Assembly (NCBI RefSeq): GCF_042453785.1
Contig: NC_091674.1
Location: forward strand, 25,312,001 to 25,376,000
Direction: 5' to 3'
DNA: 64,000 nt
From: Malus domestica
Taxonomy: Eukaryota > Streptophyta > Magnoliopsida > Rosales > Rosaceae
Shown: in pieces, positions 1 through 64,000 of the stretch
Position numbering within the stretch: the first letter of the stretch is position 1
How the letters are laid out: every line of letters starts with the position of its first letter
Translations under genes and position numbers: made by a program
Notes under the pieces: model-generated
The model's input: only the letters and a program-made list of their open reading frames with translations
Database searches by the model: none
Told to the model about the DNA's origin: nothing

Positions 1-1095
1 TTGACGCTGTGATCGGATCTTCCTGGAATATGAGTGTCCCGGATTTGCCTCACCAATGAACTATCATCAGATAGTGATGAGGATGATGTTCTTTTATCCC
101 TCCGATTCGAATACTGAATCTGCGTCGGAGCTGTCAGCTGATGTTGGCGGCTTGCCATTTTTCAGAACTTTGAATTAAAATGCTTAAGGGAGAGTGTAAA
201 ACTTTGGGATCGAGTGGCTTTACGGTTTCAAGAAACTGAGCCTTTATATAACAAGAAGATGATGGAATAAAACTTAAAGCCTTACGAACAGGTACCTTGC
301 TTGCAATTAGAGTCTAAAAGACAGGCAAATATGCTGCATTATCTTGAATCTGAGGTTTTCTGTCGAAAGGTATATTTAGAAATAGAGCTAATAGGTGAAT
401 AATGTCGACCACTCCAAGAAATGAAAGATCCAAACTCGAGTAAATATGAATGGACAATAGTCAATCGTTGATACGTATGAATCTGATGTGCTCCAAAACA
501 CCAAATAAGCACATAGAGGCGACATTTCAAGGGAGGAAAAAATTTAAATTTTGCATCAAATACGCATGGACGGTCGTTAATTGTTGATATGTATGAAGGT
601 CACGGTCAGAAGCGTTGCTTCGACTTCAAAACTCGAAATGTTTCTTGTAAATATATGTCATGTCAATGCGTATACCTTAGTCATTTTAGGGCTAACATTA
701 ACGATTAGCGAACTTTAATTAATTTAATTTCCAAATCTTAGTCGATTGATTCCTAAGAAAGAACCATAAACTTGGGAAATCAAACTTTTGCCAAGCATCC
801 AAGTAAACATTAGCATTCTCAATTAATTCACCTTCTTTTCTTTTTCTCCCTTTTTCTTTTCTTTCTTTTGGGAAATTATACTCTAATTAGATAAATTGCA
901 GAAAAATCTGCTCCCATTGGTAGTCTTTTTTGCATACTTTATTATTTTTTTATACTTGTGTGAAGCATATGGCAGTGAACTGTAAGCTTCCATCCCAAAC
1001 CAATTATGTACGGTCTTGAAGAAAGGAACTATGTGAAGAGGCATTTCTGAATGAAAGAGAAAAGCAAGGGACACATACAGTTGAGGTGATTGAGA
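1..1095. other. Intergenic stretch at left edge
   Basis: No convincing gene is visible. ORFs here are short and overlap randomly on both strands. The only coding-like signal is the decayed fragment listed separately at about 61-372. The rest is AT-rich non-coding DNA. Confidence 0.5.
61..372 (+). pseudogene. Possible decayed coding fragment, unidentified
   Basis: Reading with two frame changes and one in-frame stop gives a protein-like string: an acidic start with SSDSDEDDV, then SASELSADVGG, then LRESVKLWDRVALRFQETEP, and after the stop a piece containing YEQVPCLQLESKRQANMLHY. One open stretch runs for roughly 25 codons on each side of the stop near 269. The composition looks like protein, but I recognise no family and the length is short enough to be chance. 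It may be the last exon or a dead copy of a gene outside the window. Confidence 0.25.
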
Positions 1096-1239
1096 GGTGT
1101 AATATCCACACATCCCTTTTTACTTCTCTCACACCTTTTTGATTTTCGGCCGTCGGATCGGATGAATTGAAGAAGATCAACGGACATAAATTAACAAGGG
1201 GTGTGTGAGAAGTAAAAAGGGGTGTGTGGATAGCACACC
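1096..1239. mobile_element. MITE family A, copy 1
   Basis: Terminal inverted repeats of about 40 bp are visible. The left arm starts GGTGTAATATCCACACATCC and the right arm ends in the complement of a near-identical sequence, TAGCACACC. Both arms contain CTTTTTACTTCTC. The short centre includes CCGTCGGATCGGATGAATTG. A second copy in opposite orientation lies at 19398-19532. No clear target duplication is seen for this copy. Confidence 0.75.
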
Positions 1240-1869
1240 CCCTATGACTATACTAGGAGGAGGATTTTGATAGTACGGGTGCACTGTCAGTCACTGGCGA
1301 TTCGTAACAATGCTACAATGATATGGTACGGACAATGATTGAAATTTCTCAATACGGTCGGAAAATGAGACAAAGATATGAAGAGGGGGGGTGAACTCTA
1401 AACTTCACTACATGTCGAAGAAACTCTTAAATTTTGGCTAAAATATGTCGATATTCCTAACGTGTCGCCATATGATATTCCTTAAAGTTTCATTTTAGAT
1501 TTATGTTTTTGGACAAGTTTTCATCATTTCCATCGAAGACAACCTATATCAATATCGATATTTCACCAATACTACTGTGTACAGTACAACATAATTAAGA
1601 TGCACCTGTATCATATAAGTTGCTCTCATCTTCTAAAATTCCTCTTATCACGGTTTAAACCGACACGTAAGGAGGTAGCAAGAACAAAAGCTAGACTAAA
1701 TGCTTGAGTTTTTTTCTTAATTCACTTTTCCTATTGTAGGATGCAGTGCAAGGGAGCAAAATGGACGAGAGAAAAAGAGAGATTCTACCTTGGCATTTGG
1801 TAATTGGAAAACTTTACCACACAAATCACGTGTGCTCTACAGTATACATGCTTGTTTGATCCCCCAAAG
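1240..1869. other. Intergenic stretch, nothing recognised
   Basis: AT-rich DNA without a supportable ORF or repeat. Its last eight bases (1862-1869, CCCCAAAG) are the left target-site duplication of the hAT-type element that follows. Confidence 0.5.
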
Positions 1870-2512
1870 TAGGCCTGGCAAACGGGTCGTGTCAGTCGTG
1901 TTCGTGTCGTTTTCGTGTAACACATGTTATCTTAACGGGTCGTGTCGTGTCACACCCGTTATCTTAACGGGTCCTTAACAGGTCGTGTCACTTTACCCAA
2001 CGGGTAAAGTGACCCGACCCGTTATGACCCGTTATGACCCGTTAAGAAAAATATATTTTTTTTCTTAAATTTGCACATACCACACATTGCCACATAAATA
2101 TTATTTCAAAACATTAAAACACATTTGTCGTTTAAGTACTACATCTACACTCGAAAATAAGAGCCTAATAAAAAAATAATACATACACTACTAATCTATT
2201 ACAAATTTTAAATGTGCAAGGATATGCAAAATGAAACAGTTTTTGTTTTCAAGGTTGTGAAATCTTTCTCAAAAGTTTAAACCTCAATTTACAAAATCCT
2301 CGATTTACATCGATCATCATGAAATTGCATTGGAACTTTGGCTTGATCTATTGCCTTCAAGAGTTATGTTGATGATGCTTTCAGTAAGGTTTTCCACGTC
2401 ATAACTATCTTCTGCATAAACTAAGCATAGAAAAACCAAACATTAAAAATCATTCAAATTATGAGAAGTTTACCAAAATAATTATGAAAAAAAATAAAAC
2501 AATAGTACTATA

Positions 2513-5500
2513 CCATACTTTTATTAAGTATAAACATAAGATTTTGTGGTATCCACTAGTGTAAATATTTTAAATTGAAGATCGAATTCAATCATTGTAT
2601 TCATATAAGGTCAAGGAGTGTAGTTGTAAAAAATCATCAAAATCGGAGTTAAATTAACCGTTAAATCGTGATTTTACGTTTATAACCGTCGAAAAGTTTT
2701 GTCCCGTTACGTGCTCTCTGAATGTTTGTTTTTTGCAATTTTTGGCGTATGCGATCTCGAAATATATACAAACATGTTTGACGGTTGGATCATTGAAACT
2801 AGTTTCGTAGAATGAGTATCCCATCAAAACAATAGATTCACTAATACTTAAGAGTTTATTCATACTTTTATTAAGTATAACATAAGATTTTGTGGTTTCC
2901 ACTAGTGTAAATATTTTAAATTGAAGATCGAATTCAATCATTGTATTCATATAAGGTCAAGGAGTGTAGTTGTAAAAAATCATCAAAATCGGAGTTAAAA
3001 TGACCGTTAAATCGTGATTTTTCGTTTATAACCGTCGAAACCTTTTGTCCCTTTACTTGATATCTGAATGTTTGTTTTTATGCAATTTTTGGCGTATGCA
3101 ATCTCGAAGTATATATAAACATGTTTGACGGTTGGATCATTGAAACTAGTTTCGTAGAATGAGTATCCCATCAAAACAATAGATTCACTAATACTTAATA
3201 GTTTATTCATACTTTTATTAAGTATAATATAAGATTTTGTGGTATCCACTACTGTAAATATTTTAAATTGAAGATCAAATTCAATCATTGTATTCATATA
3301 GGGTCAATGAGTGTGGTTGTAAAAAAACATCAAAATCAGACTCAAAATGACCGTTAAATCGTGATTTTTCGTTTATAACCGTCGAAAAGTTTTGTCCCGT
3401 TATTTGATCTCTGAATGTTTGTTTTTTGTAATTTTTGACGTATGCGATCTTGAAGTATATACAAACATGTTTGACAGTTGGATCTTTGAAACTAGTTTCG
3501 TAGAATGAGTATCTCATCAAAACAATAGATTCACTAATACGTAATAGTTTATTCATACTTTTATTAAGTATAATATAAGATTTTGTGGTTTCCACTAGTG
3601 TAAATATTTTAAATTGAAGATCGAATTCAATCATTGTATTCATATAAGGTCAAGGAGTGTAGCTGCAAAAAAATCATCAAAATCAGAGTTAAAATGACCG
3701 TTAAATCGTGATTTTTCTTTTTATAACCGTCGAAAAGTTTTGTCCCGTTAATTGATATCTGAATGTTTGTTTTTTGTAATTTTTGACTTATGTGATCTCG
3801 AAGTATATACAAACATGTTTGACGGTTGGATCTTTGAAACTAGTTTCGTAGAATGAGTATCCCATCAAAACAATAGATTCACTAATACTTAATAGTTTAT
3901 TCATACTTTTATTAAGTATAACATAAGATTTTGTGGTATCCACTAGTGTAAATATTTTAAATTGAAGATCGAATTCAATCATTGTATTCATATAAGGTCA
4001 AGGAGTGTAGTTGTAAAAAATCATCAAAATCGGAGTTAAATTAACCGTTAAATCGTGATTTTTCGTTTATAACCGTCGAAAAGTTTTGTCCCGTTACTTG
4101 CTCTCTGAATGTTTGTTTTTTGCAATTTTTGGCGTATGCGATCTCGAAATATATACAAACATGTTTGACGGTTGGATCATTGAAACTAGTTTCGTAGAAT
4201 GAGTATCCCATCAAAACAATAGATTCACTAATACTTAAGAGTTTATTCATACTTTTATTAAGTATAACATAAGATTTTGTGGTATCCACTAGTGTAAATA
4301 TTTTAAATTGAAGATCGAATTCAATCATTGTATTCATATAGGGTCAAGGAGTGTAGTTGTAAAAAATCATCAAAATCGGAGTTAAATTAACCGTTAAATC
4401 GTGATTTTTCGTTTATAACCGTCGAAATGTTTTGTCCCGTTACTTGATCTCTGAATGTTTGTTTTTTACAATTTTTGGTGTATGCGATCTCGAAGTATAT
4501 ATAAACATGTTTGACGGTTGGATCATTGAAACTAGTTTCGTAGAATGAGAATCCCATCAAAACAATAGATTCACTAATACTTAATAGTTTATTCATACTT
4601 TTATTAAGTATAATATAAGATTTTGTGGTATCCACTAGTGTAAATATTTTAAATTGAAGATCGAATTCAATCATTGTATTTATATAAGGTCAAGGAGTGT
4701 AGCTGCAAAAAATCATCAAAATCAGAGTTAAAATGACCGTTAAATCGTGATTTTTCTTTTTATAACCGTCGAAACGTTTTGTCCCATTAATTGATCTCTG
4801 AATGTTTTTTTTTTGTAATTTTTGACGTATGCGATCTCGAAGTATATACAAACATGTTTGACGGTTGGATCTTTGAAACTAGTTTTGTAGAATGAGTATC
4901 CCATCAAAACAATAGATTCACTAATACTTAATAGTTTATTCATACTTTTATTAAGTATAACATAAGATTTTGTGGTATCCACTAGTGTAAATATTTTAAA
5001 TTGAAGATCGAATTCATTACTTGTATTCATATAGGGTCAAGGAGTGTAGTTGTAAAAAATCATCAAAATCGGAGTTAAAATAACCGTTAAATAGTGATTT
5101 TTCGTTTATAACCGTCGAAAACTTTTGTCCCATTACTTGATCTCTGAATGTTTGTTTTTTGCAATTTTTGGCGTATGCGATCTCAAAGTATATACAAACA
5201 TGTTTGACGGTTGGATCATTGAAACTAGTTTTGTAGAATGAGTATCCCATCAAAACAATAGATTCACTAATACTTAAGAGTTTATTCATACTTTTATTAA
5301 GTATAACATAAGATTTTGTGGTATCCACTAGTGTAAATATTTTAAATTGAAGATCGAATTCAATCATTGTATTCATATAGGGTCAAGGAGTGTAGTTGTA
5401 AAAAATCATCAAAATCGGAGTTAAATTAACCGTTAAATCGTGATTTTTCGTTTATAACCGTCGAAATGTTTTGTCCCGTTACTTGATCTCTGAATGTTTG

Positions 5501-8023
5501 TTTTTTACAATTTTTGGTGTATGCGATCTCGAAGTATATATAAACATGTTTGACGGTTGGATCATTGAAACTAGTTTCGTAGAATGAGTATCCCATCAAA
5601 ACAATAGATTCACTAATACTTAATAGTTTATTCATACTTTTATTAAGTATAATATAAGATTTTGTGGTATCCACTACTGTAAATATTTTAAATTGAAGAT
5701 CAAATTCAATCATTGTATTCATATAGGGTCAATGAGTGTGGTTGTAAAAAAACATCAAAATCAGACTCAAAATGACCGTTAAATCGTGATTTTTCGTTTA
5801 TAACCGTCGAAAAGTTTTGTCCCGTTATTTGATCTCTGAATGTTTGTTTTTTGTAATTTTTGACGTATGCGATCTTGAAGTATATACAAACATGTTTGAC
5901 AGTTGGATCTTTGAAACTAGTTTCGTAGAATGAGTATCTCATCAAAACAATAGATTCACTAATACGTAATAGTTTATTCATACTTTTATTAAGTATAATA
6001 TAAGATTTTGTGGTTTCCACTAGTGTAAATATTTTAAATTGAAGATCGAATTCAATCATTGTATTCATATAAGGTCAAGGAGTGTAGCTGCAAAAAATCA
6101 TCAAAATCAGAGTTAAAATGACCGTTAAATCGTGATTTTTCTTTTTATAACCGTCGAAAAGTTTTGTCCCGTTAATTGATATCTGAATGTTTGTTTTTTG
6201 TAATTTTTGACTTATGTGATCTCGAAGTATATACAAACATGTTTGACGGTTGGATCTTTGAAACTAGTTTCGTAGAATGAGTATCCCATCAAAACAATAG
6301 ATTCACTAATACTTAATAGTTTATTCATACTTTTATTAAGTATAACATAAGATTTTGTGGTATCCACTAGTGTAAATATTTTAAATTGAAGATCGAATTC
6401 AATCATTGTATTCATATAAGGTCAAGGAGTGTAGTTGTAAAAAATCATCAAAATCGGAGTTAAATTAACCGTTAAATCGTGATTTTTCGTTTATAACCGT
6501 CGAAAAGTTTTGTCCCGTTACTTGCTCTCTGAATGTTTGTTTTTTGCAATTTTTGGCGTATGCGATCTCGAAATATATACAAACATGTTTGACGGTTGGA
6601 TCATTGAAACTAGTTTCGTAGAATGAGTATCCCATCAAAACAATAGATTCACTAATACTTAAGAGTTTATTCATACTTTTATTAAGTATAACATAAGATT
6701 TTGTGGTATCCACTAGTGTAAATATTTTAAATTGAAGATCGAATTCAATCATTGTATTCATATAGGGTCAAGGAGTGTAGTTGTAAAAAATCATCAAAAT
6801 CGGAGTTAAATTAACCGTTAAATCGTGATTTTTCGTTTATAACCGTCGAAATGTTTTGTCCCGTTACTTGATCTCTGAATGTTTGTTTTTTACAATTTTT
6901 GGTGTATGCGATCTCGAAGTATATATAAACATGTTTGACGGTTGGATCATTGAAACTAGTTTCGTAGAATGAGTATCCCATCAAAACAATAGATTCACTA
7001 ATACTTAATAGTTTATTCATACTTTTATTAAGTATAATATAAGATTTTGTGGTATCCACTAGTGTAAATATTTTAAATTGAAGATCGAATTCAATCATTG
7101 TATTTATATAAGGTCAAGGAGTGTAGCTGCAAAAAATCATCAAAATCAGAGTTAAAATGACCGTTAAATCGTGATTTTTCTTTTTATAACCGTCGAAAAG
7201 TTTTGTCCCGTTAATTGATCTTTGAATGTTTTTTTTTTTGTAATTTTTGACGTATGCGATCTCGAAGTATATACAAACATGTTTGACGGTTGGATCTTTG
7301 AAACTAGTTTTGTAGAATGAGTATCCCATCAAAACAATAGATTCACTAATACTTAATAGTTTATTCATACTTTTATTAAGTATAACATAAGATTTTGTGG
7401 TATCCACTAGTGTAAATATTTTAAATTGAAGATCGAATTCATTACTTGTATTCATATAGGGTCAAGGAGTGTAGTTGTAAAAAATCATCAAAATCGGAGT
7501 TAAAATAACCGTTAAATAGTGATTTTTCGTTTATAACCGTCGAAAACTTTTGTCCCATTACTTGATCTCTGAATGTTTGTTTTTTGCAATTTTTGGCGTA
7601 TGCGATCTCAAAGTATATACAAACATGTTTGACGGTTGGATCATTGAAACTAGTTTTGTAGAATGAGTATCCCATCAAAACAATAGATTCACTAATACTT
7701 AAGAGTTTATTCATACTTTTATTAAGTATAACATAAGATTTTGTGGTATCCACTAGTGTAAATATTTTAAATTGAAGATCGAATTCAATCATTGTATTCA
7801 TATAGGGTCAAGGAGTGTGGTTGTAAAAAATAATCAAAATCGGAGTTAAAATGACCGTTAAATCGTGATTTTTCGTTTATAACCGTAAAAACGTTTTGTC
7901 CCGTTACTTGCTCTCTGAATGTTTGTTTTTTTGCAATTTTTGGCGTATGCGATCTCGAAGTATATACAAACATGTTTGACGGTTGGATCGTTGAAATTAG
8001 TTTCGTATAATTCGTATCCCATG
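2513..8023. repeat. 346-bp tandem repeat array with 7-unit higher-order repeat
   Basis: About 16 head-to-tail copies of a unit of 346-348 bp. Landmarks such as ACATGTTTGACGGTTGGATC and CACTAGTGTAAATATTTTAA recur at that spacing. The block around 3105-5425 recurs almost base for base at 5530-7850, an offset of 2425 bp or exactly seven units, so a recent duplication created a higher-order repeat. Each unit carries a minus-strand ORF of 60-120 codons beginning MNTMIEFDLQFKIFT. The ORFs change length with single indels, so I treat them as by-products of the repeat. The array lies wholly inside the hAT-type element. Confidence 0.92.
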
Positions 8024-8039
8024 AAGTTCAATGGTGTGT

Positions 8040-8335
8040 GTGTGTATATATATATATATTTATTTATTAAGTAGATTTAAATCTATTTATTTTGTATGTA
8101 TAATTATTATAGTTTTTAGGGGTATAAAATTTAATATATATATATATATATATAAAATTATTATAGTTAATATTTTGGGTATAATTATTATAGTATATAT
8201 AATTATTATAATTATTATAGTTAATTTAATATATATATACATATATATATATAATTATTATAGTTTTTAGGGGTATAAAATTGTTAAATTAATATATATA
8301 TATAATTATTATAGTCTTTTTTTAGGGTTATAGGT
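8040..8335. repeat. AT-rich simple-sequence zone
   Basis: Several (TA)n tracts alternate with repeats of a core reading ATAATTATTATAGT and GGGGTATAAAATT. This separates the 346-bp array from the right subterminal region of the hAT-type element. No coding potential. Confidence 0.85.
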
Positions 8336-8535
8336 TATTAAATTAATATTCTGCTTATCGTGTATCGTGTTACCCACGTGTATAGCCGAACAAACTCGTT
8401 ATCTTAACAGGTGCTTATCGGGTTACCCGATAACGACCCGTTTCGTTATCGTGTCGACCCGAACACCTGTTAATTTCGTGTCGTGTCGTGTCGGGTTATC
8501 GGGTCGTGTCAGGAATTGCCAGGCCTACCCCAAAG

Positions 8536-9033
8536 CATGAAATAAAATTGGGCACCGCCTACCATGGACCACCATATAAAGACATGGGCTTGGGTTAGCA
8601 TATGGGTTGGCCCAAGAACCAAACTAGCTAGGCTTGCAATAGAGGATGATGAAAATTGGGCTGGACCAAACTGGCCCAAGCTCAATTTTTTGACCCGACT
8701 AAAGTTGGGCCGAGTGCATTTTCGTTGTTGTATTGCCCGTCCGTAACGGTTTTGGGATTTGCATTTTCGTTCGATCAAGATTTAACCCTGACCTCAAGTT
8801 GCTTTGTTTGTTTGTTAAGCCTCGTTGCCGGTTGAAGAGATTCCGAACGGGTTAGCGCTTCACTGGATCCGAACTCGAATCCGAGTTCGGATCAAGCTTT
8901 CCTTGGACTAGTATATCAAACTTTTGGCCCAACAAATCATTTCTACATCTGGGGCTTTAACAAATCCAGCCCAAAATCTAACAAACAAAATGGCCCAACA
9001 AACTTGACCCAATGTTTGTGGGGCATAAGTCGG
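8536..9033. other. Upstream flank of PIMT gene
   Basis: No supportable gene. Two overlapping ORFs on opposite strands near 8509-8778 look like chance. The segment leads into the foldback and the 5' region of the methyltransferase gene. Confidence 0.5.
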
Positions 9034-9186
9034 TGATCCCTTTTCCCAAATCCACTTAATCAATTAATTCGGTTCTTGAAATTTGATCCAACTGCTACAA
9101 ATAGAATGATCCTTTAAATTTTAGCAGTTGAATCAAATTTCAAGAATCCGAATTAAGTGATTGAGTGAATTTGGTGGAAGGGATCC
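9034..9186. repeat. Foldback element upstream of PIMT
   Basis: Inverted arms of about 62 bp (9034-9097 and 9123-9186) share AATTCGG, TTCTTGAAATTTGAT and CAACTGCT, separated by a loop of about 25 bp, with GGATC/GATCC near the outer ends. The right arm ends 148 bp before the first in-frame ATG of the methyltransferase gene, so the hairpin lies in its promoter or 5' UTR. It is probably a small foldback MITE. No clear target duplication is seen. Confidence 0.7.
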
Positions 9187-9282
9187 GAAGAGTATCCTTT
9201 CTATTGAAAGAAGCAGGGTCGGAACACACGTGTAAAGTGGATTCTTGGCGGTGAAAGAAGAGAGAAGAAAGAGCTAGAGAGC

Positions 9283-9292
<10 letters not shown>

Positions 9293-9325
<33 letters not shown>
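9293..9325 (+). repeat. (GA)n microsatellite in PIMT 5' leader
   Basis: A pure GA run of about 16 units ends nine bases before the first in-frame ATG at 9334. GA/CT tracts in 5' leaders are common in plant genes. A complementary CT run follows exon 1 at 9586-9609. Confidence 0.95.
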
Positions 9326-9327
<2 letters not shown>

Positions 9328-9333
9328 TGGCAA

Positions 9334-11235
9334 ATGAAAAGCAGTCTTTTTTTATCCCCTGCAGCAGCAAGAGCAACAAGAAGTATAGGCCACTTAGCTT
9401 ATGGTTCCCGCTATCCAGCGCACACTGTGCAACACCGCTTAACCTTCACCGCTCTCTCTCATCGCCATAGTCGTCGTCACACGTTCGCGCTCCTTCCAAC
9501 CACCGCTCTGTCCTCCTGGCCCCTCCTCCAAAACCCTAATTTCCTCACGGGGAACCGTAACTCTCCCTTCCGCGGAATGGAGGTATCTCTCTCTCTCTCT
9601 CTCTCTCTCCCCTTCTCTGTAAACAGAGCATTTGAGTTTCTGGGTTTTTGTCGTTTCAGCTTATGACCGTATAAAAAATCAATCTTTTTGTTTGTATTGA
9701 TTAGTTTCTTATACTTTTTTGTCAACCCATTAGAGCAAAATTTAATTTGTTATTGGTAATAAGCTGGTTTTTATGGATTTTTAATCGTGGTATTATCTAA
9801 TTCTTGTAGTTTTTATTCCCAAATATTGTGGATTTTTGATCATTTTAGTCTTCGATTCGAATCGCTTTGTTGCTTGTTTGTGTTTGCAATCTGATTAATG
9901 ATGGTAGGATTTGGATTTTCAACCTATTTCCGATGTGGGTTCTTCTTGTTTGTGTTTGATTTGAATCATTTTTTTAGTTTTGAATCTTTTGACAGTGGAA
10001 ACAACACCGAAATCGGGTTTTTCTTTTCGCACTTGTTTTGTTTAATTTGCAGCGACACTGCTCCGGGAGTAGCATTAATAGGAACAAGGGGATGGTGGAT
10101 CATCTGAAGAGTTATGGAGTGATTAAATCCAAAAGGGTTGCTGAAGTGATGGAGACTATTGACAGGGCTTTGTTCGTGCCTAATGGGACCCCGCCGTATG
10201 TTGATTCCCCCATGTCAATAGGTTATAATGCCACCATTTCTGCACCTCATATGCATGCAATGTGCCTTCAGTTGTTGGAAGAGAATCTGCAACCCGGAAT
10301 GCGTGCTTTGGATGTTGGCTCAGGCAAGATTGTCTATTACATGTTTGCAGATAACACATTCGCGTAAATGAAATTCACGTTTTGACGTTTGAATGCCATG
10401 GAAACCGGAATAGTTTGCAATTGATATGCTTCATGTTGAAGGCGGTCATAGAGATCCTGACACTTCCTTTCATGTATTTTGTTTTGCAGGGACGGGATAC
10501 TTGACGGCGTGTTTTGGGTTGATGGTTGGGCCGCAAGGCCGTGCAGTTGGTGTAGAGCACATTCCTGAGTTGGTTTCTTCTTCAATTACGAATATTGAAA
10601 AAAGTGCTGCCGGAAAATTATTGAAAGAAGGTTCCCTTTCTGTGCATCTCGGTGGTATGTTTCTGAAACCCAGGGTCACACCATTGGAATTGAAACCAAG
10701 TAAAAGGAAAAACAAAACTTCACTCCATCTTGTCAATTTGTAACGAGAAAAATTGCTCAGCTGTAGATTACTAGTGTGTTTATGCACCGGAAACAAAACA
10801 CAAGCGTTTCATCCAATTTGTTGCCAAAGTTTGGCTGCTATGCACATGATGTATCGAGTGTTACCACTCGCAATGCAGTCTTTTTTTCCAGAAAAAGGGA
10901 AAAATATGCATCATCTTAAGACATGATTTTACTCGTGCGGAGTGTTAACTACTCGTTTTATTGATTCAACAATTATTCTTGCAGATGGACGGCAAGGTTG
11001 GCCGGAATTTGCTCCTTATGATGCCATCCATGTCGGCGCAGCTGCACCAGAAATCCCGCAACCACTTATTGACCAATTGAGGCCGGGAGGCAGAATGGTG
11101 ATTCCGGTGGGAAACATATTCCAGGATCTGAAGGTTGTGGACAAGGGCTTGGATGGTTCAATCAGCGTCCGGACTGGAACTTCTGTTCGGTATGTTCCTC
11201 TCACAAGCCGAGATGCTCAGCTGCGAGGTTCTTGA
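9334..11235 (+). CDS. PIMT: Protein-L-isoaspartate O-methyltransferase
   Basis: This enzyme methylates isoaspartyl residues from S-adenosylmethionine and so repairs aged proteins. Coding exons are 9334-9582, 10053-10323, 10490-10654 and 10985-11235, which join in phase to 311 codons. The substrate-binding region has VDSPMSIGYNATISAPHMHA, the SAM-binding motif I reads ALDVGSGTGYLTACF across the exon 2/3 junction, and later motifs include YDAIHVGAAAPEIP and LRPGGRMVIPVG. From the ATG at 9577 (ME followed by RHCSGS) the protein is 230 residues, the usual plant cytosolic length. The upstream in-frame ATG adds 81 residues rich in S, R, T and A with almost no acidic residues, resembling an organelle transit peptide. 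Plant PIMT2 genes are known for alternative N-termini, so both starts may be used. Intron 2 has a GC donor. The gene faces the CP31-like gene tail to tail. Confidence 0.93.
9586..9609 (+). repeat. (CT)n microsatellite at PIMT intron 1 donor
   Basis: A run of about 12 TC units begins three bases inside intron 1, directly after the GTA of the 5' splice site at 9583. In the pre-mRNA it is complementary to the GA run at 9293-9325. Confidence 0.95.
10324..10489 (+). other. PIMT: GC-AG intron in PIMT (intron 2)
   Basis: The only junction that restores the invariant motif I (GSG then TGYLTACF) uses donor CAG|GCAAGA at 10323/10324 and acceptor TTTTGCAG|GG at 10489/10490. No GT donor nearby gives the conserved protein. 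GC-AG introns are a minor class of U2 introns with a strong AG|GCAAG consensus, which is matched here. Confidence 0.9.
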
Positions 11236-11603
11236 GGTGCTATACGTCATAGCCACGATCTGTGTACAGATAAACTTTTGCCTGTTGTTTGTACTATATT
11301 TACCCGTCGCGACGGTTTTGCTTTAAATCTTTAGTTCTTGAGATGAAATGATTTCAGTGTCATGCAATACAAATGAAAATATAATGCGTTTCAATTGCTC
11401 CATGCTTCATAACAAAATGGTAACCACAACAGCTGTTCCCCAAAATTAATGGAGTCAAAACTTGGACACTACGTATCGTTTCGGACTCGAACAATAATCC
11501 CACAAGTAGGAACCACAAAAAATCCTCGCTGAAAACCGGCTAACATATAACTCATCTGAAGAAAAATGAACCAAAACGGAACTTAGGTTTCATCCCGGCT
11601 GCG
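11236..11603. other. Convergent 3' region between PIMT and CP31-like gene
   Basis: The stop codons of the two genes face each other 368 bp apart, so this segment must hold both 3' UTRs. AT-rich motifs are present, but I cannot place either cleavage site with confidence. Confidence 0.7.
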
Positions 11604-13706
11604 TCAATAAGGACTGCGCCTTTGTCTTTCTTCCGCAACATTTACTCTGATCGCCCTGCCATCGATACTCTGCAGCGCAAGCCAACTCAAGTAAGATGGT
11701 ATTTACGTCGCTAAGCAAAATCGAACAAACGATACCAACCGTAATTAACTTAACTCCTGTCATGACAACTTCCGAATTTGGTTTATCTTTACATGCATGA
11801 TGCATCCGAATTACCTAAACAAACTGTACATGAAGGTGGAAAATGTGAACGCTTAATACCTGTCCATCGAGCGCACCAATGGCATCATTCATTTCGCTTT
11901 CACTGGCCATGGTAACAAAGCCAAAACCACGGGATCGTCCAGTTTCTCTGTCAAAGACTACTCGAGCCTCCACAACGCTACCATGTTCACTGAAAATCTG
12001 CTCCAGTTGAGGAGTATCCACATTCCATGGCAGGTTACCGACATAGATTCTAAAAGCAGATTCAAATGAACGGGGTGGGCGTTCTTGGCGTGTTCCTCTT
12101 GGAGCAGCCCTGTTGACAGTCAAGAGCCTTCCATTTAAATCCTGTTCGAAGCATAAAACCGCAAAAAAATTAGAAGCAAAGAACCCTTAAAACATACCAT
12201 ATAATCCTTTTATTAAAAACTGATATAATAGTATGGAAACATTGAGAGCAATACACTTGAATAATACTCTATTCATAAGCGCCAGAAGTCGAACATGCGA
12301 GCTAGACATTGATTGGAGCCTATGAGCACCATACTTTAGTGTATTATACATCCGGGAAACCTGCTGAGCACTTCTCAAGACATACACGAAAGCACATATT
12401 GGAAGGTTTCAAATAGATTCACCATAAAATAAGTGAACAATACTATTCTATGAGTATGAGGTGCTTTAACACCAACCCAAGGGAGAAATTGCCAAGAGAA
12501 TGGCAGAACTGATTTGGCTACATGTAATGCCATAGACATTGGCAACTTCATATGGCTTCAGTTTATGCATTTTGCGGGAAAAAAAAAATGAGACTAAACT
12601 ACTTGTTCGACATTTAAAATAGCTAAGGTGCTAAATTTTAGCACTGCAGGGTTGGGGGAGAAAAACAGTTTGGCAACCCAAAATTTGTCTTTTGTGCGCC
12701 AAATTTTAGCATTTGGCAACTCCCCATTGGAGTTGGTCTAAGGACACCTAAATTCGTATCAACAATGTACGAATCACCTTGCAGGATAGACATAAGTATG
12801 ACCAATTTCTCACGAATACACTGAATTTTTTACTTAAACCTGCCCCCCAAAGCGATTCATTATCACTTACCCTCCACAAACATAGGCAATGTTCATCCAT
12901 CATTTCATTGTAGTTTACTTCATCATATCAAAAGATTATATCTTTCTCGAAATATATCGAGTCTTATTTCATTTCACATTCATGCCATAACAATATAGAA
13001 ATCAACATCACTAGAAGAACCAACTTCGAGAACCGAAATCTATAAGCGACTTACATAACGACTGAACAGTTCCACAGCCTTATCAGCTTCCTCAACAGTG
13101 CTCATGGTCACAAATCCAAACCCACGACTCTGATCAGTGTCCCTGTTGTAAATAACCTACGAACAACAAAAACACAAACAAAAAAACCTCAAATTTCCGA
13201 ACACCATCAAAACCGAAAGACACAAGCTTTTTATAAAACAAATCCAAAGAAGTTCAAAACCTCACCTCAGCAACCTCGACGATTCCAGCCCTCTCAAAGA
13301 GCTCAGCCAATTTCTGACTATCAACATCAAAAGGCAAATTCCCAACAAACACCTTGGCCTCCTCCGGAGGATCGACATTCGACACCTCCTCTCTCTCCTC
13401 AAAGACCCCTTCTTCCTCACTTCCCTCCGCGCCGTCAATGGTGAGCGTGCTGTCTTCCTGACCCCAGTCCGAGGTCTGGGCCACAAAGGCGGCGACAGAG
13501 GAGAAGTGGGTTTTTCTTCCGAGGGACAGCGGCAGCGAGAAGAGCGAGGAAGGGGTGTAGGAGAGGTGGAGCTTGATGGGTTTGGAGGGAACTGAGAGAA
13601 ATGGGTTGGAGGTTTTGGCGGCGGAAAGGTAAGGGAGGGAGACGCATGAATCCGCCATCGATAAGGTCTTGAATAGATTGGAAGTTGCAGAAGAAGCCAT
13701 AGCCAT
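11604..13706 (-). CDS. CP31: Chloroplast ribonucleoprotein, CP31-like, two RRMs
   Basis: Coding exons on the minus strand are 13706-13266, 13156-13055, 12141-11860 and 11669-11604, all joining in phase 0 to 296 residues. Residues 1-75 are rich in S, L, K and P and look like a chloroplast transit peptide. Residues about 85-117 are acidic ([14 protein letters not shown]), as in this family. RRM1 starts about 118 with RNP2 VFVGNL and RNP1 [11 protein letters not shown]2 starts about 212 with IYVGNL and a second RGFGFVTM. The linker reads [17 protein letters not shown] and the C-terminus [15 protein letters not shown]. Family members stabilise chloroplast mRNAs and assist C-to-U RNA editing, including under cold. 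The acidic region is shorter than in Arabidopsis CP31A, so CP31 is a subfamily label, not a proven orthologue. Confidence 0.93.
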
Positions 13707-14234
13707 TTTCTGTGGGAGAGGAGAGGGAGTGAAAGGGTTTTAGGAGGAGGTGTGAGAGGATAAGGGTGGAGGGAGAGGTGCTAGAGGAGTTTGAAGGAAA
13801 GAAGGTTATTGGGAAGAAAGAGGAGAGAGGAGGTTTTGTTTTATGGGCTTTGGGATGTTGAAGCAAAAGTTGTAAAACCCAAGGCCCAATTTTGTGATGA
13901 AATTGTGGGTTGAATTTAAAACTCAATCTATTCAAAAGAAATAGAAACAACATGAATAGGGCCCCATAATGTTATACTGTAACTTTGTAAGTGATTTCGG
14001 GTTCGTTTGAGAGTGTTTCTATAGAAGTACTTTTACTCGTAAGCGGTTTTGGTATTTTAGAAGTTTCACCAAAGGCCTCAAGTGACTTCCTGGTTTTCAA
14101 CACCCTAAGAAGAAACACCATCGTGTTGACAACGTAATTCACGTCTGTCAGTGGCGGCACCAGCAACATAAAGTGTGCATTATAATGCAATTCAATGAGA
14201 ACAGCATGCCAGAATTCGACCATAGAATTGCTAT
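13707..14234. other. Spacer: CP31-like 5' flank and PPR 3' flank
   Basis: Must contain the promoter and 5' UTR of the CP31-like gene and the 3' UTR of the PPR gene. Minus-strand ORFs here, one at 13972-14223, lack recognisable features and I do not accept them as genes. Confidence 0.6.
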
Positions 14235-15992
14235 CTAAGTTTGGTTTGTCGTTTGAGCTGCATGACCTTTGCTAATTTCAACCCAACTGCACCCAGGAAG
14301 CTTAAGCGCATTTCTCCCGTTCATTGCTTCCCGCACTTTCCTAGCTTCATCCCATTGTTCTTTCGACGCATAGATGCTTGAAAGTAGCATATAATTTCCA
14401 GTATTCCCAGGTTCTAAAATGAAGAGTTTCTCAGCAACACTTTCTGCAATCTCTACATTTCCATATGTTCTACATGCAGCAAGAAGGGCTCCTAATGCTC
14501 CTGGCTGTGGGCCCATAGGCATTCCTTTGACCAAATCGCAGGCCTCATTGAGTTTCCCAGCTCGTCCCAGCATATCAACTATGCAAGTATAGTGATCAGC
14601 ATCAGGCTCAATGTTGTAATCTTTAACCATGCTTTCCCAGTACCTCATTCCATCTTCAACAAGTCCTGCATGGCAACAGGCTGTGAATACCCCAACAAAT
14701 GTAACCCGATCAGGTTCAATATCTTCTGCCAGCATTCTCAGGAAGATCTCCAGAGCTTTAACCCCATGACCATTTGAAGCAAGACCTGTGATTATTGCAC
14801 TGTAAGAAAAAACATCTTTTTGGGGGATCTTCTCAAATATGGCGCATGCCTCTTCCATATTCCCACATTTGGCATGCATGTCAACAAGTGCAGTAAGCAC
14901 TTGTTCATTCTGTTCTATGCCTTCTCTATCCGCATATGTTCCAATCCAGTTCGCCAGATCTGCACGACCCAACTGTGCCAATGCAGAGATCACCGCTGTC
15001 ATGGTGAAAGCATCTGGCTTTACTCGTGCCTTTTCCATTCTCTGGAAAAGTGAAAGCGCTTCACTTGGCCTCCCATTTTGTGAATACCCTGATATCATAG
15101 CCGTCCAACAAATCAAACCTTGCTCAGGCATTTCTTCAAAGAGACACTTAGCCTTATCCATAAGACCGCTTTTAGTATACCCCACCAACATTGTAGTCCA
15201 AGAAACAGCATTCCTCTCAGGCATCCTATCAAACACAGCCCTTGCCGAAACCAGATCCCCGCTATTTACATAACCCACAACCATGGCGTTCCAAGATATC
15301 ACATTTTTTCCTAACATCCCCTCAAACAAAACCGAAGCACTCTCCATATCCACCCCACCTCTCGCATGAGCCCCCAAAACCGCATTATAAGAAACAACAT
15401 CTCTCTCACACATTTCATCAAACACCTTCCGCGCCCTCAACACCTCCCCACATTTCCCATACATATCAATCAAAGCGTTCGAAACCGGAACACAAAACCC
15501 AAAACCCATTTTCACAATGCGTCCATGGACTTCAATCCCACCACAGAGATCACTCATCGCAGCGCACGAATTAAGCACGAAAGGGTACGTATAGTTATCG
15601 GGTCTAATCCCAACCGAGACCATCTGCGAATACAAACTCACCGCCTCGGAACAGAGCACGGAGATCTTAGAGAAAGCTCTGACAGCATGGTTGAAGAGGG
15701 ATAGATTTGGGTTGGGGAAAGAGGTGAAGACGAGGTGGGTATAACGAGGCGAGGAGGAGAGAGAGGCGTAGAGAGAGATGAGTGTGGAGACTAAGGAGGC
15801 GTTCCCGTGGAGGTTTGAACGGAAGATGTGGGCGTGGATTTGTTTGAGGTGGCGGAGCGATGTGCAGGATTTTAGCAGAGAGGCGGCTCCGTCTGCTTTG
15901 TTGTTGGGATGGTTTTTGGCGACCGTTGCTGCGTTCATCTCACTTCTCAGAAATTTCGAAGTTCTTTGGTTTAACGGCTCTTTTCTCTCCAT
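14235..15992 (-). CDS. Pentatricopeptide repeat protein, PLS class with E/E+ domain
   Basis: An intronless 585-residue protein, typical of plant PPR genes. Tandem PPR motifs run from about residue 60 to 480; recognisable pieces are NALIDMYGKCGEVLRARKVF, VVSYNAVLGAHARGG, NVISWNAMVVGYVNSGDL, AVSWTTMLVGYTKSG and CWTAMISGYSQNGRPSEALS. An E domain follows (LGALLAACRTYGNVEIAESV, PGNTGNYMLLSSIYAS), then an E+ like end with LPGCSWVEI. There is no DYW domain: the protein ends shortly after GHAAQTTNQT. PLS-class proteins bind organelle RNA and mostly direct C-to-U editing with a partner that supplies the deaminase. The start is uncertain: M19 is an alternative, and the N-terminus is not a clear transit peptide. 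Confidence 0.93.
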   Translation of the reverse strand: MERKEPLNQRTSKFLRSEMNAATVAKNHPNNKADGAASLLKSCTSLRHLKQIHAHIFRSNLHGNASLVSTLISLYASLSSSPRYTHLVFTSFPNPNLSLFNHAVRAFSKISVLCSEAVSLYSQMVSVGIRPDNYTYPFVLNSCAAMSDLCGGIEVHGRIVKMGFGFCVPVSNALIDMYGKCGEVLRARKVFDEMCERDVVSYNAVLGAHARGGVDMESASVLFEGMLGKNVISWNAMVVGYVNSGDLVSARAVFDRMPERNAVSWTTMLVGYTKSGLMDKAKCLFEEMPEQGLICWTAMISGYSQNGRPSEALSLFQRMEKARVKPDAFTMTAVISALAQLGRADLANWIGTYADREGIEQNEQVLTALVDMHAKCGNMEEACAIFEKIPQKDVFSYSAIITGLASNGHGVKALEIFLRMLAEDIEPDRVTFVGVFTACCHAGLVEDGMRYWESMVKDYNIEPDADHYTCIVDMLGRAGKLNEACDLVKGMPMGPQPGALGALLAACRTYGNVEIAESVAEKLFILEPGNTGNYMLLSSIYASKEQWDEARKVREAMNGRNALKLPGCSWVEISKGHAAQTTNQT

Positions 15993-16668
15993 TCTTTCCC
16001 GGTAAAAAGATAGCGTAAGGGTATTTCGGTCTTTTTAACCGTGTGTGGAGCCTCATGAACTCACTTGGATGTTAAGAATTTCATGCATGAAATTTCTCAT
16101 TTGGATGAATTCACTTATTTTATTTCTTATTTGAACTCGATTTATTTTAGTGAATATGATTTTTCGCCTATGTTATGAGTATCATTATTTGTATATCTAT
16201 AACTTTATTGTTTTTTTTTATAATTATTTTACATAAAGATTGTCAGACATAAATAATATCGTAATGTAGCAACAATACACATAGTCCCAATTTCTCACAA
16301 CATACTTGATGTTCGAGTGTGAATTCCTTCCTTTCTAGTCAATGTCATATTTTACATCGCTTTATTTTCTTCAATTTTCTCTCCTTGGATCTTTATTTTG
16401 TCTTACATCGTCACTATGTTAAGATTTAAATTAATGGAGATTAACTTAAACGTTTAAACTCGGATCTTCAATTCATACCAAAAGAAATGAGGAGAAAAAT
16501 GTATAAGAAGGGAAAGAGAGTTATTTGTTGCAACCTATAACTGACTTAGCATGTAATGTCAAGCATAAGGACATCGAAATAAAGTGATGCAAAAAAAAAA
16601 AAAATTTATATCAAAAGCAAAACAGTAGAACTTTCATGACTTAAATGTCGGCAGACAATTAAGCATCT
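15993..16668. other. Spacer between PPR gene and small basic-protein gene
   Basis: Contains the PPR gene's 5' flank and the downstream flank of the small gene to its right. AT-rich; no ORF or repeat that I can support. Confidence 0.6.
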
Positions 16669-17004
16669 TTACACCATCCATGAACATACGAAAGGAAGAG
16701 GGTTTGCCTGCATGAACAAATAGTTCCCACCAAACAAGTCGTTCATGTGAGCCTGCCCATGCTTCAGTCTCTTCAAAGCTTTGCTCCACGAAACTTTAAT
16801 CCTACTGAAAACCCTAGCTTTTCTCCTCAGGAACCTTCTCAATCCCTGAATCCGAACCCTCGGCCGCCTTCCGGTTAGCTTCCTGATCTTGGACCAACCC
16901 CTTATCTTCTTGAATTTAATTGCCGTGTTTTGCTGATCTGTTTCTTCATCAAAGAGACCTTCGTTTCTCAGTCTATGGTAAGCGAGTTCCGAGACTGAAG
17001 CCAT
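16669..17004 (-). CDS. Small basic plant protein, uncharacterised
   Basis: A single-exon 111-residue ORF. Residues about 30-85 are strongly basic and low in repeats: KFKKIRGWSKIRKL, then RRPRVRIQGLRRFLRRKARV, then KVSWSKALKRLKHGQ. The end has MNDLFGGNYLFMQANPLPF. I recall plant small proteins with the same RVRIxGLRRFLRRKAR and HMNDLFGGNY pattern, some annotated as rapidly elicited (Avr9/Cf-9 type), but no biochemical function is established and I assign none. The pattern of charged and conserved blocks argues against chance. Neighbouring genes give no functional hint. Confidence 0.7.
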   Translation of the reverse strand: MASVSELAYHRLRNEGLFDEETDQQNTAIKFKKIRGWSKIRKLTGRRPRVRIQGLRRFLRRKARVFSRIKVSWSKALKRLKHGQAHMNDLFGGNYLFMQANPLPFVCSWMV

Positions 17005-17413
17005 TTCAAAGTGGAAATGGTTATGAGCTAGAAGGAGTTGTGAGAGGAATTAAATCAGTCTTTTTTGTTTTAGTTTCTTTAATTCTGTACAATTTAAAGT
17101 GAAAGAAAGTAGTTTGCAATGAATGCAGCTGAAATATTTGGTAATGATAGTTAAAATTCCGTGATAACTTAAGGTTTCCTAGGCTTTATCATGCTACGAT
17201 CTTTTGTGATATTTCTCTTATAATGTTGAATGATATTTTAAGTTCGAATTTCTCGTGCCCCATTTATATGATAATCAAGAAAAAAAATATTTTGTCAAAT
17301 AGTCTAGAGTATGCAATGTTATCGAACTATAATATTTCAACCACACGTTTAAGTAATAACTTATCAGACTAATATTCAGATTGATAGTAGAACGTAACAT
17401 ACATAACTATCTA
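17005..17413. other. Upstream flank of small basic-protein gene
   Basis: Should contain that gene's promoter. AT-rich, no repeat or ORF recognised. It ends where the duplicated block at 17414 begins. Confidence 0.5.
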
Positions 17414-19184
17414 ACAAAAAATTTCCCATGGTTATTTGGGAATAGTGGCCGTTTTGGGCATGTGCAATAGGTGCTCTTGCACAGGACTCCCAATTCTAAA
17501 GGCCCCCTAAAAGATGGTATCATTTACATATGCACCAACTTGGTTTGTGGCAAAAAAAAATCATCAATTTTTCTAGATTCTGCATGTGAATAAGAGAAAT
17601 ATTGCCTTCATATGCATAAGAGAAATCATTTTATGTTTTTAGTAAGATTATGCCGGCTTTGCTCTAAATTTTGTTTTCATCTATTTGTTTCATGTTTCTT
17701 GTTGATTTAAACTATAACTCAAGTAATAATTCTTCATTTAGATCCTTTATTAATACAACTGTAGACACATAAATTAGTTTTGCACCAAAAATATTTGTAT
17801 AATGGTCTGTTTATTATCTTCTTACATGACCCCTAAAATCTAAGAGCCGTCCCAATCTAGAAAGTCAAACGAATCAGGATATATGCTTGTAACTAGACGT
17901 AATTTCGTAGAGCCGCTCAACCTAAACCATCCCCACCCTTAATTTATATGAAATAGACTTTCATGGCCCAGAAAGTTGAAACCAACCACATGCGAACGCA
18001 CCAACGTCAATATCATCTTCGATAAGCATAAGTGCGCAGGTCTAATATATATATATATATATATATTTTTTTTCGCAGGTCTAATATAAGCTTGGTTAAA
18101 AAATTGGAGTTTTAACGAAAAATTCGTGGTACTGTTTATTTTAACGAAAAATCATATTTTTACACTAAAATGTCAAACTTGATACTTTTTACTTTACTCT
18201 TTATTTTACCTTTATCGGTAAAACTCAAAGTTTTTAAGTCATTTTCATTAGTTTTCCTTTTAAAAATACTTAAAAAAAAAATTTGCCCATAAATGCTTTA
18301 AAAAATATATTAATTTTTTTAATAAAAATGCAAGTGATTCTTGAAAACACGTTTAATTCTTTTTTGTCACTTCTTGGAAGCACGTTTAATATATATTTTT
18401 TTGTCAAATATAGTAAAAAATAATTTTGAAATCGCTTTTAATTATTTTAAGGACTTTTAAACGGGTTTGTAAATTTTTAACAGAATTAAAATAAACAAAT
18501 AGATAAAGGAAAGAAAAAAAAAGAAAGCCCTTTGGTTATAATCATGAGAAATACATTAAAATGGCTTCTTTCTTTTGCAAAAAATTTCCCATGGTTATTT
18601 GGGAATAGTGGCAGTTTTGGGCATGTACAATAGGTGCTCTTGCACAGGACTCCCAATTCTAAAGGCCCCTTAAAAGATGGTATCATTTACATATGTACCA
18701 ACTTGGTTTGTGGCAAAAAAATTTCAACAAATTTTCTAGATTTTGCATGTGAGTAAGAGAAATATTACCTCCATATGCATAAGAGAAATCATTTTTATGT
18801 TTTTAGTAAGATTATGCCGGCTTTGCTCTAAATTTTGTTTTCATTTATTTGTTTCATATTTTTTGTTGATTTAAACTATAACTCAAGTAATAATTCTTCA
18901 TTTATATCCTTTATTAATACAACTATAGACACATAAATTAGTTTTGTAGCAAAAATATTTGTATAATGGTCTGTTTATTATCTTCCCACACATGACCCCT
19001 AAAATTTAAGAGCCGTCCCAATCTAGAAGGTCGAACGAATCAAGATATATGCTTGAAACTAGACGTAATGTCGTAGGGCTGCTCAACCTAAGCCGTCCCC
19101 ACCCTTAATTTATATGAAATAGACTTTCATGGCCCAGAAAGTTGAAACCAACCACTCGCGAACGCACCAACGTCAATATTTATA
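17414..19184. repeat. Tandem duplication of intergenic block (R1-S1-R2)
   Basis: Segment R1 (17414-18015) is repeated as R2 (18578-19184): both start AAAATTTCCCATGG, contain GGTGCTCTTGCACAGGACTC and run to CGCACCAACGTCAATAT. Segment S1 (18026-18577) lies between them and reappears as S2 at 24795-25117, sharing AAGTGCGCAGG, ATAAAAATGCAAGTG and GGTTATAATCATGAGAAA. The order R1-S1-R2-[insertion]-S2 means one tandem duplication of an R+S unit whose second copy was later split. No gene is seen in the unit. Confidence 0.85.
18102..18262. mobile_element. Small MITE-like insertion in S1
   Basis: S1 and S2 align except that S1 carries about 165 extra bases containing GGAGTTTTAACGAAAAA near one side and CATTTTCATTAGTTTTCC near the other. 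The paralogous S2 near 24832 gives the empty site (CTGGTTTAAAAATAC). The insertion is flanked by TTAAAAA on both sides, compatible with a short target duplication. The family is not assigned. Confidence 0.6.
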
Positions 19185-19397
19185 TCTACTAAAGCTCGGC
19201 AGAAATGTACTGTTCATTAGGCGAGAGGTAGCACTGTTTACCAATAGTGAAAGGGCAGAAATACCCTTGGTTTCTGCTTCGGTTCCCGTACTGTTTACAA
19301 TTTGCTACAGTGAAAAGTCTGTTTTGTCCTTCGTGGCCTCGCGTCTCTCATCAGCTTGCACTCCCTTCTTTGCTACATCCGAAGCCTTTGAAAAAGA

Positions 19398-19532
19398 GGT
19401 GTGCTCCTTTTTACTTTTCACACATCCCTTGTTAATTTTTACTGTTTGATATTCTTCAATTCATCCGATCCAACGGCTGAAACTTTGACAGGTATGTGAG
19501 AAGTAAAAATGAGCGTGTGAATATCACATCCC
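19398..19532. mobile_element. MITE family A, copy 2
   Basis: Inverted relative to copy 1 at 1096-1239. The ends read GGTGTGCTCCTTTTTAC and GAATATCACATCCC, and the centre has TTCAATTCATCCGATCCAAC, the complement of copy 1's centre. Flanks TTGAAAAAGA (19388-19397) and TTGAAAAAAA (19533-19542) look like a 9-10 bp target duplication with one mismatch, which points to a Mutator-like family. Confidence 0.78.
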
Positions 19533-19638
19533 TTGAAAAAAAGCCAAAAGATAAAGGCCACCCACAAAAGAGATAATAAATACGAAGACCCATTCCTTGA
19601 AAAAGAGATAATGAAAAGTAGCAGAAATATATACATAC

Positions 19639-19670
<32 letters not shown>

Positions 19671-19813
19671 TATTGGTGATGCTGAAAGCATATTTTGGTT
19701 GCTTTTGATTTACATTATGCCACATGTTGACCATCCCCTTCCATTTGAGAGAGAGACAGTGGAAAAGGGAGATGTCATTGCCATTGCAGTTGCCTGGTGC
19801 TGGTGATAGTAAC

Positions 19814-21052
19814 CAAGGTATTAAATATCGGTAATATCAGAAATATCGGTAGTTCGAAAACACGAAAATATCGATGGAAATATCGGGATAATATCGATAT
19901 CGATAAAAATTACATGAAAACCACGGAAATTGTAAGAAAAACTTGAAAATTTTTATTGAAACTTTGCAGGATATTTATTTAGTCAATTATCTATTAGTTT
20001 ATCACAAAAAATTGGAAGGAAATGCATTACATGATGGATTTAACATTATCAAGTTGATTATATAGCGAGCTGACAAATATTGTGAGTGTAGAAAATATGT
20101 AGTAATTAATGAAAGAAGTATAAACACACCATAATCATTTATATATAATGAATTAGTACAATATTTTACACTTTATACATTGCATAGTAAGATACATGAG
20201 TGACTTAGTACCACATAGAGTTCCTATGAAATTCAAAATTATATATTGACGTAAAATACTATGTCAAGAAAGTTGCCTTACAAGTTAGATGACTTTATCT
20301 TTATGTCTCATTCTACCAATTTTTCATAAAGTAATCTATCAGTTGGTATATTTCTAGTTTGACATCTTCGAATAAGGCCTTAATGTAAAATCCCTCCCTT
20401 TAGTTTATAATTTTACTTTCTAGGTTTTTATTTTTTATTTTTTAAAAAAATTATTGTTTTTGGATCTTAATTAATGATCCCAAGGGGTCCACCCCCTTAT
20501 TTTTGTCTCCAAGGCTCTCATCTCTCCTCTCTCAGTCCTCTCTTTCTCTCCACTTTCCCATGCTCTCCCTCTCTCTGCAACTCTCATTCCTTCTTCGGTT
20601 CTTCCCCGAACTCACACACACACACACCAGCACTCCCTCATCTCCCTCGTTCTTATTCTCCCTCTGCTAGTGCAGACAAGGATGGTAGCACCATGGAAAC
20701 CAGTGCAAAAGTTTGGAGAAAACCAAAACCCAGTTTCTGGTGTGGACCGTGGGTTCCAAGGCGAAACTCCATCGAGCTCCGACCACGGCATGCCTTGAAA
20801 ATGGTATAGATCTCTTCCTCTTCCCTTGGGCTTCATTTTCATACCTAGATCGGAGTCTAGGGGGCTGTTTTACAGTCGGCCGGAGCTGTAGAAGCTCCGG
20901 CGTTCGTCTCCGACTTGCACAGTTCCGAAATTTCGCGATAATATCGCGATATTTTGACGAAAACCCTTTGGATACCTATTAAAATATCGGTCCGGCGAAA
21001 AACCGATAATATCGGCGATGTATCGCCGATATTATTGGCATTTTGTTCCTTG
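19814..21052. mobile_element. hAT-like element with ATATCG repeats, 1.24 kb
   Basis: Ends CAAGG and CCTTG are flanked by the perfect 8-bp repeat ATAGTAAC (19806-19813 and 21053-21060). Subterminal regions are dense in AATATCG/CGATATT and CGATAATATCG motifs at both ends (19830-19905 and 20935-21035). The middle (20474-20880) is GC-richer, with ORFs containing runs of S and P (MIPRGPPPYFCLQG start; METSAKVWRKPKPSF). This part may be a captured host fragment, but I recognise no gene. There is no transposase. Confidence 0.78.
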
Positions 21053-21565
21053 ATAGTAACAAATACCCATTCCTTGAAAATGAAATAATAAATGCGAAGT
21101 GGCAGAAATATATATATATTTTTTTTTTTGGGCATGCGAAGTGGGAGAAATATATATATATATATATTGGGCATGGCAGACCACGTGTTGATCATCCTTG
21201 CATTTGGCTTTTAAAATTTTTTTTTCTTTCCCTCACGTTTGCTCTCTCATTTGTCTTGATTTTTGGTTTTGACTTCTGCGTTTTCTCCCCTCTTTGTATT
21301 GGTGCTCATAAATTTGGGTTTGTAAGCTATTCTCTTTTATTTCTCTTTTCTTCCTGCACGTTTACCGTCATATTTCCTTTTTTTTTTCTTTGGACTTCTG
21401 CTTTTTCTCCTCTTTCTGTATTGCTGCTTGCAAATCTGGGTTTGTAAGTTTGGTCCTCATTCTGGGTTTGTATGTTTGATCCTCATTTTTATTGTGCTTT
21501 TTGCTTTCGATTTTGTTTTGTTTTGCTTTAGAGTTTTTGTTTTTCCTTTGCAATTGTGATGTTGT
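21053..21565. other. Helitron body between hAT-like and CACTA insertions
   Basis: Contains (TA)n runs near 21108 and 21152, a partial repeat of 19560-19740 (shared ACCCATTCCTTGAAAA, GCAGAAATATATA), and a CTTT/TTCT-rich tract. No gene recognised. Confidence 0.6.
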
Positions 21566-22870
21566 CACTATTAGAAAATATTATTTTGCTGACAAACTTA
21601 AAGTCGATAAAGTAAAATTTTGTCTGCATAAGAGTCTTTGCCCAACAAAAAATTTAATTCGTCGGCTCGAAACATTTAGACCTATGCCAATGAAAAGTTT
21701 GCAGGCAAAGAACATTCAAGTTGACATATAAACTAATAGTCGGCTTGTTACAGGTTCTTTGCTCTCAATTATGCTGCAGATGCTGCCTGCACTGTTCTAC
21801 GGGTTGATCAGGTCAATACTTTTCCTAGTTTTGCAGTACCCAAATTTGGCATGCACTTAACTTTTAAATGTTAACATTCAATATAATGTCAATTTGGACT
21901 ATCGTAAAGGAGGACTTTATGAGTTAACATTCAATATAATGTCTCAAGTATATTGGGATTGGAGGAATATGAACTTAGAAAGGGATGAGCCCTTTGTAAT
22001 GGGAAAGTATTAGATATAACTACATGCTTTCTTGTTGACAAATTGGTTAAGTTTTCATTGTTTATTGTAATACTATGGTGTTATTGTAGCCCTTCCCCAT
22101 TTTCTACCATGGTGCTATATCATCCAAGGTTTGAGGTCGCAACTGATGGTCTTCAGTAAGCCACTAAATTCTTCGCCTCTTGCACCATGACACAAGGTCC
22201 TGCATATTTGGTGCTAATGGATTTTTGAAGGCCATTTGATATAAATTTGGGAATGATCATTTTCTTGCGTGGAAATGAAGCTGGGAATGCCCCTTTCCTC
22301 ATGACACAAGCTCTTGCATAATGCTACATGGCAGCCGACTTTAAGGAATGGCAGTGAGATAATTTTATTGTGTGACATGCTTTTGTATAAGCATTCTAGG
22401 TGTACATTTGAAATTTATCAATCAATAAAGTATTATTTCTTAACAATTTTTTTGTATTGTATTTGGATTTGCATATATAATAGTTGAGCATTGAAGAGTT
22501 ATTTTTTTATATAAATTAAATGTCTTTCCCGACGATACTAATTTTGTCAGGAGAGAAGACTGCGCTGACAAAATTTCCATGATGATGAACATAATTTGTT
22601 GGCTAAAAAGTATTATTTGCCGGCATAAAAGCTCTTTACCGATGAAATATTTGTTGGGAAAGATGTAAATGCCGACAAAAAATAGTTTATTGAGAAAAAT
22701 TGAACCTTAGCCGACGAAACACAAAAAAAAATTCGGGAAACTCTTATCCGACATGCTTTGCGTGACGAAATGGCTGACAAAATTTTTCGTTGGGGAAGAC
22801 TCTTTGCCAACAAATTTTGATTTTTGCCGACAAAGTACTTTTGTTAGTAAAAGTCAAATTTCTAGTAGTG
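21566..22870. mobile_element. CACTA (En/Spm) non-autonomous element, 1.3 kb
   Basis: The element begins CACTATTAGAAA and ends TTTCTAGTAGTG, complementary CACTA-type termini, and is flanked by the 3-bp direct repeat TGT (21563-21565 and 22871-22873). Both subterminal zones carry repeats of the type GCCGACAAA/TTTGTCGGC and GACGAAAT, typical of CACTA elements. No transposase ORF is present. It lies inside the Helitron-like element. Confidence 0.88.
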
Positions 22871-24360
22871 TGTTTTGCTGTCTATGATGTTCTTTCGTTG
22901 GAGCATGCATTTTTATTTTTATTTTATTTTATTGGAAATAGGTTATGTCTTAAGGATTTGTGGCTGGAGTTCATGCTTCTTTTTGTCAGGTATAAAGTTT
23001 TTTTACTTTTTCCTTTTATCAATTGATCTGAGTGTTATATCCTATGTTTTAGCGTTCACTTGAATTGAATTTTTTTTGGCTGGTTGGTTTTGCTTCTGTT
23101 TAGAAACTGTACTATGGTATTTGTTAATATATCACGCATTATAAGTCTTATATATATATACTATATCAAGTACTGTTATTAAAGTGGTGATGGTGATACT
23201 TTTGTTAATATGGACTGTGTGTTGTTAAAAGTGGTGATGATGATGTTTTTGTTTATAACCAAATAAGAACACTATTAGATTAATTGCTTTTCCTGCTGCA
23301 ATTTAACATCAACTACTTTCATTTGAAGGAATGGTTGTTTGCTATCAATTTTGAAATTATAGTATTGTCATCATGGACTTAATTAACTAAATAATCAGAA
23401 AAGCTAAGTAGCGTGTCAAAGAACCATTTGAACGTTGAGCACACTTATTAGTAGCCTAGAGACGGTAAAGCAGGTTTCCATGTGAAGCGAAAGAGAATTC
23501 CAAAACTACTTAACCCGTCGTGAATAAAGGCCTACACATACCTTAGTTGATTCCGTGAATAAATGCCTACACATACCTTAGTTTCTAGGTGATTCACTCA
23601 CAAACTATGTAAGTTTATGTTGTATTAATTCATGCACATCATTGCACTAAAACAACTGAAAATGCTAAGAAAGGTTAGACATACATTTGGTGAATCAATA
23701 CAACAAAATCAATACGAAAGTAGGTGTAGATTAGTCATGGCAAGGCTTATAGGAGTTCAAAAATGAGGTGGTAACCGTTGCAAGACTTCCAACACAAAAA
23801 CCTGGTGCGGCTCTTTGCGTGCAGCTTTGAGGGAGAGGAAAAGCTGCTTTTATACGAGTTCATGCCAAATAAAAGCCTTGATGTTTTTATCTTTGGTTTG
23901 TTCATCTTACTCTTCTGCTATAATGTTCTTTTTCTGCAGTGACTGCTTCAAGTAAAAACTTTTGCTCATGTCTTAAAGAATGTTGGCATCTGTAATCCAA
24001 AACAAACAAGTATAAGTTGATAATTTTGTGTGTGTAAATAGTAGATCCTCACTTCAATTCCCCATTCTTTTTGTGTATGTAAACAATGTGCTCTTTTACA
24101 GTATTTTTTGTTCAAGTAGTCATGCAAATGAAACACTAACTGTCAAGGGGGAATACTAGGTTAACCATTTTTTGTATACTGATGATAAGGCATTTGATAA
24201 TGTCTTTTCTGTAAATTATATAAACTTAGACAGCTTTATAAAAATATTTTTTCCATTTTGTGTTTGGTATTTATAACTCTTTGCATATTTATATGTTAAA
24301 AACATAATCTATAATTATATTCTTACTCGCACAATAACGTGTAAGGGTAAAATTTACTAG
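22871..24360. other. Right part of Helitron-like element
   Basis: AT-rich. It includes a two-copy direct repeat near 23518-23582 built on GTGAATAAA and CCTACACATACCTTAGT, and two copies of GTGGTGATGGTGAT/GTGGTGATGATGAT near 23180-23240. No supportable gene. Confidence 0.55.
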
Positions 24361-24373
24361 TTATCTTCTATAA

Positions 24374-24791
24374 GAGCAACTCCAGCCTTCGTTTTTGGAC
24401 GGGGGACGGGCTGCAGGAAGGGGCTCGAGGGCCTGTTGATTCTTCTCCAGCCATGGAGGGCCCGAGTGAGAGTGGGAGCCCGAGCACAAGGGGGGTGGAT
24501 AGTTGACAGGCCTGCAGCCCGAGGGCCAAGGCATTTTTTTATTGTTTTTTGTGTCAGCCCGAGGCCCTACAACCCCATTTCTCTGTTTTTTTATATTTTA
24601 TATTATTTAAACAAACAAAAAAAACTACTATTTTATTACCTATTACCAGGGGGAGGGCTCCAAGGATGGAGATGCAAAAGGTAATTACTGTTCATTAATG
24701 GTAGTTACTATTCATTAAAGGCAGTTACTGTTCAATAGAGTGGATTCAATAGTAGATTGTCAGGGGAATGGCTCCAAGGGTGGAGTTGCTC
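24374..24791. mobile_element. Tourist-like (PIF/Harbinger) MITE, 418 bp
   Basis: Terminal repeats GAGCAACTCC and GGAGTTGCTC are flanked by the 3-bp duplication TAA (24371-24373 and 24792-24794), the signature of PIF/Harbinger MITEs. The paralogous empty site at 18012-18030 (ATCTTCGATAAGCATAAGTG) has a single TAA, which confirms the insertion. The interior is GC-rich at the left and has three copies of CAGTTACT/TAGTTACT near 24680-24730. Confidence 0.85.
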
Positions 24792-24794
24792 TAA

Positions 24795-25117
24795 GCAAAA
24801 GTGCGCAGGTTTAATATGTATATGGGCCTGGTTTAAAAATACTTTAAAAAAAAAACTTTTGCCCATAAGTGTTTTTAAAAATATATTAAATTTTTTAATA
24901 AAAATGCAAGTGTTTCTTGAAAACACGTTTTTTTTTTTTGTCAAATATAATAAAAAATAATTTTGAAAGCAATTTTAATTATTTTAAGCACTTTTAAACA
25001 GGTTTGTAAAATTTTAACAGAATTAAAATAAACAAATAGATAAAGGAAAAAAAATAGAAAACACATTGGTTATAATCATGAGAAAACATTAAAATGGCTT
25101 CTTTCTTTTGCAAACAT
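24795..25117. repeat. S2, displaced partner of S1
   Basis: Matches 18026-18577 apart from the extra insert in S1. It runs on without a break into the 3' flank of the glyoxal oxidase gene (GCAAACATGAATTATTCTC), so this is the ancestral end of the duplicated block. Confidence 0.8.
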
Positions 25118-25195
25118 GAATTATTCTCATCCCCATCTAACATTTTTGGGGATCATATATATATATAGTAGCAGTACTAAAATCAACAAAGGACC

Positions 25196-26890
25196 TCAAT
25201 GATGCATGAACCTAACCCACTCAGACATGCTAGGAGTCCCACCATTCACAACAGTAAGCATGTAATAGCCAGAGGGTGCAACATTAGCAGAGGGAGGAGC
25301 CTCCACAACTGCATGTACCAAACCACTCTGTGCCCTAACCAGACTCTTGCACCTCAGCTTGAGCAGCCTCTGGTTCATGGATATGGAGTGCGTCGTGAAA
25401 GGCGGCGAGTAAGCGGTAAACTCCACCACATCGCTTGGTTTCCTCTCCAAGAGAAACGTCACATTAAATTCTTCCCCATACCTCACACCATTGTAATTAT
25501 TTTGACCATATTGTATGGTCACATTAGTAGGTCTATGTGTATGGTATTTCCTTCTCATGTAGTGTGGGACAAATGCTTGGAGCCTAAGCTCTGTTGGGTA
25601 GGCCACATTGCTGAAAGTGTACCTGTCATGAGGGTTTCCACCACCAACTAAAACCCGCCCATCGGGCAAAAGAACGGCTGAGGAGTGATACATTCTTGCA
25701 ATTTTCGTCGACTTGAGGACCGAGAACCTTTTGCCTAGTTTGTTATTTGGTTTGTAGAGGTAAGGCCGGAGTGAAGCATTTCTTGCATTGTTCCATCCAC
25801 CCGAGCCACGCTTGGCACCGTTGATGATTAGGACATTTCCGGTTGGGAGGATGAGCATGTCATTGAGAAGGCGAGGGCCTGGCATGTTCTCCATGTTCCA
25901 CTTGTGTCTGTTCCCTGTGATCACCATTCTTCCACAAGAGCTCAGGCCTTTCAAGAACCTGTTTTGTCTTGTTGCTCTGTAGGCTCCTGAGGCAGCGCCG
26001 CCACACACCATGACTTCCACTTTTTCGAACCTGTTTGCATGGTCTAGAGGGAGGATCACTGATGAGCCGGAGCCTGGATAGTTCCTTGAGCCATCACCGG
26101 GAATGCGTGGGAAGGTCTTGATCACCCTGTTGCGTTCGTAATCGAAAAGAATGGAGTTTCGGTTGGCAAAGATGAACAAATTTCCATCTGATGAAAGGTG
26201 AAGGAAGGGATAGAGGTTGTTCCCTCCTTCGTTTGGGTCATAAGTTTGGTGCAAGAACGAAAGCTCATGAGAGCCTTCATTGGATGACATTTTTGGAACA
26301 AATTCGTACGTAAATGTCCTTCTTCCACCAACCACAATAACCCTATCATGTTCCGGGAGCAATTGATTTGAAGCGTACCAACGATCCTTAGATAACGATC
26401 TTTCTGACTGCCTCCAATTACATTTTCCATTACCACAAGGTCTATAGTATCGAATTCTTCGCGTGCCACTCCCATATCCGCCTGTCTGCAGAAGTGTCCC
26501 GTTGCTCAAGAAAGACCCTGAGGAGCACCAGGTATCAGTGTACAGCCTCAGAGGCCTAACTTTGTTGCTAGAAATGTCGTACTCCACGGAGTGAGCATAG
26601 CACGACGAGTCTGCTACGTCATCACGGTTATCTGTGCATCTGTTTCCGTTGTGGCGCGTTCGAAGCCTGTACCCCGAAGGGCCTGCTTCTGTTTGATCAA
26701 ACATGATGACAGTGTTGTGGTGTGTCAATGCCATATGCATGGCCACCACACCGGTGTTGTTTAGTAGCTGTTGCCATTGCCCTTTCCGGCTTCCTGCAAC
26801 CGTACCGCTAAACATGATACAATGCAGTATGAAGAACAAAGCAGCGATCATGGATTTTATCACAAAAGGGAAGTGATTGTGGTGCGCCAT
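25196..26890 (-). CDS. GLOX: Glyoxal (aldehyde) oxidase, galactose-oxidase family
   Basis: An intronless 564-residue secreted copper-radical oxidase that turns aldehydes into acids with release of H2O2. A signal peptide covers about residues 8-33 (hydrophobic IKSMIAALFFILHCIMFSG). All radical-copper residues can be placed by motif: Cys122 (DTWCSSGSF) and Tyr172 (RWYASNQLLP), the thioether-linked pair; Tyr401-His402 (RMYHSSAVLLPDGRV); and His501 (PPFTTHSISMNQRLL). The seven-bladed Kelch-like body is followed by the C-terminal DUF1929 immunoglobulin-like domain (about 435-562). Several N-glycosylation sequons (NNT, NGT, NAS, NVT) fit secretion. Plant members act in cell-wall and pollen-wall peroxide production. 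A TATA box lies just upstream. Confidence 0.94.
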   Translation of the reverse strand: MAHHNHFPFVIKSMIAALFFILHCIMFSGTVAGSRKGQWQQLLNNTGVVAMHMALTHHNTVIMFDQTEAGPSGYRLRTRHNGNRCTDNRDDVADSSCYAHSVEYDISSNKVRPLRLYTDTWCSSGSFLSNGTLLQTGGYGSGTRRIRYYRPCGNGKCNWRQSERSLSKDRWYASNQLLPEHDRVIVVGGRRTFTYEFVPKMSSNEGSHELSFLHQTYDPNEGGNNLYPFLHLSSDGNLFIFANRNSILFDYERNRVIKTFPRIPGDGSRNYPGSGSSVILPLDHANRFEKVEVMVCGGAASGAYRATRQNRFLKGLSSCGRMVITGNRHKWNMENMPGPRLLNDMLILPTGNVLIINGAKRGSGGWNNARNASLRPYLYKPNNKLGKRFSVLKSTKIARMYHSSAVLLPDGRVLVGGGNPHDRYTFSNVAYPTELRLQAFVPHYMRRKYHTHRPTNVTIQYGQNNYNGVRYGEEFNVTFLLERKPSDVVEFTAYSPPFTTHSISMNQRLLKLRCKSLVRAQSGLVHAVVEAPPSANVAPSGYYMLTVVNGGTPSMSEWVRFMHH

Positions 26891-26941
26891 GAGAGAGTAT
26901 GAGTGTTTCTTTGCGTTTGATTGATGTGAAAGAGTGCAGTC

Positions 26942-26953
26942 TTAAATATATAG
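26942..26953 (-). promoter_or_regulatory. GLOX: TATA box of GLOX gene
   Basis: On the minus strand the sequence reads TATATATTTAAG, 52-63 bp upstream of the ATG at 26890. That allows a short leader of about 20-30 nt. The position and sequence are good, but no start site is proven. Confidence 0.65.
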
Positions 26954-28233
26954 GCTAGTTGGCTAAAATTTAGTCTGCTCACTCCCCCAAAGAGTAGCAG
27001 AATTTTTTGAAACACATTCTTTATGTGAAAGTTTTGGAGCTTAATATGGGGCGTTTGGTTATGTAATGTACAACTTATTCGTTCTTCATGCGTTCGACTT
27101 CAAATCTTATGCACTTAAAATTCTTTGTGACCTTTCTATGATTTATTTATTTGAGTGAAATGTGTCATTTTGACTTAATTTATCTTTAGTTTTTAATTTT
27201 TTAATTGAGAAGATAAATTGAAGAGTTAATATTGCTAAGTGGAGTTTAAATAAATGACCATGTGTCAACGAGACAAATCACAGAGACCACAGAGGGTTGT
27301 GAGTGCAAAAAATTTGATCTCCATGCGATCAAGAGTTTTTCGTGTGACTATCACACTTGGTGTTACGATTTCACATGGGCTATAAACACATATTTTATTC
27401 ATTATTGATATACGTTAAAACTAAGTTGGAAAAGTATCAATCCTAACGTTCCGTCATATCATAACACATGAATTAGTAACATCATGTGTTGCTATGAGGA
27501 CTCATTGATCTCAGTTATAACTTAAGTTGGAAAACACCAACATTTTCATCTATTCATATCATAACACGTGAATTAAAAACACCATAACTAGAGTGACAAC
27601 CACACTCAAAAGTTTCTCATGACAGTATTTGTCTTCCCAGAAAATAAGTCATCTTATCCTATGAATTCTCCATGTTTATTGCTTATGAAGAGTGAGCCTT
27701 TGGGTGATACCACAAACTTGGGCAAAATGTAGGTAATTTATTTATTTTTTTAATTTACAGCAACTCCAGCAAGAAAAATTGAAATTTAAGTACCAAATTC
27801 CAGCGTCAGTAGGTGCACGACATGTCATTTTTATGTTTGTGTTGGACATAGAAACGACATGACGCCGATTCATCAGTTGGTCTCGAAACGACATGCCATA
27901 GCTGATAAGGAGAAACTTACTGATTACAAAATGTCTTGTGTACATATATGAGGCATACAAGCAGTTATATGTTGAATTTAATTGGACGAAAGTGGTAATA
28001 AGTAGACGCGAAAACAATGACATGAAACAAAAATTCAAACACAGAAGTCGCCATAGGAGCAATTCTAGCTGTGGGCGTCCAAGTCCGACCAATATCTCCA
28101 AATGTCGACATCCTTCATCCAGCAAAAGGGAAGATATGTACAAGGGACTCAGTTCCTCTTGATGGAAGACATTGCAAGGAATGGAAATGAACTTGGAGTT
28201 GAAGTTGCAGCGGTCCAAATTTCATGTCAACAT
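26954..28233. other. Spacer: GLOX upstream flank and RGLG 3' flank
   Basis: Contains the distal GLOX promoter and the 3' UTR of RGLG (27750-28233 is a candidate). An imperfect direct repeat of about 70 bp near 27414-27485 and 27522-27590 shares AAGTTGGAAAA and CATATCATAACAC. No gene is supported; ORFs antisense to each other around 27740-28280 are judged chance. Confidence 0.55.
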
Positions 28234-30682
28234 CTAATAGAGCTTTATTCGGGTGATTATGCTGGTTCTGCATATGGGACATAAGTCCAGATCTTGTCCA
28301 CAGTCACAGCATGTCTGCAAACAATATTCATATCCAACTCAGTTATTCGTTGTTCAAACTTTCATCCAATTCCATAAGGTGTAAAAGACGAATAAATCAT
28401 TACCTGATGTCCACAACCAAATGCCATATTCTTCGGATCGGTTAGGCAAATGGGACAGACCTGCAAGAATCACAAAAATATAAGTCTAAACTTGTCATAC
28501 TGATGAGATTTTGCTGTCCGTGCCATAACATATTAAGCCTCCTCATAAAAAGAAGTAGAAAGAGGGCAATTACATTATTGTCAGAAGTTGAACCGGCAGG
28601 ATGTGCTGTGCTAACAAACTCATCACGTTGCCTAGAAGGTGCACTTGGACGAAAACTACTTGATCGTGAAGTTTTTGGGGAGCTAAAAGAAGACGAACCA
28701 TAATGAGGTGGGGGCAGAGGTACCCTATCTATAGCCTTCCCTCTTGTGGCGCTGTATAAGCAATGAAACGAAACGATGATTTGCAAATGAACTTATGTCA
28801 CCCAAAGCTGCAATAGCAAATCCTCAAAGCCCATTAGACTTAAGTTAGATTATTACCCTAATATATTAAGTTCTAGTGTTGCTTTATACTGGGAAGGTAT
28901 TTCCATCAGTGCTGCAAGAGCAAATTCTGCTTCTTTTCTCGAACGGTCCATATTCTTTGCCATAATTTCCGTAAAATTCACAAACTACAGAGGACAAAAG
29001 AAAACAGCACCTTTCAATTAAAGTTTGAAGAGATAATAGATAATAAGGCATACATACTCTATCAAGATGATACCCTCTATCCCTAAAAATACTTGCCTGA
29101 AAGTTATCGAAGGTCCGAGCAGGGATGTTGTCATCAAATTCTTTCATCATATCCCATGGTCCATCTCCAACTCCAACTAGTATAATTGATAAGGGATACT
29201 CGCTACAATATAACAGGAAAATCATGAAATCTATTGGTGAAAAGAATAAGACCGAGGAAACAAACATTCTAAGATTTACCTCGCTTTAACAATTGCTTCA
29301 ACAGTTTTCCTTTCCTGCGGGCTTAACTGGCCACGCCCGGTATCAACACTTCTGGTCACCTGTGACAATTTGTAGTCTCCATTATACAAAATAGTTGAGT
29401 GCACAATCATATTGCTATGCAAATCACTTCTGCTCGATCAGAATTTTTCACACCGGTATAACTATAAGATAGAGACGAGAAGCAATATACCTGCCCATCA
29501 GCTATTATCACCAACACATGGTACTGACCGCCACTTTGCTCAACAATAGTGATGCCCATTTCAATAATAGGGGCAAAGGATGTGGGCCCTGCCACAAGAA
29601 AAAAGGGTATGAATCTCCATAAGCGAATAACCAACCAGGAAAATAAAAGGGAAAAGGAAGTGAAACAAATTGCAACCGGCAAGTCGTAGCTGAGGGACTA
29701 ATTCTCTATATCGTCTCAATACTTCTTCAAAACCATTGCAATAAGATCCCTCATCCGGGTAGAAACTGAAAACTTCTTGGTCATGGGTAGATGCTGCAAA
29801 ATATACAAAAATCATGTAAAATCTCTATTGCCAAAAACTCGACAAGCTAAATCTGAAGAGTAAGACAACTGTTAGATGAAATACCATCTCCAAATCCGAA
29901 ACAGGGAATCAAGTTATCTTCATCAAAGGAAGACAATGTTTTCCCTATAATTGCTATTCCCTGTTCATAGGGATTTTGCTCTTCTCCAATGTGATGCAAG
30001 CTTTTCCGATGAAATGACCTTGCACCTGATAGAAAAGTAAGTCAAGAATGTTTCACTATAACTTAAGAAAAGACTTCTAAGCTCCGAGACCAGGGCAAAC
30101 CTGTCCACTCGTTGCTTTTTGTGAAATCAATGCCAACAATAAGATTGGATGACTCAAGACCAGCACGCGCCAATGCATCTGTGACCTATCGAAAGACAAA
30201 AGTGAGAATGTCATGATAATTACTCAAGTAACATAAGCAGTTACAATGATTTCACATCATATTTGCTTCAAAGAGAGATGCCATCAGTATAACCATTGAG
30301 TACATTGTGACTAAAAGAAAGTTGTCCACGACAAGAGAAATTGGCTGCACTTCTTTTCAAGAAATGTTCGGCAATTGTATCAGTTCAATTACTATAAAAT
30401 CTTGCATTTTACCTGGTCCAGGCTATTGTAATCATCATTTATTCTCCCAAACTTTGTACCCGACCCTGTATTCGACCCTGTTGGCCAAGCACTGCCATGG
30501 CTTTGAGGTGGAGGTGCATAATACTGCTGTGGCCGGTAGTCCTGGCTTGGCGGTGCATATGATGGTATCAATGGTGGCTGTGCATATGGTGCCTCTTGAT
30601 AACTCTGATGACTCCAAGAACGTGATGCGGTCCCAAAAGAAGGATGTCTCGAAGTTGAACGTTTTGAACTCTTCCCACCCAT
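28234..30682 (-). CDS. RGLG: E3 ubiquitin ligase RGLG (copine/vWA plus RING)
   Basis: Eleven coding exons join in phase to 446 residues: 30682-30413, 30185-30101, 30025-29885, 29793-29677, 29588-29491, 29359-29280, 29202-29097, 28984-28857, 28751-28574, 28460-28404 and 28314-28234. MGGKSS at the start is a good N-myristoylation site. Residues 10-75 are rich in S, P, Q and Y. The copine/vWA domain (about 90-330) has [34 protein letters not shown] and [14 protein letters not shown] proline-serine linker follows. The RING (about 403-440) reads [18 protein letters not shown] then CCDCG and CPIC, ending ITRIKLY. RGLG proteins sit at the plasma membrane, build K63-linked ubiquitin chains with UBC13 partners and act in auxin, abscisic acid and drought signalling. 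A 5'-UTR exon and long leader intron lie upstream. One intron is GC-AG. Confidence 0.93.
28985..29096 (-). other. RGLG: GC-AG intron in RGLG (between coding exons 7 and 8)
   Basis: The conserved [13 protein letters not shown] junction requires donor TTTCAG|GCAAGT and acceptor CTGTAG|TTTGTG. No GT donor nearby preserves this block. The donor matches the strong GC-AG consensus fully. Confidence 0.9.
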
Positions 30683-30824
30683 CAGTTATTCTACTAGAAC
30701 ACTGCACATTCAACAAACATGAACTAATAATTGTTACAAATCAACCTCCGATTGAGTTCACACTTTGAAATGCTCGTTCTTTTCATCTAACAATCACTAA
30801 AGATCACTTTACGGGAAATTAGCT

Positions 30825-31216
30825 AGGCTTTTTAGTCAAAATGCTCCTTGAGATTTGCATAATACATAACTTTAGTCCTTGAGATTTAAAATCAATAGAA
30901 GTGGTCCCTGAGATTGTCCACCATCCATTATTTTGGTCATTCCGTTAAAAAACTCCATTAAGTTGAGGGTATAACACATAACTTCGATCCCTGAGATTTG
31001 CATAACATATAATTTTGGTATTTGAGATTTGCATAACACATAACTTTGGTCCTTGAGATTGTCAACCATCCATCATTTTGATCCTTCCATTAAAAAGCTC
31101 AAGACCACTTAACGAAGTTTTTTTAATGGAATGACCAAAATAATGGATGGTGAACAATCTTAGGGACCAAAGTTATGTGTTATGAAAATCTCAAAGACCA
31201 TTTTGGCTAAAAAGCC
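30825..31216. mobile_element. hAT-type foldback MITE, copy 1, in RGLG leader intron
   Basis: The ends AGGCTTTTTAGTCAAAATG and CATTTTGGCTAAAAAGCC are inverted, and the arms extend through GTCCCTGAGATTGTCCACC and its complement. Flanks AATTAGCT and AATTAACT form an 8-bp target duplication with one mismatch. Confidence 0.75.
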
Positions 31217-31267
31217 AATTAACTAAATCAATTATCCCGTTCGATTCAAATATGAACATATCATATA

Positions 31268-31616
31268 AGGTTTTTTATTCAAAATGATCCCATAACTCCT
31301 CGTTTTTGTCCCTGACAATGAAAATCGATAAACGTGGTTCCTGAGTTTGTCCATAGTAAATCATTTTGGTTTTTCCGTGAAAAAGCTATCAATATTCTCG
31401 TTAAATTTTCACTTGGACGACTACGTGATCACTTTTTTAAAGGTATTTTTTGTCAAACCAACCCCTCTATTTAACGAGAATATTGACAAATTTTTCACAG
31501 AATGACCAAAATGATTTATAGTGTACAAATTCAAAAACCACTTTTATTGATTTTCATTGTCAAGGAACAAAAAGAAGAGTTATACCAATCTCAAAGACTA
31601 TTTTGCTAAAAAGCCT
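31268..31616. mobile_element. hAT-type foldback MITE, copy 2, in RGLG leader intron
   Basis: Ends AGGTTTTTTATTCAAAATG and the complement of CTATTTTGCTAAAAAGCCT. It is flanked by the perfect 8-bp repeat ATCATATA (31260-31267 and 31617-31624). It is related to copy 1 but more diverged; only 51 bp separate the two. Confidence 0.8.
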
Positions 31617-32087
31617 ATCATATAACCCAAGAAACAGAATTATTAAAATTATAATTAAAATAATCTCAAGAAAACTGAACAAAACAATTAACACAACCAG
31701 GGCCATCCATTCCAATTTCCAAGCTTCATTCACAGACAAAGAATCGGTCCGAATTCGATAATGCCGTCAAAATTAAAACGATTTCATATTTGAATTAGTG
31801 AAATTGAACACAAACCAGAAGACATCAGCACAATTTCAAGCCAAAAATAAAATGCAACAAATCAAATACATCTTTTAGCACCCTATAAACAAATAATCAA
31901 TTTCTTTTTCCAATTCATGATAATTATCAATCAAGATCCAAACTTTTTCACAACCCACATTCCAATTCAGAGAAAGACACAAAAACCCAAATCATAAAAA
32001 TAAAAAAATAAAAAAATAAAAAAATAAAAAGAAAAAAAGACTTAAAAAAATTACAAAAATGGCAGGAAAAAGAAGAAGAATTGGTAC

Positions 32088-32420
32088 CTCTCAGACCGAC
32101 ATTTTTCGAGAGGAAGATGATGTTTTGGAACATATCCGAGTTGACGAGGTTGTTGTAAGTCAGGGGGCGGAGAAGTCTGTGGGCTGAAGTGGTAACTGGG
32201 CAAACGTTTGTTGTTCTTACAAGTTTGCAACGACTGAAGAGTGTAAGTCTTTGAGTCTATGATAGACAGACAGGTCGACACTTGCGTTCGTAGTTTACTG
32301 GTGAAGGTTCCTACGTAGTTTCCTTCTAGATAAAAAAGGTTCCTTGCAGTGTTTTTCCTTTTGTGTTTTGGCTGGTAGCGTTGCCCACCGAATTCACTTG
32401 GTTGCTTTTTTGTGCACATG
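32088..32420 (-). other. RGLG: Putative RGLG 5'-UTR exon and promoter-proximal region
   Basis: Minus-strand sequence ending at the donor GAG|GTACCA. It contains an ORF of 122 codons that runs on into the intron; its composition does not look like a protein and I take it as leader. The transcription start cannot be placed exactly. Confidence 0.45.
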
Positions 32421-33782
32421 TGATGGATGCATTTCCTGAATTCGTATAAGAGATTTGTAGTTTAAGTGATTCATTATCTGAGATCTCGTATTTGATTTTT
32501 GTTCTTAGGATATTGAATTGGTCAACAATTGGATGTTATGTTGTGTTACGTGGCACTTAAATTTAGCTATTTGATGTTCTTGAAGCCGTATTGTTGTTAA
32601 GTTGATTCAATTAAATTTATCTCGTACAACTGAAGATTTCTTAAGAAAAAAAAAACCTATTATTGTTGTTAAGACTTGTTGGTGAATATTTGATCCTTAA
32701 GATCTCAAATTCATCTAGTTTTTTATTTTTTATTTTTATGTGTGTGTTTTTATTTTTTATTTTCATATATACTTGGTTAAGAATGAAATGATGGTTAAAT
32801 ATGATAATCATGTAATGTCTCAATGTAAACCGAGTTAAGACGAAAATGCAATGAGACATTTCTAATAACAATCATCTCCACAACAGTAGGAACTTGAGGC
32901 ACATCGAATTGGATTTAGGGGAATAAGGGTAACTTTTTGTTTTTTCCTTTTCTTCCGTCGAGATTATGATGAATGAATATTTTTTTTTGTACGATATATG
33001 TAAAATAATGGTATTAAAAAGAGAATTGTTATTGGCACTAAAAAAATTACATTTTGCACTTCTCACAAATGTATTTTCTTTTTAAATATAAATAGTTTAG
33101 AATGAAAATGAAAATTTTAAAATGTCAATAATAATTTCCTTAAATTTTTTTGGCTCAAAGTGCGACTAAAGACACATGCCTTGTTCACATTGCTTATAAA
33201 ATTGATCTCTATAATCATTTTCCTAACTTTTTTCTAAGAAAAATAAATTAAACAAAGAGGTTTTTCATGACAAATTCTGATGATATGCCTGCATCAAGAT
33301 TATGCTGAAAATAAAGCTTGAGTTTGTTTGTTTGTTTGTGTTTTTTTTTTTTAACAAAAAAGCTTGAGTTAGGATTTAAGTAAAATAACATTTCCAATAA
33401 TTTGATTAGATGGGACCGTTCTTTCCCAGTTATTTCTTCATTCATCAACCACTTGCTAGTGGGGAAACTTTGGAAGCACATGTTATGCACATGATAAAGG
33501 GTTTGTTTTCCTTCTAGGGGTTTCGTCTTGGCATGAAACCTAACAGGATATAGAGTACTGCTACATTTATCATATTTTGTATACTATGTTTATATCACTT
33601 CTCTAACAGAGATAAGATCCACCGACATATGTGATGATGCGGGAGCCAAGGCTTAAGGAAAAGCAAATTGAAATCTTCTCATTGACATTGGAAATGTAAG
33701 TAATAAAGGCATTTTAATTTATATTTAATGACATAGGAACTTGTTAAGTCATTTTTAGAGAGTTTATTAGGAAGGGAAGAAG
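32421..33782. other. Intergenic stretch upstream of RGLG
   Basis: AT-rich with poly-A/T tracts. It presumably includes the RGLG promoter at its left end. No other gene or repeat recognised. Confidence 0.5.
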
Positions 33783-33988
33783 ATTCTCTCCGGATCCACT
33801 TTGTGGGGATCCTAGGATTCCTCACATCCTAGTCGTTCAACGTACATCGTGCGGTTAGTTTTCATTAGATACTATTTGTGTTTAATTTTAAATAAAAAAG
33901 TCAAATAATTTCTGACCACAAGATACACGTTGAATGACTAAGATGTGGGAATCCCTAAGATCCCCATAAAATGGATCCGGATAAGATC
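33783..33988. mobile_element. Foldback MITE family B, copy 1
   Basis: Inverted ends GATTCTCTCCGGATCCAC and the complement of GTGGGAATCC...GGATCCGGATAAGATC pair over about 30 bp. The inner arms share GTTCAACGTACATCGTG and its complement. The centre has TTTAATTTTAAATAAAAAA. A related copy is at 34402-34574. Confidence 0.72.
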
Positions 33989-34401
33989 CAATTCCATTAA
34001 GAAGTTGTAGTCTATTTATGTTCCTTTGTCATCAATTCCTTTAAATATTGATGTATTAGAAGCCCTTGGATAGGAGACTTGTTTTATTAAAAAAACATAT
34101 TTGCTTAGTGCAATCGAAGTGAGTTGTTTCTCCTTCTAAAATCAAGCATTTGGTTTGATCATGAGTGAATACACGATTAGTAACGTCGACCGAGCTCCGT
34201 TGCCCCTGGTTGAGTGATTCCAGGTTATCTATCCCTTGTCCTTGCTTCTTCTTGCATCATGTGAGTCTCATCTTTATTAGAAAAATGATACAAATATGAT
34301 ATGAAAAATGTGACTAAAAAAAATACTTTTGGGATACATATGAATATCTAATAGAAGAGTTGTACTTGTCACCATCTAATCAGAGTGGTGAGACTTTCAT
34401 A
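33989..34401. other. Spacer between the two family B MITEs
   Basis: No gene or repeat that I can support. AT-rich. Confidence 0.5.
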
Positions 34402-34574
34402 GGATCCTCTCTTGATCCTCTTTGTGAGGATCTTGGGCGTTCGTGAATCGTGCGGTCAATTTTCATCAGGCATTATTTGTATTCAATTTTAAATAAAAAA
34501 ATTTAAAATTATTTTTGATCTCACGATGTACGATAAACAGACACGATTCACGAATTCCCAAAATCCTCACAAAG
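34402..34574. mobile_element. Foldback MITE family B, copy 2, right end truncated
   Basis: Left arm CTTTGTGAGGATCTTGGGCG pairs with the complement of CACGAATTCCCAAAATCCTC. The centre TTTAATTTTAAATAAAAAAA matches copy 1. The right arm lacks the outer 20 bases or so present on the left, so it is truncated. It abuts the DUF2828 pseudogene. Confidence 0.68.
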
Positions 34575-35877
34575 TCATTTATGGGTGAACATTTTTCATT
34601 TGTTATCTGTCACCTACAATACAGAAAAGACCTTATAGAAGTGTTTGACATGGCGGCGTATTGGCTTCACCACAACCACCCCAAGACCCTATTGCAAAAC
34701 ATCTCTTCTATTGCCTTGTCGTTTAGGTATTTTATTGATCCTATCCAGATTTTGTACTTCCTTCCAAAATGCCGAGAGAGGAGGAGGGATGTAACGACCC
34801 GTCCCCAAATATTTCGAATTTTATAATTTTAAAATGTGAAATTATAAAAATGCCCTTCGAGGAAAATGTGTTGACTTTTGTTGACCGAATTGTCGTGTCA
34901 GGTAAGATCCGTTTTCTTGACATATTCTTATAGTACTCAGCGTGACAAACGCGTGGTTGTAAATGGAACGTAATTTGGTGTTATAACGAAGAAGTTATAG
35001 GCCAACAAAGATAGGGGGTGAATTGGTCATTTAACCATCATTTAGAAGGCTCCAGATTTTGTTGGAGTAATGAGGTTGTGCCACGTGTGTGGCTGTGATG
35101 GAAAGAAAAGAAGGGGCGCTAACCAATCAGAGAGGAAGGTGGGGAGTGAACCCATAAGAGAGGAAAGAAAGGAGGGAAAAGAGAAAATGGGAGAAACAGC
35201 CAACCAGGGCCGGATCCTTTTGACCCGGTTTCGACCTGGTTTTTGGAGGCTTATTCTGTCGCCGCTTCGGTCCATTTTCTGACAAGTTGGAGTCACTCAC
35301 CACCACCACTAGACTCACCGACCATCCCTCTTCAATTTCCATATAAACTTGACGATTGTTAGTGGTGATTTCATGACTAACGAGCTTCGTCTTCTCCGAA
35401 GCTCCACGGCGGCGATCCACTGTTTCTGTGAGTTATGTAAAACAATATCTCAACCCCAGGAACAAAACCCAAGCCAAGATCGAGGCGTTGGAGGTCGTGT
35501 TGCCGTCGAATCAAAGTGCACCCATATCTAAGGTTTTCGACGGATCAAGGCGTTTTTAGGCCACTTCCTGGCTGAATTGGACTTCGGCCTATGTATGAAA
35601 GTTGTTCCTCTCATTGAGATCTTCATTCCTGTAAAATTTGGTGATTTTTGGAGTTGGTCAGAATTTGTGGGTTCCGTTTGTCAAAAATTGCCGCATGTTA
35701 TGGCACGTGGCCTTTCGGGTTGCCGCCTCATGGCGGTTCGTGCGGCGGTGCGTGGGGGAATCTTAAGGTCCCTCCTTAGGTTATTCGACGTGTTGGATCT
35801 GAATTCGTCGTCCGTTTTCCCAAATTCTATCGTTTAGATATAGTTTTACTAAATGGTCCCTAATTGTGTTTAGGTGC

Positions 35878-37598
35878 TGATAGACGCATATTTATGCGAC
35901 TTAGTTAACTAGTTTTCTTGCATTTACGTTATTAGTTCTTAGTTATTTTAGTACTTTAAGCCATTTTCGTGTGTTTGTAGGTCCAAAGGGCTAAGGTAGC
36001 AAGAAAGTGCATTTTGGTGCATTTTGGAGCAGTTTTGAGCTTGTAATGGATTACATATGATATGAGCAAGATGGATGGACGAATTTGAAGACAAAAGAGG
36101 CTAGGAACATGCTAAAAATCTGGTGAAACAAATACAAGTTGCAAGAAGGGATAAATTTCTAGAAGGATTGGCCAAAACTTCACTCAAAACCATGCATACC
36201 CCATAAAATTCATCAATGCCGTGGCCTTCCCTTTGTTTTACTTCCACCAGATTTTTTTAGTGATGATGCAATGCCTATCTCACTATGACATTTGAGTGGA
36301 TGATGTAATGCTTAACTCACCATGACATTTGAGTGGATGATGCAATGCTTAACTCACCATGACATGTGAGTGGATGACTCAAAACCTACCCTCACCAACA
36401 ATTCTCCACCTTGCCATGCCTTACCTACTTCATTCCACCAGATTTTTGCATTAAACATGTCCATCCTCTTCCTATAAATACCATGGCAGCAACCTCATTC
36501 AAATCATCCAGAAATTAACCATTCTCCAAGCCTTTCCTTGCCTCTCCTACATATCTAAACCCCTTCCCATCCATTCCTCCAAATAACCAACCCTTCAACA
36601 TCATTCCAACCTTGTTGGGGCGGCAAGGAGAAGGAGAAAAGTCCTTGGACGCGCTTGCTATCCAACATGGATCGTTGGAACGTTTAGGTGCTTTCTTCCC
36701 TTTGTTTTTCAATGGTTAAATTTGTTTATCTTTGTTATGTAATAATGAGGAACTAAACCCCCCTTGGCTAGGGGGGGGGATTCAAAACCATGTTTATGCT
36801 TGCTATATGATTTGATTACTTCCAATTGCGTTTCTTGAATTGTGAATTCAATTTACTTATCCGTTCGTATAAAAACTAATTTGTGTATGTTGGTTGAGAG
36901 TGCATGCTTAATTTTCATGCATGAATTTGATGCTAGAATATAAGGGAGTTTCACCTAATCGTTATGAACTTATATTCACAAGTAGTGAAGGTTGCTAGTC
37001 ACAATCACGTTAAGTAAATTCTTGGCATAAGTTTCATGCAAATCATAGTAACGAGTGCCTCGTCAATGCTTATGTTTTTCATAGAACTTAATGATTCTTG
37101 CTTGTATCTCTATTATGCAATTCATGTAGGGAACTTGTAGGGAATGTTTTGGGTTGTCGTATGCAATCATCCAATCTAATAACTTGTTGAAAAACTGAGA
37201 GTTAATTAATGCAATTCACGGTTAATTTGGGGCGTTGAGTATTCATAACTTATCGAAGAGCAATTGGAAATCATTTTGTAGGCAAGCAAGACATGTGTGG
37301 AGAAGAACCCCTTAGCTAGCCTTCCATTATCCATTCAACCCAAATTTGTTTAAAATCTATTTAAGTTTTTAGTTTATTCGTTTTTACTTTCAACTTCACC
37401 AAACTCAAATCCCCCTTTTACTTTCTTGTTTTAAAATCTTTTGTTTACATTTTTAACTTTGTTTCTTTTTGTTTTTGAGTCAGTTTAGAGGTTTTAGCAA
37501 GCCCTCCTAATCCCCGGTTTAGAACGATCCCTACTTACATACTTTGCTACAATTGTTAAAAAGAGGGTTTAATTTGTGTGTGCTTATATTTCGCATCA
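35878..37598 (+). repeat. 5' LTR of Athila-like element
   Basis: 1721 bp. It contains three tandem copies of a 47-bp unit (GATGATGCAATGC...CTCAC.ATGACATTTGAGTG) at 36252-36375, and a candidate promoter TATAAATA near 36473. Confidence 0.93.
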
Positions 37599-37603
37599 AA
37601 TTT

Positions 37604-37621
37604 TGGCGCCGTTGCCGGGGA
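37604..37621 (+). promoter_or_regulatory. Primer-binding site, tRNA-Asp type
   Basis: TGGCGCCGTTGCCGGGGA starts five bases after the 5' LTR and is the exact complement of the 3' end of plant tRNA-Asp including CCA. Confidence 0.9.
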
Positions 37622-37761
37622 TTAGCAACTTTGCTAATCCCTTGGTTCTTTTCTTTTTGTTTAGTTTGTTTTTGTTTTAGTTTCTGACTTAGTTTTGTTT
37701 TCCTTGTTTTGTGTTACTTTTGATATTTGAGTTATTTTTCTTTCTTTGATTTTAGGTACAA

Positions 37762-39216
37762 ATGGAGCAAGACATGGCACTTGCGACCATTCAAGCTCAA
37801 TTGGCACAGCTCACTGCTCAATTGACTCATAATGCCGAACGGACCACAATGCCAAGTGTCCCTACATTTGATGTGCCCTATGGGCAAGGATATCAACATC
37901 CTCAATTCATTGTGAACGAAGATGCTTGGGGTTATCAAGGCTATGATCAACCAAGCAACAACATGTTTTCCAACGCTTACAATTCGGCTTGGAGAGATCA
38001 TTCAAATTATATGTGGGGGGAACCTCAACAATTCCAACAAGAGGGATATTGGCAGCAAGAGGAGGAGTTCTATTCAAAACCTATGCAATATGCTCAATCA
38101 AACTCAGGTTCGTCAATAAATTATAATCAAATTCTTAATGAATTAAATTGTTTGGTGCAGGGCTCACAAAATCAAGCTAAGGAGGCTCAACAAGATGCAT
38201 ATTGGCAGCCATATGAGGAGTTCTACACCACACCTATACAGCCACCACCGCATACCCCACAACAATTCCAATCAAATTCAAGTATGTCCATGGATAGTGA
38301 TCAAATTCTTCAAGTACTAACCTCTTTGACGCAGGACCAACAAAATCAAGACAAGAAGTTGGATAAATTGAAGAGTCAAATGGGAGAGATTATGGAATTC
38401 ATGGTACAAATTCAAGAGCAAAGTGAACTCTCCAACTCAACTGTTGAAAATTCGAAGGAAGATTTTGAAATCCACGAGGCTATCACTTTGGGAAGTGCTA
38501 TGAAGGATGAAGCTGTCCCAGAACCATCCAAACACAGCCCGAACATGGATGAATTGCTGCTGCAAGCAGAAGAGGAGGAGGACGACCTGGGCAGTTTAGA
38601 AGAATTCTTGCTGCAAGCTCCTCAAATCCCTATGTCATCCAACTCAGGTGAGGAAGTTTTAAATTCACTTCATTCTAACATTATTCCACCGAATGTCCTT
38701 TGTCCTTGCAGGTTTTTGATTCCAAATATCAAAGAGAGTGAAAAAGACATTGTGGAAGCTCTTCTAAAAGTGCAAAGTGATATCCAAATTCTTGGTGCAC
38801 CAAAACAAGTTCCCGATGGTATTGAAACGTTCAAAGAACCTTGCACACCAAGAAAAGGGATTCAAGAGAATGAAGTGGTTGAAGCATATCAAGAATACAT
38901 CCAAAAGGTTGTGCATGAGACAATCAAGCCCAAAGCAGTTGAGTTTGATGACACGGGACAAGCCACAACCATCATAGTAAACCTGGCCAAGTTCAAAATC
39001 CCGGAAATGTTCAAAGATGTGGTGTTTGTCATTGAGTTTGTGTCGGAAAAAGAAAGTAAGCCATCTTCTCCAATTTCAATTTTAATTTATACTAACATGT
39101 TTCTGATTTTGATGATTCAGGCACCCACTCTTGAATTTAAACCATTGCCGAATCATTTCAAGTATCACCTCCCATTAAAAGATAAATTCCATGCTTTGGA
39201 GCCGAGGGGAATTTAA
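37762..39216 (+). CDS. Gag-derived ORF of Athila-like element
   Basis: Intact 484 codons, glutamine-rich, with repeated blocks WQQEEEFYSKPMQ and WQPYEEFYTTPIQ. Residues about 180-230 (LTSLTQDQQNQDKKLDKLKSQMGEIMEF) can form a coiled coil. There is an acidic stretch around 265-285. The end APTLEFKPLPNHFKYHLP is the sequence that normally leads into reverse transcriptase in this lineage, here followed by a stop. So it is the C-terminal part of gag fused over a large deletion to the edge of pol. The intact frame suggests youth or selection; its role is unknown. Confidence 0.75.
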   Translation: MEQDMALATIQAQLAQLTAQLTHNAERTTMPSVPTFDVPYGQGYQHPQFIVNEDAWGYQGYDQPSNNMFSNAYNSAWRDHSNYMWGEPQQFQQEGYWQQEEEFYSKPMQYAQSNSGSSINYNQILNELNCLVQGSQNQAKEAQQDAYWQPYEEFYTTPIQPPPHTPQQFQSNSSMSMDSDQILQVLTSLTQDQQNQDKKLDKLKSQMGEIMEFMVQIQEQSELSNSTVENSKEDFEIHEAITLGSAMKDEAVPEPSKHSPNMDELLLQAEEEEDDLGSLEEFLLQAPQIPMSSNSGEEVLNSLHSNIIPPNVLCPCRFLIPNIKESEKDIVEALLKVQSDIQILGAPKQVPDGIETFKEPCTPRKGIQENEVVEAYQEYIQKVVHETIKPKAVEFDDTGQATTIIVNLAKFKIPEMFKDVVFVIEFVSEKESKPSSPISILIYTNMFLILMIQAPTLEFKPLPNHFKYHLPLKDKFHALEPRGI

Positions 39217-39459
39217 AGGAAAGATTCGTCCGGCTAAAGACGTTAAATCAAGTGCTTCTTGGGAGGCAACCCAAGCATTCAACGAAGGGAGACTTTGGAA
39301 TCGCTAACCCAATCAGATTTGCATTCTTACACCCTTATCTTTACTGCTTTCATTTTGTTTTGTTTAGTTAGTTGTGTTATTTGGTTGATTTATGTGAGTT
39401 TGTGTTATTTAGTTTAAGTGTGGGGGAAGGTTAACCAAAGTCTTTTTACATTAATTTAC

Positions 39460-39665
39460 ATTTAAAACAAAAAAAAATAAAAATAAAAAACACAAAAAAA
39501 AAAAAAATAAATAAACAAAGTTTTTTTTACATTGATTTACATATTTTACATTGATTAAAAAAAACAAAAAAAAAAACAAAAAAAAACACACCTAAAAAAA
39601 AAAAAAAAAAAAAAAATAATAATAAAAAAAAAAAAAAAATAAAAAATAAAAACATTAAAGTAAAA
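39460..39665 (+). repeat. A-rich low-complexity tract
   Basis: Long runs of A broken by single C, T or TA, inside the Athila-like element just after a GTGTGGGGG motif at 39418. It may be a slippage-grown polypurine zone. Confidence 0.85.
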
Positions 39666-39700
39666 ATATTTTACAATGATGTGTAAACTAATAGCATTCA

Positions 39701-40186
39701 TTAGTCAGGTGGTGCTTCAGTAGTCGGCGGTGCTTCAACAGTCGGCGGGGCCACAGAAGGGGGAGGCAACAGAGGTTGATCAGTTGGAGCTTCACTACGC
39801 GATGCTGCTCCAGAAGACGAAGGCAGATGCTGTTGGAACAAACCCACAAACCTCCGATGATCAACCACCAACGATTCAACGTGACGGGTTCGAGCATATA
39901 GGCGTTGGGCCATGTTGGACACAGAACCCGCACACTGCACGCTAAGAGCCAGAGACTCCTTAACCGCCAATTCATCAGATCGTCTAGCGAGCAGTCTGTT
40001 ATCTCTGGGGGTGACAAGGTTCCGGGCCACCACCGCAGCGGTCATGTCATTTTTCATCACCGAATCCCCAACGGTAAGAGGACCAGTAGGGGATATGAAA
40101 GATGGGCGCCATATGTTGTCTGGTGAAGGCGGAGCTGCCTCTTCACCAATGTTCAAGTCAAAACGACGATCGGAAGGGCCATACAT
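39701..40186 (-). CDS. Antisense ORF inside Athila-like element
   Basis: 161 codons on the strand opposite to the element, beginning MYGPSDRRFDLNI and ending with a proline/threonine-rich tail PPTVEAPPTTEAPP. The body is hydrophilic (ARNLVTPRDNRLLARRSDEL, AQRLYARTRHVESLV) and has protein-like composition. Extra ORFs, some antisense, are known in plant Ty3/gypsy elements of the Tat/Athila group, of unknown role. I recognise no domain. It may be functional or a relic of a larger element. Confidence 0.55.
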   Translation of the reverse strand: MYGPSDRRFDLNIGEEAAPPSPDNIWRPSFISPTGPLTVGDSVMKNDMTAAVVARNLVTPRDNRLLARRSDELAVKESLALSVQCAGSVSNMAQRLYARTRHVESLVVDHRRFVGLFQQHLPSSSGAASRSEAPTDQPLLPPPSVAPPTVEAPPTTEAPPD

Positions 40187-40189
40187 TTT

Positions 40190-41515
40190 CTGAAGGTGGT
40201 GAAGAAAGAAGAGAGTCGGACTGATTAAGATTTTGGAAGTTTACAGGAGGGAGTGTTTACAGGAGGGAGCTCAAGTGTGTTGTGGAACAAAATTAACGCC
40301 TCTATAAAAAGAAGAAATCAAAGAGGCGCTCCTCAGAAATCGAAGAAGCGTCCTCTCGCAAATCGAAGAGTCGGGGCTCCTTTCTCAAAAGTCGGATTCT
40401 TTTCTCAAAAGAGGCGTTTCATTTCTTAAAGGCTGGGCTTGCTCAGAAACCACGAGCCGAACCCCGGATTTCAAAAGATCAATTTGTCCAGACGTGTTGT
40501 CACTCGTCACATGCAACTGGCAGCTTTGCGGAAATTACGGGCAGCTTTGTCAGAAAGCGCGTAATTTGTATTATTCATCCATCAACCGGCTGCCGACAAT
40601 GAATGAGAGAATAGTTCCGGTTGTGAAGAAAAGTCCTATAAGTATTTACCTTCGCCTTCCACAGCAAAGGCACACCCTCTCAGCACTTCTTCATCTCCGA
40701 GAATGCATTCCCAAAGAACCCTCTCGAGTCACACTGTATTCCTCATTCCCTGGGATACCCCTGCAAACAACCCATCCAGAGCAAAAGTATTTCATATCAT
40801 AAAGGTTGAAAGCAAGAGTATCTCATATCATGCATTCTCCATGTCCTTTTCCTTGTCTTTGTTCTAACCTGCAGGACATGGAGAAATTGCTCTCGAGTAC
40901 TCGTCTTCCACTGCTGATGTACTTCCAAAGAAGCTGCCACATCTACCTGAAGAACAGATAAGGCAAGCGAAAATGATACCAACAGCATGTGGAGACAACG
41001 TACAGAAGAAACAAGCAGAGAAGAATGCAGCTTGCACAATCATCCCAGCGGAAGGAGTCCGAGCTGAAGAACTAGAGAAGCTGCCACATCTGCTTGGAGA
41101 ACAAATAAGGAACTGCAACATCACCAAAGAGCAAAGCTTCGCCGTACAATATCATCAAATCATCACTTGCAAGTAAAAAGCTAAGTGTCACCCTGTTCAA
41201 GAGGAAAGCTGTGGAAAGTCAACAAGCACAACCAATGATCACTTATTAGTTCTATTCATTGTCTTTTATCGTGATTTTCAATTTTTCGTTTGCAATTTTT
41301 TTTATATTTTCTTGTGTTACTAAACTGAATTATTTCTTTTCTTTGCAGGAACTTTTGGTTATTTCCACCCTTGAAGTTGATTGCAGAATTTTAGCTTGGA
41401 GGGTCATCGCTTGGTTTTACTGCAAACTAGGGAAGTTTTCAGTCCAATTGCTTTATTTTGTTTCTTATTATTTATTTATTTTATTTTTATTTGCATTATA
41501 GTGTTTTCTGACATT
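40190..41515 (+). other. Non-coding or decayed part of Athila-like interior
   Basis: Several short ORFs (40494-40802 and 40973-41176 on plus) show no recognisable domain. Direct repeats include AAGCTGCCACATCT at about 40932 and 41079, each followed by GAACA.ATAAGG. A TATAAAAA motif is at about 40304. Confidence 0.5.
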
Positions 41516-41701
41516 GGGGTATAGATTTCATGGGTCCTTTCCCTCCATCTTTTGGTTTCACTTATATCTTGCTAGCTGTTGATTATGTTTCCAAATGGGT
41601 GGAAGCCAAAGCCACCCGGACTAACGATTCAAAGGTTGTTGCAGATTTTGTGAAAACTAATATCTTTGCTAGGTTTGGCATGCCTAGAGTTCTCATTAGT
41701 G
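41516..41701 (+). pseudogene. Integrase catalytic-core remnant
   Basis: The reading frame gives [20 protein letters not shown], then [16 protein letters not shown], then [15 protein letters not shown]: the middle of a Ty3/gypsy integrase with the first two catalytic aspartates (GIDFMG and ISDGG). It stops abruptly at GGCAACCCATGG, a sequence also found at 39266 after the gag ORF, so a deletion joined the two. The third acidic residue is lost. Confidence 0.85.
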
Positions 41702-43550
41702 ATGGAGGCAACCCATGGAAATAAAGAAGACCTAGGAATTTCCGACTCCAAAACCAGGTGTTTGCGTTCTTTAACCCTCATCTCTGTTGCTTTTACTTTG
41801 CCATGTTTATCATGTTTCCTCGTTGTTTGTTTGTTTGCTTTTGTGTGAGTTTATGTTTGAAACATTGAGGACAATGTTAGATTTAAGTGTGGGGGGTAAA
41901 CAAGTTGCTGTTGCATGATTTTCGTGGGATTTTATTCACCTATCACTTACAATGTTGTTTCTTGCTGTTTTAAGTGTTTTTAGTGTGTTTTTAAGCATGT
42001 TAGTATGTTTTGACATAAAAATCCGAAAATTTGACAAAAATTTGAAAAAAATTGTTTTGAAAAAGCCAAAAAGAGTTTTTTTTGTGTGTTTGTTTGTGTC
42101 TTAGGGTACCTTCCAACACAAATAATGAGGATTTGGTTTTTAATTGCATGACTGTTAAAGAAAGTTATAAACATGGATGGAAGTTTGATATGCTCTTGAT
42201 TTATGCTTGGTTATAGTTATAGTTTACGAATTCACATGTAATCACAAAGAAAAAAAATCAGTTTTTGTAACATGCTTGAAGGAAGGAACTCAAACTAACA
42301 CTACAACCTTGAGAGACTTGAGCCTAATACGTTCTTTGGAGAGTTATTAATCTGTGCATTTTTGTTTTCTAAAGTCGTTGCATGATCTCATCATTCTTTG
42401 CTTGGTTGCTACTTAGAAGGCGTTTCATCATTTAGTTCCAAATACTAGAACTTATGCCCGTTCCATTCAAAGCATGACATTGATTTGCATAACACATATT
42501 CAAGATGAAGTTGTGTAGTGAACTAGAGCCAAAAAGCTTATCCCGTGCATATTTGTTTAAGTTTAACCCCGTTGAGCCTTGTTTAGCCTGTTTTCTTTGT
42601 TAAACCACATTTCCCTTACCTAGCCTAGATTAGGACTATCCATACCCTTGTTTTTAAAGCATAATGAAGCATGACTTAAAATGAATTCCTTTTGATTGTC
42701 CTTATGCAGAAAACAAGTGTGGGGGAATGAGATTTTTGTGTTTTGTGTGCCAAAAGAAAGTAATAAGGCACGGGTTAGAAAAGAAAAAGAAAAAAAAAAA
42801 GAAAAGAAAAAGAGTTTGAAATAAGTGAGGAAAGGCTCACAAGTGTTGTTTGTAGTTGAAATCGGCCCTAAAAAGTTGAATGAATAACCCCATTGTGTTT
42901 AAAGTTAGTTGTTGCATTCAAAGGGAATTCTAGGCATCAATTTCATTACTTTGCTTATTATGCTTTAAAAACGTTTGTTTCCTTACCTTTCATTGTTAGC
43001 CAATCACCCCTAACCCCGTTACAACCCTTAACTTCAATCTTGAGTGTTATGTGTTTCAATATGTGGAGTTTGGGATTGGTACGAGCATATGGTGTCCCTG
43101 GTTCTCGCATCTAAGTAGTAGCATTCCAGTCATGAGATCATATCTATACATGCTTAATAACTCCAGAAATTGCTTTCTTTGCTATAAACATATGTGAGTG
43201 TTCGTTTTCATGTTTACATCAATCTTCTCACATACATCTAGTGTAGGGTAAGTAGTCAGAAAATCATAGTGAAAATAAGAGTGTATCTTGTAAGGAATTG
43301 AGCAAATTCTCTAAGGCATGTTACTACATTCAAAACATCGTTTTAATTGGTTATATGTGAACTAGTATGTGGTGACTTTGATTAAGTATGTGCTCAAGGG
43401 TAGGGAAGGCAAAAAAAAAATATGTGGTTATGATGATCTTTTGCATGTCATGTTGCATTGAAAATCCCTAAGGTAATTGTTGGAAGGTTTAGGTTTTGTT
43501 TTGTTCTTATGTTTTATTTGTTTTATTTTGCTCGAGGACTAGCAATAGCT
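41702..43550 (+). other. 3' non-coding interior of Athila-like element
   Basis: No domain recognised. Contains two of four polypurine-like motifs, GTGTGGGGGG at about 41888 and GTGTGGGGGAATG at about 42717, and an A/G-rich run at 42779-42812. Confidence 0.6.
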
Positions 43551-43565
43551 AAGTGTGGGGGAATT
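43551..43565 (+). promoter_or_regulatory. Polypurine tract before 3' LTR
   Basis: GTGTGGGGGAATT directly precedes the 3' LTR and is the expected plus-strand primer site. Confidence 0.85.
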
Positions 43566-45285
43566 TGATAGACGCATATTTATGCGACTTAGTTAACTAG
43601 TTTTCTTGCATTTACGTTATTAGTTCTTAGTTATTTTAGTACTTTAAGCCATTTTCGTGTGTTTGTAGGTCCAAAGGGCTAAGGTAGCAAGAAAGTGCAT
43701 TTTGGTGCATTTTGGAGCAGTTTTGAGCTTGTAATGGATTACATATGATATGAGCAAGATGGATGGACGAATTTGAAGACAAAAGAGGCTAGGAACATGC
43801 TAAAAATCTGGTGAAACAAATACAAGTTGCAAGAAGGGATAAATTTCTAGAAGGATTGGCCAAAACTTTACTCAAAACCATGCATACCCCATAAAATTCA
43901 TCAATGCCGTGGCCTTCCCTTTGTTTTACTTCCACCAGATTTTTTTAGTGATGATGCAATGCCTATCTCACTATGACATTTGAGTGGATGATGTAATGCT
44001 TAACTCACCATGACATTTGAGTGGATGATGCAATGCTTAACTCACCATGACATGTGAGTGGATGACTCAAAACCTACCCTCACCAACAATTCTCCACCTT
44101 GCCATGCCTTACCTACTTCATTCCACCAGATTTTTGCATTAAACATGTCCATCCTCTTCCTATAAATACCATGGCAGCAACCTCATTCAAATCATCCAGA
44201 AATTAACCATTCTCCAAGCCTTTCCTTGCCTCTCCTACATATCTAAACCCCTTCCCATCCATTCCTCCAAATAACCAACCCTTCAACATCATTCCAACCT
44301 TGTTGGGGCGGCAAGGAGAAGGAGAAAAGTCCTTGGACGCGCTTGCTATCCAACATGGATCGTTGGAACGTTTAGGTGCTTTCTTCCCTTTGTTTTTCAA
44401 TGGTTAAATTTGTTTATCTTTGTTATGTAATAATGAGGAACTAAACCCCCCTTGGCTAGGGGGGGGATTCAAAACCATGTTTATGCTTGCTATATGATTT
44501 GATTACTTCCAATTGCGTTTCTTGAATTGTGAATTCAATTTACTTATCCGTTCGTATAAAAACTAATTTGTGTATGTTGGTTGAGAGTGCATGCTTAATT
44601 TTCATGCATGAATTTGATGCTAGAATATAAGGGAGTTTCACCTAATCGTTATGAACTTATATTCACAAGTAGTGAAGGTTGCTAGTCACAATCACGTTAA
44701 GTAAATTCTTGGCATAAGTTTCATGCAAATCATAGTAACGAGTGCCTCGTCAATGCTTATGTTTTTCATAGAACTTAATGATTCTTGCTTGTATCTCTAT
44801 TATGCAATTCATGTAGGGAACTTGTAGGGAATGTTTTGGGTTGTCGTATGCAATCATCCAATCTAATAACTTGTTGAAAAACTGAGAGTTAATTAATGCA
44901 ATTCACGGTTAATTTGGGGCGTTGAGTATTCATAACTTATCGAAGAGCAATTGGAAATCATTTTGTAGGCAAGCAAGACATGTGTGGAGAAGAACCCCTT
45001 AGCTAGCCTTCCATTATCCATTCAACCCAAATTTGTTTAAAATCTATTTAAGTTTTTAGTTTATTCGTTTTTACTTTCAACTTCACCAAACTCAAATCCC
45101 CCTTTTACTTTCTTGTTTTAAAATCTTTTGTTTACATTTTTAACTTTGTTTCTTTTTGTTTTTGAGTCAGTTTAGAGGTTTTAGCAAGCCCTCCTAATCC
45201 CCGGTTTAGAACGATCCCTACTTACATACTTTGCTACAATTGTCAAAAAGAGGGTTTAATTTGTGTGTGCTTATATTTCGCATCA
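43566..45285 (+). repeat. 3' LTR of Athila-like element
   Basis: 1720 bp, nearly identical to the 5' LTR, including the three 47-bp tandem units at 43939-44063. Confidence 0.93.
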
Positions 45286-47552
45286 GGTGCATTGGCGGGA
45301 AGCAACGTCATCCTCTCTAGCTTGACCGGTTCCCGAACAACAAAATATTTGTGAGTGGACCCCTTCTTAACTTACATGTTTTATAAAATATTAGCCTAGC
45401 ATGCATTTCATATTTCATGATTGTGCATGTTTTATAATATGTTTTACGGAGAATTTATGAATTCTTTAAATTACTTTTACGGAATATTTATGATTTATCC
45501 AATTTAAGTTTTACTAAAGGTTATGAAATATTGGAATTTCGCATATGAATTTCTATGGATTTCGAATATGATTTATTTTGCGGGTTTACGAATATGAGAT
45601 TCCATGGATTTACGAATATGAGTTACTATGGATTTATGAGACGAGGTTTGAGCTTTTGAGCTCCAATGATTTGATATGAGATTTTAAAGGTATGTTTTCG
45701 GTGCTTATCTAGCGGGTTATCATACAGCACATCCACACAACACTGGTATAGATGACAATTGATGAGGAAAAGTGAGATATGATATATGTTATACCCCAAG
45801 CTTCACTTCCGAAAGCAATGTCGGATAGCTTCACTAGTGTCGGTGTGTGATGTATAGATTTTTTTCTCCGGCGTAACCCAGAGTCGTACAGATTTACCAT
45901 TGGGTGATGGGGCCTACCATGTTTCTTCACTAGCGTAACCTAGTGTCGTACAACTTCACCTTCGAGTGATGGACATGTACTGCCTTTGGTGACTATGATA
46001 CCCCTAAAGAGTACAATATTGATGAGATTCATGGATTTGCCTTCTGGCGATGATCGTTATTGAGCATGGTTTTACTGGTACTTGTTTTACGAATGATTTC
46101 ATGGCATGCTAGGGTTTTCAGAAAACTTACTATGTAGTACTATATATGTGTTTTCAAAATAGGGAGTTAGTGTGTTCATAAAGAAAACGATTTTCTACTT
46201 TTAGTACTTTTATTATAAACTTTGGTCCATTCACCTTTTCTGTTTTGCGCCCTCTCAAGAGTTAGAGTCAATGCACACGATCTCGAGGTTAGGGCACTTC
46301 CGCTTAGGCATTTTCGAGCCTCTTTCTTGTGCATTTCATTCCTTGGTTCGTACCTTTCTATAATAATTCTTTCACATTATTTTTCCTTAGTTGTATGCTC
46401 TGAATACGATTCTGCATTAGTATATCTCTTTCCAATTACATATTTTAATTCGTATGCATGTTTAAAATGGCTTCGTTACCCTCGGGTGACAGCCAATATG
46501 TGCCCATCCTAGTATGTTGGGGATATTGGGATCAGGGCGTGTCAAGGGAGGAGGAAGAAGAGGTTGATGCTGGTAGTTGCAGTAGTCAAGAGAAACCCAA
46601 GCAGAAATGGCCAAGATGGCTATTGAGAGGTACAAGCTTGACCCAAATTATGTATAAGTTGTTATATGATAGGGTTACTGAAGTTTAAGTGGAACACTTG
46701 AAAGTCTGACATGGAAATATTGAAGGGGAAATTGAAGCAATCCGATATTGATGATGATGTTCGGTACTGCTTGTCCTCTTAGTTAAGCAATGTTGCAGAC
46801 TATTGCCTTTCCACCAACTTCATGGAGGCCGAAGCCATCAATGCCACTTTGCTCCGTTAAAGCATTTCTAGGAAGTTTCTCACCCAAGAATCATATAACT
46901 GGAATATCAAGCTGTTGATGAGGTGAATTACGCTGAAAAAATAGAAGACCGTTTAAAGGAGGTCGTTTTGATTCACTTGGAGAAGGTCAGCCTTATTGGA
47001 ATTTGTCAAGGATAACCCTGTAAGTTTGAGACATATTTGGGGCAGGTGAAAGCGGACAAGTCCAAGATTGTTTCCACCTTGATGTAAAAAAAGGTTTTTG
47101 ATTTTATTCTAGAAGTGGCGGTAATGGAGAATTTGTAGCCTGAACAGATAATCAATAAGATGTTTGTGTTCAGCAAGAAAGACATTTTCCACAGGGCTTA
47201 TCCTTAACGGGAAGAGGATTATGCGAAACTAAAGAGGAAGTTTGAGGAGAAGGGGTATGGCGATGCGGTGCCACCATAGTGGTTTCTAGTTTGGTTTACG
47301 TCAGATCTTGAATTTGAAGCGGAAAATATACGATTGCCATGGACGCAACCAAGGATGACTATTTTGATTGGATTCTCCGAGAATTTGCTCAAGTTGTTAT
47401 CGGAAAATGATGGGGAAATTGGCCTGGTGCATTTCATGGAAGCAGCCATCTCCAAAGAAGAGTATTAGAAACTAGCTGTAGCGGACTGACATGCACATAT
47501 TGAGGCTTATTTTTTTGTAGCATATATGCCCTTTTTTTTTCAATAAAATTAA

Positions 47553-47918
47553 TGTTTGTACCATACTTAGGGCCTCTGTATTTAGATCTCGTATAAATAC
47601 TCAGGGGACTCAAATGTAATTATGTAATAAAGGAAGGGGCAAATATGTAATAAGTGAGGAGCTCTTATTCTATAAAAGGACCCCTCACTCTCCTTATTAA
47701 GGGAGGCCAATTCTTAGGTCTGACTCTCACCCTCAGAAGCCTCACTCTCATTACAGAGGCTCTCTCATTCCTTCACAATCCTATCCGAGAAATACAATAT
47801 CAGTGTGGACATAGCCCAAACATTGGGGTGAACCACGATACATCTTGTGTTATTTACTTTCTTGCAGATTTACTGTCGGATTTACGTTGTTCTAAGACCT
47901 CTCTCGTTTTGTGCATCA
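47553..47918 (+). repeat. LTR a of gene-capturing element
   Basis: Starts TGTTTGTACCATACTTAGGG and ends GTGCATCA (the end could lie 3 bases later). A TATAAA box is in TTCTATAAAAGGACCCC near 47672. The second LTR shares GTAATTATGTAATAAAGGA and TGGGGTGAACCACGATACAT. Confidence 0.85.
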
Positions 47919-47923
47919 ACATT

Positions 47924-47941
47924 TGGCGCCGTCTGTAGGAA
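47924..47941 (+). promoter_or_regulatory. Primer-binding site of gene-capturing element
   Basis: TGGCGCCGTCTGTAGGAA shortly after LTR a; the same site with GTGGGAA is at 60109. The first bases match a tRNA 3' end (CCA complement). I do not assign the tRNA. Confidence 0.75.
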
Positions 47942-47989
47942 ACGACACGAAAAGCTGTGTCGGTTCTCTCTCATTTTGCACCTCCACCG

Positions 47990-49805
47990 TGAAGGATTAT
48001 TTTGTGAAAACATGTTCATTTAAGCAACATCAATAAGCATGCAATTAACAATTAAAGGCGGAATCATGCTTGCATGCACTTAAAAACAAAACATTACCCA
48101 TGAAATTCAAAGCCTAGTAGATTGGTGAACCAAAACTCAACTCAAAACAAAGTGAGTTGAAATTTATACCTTTGTAGATTCCTCTTTGCATAAGCAAAGG
48201 CTAATCACCCAAAGAGAGGGCCTTCATTCCTTGCATCTTAAATCTATGGATTTGGATGGAAGAATAGGTTTCTCCAAGTTCCCAAAATTGAGAACCTCTA
48301 AGTCTCTTCACCAAGGAGAGATTGGAGAAGAAATGAGTGACCTTGGAGTAGTGGGATTGCAAGATGCACCCCCAAGGTGGCCGGCCTCTTTAGAGAGAAA
48401 TGGAGAGACATGTTCTCTCCAATTTTCTCCAAAACAAACCCTTATGAATTTTAGGCTATAAAGTCATATTTATACCTTTATTCATTTGAGTGGCAAACTT
48501 GTAAATAAGTCCAAGTTCACTACCCTTAGCATCATGGCCGGCCCTAGAGTATTTTTGGGCTAATTAGGCCTTTGTGAATCATTATTCATTAAGTTGTCAT
48601 ACAACTTAAGTCAATGGGCTTGACGTTCAAAGCCCATTGGGCCTTAATGTCCAAAACTATCCCGAGGTCTTTAACGAACTTATTCGTTTGATTAATTAAC
48701 ATATTAATTAATCCTTTCCATAAATAAATGATTAAACCATTCAATCATTCTTACTCATCTCCATTGTTTCTCCAATCTCCTCCTTACACGGTGTGCGATC
48801 CATTAGGTTCCTTTTAGCGAGGCAGTGGGCGATTAAAACCATTTTACATCGATTGTGAATTGAAACTTACTTTCAATTCTCCCTTTAGTGATTACACACG
48901 TTTAGGGCTTCCACAAACCATGAGTGACACCTTGCAGCATATCATGGTTACCCAAGCTAATCAGAAGAGGTAGAGAAAACCTATTCAGTTTGGGATTACA
49001 AATGCAATACGGTCTTTCTCTAATACAATACTCTTGACCACATTGTTTGGTTTGATAATTTATTTATTCATGTCTACTATCCAATGTGATTCGTGTGCTT
49101 ATATGATTACCTTGAATGTGATTTGGAACGTTTTCCTAAATCTCATTCATACTTTGGCCAAAGATTCTTAATCATATCATAGAGTATTCTCCCTCAAACA
49201 GTTTGAAGGTTAGAGATCCCTTGTTGCGCATTCACTTGCCTCCATGACTAAGTGGCTTAACCCCAACGATGCCGTGGACACTCCAATGGAATGACGTTTG
49301 ACATAATCAAAGATCAAGGACTTAACCACAAGACAACTGTGATGCCTCAGGTCAAAGGACTACTTTGCATTATCCCAACCATGAGTTCTCATGTGACATG
49401 AGTATGAGAACTCTTCGTTGATCGCGTTCAGTGAACTCATTCTCTACTGAGCACTTACGTACTTGTCTTGATGTCACACACACCAATGACTCGAGACTAG
49501 TCACTCTCCCTGAGAGAAGACATAGCACGTACCGATCTTGACGGACCGTCAATGCCCAATTGGCAATCCTATGATCAGGAACATTTAGGATGTGTCTACG
49601 AAAGAATGGTCTCATGAATCTAACTTCATTAGATTACATTCTCCCAATCACATATTCCTTGGACTTTATCGTTTAAGCATATAACATTTATATGAGACGG
49701 CTCAAACAATAATCTTTGCCTTTTATAGTTAAACTAGATTAGTTTAACATGTGAAATGTCCGTAAAGTATCATCATATGATTGGATTTAGGGCACATTTC
49801 CAACA
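47990..49805 (-). repeat. 3' LTR of copia element
   Basis: 1816 bp. Contains GTTTGATTAATTAACATATT and a GGCCGGCC motif. Same length as its partner at 55973. Confidence 0.93.
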
Positions 49806-49820
49806 ATCTCCCACTTGCAC
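49806..49820 (-). promoter_or_regulatory. Polypurine tract of copia element
   Basis: On the minus strand GTGCAAGTGGGAGAT directly precedes the 3' LTR (TGTTGGAA), the usual plant copia arrangement. Confidence 0.8.
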
Positions 49821-49954
49821 TAGAGCCAATCAGCTTGGTCATCAGTGATGATACCTCTTATGTAGTCATTTCATAAATGGCTGAGTAGTAGGCCTAGGCA
49901 ATGGATATCTATATGTTATCCATAGAAGCAACCTTGAGAATAACGACGTCACCA

Positions 49955-50197
49955 TTATACATGATTCTCAATCATGTGGTTCGGTCTCTCATATGAGTTC
50001 GGATCTTGATGAGACCTTGATTCCCTGGCTTGAGCTATCGCCCCATTAGTGTCATACACTTTCTGGTTGGAACCGAATAGAGAGTTCATAAATGAACTTT
50101 CCCATCCAAACAACATTGTTGCAAACTTCTTTATGGCAATATATTTTGCATTCATAATGGAACACACTAAAGTCATTACTTTAATGTTTCCATCCAA
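49955..50197 (-). pseudogene. Copia RNase H remnant
   Basis: 80 codons with SIMNAKYIAIKKFATMLFGW then DTNGAIAQARESRSHQ, matching the copia RNase H blocks that end in NGAIAQAKEPRSHQ. Catalytic context is degraded and both ends are lost. Confidence 0.8.
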
Positions 50198-50819
50198 ATA
50201 TCTCTTTAGTCATAATAAAGAGATATCCGTTTATCTCTTCATTCATAATGAAGAAACATCCAATGATGGATTAGATTCATAATCTAATACATTTACGCTT
50301 CCATTACGTTACTCTAATTCTTCCTCGATCTTTGAGGAATCTATCCTTCAGTATTTCTTAAATACTTAAGGACTCACTTGACAGTTGCCATGGTTCTGAT
50401 CCTGGGCTTACACTGATATCGTCTTGTACCGTTCTAGGTACAACTCATATCAATATTTTTCATACAATATGAAATACATAAATCCCCTTTATGCGTATGC
50501 ATAAAGGATTCTATTTACGCATTATTTCTTTGGGAGTCAAAGAGTACGTTCTCTTTGAGAAGAGCAACTTCTTAGTCTCACTAGAGTTGTCCTTCTAATT
50601 GAAGTTTATCATCATATGAGAAACTTCCTTGCATCCATTGTCTATTATCAGGGATTGATATAATCCAATTATATCATGAAATATATCATTATAAATTTCC
50701 ATCCCATGTATATAGACTATGTCTCCCACATACATTCTATCTTTATAGAACGTTTAAAGTCATAACTTTAACGAAGAAGTATTCTTTTCATTTCCAAAAT
50801 TAATATATCATATATATAT

Positions 50820-50881
50820 TCATATATATCACATATATATTCATATATATCACATATATATATATATATATATATATATAC
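50820..50881. repeat. (TA)n and CATATATAT simple repeat
   Basis: Three copies of a CATATATATTCATATATAT-like unit followed by a pure TA run, inside the copia interior. Confidence 0.9.
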
Positions 50882-51180
50882 AAATTTAGGAATATGATTA
50901 ACTCCCACTAATCTTTTGTAAACCTAGTAAACAAAAGATTCATTTACATCTTTATGAGAAATCAAACGATTTGACCTTTCTCTCATAAGACGCTTATAGC
51001 TCCCGCTAGCTTGCTAAGATTCATGATGGATGGATCTCTACAACTTACATGTCTTGTGATTTATAGTTTTAGACATATATTATCAAGACTATCTTAATAA
51101 TGGTTTCGGAAACCCATATTATGTCCAAACATTGAATCACCATTTAGTTGTAGCTAGCAATCTTCGAATTAATTGAAACT

Positions 51181-51475
51181 AAGACTACGTCAAAAATGGT
51201 TCCTTCAAAGTCAACCATTCTCTTTGATTGTAGTCACCTTAAGCTACCAATTAGCTATGAAGGTTTCATTATTTCGAGTCAAGTGGTACTTTACCATTTC
51301 CTTGAGTATATATCATATATATACACTCATTGTAGTCATAAGGATTTTCATTCTTAGTTCTTTCGAATTAAGAGGTGCAACTCTATGACTTAGTCATAAA
51401 GTTCAAAAAACCATTCAACTGAGACGGTTTATAAATCCTTATCGACTACCTTGGAGCTTTTGGTATAGGAACTAG
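51181..51475 (-). pseudogene. Copia reverse transcriptase remnant
   Basis: Minus-strand reading gives WELVPIPKAPR, then after frame changes and stops GYNQREWLTLKEPF, corresponding to the N-terminal copia RT blocks (WxLVxxPKG and GYxQxEGIDFxETF). It lies between the integrase and RNase H relics. Confidence 0.6.
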
Positions 51476-52099
51476 GTTGTTATATTTGTTGATTATTATC
51501 TTGTCTCTCAAAGAACCATTCTTTGAGTTCTATCCCTCATTCATTTGCTCTTAGGCAAATCACATTGTAGGATTACAATGAACTACCCAACAAAACAACA
51601 TTTGTTAGTTGGTTTATAGAAGTGATATCCAAAAGTTAATTTAAGGATATCCTTAAGATAATTCTCAAACAAATATTGCTTATTGGCACACAACCCCAAA
51701 TCTTAACATGTTTTAAGATTTGTCTTTCTTTCCAACTACATCTTATGGAGTCATGAAAATATTGGAAGATCTTCTAATTTACAATCATATTGTTTTAGAA
51801 GTATATATCCTATATATATGGGTAATAGATAATATCTAACGAACTAAATCTTATTCGAGTTCGTTCTTCTCCTAATGGAGAAATCCATTATCTTATGAAG
51901 CTTCTTTCCTTGATATCTTTCAAGGAGACTCATCTAAAGTGTTTCTTTTCCTTGGATCAAATCTAAGGAGGTAAATACTTTAGACGTCTTACTCATCAAC
52001 TTACATTTCTTGAATTCTTTGAAACCTTTTGCAAATTATTCGGACTTGTGTTTATTCAAAATAAACTATAGTCCAACCGAGAGTGATCTTCGGTGAATG

Positions 52100-52336
52100 T
52101 CATACAACATGAGTAGTATTATGTTGTGGACAAGTGCCACTAACATCTAAGTGAATTAACCTCAACAACTTTGTGATTCTTTCTTCTTTCCAAAAGAATA
52201 AAGATTCGAACATTTCGCCTCTATACAATTTTAACAAGAAGGTATTGGATCCGGATCTAACGATCCAAAGCATCCATCTTTCACCAACTTGTAACTTATG
52301 TTTTAGAGGTATCACAACTGAGTTGGGATTAGTCAC
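52100..52336 (-). pseudogene. Copia GAG-pre-integrase/integrase remnant
   Basis: Contains ERITKLLRLIHLDVSGTCP, matching the start of the copia integrase core (RAxxLLxLIHxDVCGP). The first catalytic aspartate is kept, and the sequence then degrades. Confidence 0.7.
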
Positions 52337-55300
52337 TACCTTGCAACCTTTTGGGTTTTAAGCATCATTATATTCTAAACAGTTAACACTACCATATCAT
52401 CTCTACTATAGAGACAATCAATTAGATTACCATAATCCAATCATTGATTAATAAAGAACAATGTTTTGTCAAACAAAACATTCATCCATCTCTACTATAG
52501 TGACGGAATTAAATTCCTTAAAATTGGAATGTAAAGACAATCTTTGGTTTTTCCAATTTCTTTGGTAGTTCATATGAGGAAGTAAGTACTATCTGCTTTC
52601 GCAAAGATCTATATTTTATTCACGTTCCGAATGTGAAGCACCTTTTCCTTCTCTCATATATCTTCTACTTCTTATTAGTCACACTTTTACAACGATTGTA
52701 AAACATAGTTACTAATACGGAATCAAGCATTCAAGTAGAAGAACCAACTGTTTTGAACTATTCAAGAACAATTTACAACACCTTCGAAAGGTGTGTTCTT
52801 GACACTTGCAAGACATTTCTTGCAAATACCCCTTCCAACGTCCATCCTTTCATTAAGAAAGTTTGTTCCCTTGGAGTTAATTTTATCTTCTACATTTGAC
52901 TTCTCCTTTGACTACAATAGTCATGGTCCCTAAACTCCCACTATCTCTCTTGAAACTTATTTCAATTGTGTTGTACACATCAAACATTTTGGAGAGCATG
53001 TGGTTATTGTTCACTACATAGTTTACAATAAACTTAGTGAACCATTAGGATAGGGACACTTAGGTGAAGTCCTTGCCTAGTTTCCGTCTCGTTAAGTGTT
53101 TTATCACTTCAACACTCAATGATTCAAAATCATCATAAGTCCATGTTAATGGACTATTTTTGTCAACCAACCATTATGTTCTAAACATAATTACAAACTT
53201 TCAAGAGTTGTACAAGGCAACTCTTATTTCTTCATACAACAAATTGTAAGTGAAGAATCATGGCACATAAAGTGTCCATGCCCTTGTGCTTTCTTCCTAA
53301 GTTCCTTGTTCATGTAACAAAGAAACAAGCACTAATGTTTGCATTGATTAAGGGTTGTTCAAAGCAACTCCTATTTCTTCATACAACAAATTGTAATTGA
53401 AGAATTATGACATTAAAAGTGTTGTCCTCTTTATGAAAGACTTTATCTAACATATTCTTCTAATGATACATTATCAATAGGAAGATTGTGAGGAAGAGAC
53501 TACTTAGGTACATCTACAAGCCATTAAAGACAATTTATGGTTTTGTAGTACCAAGTACGGAAACTAAAGCTTTCGGCTTTTATTTGTCAAGTGTTGGATA
53601 GCGTTTGCAAATATATTGGTAAACAAATATATAACGAATATAAATTGATTGATTTTAAGCCATTTGATTTGGGTCTTTAAATCAAATAGCACCACCCACT
53701 ATTTTTGGCAAATTCCATATCCCTCATTGGAATTCGAGAGTTTTGGAGGAAACTCTTAGTAGGGTATGGGAGACTCACTATTACCAAGCCCACCTCAGAA
53801 TTATATCATGTTGGCTAGCGTTAATAATAATGAGAGAGTACGCTTACTCATTTGCATCTCTTGCAAGTACCCATCTAATTTAGCCTCTAGAGAATGATGC
53901 CTCAGAATTATATCATGTTGGCGTCATTGCACTTAGTTAAGTCATTCCCACCATGCCTAGTTCGTGTAGGGGTTCAAGCAGAGCCTCATAATTATATCAT
54001 GTTGGCTAAACTCGTTGCCTACCTCACTTCATCATGTATGTATATAGAACTCCTCCTGAGTGTAAGCACGCACTTTGTACTCCCCCATTATAGGGTGAAG
54101 CCGGTGTACGAGTCACATACGATCGGAGCCTACCACGGTGGAAGGCCACGAAAGAGTGTTCAAAGCACTCTCACGCTTATCAACTTAATAATGGTTTGGT
54201 TGAGGGTTTTAGGTCTCATCACATATAAACATACATTTTAATCTCTATTAAAACAATTTTGGTCCTATTACAACTATTGGTCCATATGATTGTTTTAGTT
54301 GTATATTATACTCCCACTATGCTTATAAAACGGTTTTTAAAGTAAGAGTATATGATACTACTAACATAACATTTGCATTCATTTGATGGACTATATAGTT
54401 GCCTTAGGGCCTTAGGATGACTATGAACCTTTGTTTAGATTCAACACGAGCCTTGTGTTGAATCTCGGTCTAGGGATGGTGATTGATTTTAGTTACGCGT
54501 TTAATCAAATTAAGGCGTGTTGTCTTAGGGGCGTTGGACCCAACTACTTCATTTTCATGCATATCATATAAAGCAAGAAAGAAGTACTTCAAAGTAAAGG
54601 TGAGCTTATGCTTATTACAACATTTGCATAAAACAAATTACTTTAAAGTAAAGAAGAGCTTATGCCCTTTTACAACATTTGATCAAATCAAATTACAACC
54701 AAAATCTAATCTACACATTCCCATGGTTCAAACAAATTTGAAACGGCCTTTCACATAGCTCAATTATATTAGGCTTAGGTTCATAATCACCCTTTAATTA
54801 ATTAACACTTTAACTAATTAAATTGAATGCAACATTTTCATTTGGTTTTTGTATCCATAAAATTGATTTAAATGGAGCTAAACAAAATGAAAATCCAATT
54901 CTCATTTAAAGAGACAAAACAATTTTGTTCTCTACTTAATTTGGGCCAATATGCAATAACCACAACTTTTGGGCCATAAAGCAAATAACCTCAACTTTTG
55001 GGCTATATTGCAAAACTTTTGGGGTCACTTTGTAAAGACACAAAAGTCCACTACTTCATGTAATTACACTAGAACCCAAAATTTAATCAATGCAAAAACT
55101 TCATTAAAGGAGCAAAACAATTTGTCCTTTAGCGTTTTTGGACCTAAACGTAAAAACGTAAACTTTTGGGCCAAAGTGCAAATACACAAAAGTATCAAAA
55201 CTTTATGTAATTGCATAAAAGCCCCAAAAGTACTCCCACTTGAGGGAGGGCCGGTTTTAGGAGAGAGGAAGGGAAAAAATTGAAGCCACAAAATTTGGAA

Positions 55301-55959
55301 ATTTTTTCAACTAAGTCATAAAGCCTTGCAAGTGGAATTTGGTTGTTGTGAATCATAAAACCATGCATGTGGTGTGTAAGGTGTGTAAGGTGTGTAAGTT
55401 GTGTAAGTCTTACACACCCATCACAATTTCTATCACCTTTCAAAATAAATGTTTTGGTGATAGAAAATTCACATCAATCAACACAAAACAAAGACTTTAT
55501 GAAATTAACCAAAACTTTGAATCAAAACATCAAACCTTTTTGTTCTTGGCAAAAATGTCAAGAACAATGAAGAACATCCATGAAAACCCATAAGAGCTCC
55601 ATGAACATTTTTCATCAAAAAACATCCCAAAACCATTTAAACTTTAGGGAAATAACATATAACCAAACTAGGGTACATAGGGGGTTCCAAAAGTCACTTT
55701 AAAACACTTTTAACAAGTCAAACAAGAACCCAAAAAATCACCCTTTGTATTTGGCCGAAAATTCCCAAAAACATGGCACCAAATTTTAGCTCCAATATTC
55801 ATGCTCATATGAACTACATCTACAACATTTGAGATGGCAAATTTTCTAACAAAATTTACATTCAAAGAAACAAGAATAAAGCTTGTAACAATTACAACTT
55901 TTAAATCACAAACTATGAACCACAAAACCCAAAAGGATTCACCAACTACTAGACCTAGG
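52337..55959 (-). other. Decayed gag and leader region of copia element
   Basis: No clear domain. Three copies of CCTCAGAATTATATCATGTT/CCTCATAATTATATCATGTT occur at 53790-54005, and about five GTGTGTAAGGT-type units lie near 55372-55410. This should be the gag and 5' leader on the minus strand; it is too damaged to read. Confidence 0.6.
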
Positions 55960-55970
55960 CTCTGATACCA
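55960..55970 (-). promoter_or_regulatory. Primer-binding site, initiator tRNA-Met type
   Basis: On the minus strand TGGTATCAGAG, continuing CCTAGG, two bases inside the 5' LTR. This is the standard plant copia primer site. Confidence 0.92.
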
Positions 55971-55972
55971 CT

Positions 55973-57788
55973 TGAAGGATTATTTTGTGAAAACATGTTC
56001 ATTTAAGCAACATCAATAAGCATGCAATTAACAATTAAAGGCGGAATCATGCTTGCATGCACTTAAAAACAAAACATTACCCATGAAATTCAAAGCCTAG
56101 TAGATTGGTGAACCAAAACTCAACTCAAAACAAAGTGAGTTGAAATTTATACCTTTGTAGATTCCTCTTTGCATAAGCAAAGGCTAATCACCCAAAGAGA
56201 GGGCCTTCATTCCTTGCATCTTAAATCTATGGATTTGGATGGAAGAATAGGTTTCTCCAAGTTCCCAAAATTGAGAACCTCTAAGTCTCTTCACCAAGGA
56301 GAGATTGGAGAAGAAATGAGTGACCTTGGAGTAGTGGGATTGCAAGATGCACCCCCAAGGTGGCCGACCTCTTTAGAGAGAAATGGAGAGACATGTTCTC
56401 TCCAATTTTCTCCAAAACAAACCCTTATGAATTTTAGGCTATAAAGTCATATTTATACCTTTATTCATTTGAGTGGCAAACTTGTAAATAAGTCCAAGTT
56501 CACTACCCTTAGCATCATGGCCGGCCCTAGGGTATTTTTGGGCTAATTAGGCCTTTGTGAATCATTATTCATTAAGTTGTCATACAACTTAAGTCAATGG
56601 GCTTGACGTTCAAAGCCCATTGGGCCTTAATGTCCAAAACTATCCCGAGGTCTTTAACGAACTTATTCGTTTGATTAATTAACATATTAATTAATCCTTT
56701 CCATAAATAAATGATTAAACCATTCAATCATTCTTACTCATCTTCATTGTTTCTCCAATCTCCTCCTTACACGGTGTGCGATCCATTAGGTTCCTTTTAG
56801 CGAGGCAGTGGGCGATTAAAACCATTTTACATCGATTGTGAATTGAAACTTACTTTCAATTCTCCCTTTAGTGATTACACACGTTTAGGGCTTCCACAAA
56901 CCATGAGTGACACCTTGCAGCATATCATGGTTACCCAAGCTAATCAGAAGAGGTAGAGAAAACCTATTCAGTTTGGGATTACAAATGCAATACGGTCTTT
57001 CTCTAATACAATACTCTTAACCACATTGTTTGGTTTGATAGTTTATTTATTCATGTCTACTATCCAATGTGATTCGTGTGCTTATATGATTACCTTGAAT
57101 GTGATTTGGAACGTTTTCCTAAATCTCATTCATACTTTGGCCAAAGATTCTTAATCATATCATAGAGTATTCTCCCTCAAACAGTTTGAAGGTTAGAGAT
57201 CCCTTGTTGCGCATTCACTTGCCTCCATGACTAAGTGGCTTAACCCCAACGATGCCGTGGACACTCCAATGGAATGACGTTTGACATAATCAAAGATCAA
57301 GGACTTAACCACAAGACAACTGTGATGCCTCAGGTCAAAGGACTACTTTGCATTATCCCAACCATGAGTTCTCATGTGACATGAGTATGAGAACTCTTCG
57401 TTGATCGCGTTCAGTGAACTCATTCTCTACTGAGCACTTACGTACTTGTCTTGATGTCACACACACCAATGACTCGAGACTAGTCACTCTCCCTGAGAGA
57501 AGACATAGCACGTACCGATCTTGACGGACCGTCAATGCCCAATTGGCAATCCTATGATCAGGAACATTTAGGATGTGTCTACGAAAGAATGGTCTCATGA
57601 ATCTAACTTTATTAGATTACATTCTCCCAATCACATATTCCTTGGACTTTATCGTTTAAGCATATAACATTTATATGAGACGGCTCAAACAATAATCTTT
57701 GCCTTTTATAGTTAAACTAGATTAGTTTAACATGTGAAATGTCCGTAAAGTATCATCATATGATTGGATTTAGGGCACATTTCCAACA
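55973..57788 (-). repeat. 5' LTR of copia element
   Basis: 1816 bp; differs from 47990-49805 at about six positions that I noticed (for example G/A at GGCCGGCC versus GGCCGACC). Confidence 0.93.
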
Positions 57789-57853
57789 CACCGTGAATCT
57801 GCAAAATTTGCAGAAACCCAAGAACTAAACACCAACAGAATCACACACAAACG

Positions 57854-58075
57854 ATGGCTCTTACTCCTGAGTGGAAAACTCTCACTAAGGCTTTCTCAGG
57901 ACTTGGAGTTGTTGAGAAGGCACTAGTAGCAACACTGGGAAAATCGTATCCTGAGGAAAGGCAACCCTTCAGGAAAACAACTCCCCACTTTTTCAAGGTA
58001 GATGAACGTTCTTTTGAGCGCTGGGATGATCACCATGTCAAGCTTCTCAAGCATGAGTTCTTGCGTTTTAAGAAA
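57854..58075 (+). pseudogene. Captured annexin fragment (annexin D4-like, N-terminus)
   Basis: About 74 codons from an ATG: MALTPEWKTLTKAFSGLG, then EKALVATLGKSYPEERQPFR, then FFKVDERSFERWDDHHVKLL. This matches the N-terminal repeat of plant annexin D4/D8 (VDExALxxTLGKS, FRK, HxVxxLKxEFxRF). The calcium-binding loop and remaining repeats are absent. The frame is intact but ends in unrelated sequence. It is sense to the retroelement, with no intron. Confidence 0.75.
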
Positions 58076-58120
58076 CCTAAAAATCCAAAACTTTGGAGAA
58101 CCCCAAGAAAACCAAAAGCC

Positions 58121-58303
58121 ATGGACTCGGGCTCCAGGAACTGGCCTCCAATCATGGCCTTTAATTTTCTTATTATCCTCACGATCATGCCCTTCTTGCT
58201 CGCCCAGCCAACCACCGCAGCTTCGGCGTCGGCCTTCGACTCCTGCAACGGCGTCGGCATCCGACTCCTGCAACGGCGTCTTCCTGCAACAGTTTGTGTT
58301 ATG
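58121..58303 (+). pseudogene. Captured signal-peptide fragment, perhaps COBRA-like
   Basis: Starts ATG at 58121 and gives a hydrophobic signal (MAFNFLIILTIMPFLLAQP) followed by FDSCNGV. That combination resembles the start of COBRA-like GPI-anchored wall proteins (CNGVFLxY). A 21-bp stretch around CGACTCCTGCAACGGCGTC is duplicated in tandem. The match is short and the identity tentative. Confidence 0.45.
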
Positions 58304-58375
58304 TTGTAAGAGCCTTGAATGGAGCAGAAAACCGAATGGGGGGGATGGGAAACCTCAGATCCGATGAACTAAAGT

Positions 58376-58740
58376 ATGGCGGAGCTTTCGAAGATATCAT
58401 ATCCAAGAAAGGAAAAGGCAGCCATAGCTTTATCCACCGATGTAAAGAGAATAGTAGGCGACCTGGACAAGGAGTCCTTCATATCCCCCATCTCCAAGCT
58501 TATTGGGGAGTCCAAGTATCTCCAGAACAACCCACCCAAGCTGATCCATCAAGAGCACCTAGCCGTCAAGCACGTCTTCGATTCCTTGCTTCACCATAAC
58601 ACCACTATAGGCCCAAACACGTGACCTACTCCCCCGGCGGAGGCAACGTTATTGTGGAGTACCCGGGAATTGTTCTTAGGAAGATCTTGTCCTTCGTTGG
58701 CTGTCACACGGATGTCGTCACTGCTAATCCCAATGACTAG
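58376..58740 (+). pseudogene. Captured acetylornithine deacetylase fragment
   Basis: N-terminal third of the plant M20-family enzyme: GDLDKESFISPISKLIGESK, YLQNNPPKLIHQEHLAVKHV, then after a frame change HVTYSPGGGNVIVEYPG and KILSFVGCHTDVVTANPND ending in a stop. The metal-site motif normally reads GxHxDVV; here it is GCHTDVV. One frameshift and one stop make it non-functional. Sense strand, no intron. Confidence 0.85.
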
Positions 58741-58753
58741 GAACCCGCGCTGC

Positions 58754-59052
58754 CATGGAGCGTCAAGAGCAGGCCAAACAACTCTTCACCCGCTGCCTCA
58801 ATCTCGGCATCTCTGCTCTTCGCTCCGATCTAGCCGCTATTGATGTCATCAAGCTTGTCGTTAGGGAATTAGAAACCGATCCTTTCTTCAACTCTGGCCG
58901 TGCATCAACTCTCACTGCGAAAGGGACAGTTGAGATGGAATCCAGGATGCGGCGCCGTTTTGGGATTAACCACGGTTAAGAATCTCGTTTCACTCGCCTG
59001 CCTTGTCATGGACAAATCACCTCACTCCTACCTCGCATTTTCCGGCTCCGAA
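58754..59052 (+). pseudogene. Captured isoaspartyl peptidase/L-asparaginase fragment
   Basis: Starts ERQEQAKQLFTRCLNLGI, then VRELETDPFFNSGR, LTAKGTVEMES, and after a frame change LTTVKNLVSLACLVMDKSPH and SYLAFSGSE. This is the N-terminal half of the plant Ntn-hydrolase type asparaginase. The catalytic threonine lies further C-terminal and is absent. Sense strand. Confidence 0.85.
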
Positions 59053-59102
59053 GTTATTACCTTCACAAACTGGATCCACACTGTACAGGAAAAGCAACAA
59101 AG

Positions 59103-59330
59103 ATGGTAGACTTTGCTAGGGTTCAGAAGGAGCTTCAGGAATGCAGCAGAGACATCGAGTGCTCTGGCATCAAAGTCATCCCCAAAAGCGAAGCCATTCT
59201 TGCCCGTTTAATCGGAACAATTCCCGGCCCATTTGGTACTCCTTAGGAGGGCGGCACTTTCCAGATCGACATCGCATTGCCAGATGCGTACCCTTTTGAG
59301 CCTCCCAAAATGCAGTTTACGACCAAAGTT
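59103..59330 (+). pseudogene. Captured ubiquitin-conjugating enzyme fragment (UBC27-like)
   Basis: Starts at its own ATG: MVDFARVQKELQECSRDIE, SGIKVIPKSEAILARLIG, TIPGPFGTP, a stop in place of the usual Y, then [20 protein letters not shown] and KMQFTTKV. The catalytic cysteine and C-terminal UBA domain of UBC27 are absent. Sense strand, no intron. Confidence 0.87.
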
Positions 59331-59727
59331 CAGAACAGAGACAGAGAGAAAAGCAGAAAAGAAAGGTGAAAAGAAAATGGAAAAGAGGAAAGAAGAAAAG
59401 CAAAAAATCTTCCTATTATTATGATTCATTTTGTCTGTCAGGTGAAGAGACAGAGAGAGTGCGGTGGGAAAGTAAAAGCAAAGCAGAAAACGAAAGCAAA
59501 AGCAAAGCAGAAAAGAAAAGCAAAAGCAAAAGCAACGTGCCAACGATCAGCAACTGTCGAAGCTTTTGTGTTGAAACCTTTGTTTTGAATGATGTAATTT
59601 ATTTTTCTTATCTTTCGCAGATATCTGTATAACCCCATCAGAGGGTAAAAAAAAACATAAATAAAAAAGAGCCATATGCCCAATATTTAAAAAAGGGCTG
59701 GAAAGTTATGTGGAGGGCGAAGACCCA
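59331..59727 (+). repeat. A/G-rich tail and polypurine zone of first unit
   Basis: Repeats of AAAAGCAAAAGC and GAAAAGAAAAGC, then CCCCATCAGAGGGTAAAAA and GTTATGTGGAGGGCGAAG before LTR b. The second unit has the same tail at 63135-63505, so this part belongs to the element itself. Confidence 0.8.
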
Positions 59728-60103
59728 TGTTTATACCATACTTAGGGCTTTCTTATTTAGATCTCGTATAAATACTTGAGGGACTCAAATGTAATTATGT
59801 AATAAAGGAAGAAGCAAATATGTAATAAGTAAGGAGCCCTAATTCTATAAAAGGGACTCCTCACCCTCACAATTGGAGAGGCCTTACTCTCACCCTCAGA
59901 AGCCAATTCTTAGGCCATGGAAGGGCTCTCTCACCCTCAGAAGCTCTCTCCATCTCTCTCCCTCACAAACAGAGAAATACAAATATCAATGTAGACGTAG
60001 CCCAAATATTGGGGTGAACCACGATACATCTTGTGTTATTTACATTTCTTGCAGATTTACGGTCGGATTTACGTTTTTCCAAGACCTCTGGTTTTTTGCA
60101 TCA
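59728..60103 (+). repeat. LTR b, shared by first and second units
   Basis: Starts TGTTTATACCATACTTAGGG and ends TTTGCATCA. It follows a polypurine zone, as a 3' LTR should, and is followed by a primer-binding site at 60109, as a 5' LTR should. It is therefore the middle LTR of an LTR-body-LTR-body array. Confidence 0.85.
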
Positions 60104-60440
60104 ACATTTGGCGCCGTCTGTGGGAAACGACACGGAAAGCTGTGTTGGTTCTCTTTCATTTTTTACCTCCGCCGTGGATTTGCAAAATCTGCAAAATCCA
60201 AGAAACCAAACACCTACAGAATGGTAGAGGACGACCCGGATATTTGGGGGAGATAAGGACCCAAATCTGCAAATCCACCGAGACAGAACCTCTCTCTTTG
60301 TCTATCTCTTTCTCTCTCCCCCTCATATTAGTATACTGCAGCCACAAACCAGGTACTTCCATAATCCTGGGCCGTGACTTCACAATGGAGACCAAGTATC
60401 AGACCACAGAGGCCGACTCGGCTTCGCTATCTGCGCCAAG

Positions 60441-63138
<2,698 letters not shown>

Positions 63139-63538
63139 AGTAAAAAGCAAAAGTAAAAGAGAAAGGTGCGGTGGAAAAGAGAACGACAAAAGAAAAAGAG
63201 GGTGGTGCAAGCTGTCACCAATGAGTCCTATTCGTCGGTACAAACGAGGCAAGCTTTAAAGTTGCAGAGAAAACACAAAAGCAAAAGAAAGGTGCGGTGG
63301 AAAAGAGAAAAGCAAAAGCAAGGAATAAACACCCACACTGTAAAAGCAAGGAATAAACACCCCACCAGAATGATGTGATTTACTTTTCTTGTTTTTGAAT
63401 GATGCGATTTATTTTTCGGAGACAATCTGTATAAACCCCATCAGAGGGTTAAAAAAAAAAACGGCAAGCCTAAAATAATGGGCTGGAATGTTATGTGGAG
63501 GGCGAATGCCTATATGCCCAAAAGAGCCAGGCCCTCTA

Positions 63539-63710
63539 TTATCACCAACCAGGTGATTAAAAGTACGCCCAGTACTCCAAAATTATTCGGCACACTGCCT
63601 CTATTATCACCAACCAGGTGATCAAAAGTACGCCCAGTACTCCAAAATTATTCGGCAACCTGCCACTATTATCACCAACCAGGTGATCAAAAGTACGCCC
63701 AGTACTTCAA
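63539..63710. repeat. Three tandem copies of a 60-bp unit
   Basis: Each unit has CTATTATCACCAACCAGGTG, then AAAAGTACGCCCAGTACT and CAAAATTATTCGGCA. The copies differ at a few positions; the third is shortened. Confidence 0.92.
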
Positions 63711-63866
63711 ATTATACATGAGCATTACTCATGTCAATCATACATAAACATTCATAAGCATCACTCATATCAATCATACATAAACATTCATGAGCATCAT
63801 TCATGTCAACATTCATGAGCATCACTCATGTCAGTCAACATAAACATTCATGAGCATCACTCATGT
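63711..63866. repeat. Tandem repeats built on CATGAGCATCACTCATGTCA
   Basis: About five copies of a 30-40 bp unit with CATAAACATTCATGAGCATC; lengths vary by small deletions. Confidence 0.88.
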
Positions 63867-64000
63867 CAATCAGCTTCAAAAGCTTCATTTACAGAGCTCT
63901 AGCTTTAAAAGCTTCATTTACAGAGTTCTAGCTTCAAAAGCTTCATTTACAGAGCTCTAGCTTCAAAAACTTCATTTACAAAAGCTCTAGCTTCAAAATC
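63867..64000. repeat. Tandem repeats of a 32-bp AGCTTCAAAAGCTTCATTTAC unit
   Basis: At least four copies of a unit with CTTCAAAAGCTTCATTT and ACAGAGCTCTAG run to the window edge, so the array continues beyond it. Confidence 0.9.

Follow-up and report, generated by a model that had tools for sequence, protein, structure and literature searches.

Spliced host-gene pieces as replaceable cargo in a non-autonomous LTR retroelement family of apple

A 64,000-nt stretch of the Malus domestica genome (C14:25312001-25376000, hereafter the window) contains two members, elements A and B, of a real and recently mobile family of non-autonomous LTR retroelements that carries replaceable cargo derived from host mRNA. 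Element A holds a string of five pieces from unrelated host genes, and other members hold other strings. We infer a capture route via splicing, in which host 5′ exons are joined to acceptor sites within element copies that lie in introns and the product is then reverse transcribed; taken as a whole, this is the explanation that we favour and consider probable.

Results

Anatomy of elements A and B

Comparison of sequences from the window and its flank resolved element A as an LTR retroelement with a younger element in its leader and element B, flanked by the target-site duplication ACCCA, nested in its tail (Table 1). The 3′ LTR of element A lies beyond the window, at 68568 in continued window numbering, and is followed by ATTAA. 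It is 92.8% identical to the 5′ LTR over 333 nt, whereas the 5′ LTR and the LTR of element B are 77% identical (286/367). Past element B we found ACCCA and then, once more, the family motif and the minisatellites of element A. The 3′ LTR of element B occupies 64751-67001 in the same numbering and is split by an LTR-like insertion with the duplication GTCTA. The preliminary description had placed the string of host-gene pieces between two related LTRs; the string is real, with donors for all five pieces, but its anatomy needed correcting, since the true 3′ LTR of element A and its ATTAA were found beyond the window and the right-hand LTR chosen earlier is thus that of element B. Two readings of 59728-60106, as the 3′ LTR of element A and as an LTR common to a tandem pair, were rejected because ACCCA and the continuing tail of A follow the 3′ LTR of B and the true 3′ LTR of A lies further on.

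The insert at 47990-57788, which had been called a nested copia element, is indeed an LTR element, as its LTRs and the CACCG duplication attest; the copia label is unproven, since its interior has a single stop-to-stop frame of at least 110 aa. At 9.8 kb, this insert is close to the apple element HODOR, given as 9,716 bp in the part of PMC13334179 available, the likeness being one of length alone. Elsewhere in the window, a satellite-like repeat of 346 bp forms a head-to-tail array of about 16 copies (2379-8124), mostly more than 90% identical and less so at the edges, and 31016-31583 holds two close inverted repeats, 81 and 115 bp long, with 89 and 83% complementarity.

Table 1. Features of elements A and B in window coordinates. 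Gene names of element A pieces other than asparaginase are those that we take to apply.
Feature	Position	Strand	Basis or donor
Left target-site duplication of element A, ATTAA	47548..47552	+	Same 5 bases after A 3′ LTR beyond the window
Element A 5′ LTR, TG...CA	47553..47921	+	LTR comparison
Element A primer-binding-site-like stretch	47924..47941	+	Sequence; same stretch or variants there in 15 tested elements
Element A leader, part 1	47942..47989	+	Final 5 bases are the duplication CACCG
Younger LTR element in element A leader	47990..57788	-	LTRs 47990-49805 and 55973-57788, 99.67% identical; duplication CACCG
Element A leader, part 2	57789..57828	+	Opens with the copied CACCG
Annexin piece: 5′UTR, exon 1 and exon 2 without the 742-bp intron	57829..58072	+	Donor C2:34804314-34805287
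COBRA-like piece beginning at the predicted transcription start; contains a 25-bp internal duplication	58079..58286	+	Donor C16:12137232-12137407
Short stretch, origin not assigned, also in L002	58287..58415	+	Sequence comparison
ArgE-like (acetylornithine deacetylase) piece, exon 1	58416..58741	+	Donor C16:35619443-35619784
Asparaginase / isoaspartyl peptidase piece, two exons without the 608-bp intron	58753..59053	+	Donor C15:5173086-5174019
UBC27-like piece, exons 1-2 without the 505-bp intron	59099..59330	+	Donor C14:23687738-23688477
Element A tail	59331..59722	+	Purine-rich stretch, 3′UTR-like stretch with A-run, family motif
Target-site duplication ACCCA, element B	59723..59727	+	Repeated after B 3′ LTR (in L030)
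Element B 5′ LTR	59728..60106	+	LTR comparison
Element B primer-binding-site-like stretch	60109..60126	+	Sequence
Leader of element B with its first cargo, as far as the N-terminal part of THI4	60127..60546	+	Sequence comparison
Solo LTR in element B, same kind as the element interrupting A	60552..62360	-	Duplication CAGTA at 60547-60551 and 62361-62365
Element B cargo: THI4 exon 1, PPR-like piece, HD-Zip-like piece, others	62363..63131	+	DNA matches, Pfam
Element B tail	63132..63490	+	Body comparison
Element B minisatellite stretch	63491..64000	+	Runs beyond the window to polypurine stretch and 3′ LTR

Cargo of elements A and B and its donors

A search for the donor of each piece, which had been proposed earlier as a check, was run at the DNA level against the apple's own genome (651 Mb, 19 contigs), and returned separate donors, far above chance, for all five pieces of element A: one on C2, one on C15, two on C16 and one elsewhere on C14. 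Identity to the donor was 95 and 96% for the two annexin exons, 92% for the COBRA-like piece, 87% for the ArgE-like piece, 94 and 83% for the two asparaginase exons, and 97 and 100% for those of UBC27. The names annexin, COBRA, ArgE and UBC27 are presumed. Among the segments of element A, that of asparaginase alone passed the Pfam cut-off (E 5.5e-11), while the annexin/COBRA and UBC27 segments were recovered neither by PDB sequence search (E 0.1) nor by Pfam (E 1), and the ArgE segment gave no more than chance-level matches in Pfam and PDB sequence searches.

All five pieces (5/5) lie in sense orientation, as had been described, and the three that span more than one exon all lack the intervening intron (3/3), from which we conclude that spliced RNA was captured. 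The claim that these are 5′ coding pieces fails for asparaginase, whose piece begins within exon 1 and is therefore not a 5′ end. In element B, the THI4 piece matches C11, with a paired copy on C3 (Pfam Thi4, 8e-26), and also occurs in L049 and L050. The PPR-like piece, named by eye, matches a gene on C15, and the HD-Zip-like piece, likewise named by eye, matches a C12 gene of which an 828-bp gap is absent in B, with two extra bases at the joint.

Several of the modules in element A recur at other loci. The ArgE and asparaginase pair is also found in L002, where the end of one LTR, a primer-site stretch, a polypurine stretch and the start of an LTR are all present, and UBC27 with a tail-like stretch is found in L037. 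The annexin piece occurs at three more places behind an LTR end and leader (92-93% identical), two of which are siblings (93% over 2.27 kb) while the third diverges downstream. By eye, a stretch below the comparison threshold is common to A, L002 and L027. In L002 and at the three annexin places, all of them LTR-associated, we saw neither pieces outside LTRs nor the chain without them.

A recently mobile family

A first look at the genome gave 5878 candidates, a rough indication of family size. We read 20 stretches around LTR matches; L012 and L013 proved to be one element, and L017 and L019 were single LTRs without a body. This collection left 17 further bodies, with different cargo strings, or 19 with elements A and B. 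The constant parts of the family are LTRs of about 380 bp, the primer-site stretch, a short leader, an A-rich tail, the minisatellite stretch and a polypurine stretch. Paired LTRs with 5-bp duplications were present in all 15 elements tested (10 exact, 5 matching at 4/5 bases), L012/L013 and L021 lying outside this test, and A and B are likewise paired. The LTRs of the tested elements measure about 335-390 bp and their spans 2.9-5.7 kb. LTR ends run from TG to CA, with point changes at one end in L015 and L016, and in 15/15 elements the primer-site stretch or a variant follows the first LTR and ACTTGGGGGACTAC or a variant precedes the last. For 13 of 14 elements, the two LTRs were each other's reciprocal nearest relatives, the exception being L023, where an adjacent extra LTR is nearer. 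At L023:1722-2462, two LTRs abut directly before the primer site.

The outer LTRs are identical in L028 (384/384) and L014 (336/336), and for 13 other elements, A and B included, a rate of 1.3e-8 per site per year, taken from the part of PMC5664825 available, gives ages of about 1.2-3.6 million years. L014 (1190-6799) also contains a third LTR, 85% identical, plus a second minisatellite stretch; since its outer LTRs are identical all the same, this composite seems to have moved as one unit. L028, which has close relatives on C3 and C5, differs in its tail: between its identical LTRs, the cargo passes without a break into a run of about 50 A, and the family motif follows at once (3213-4126).

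The tails compared mostly consist of a 3′UTR-like stretch followed by an A-run, which suggests, without proving, that the family tail was derived from the end of a polyadenylated mRNA.

Cargo survey and coding content

At a Pfam threshold of E 0.01, a scan of 228 of the 234 sense segments of at least 42 aa gave matches to 26 families, none of them of retroelements: gag, protease, reverse transcriptase and integrase were all absent, in line with the earlier statement that element A has no gag or pol. Nor did 150 of 221 antisense segments return gag or pol in Pfam. Both are presumably supplied by another element.

Host cargo was found in 14 of the 19 bodies, 13 of them through an assigned Pfam match at E 0.01 (A, B, L009, L010, L011, L012, L014, L015, L016, L020, L022, L024 and L027) and L028 through DNA similarity to a gene-like locus on C15. 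The sense cargo includes AAA_34 and SPRY (L009), an aluminium-induced protein (L010), GDA1_CD39 (L011), IF3 (L012), RINGv and AAA (L014), SHMT just under the cut-off (L016), Rpb8 (L020), TPR (L022) and H+-pyrophosphatase (L024), with K-box, GRAS, NTF2 and pectinesterase also matched among the family's sense segments but not assigned to a body. L018, L021, L023, L025 and L026 had no host Pfam match among the singly scanned segments; L018 and L025 are host-protein-like by eye. The proposition that all cargo is in sense fails across the family, as FH2 in L015 and GST in L027 are antisense and a minority of pieces is thus reversed. A weak antisense UPF0715 match was seen in the same 150 segments, and a third antisense piece, in L016, looked PPR-like by eye but lacked a Pfam match. 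A 190-nt gap in the L028 piece, which we take to be phosphoglucose-isomerase-like, was considered as a lost intron and rejected, since L047 (C15) and a sibling element, L046, show it to be an internal deletion.

These results confirm that pieces of several unrelated host genes occur within one LTR element, in a family whose copies differ in their pieces. Cargo could instead have been captured once or rarely, long ago, with variety arising mainly from recombination between element RNAs and from decay. Shared modules are what this would lead one to expect (annexin at four places, ArgE with asparaginase in A and L002, UBC27 in A and L037, THI4 in B, L049 and L050), as are the close relatives of L028. 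However, the middle bodies of the 19 elements lack blastn similarity at E 1e-6, where only the leader start and tail end are common, up to some 350 nt, and the donor identities of the A pieces spread from 83 to 100%; we consider such old and infrequent capture very unlikely. As the copies read differ in their strings, the family may be shuffling exons naturally.

Piece ends and the route of capture

The next donor exons of annexin, UBC27, THI4 and ArgE were located with short protein motifs, and 3′ ends could be placed for eight pieces, a small sample selected by which searches returned; the match of element B to C11:32542804 was left out of the count, as its last 10 nt are ambiguous. Five of the eight stop no more than 3 nt from the point where a donor exon ends. 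The annexin piece reaches 0-2 nt past the end of donor exon 2, UBC27 exactly at the exon end in L037 (2 nt short in A), THI4 0-1 nt and ArgE 0-3 nt past it, and the PPR-like piece in L056 within 1 nt of a GT that resembles an exon end, this one of the five being inferred from the GT alone. The COBRA, asparaginase and HD-Zip-like pieces end inside exons. If exon ends are assumed to occur once in every 200 nt, chance would bring a piece end into a 7-nt target in about 3.5% of cases, so that 5/8, and also 4/8, is far above chance.

Two further features of the pieces bear on the route. Counted by eye, the distance from the first base of the donor TATA box to the beginning of the piece is 33 nt for annexin and 30 nt for COBRA, as would be expected if reverse transcriptase had run to the RNA 5′ end, with the qualification that the annexin start is blurred by a leader that resembles the donor 5′UTR. 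In element B, THI4 exon 1 is joined to the PPR stretch directly after the CCCAG of that stretch, which is unbroken in L056 and in the gene; a cryptic acceptor used in splicing would leave such a joint.

Host introns of 742, 608 and 505 bp are absent at clean joints and the 828-bp gap at a less clean one (4/4). Capture at the DNA level, as in Pack-MULEs and Helitrons, or through genomic fragments joined by repair, is hard to reconcile with these losses and with the LTR, primer-site and polypurine anatomy and 5-bp duplications. The presence of pieces from several chromosomes in one string and the two antisense pieces found by Pfam would suit it, yet we regard it as extremely improbable.

We favour the following sequence of events. 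A copy of the element would sit in a host intron, and the host promoter would drive a transcript whose 5′ exons are joined by splicing to a sequence of the copy that resembles an acceptor. The chimeric RNA would then be reverse transcribed, the enzyme reaching its 5′ end or switching earlier, and landing on a normal element RNA in its leader. Strings could grow through several such rounds, together with switching between element RNAs, and we count in favour of this the occurrence of element A modules apart from one another, in L002 and L037. Against it count the 3-nt overlap at the ArgE/asparaginase joint, with no AG before the ArgE end, the THI4 and asparaginase pieces that begin within coding sequence, the antisense pieces, the three ends inside exons, and the 5/19 bodies in which no host origin was shown; nor did a chimeric transcript or an autonomous partner come to light.

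The close rival is plain template switching, in which host mRNAs are packaged by chance together with element RNA and reverse transcriptase jumps at random places or short matches, so that intronic copies are not needed; this is the usual proposal for abnormal template switching in plant LTR elements in the part of PMC13317346 available. It would equally yield spliced and mostly sense pieces, it predicts ends inside exons such as the three of eight observed, and it agrees with the short overlaps seen in A where ArgE meets asparaginase and where UBC27 is joined on. The five of eight 3′ ends within 3 nt of exon ends and the two starts near a predicted transcription start count against it, and we judge this rival possible, though appreciably less probable than the splicing route. 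That 5′ transduction by exon trapping is the family's normal way of life, each round adding a host 5′ piece behind the leader, is a more tentative proposal, to which we would give a little less than even weight; if true, the family would be a self-renewing library of exon strings from many host genes.

Discussion

With host cargo shown in 14 of the 19 bodies read, and with outer LTRs identical in two copies, a single genome suffices to measure how fast capture proceeds, by which rules and from which donors. If the pieces truly end at splice sites, existing assemblies and long-read RNA data allow a test of the mechanism. Chimeric transcripts, small RNAs directed at host genes and false gene models may also arise from the family.

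Paired LTRs with 5-bp duplications and the primer-site and polypurine stretches place the family among LTR retroelements, and the lack of gag/pol domains in 228 sense and 150 antisense segments sets it apart from autonomous LTR retrotransposons. TRIMs do not accommodate it, as LTRs of about 335-390 bp are combined with spans of 2.9-5.7 kb. LARDs have a long non-coding interior that is conserved between copies, and the middle interior is not conserved across the 19 bodies. Pack-MULEs and Helitrons are DNA transposons in which one family captures gene pieces repeatedly. Repeated capture by one family is the likeness to our elements; the differences are that those are DNA transposons and that Pack-MULEs carry introns, as stated in the part of PMC4717578 available. 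In pepper, LTR retroduplication of NLR genes, mainly of one subgroup, likewise involved spliced host RNA in mostly non-autonomous elements, but the case is NLR-centred in the accessible part of the source (PMC5664825), whereas here we find strings of unrelated gene pieces. Among the matches listed from a mostly open-access literature, by titles and abstract openings, there was no LTR family from apple or its relatives that captures genes in this manner.

The nearest known cases are maize Bs1 and gene-carrying TRIMs such as soybean GmaRetroS15. Bs1 resembles the family in having spliced pieces of several host genes inside LTRs; as far as the available parts of the sources go, it is one LTR element with one cargo set, made of segments of three host genes (PMC13317346, PMC7264820), whereas our 19 bodies share no middle cargo (blastn E 1e-6). 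The gene-carrying TRIMs, as described in the accessible part of PMC4717578, are like the apple elements short and non-autonomous, with intron-free pieces (of three genes in one case) and 5-bp duplications; they amount to 30 elements in 7 of 289 subfamilies and measure 1.2-1.4 kb, while the apple family spans 2.9-5.7 kb, has a minisatellite stretch and carries host cargo in 14/19 bodies. The apple family works like Bs1 and the gene-carrying TRIMs, but most of its bodies read here, and not just a few, contain cargo, and there is a hint that capture proceeds by exon trapping.
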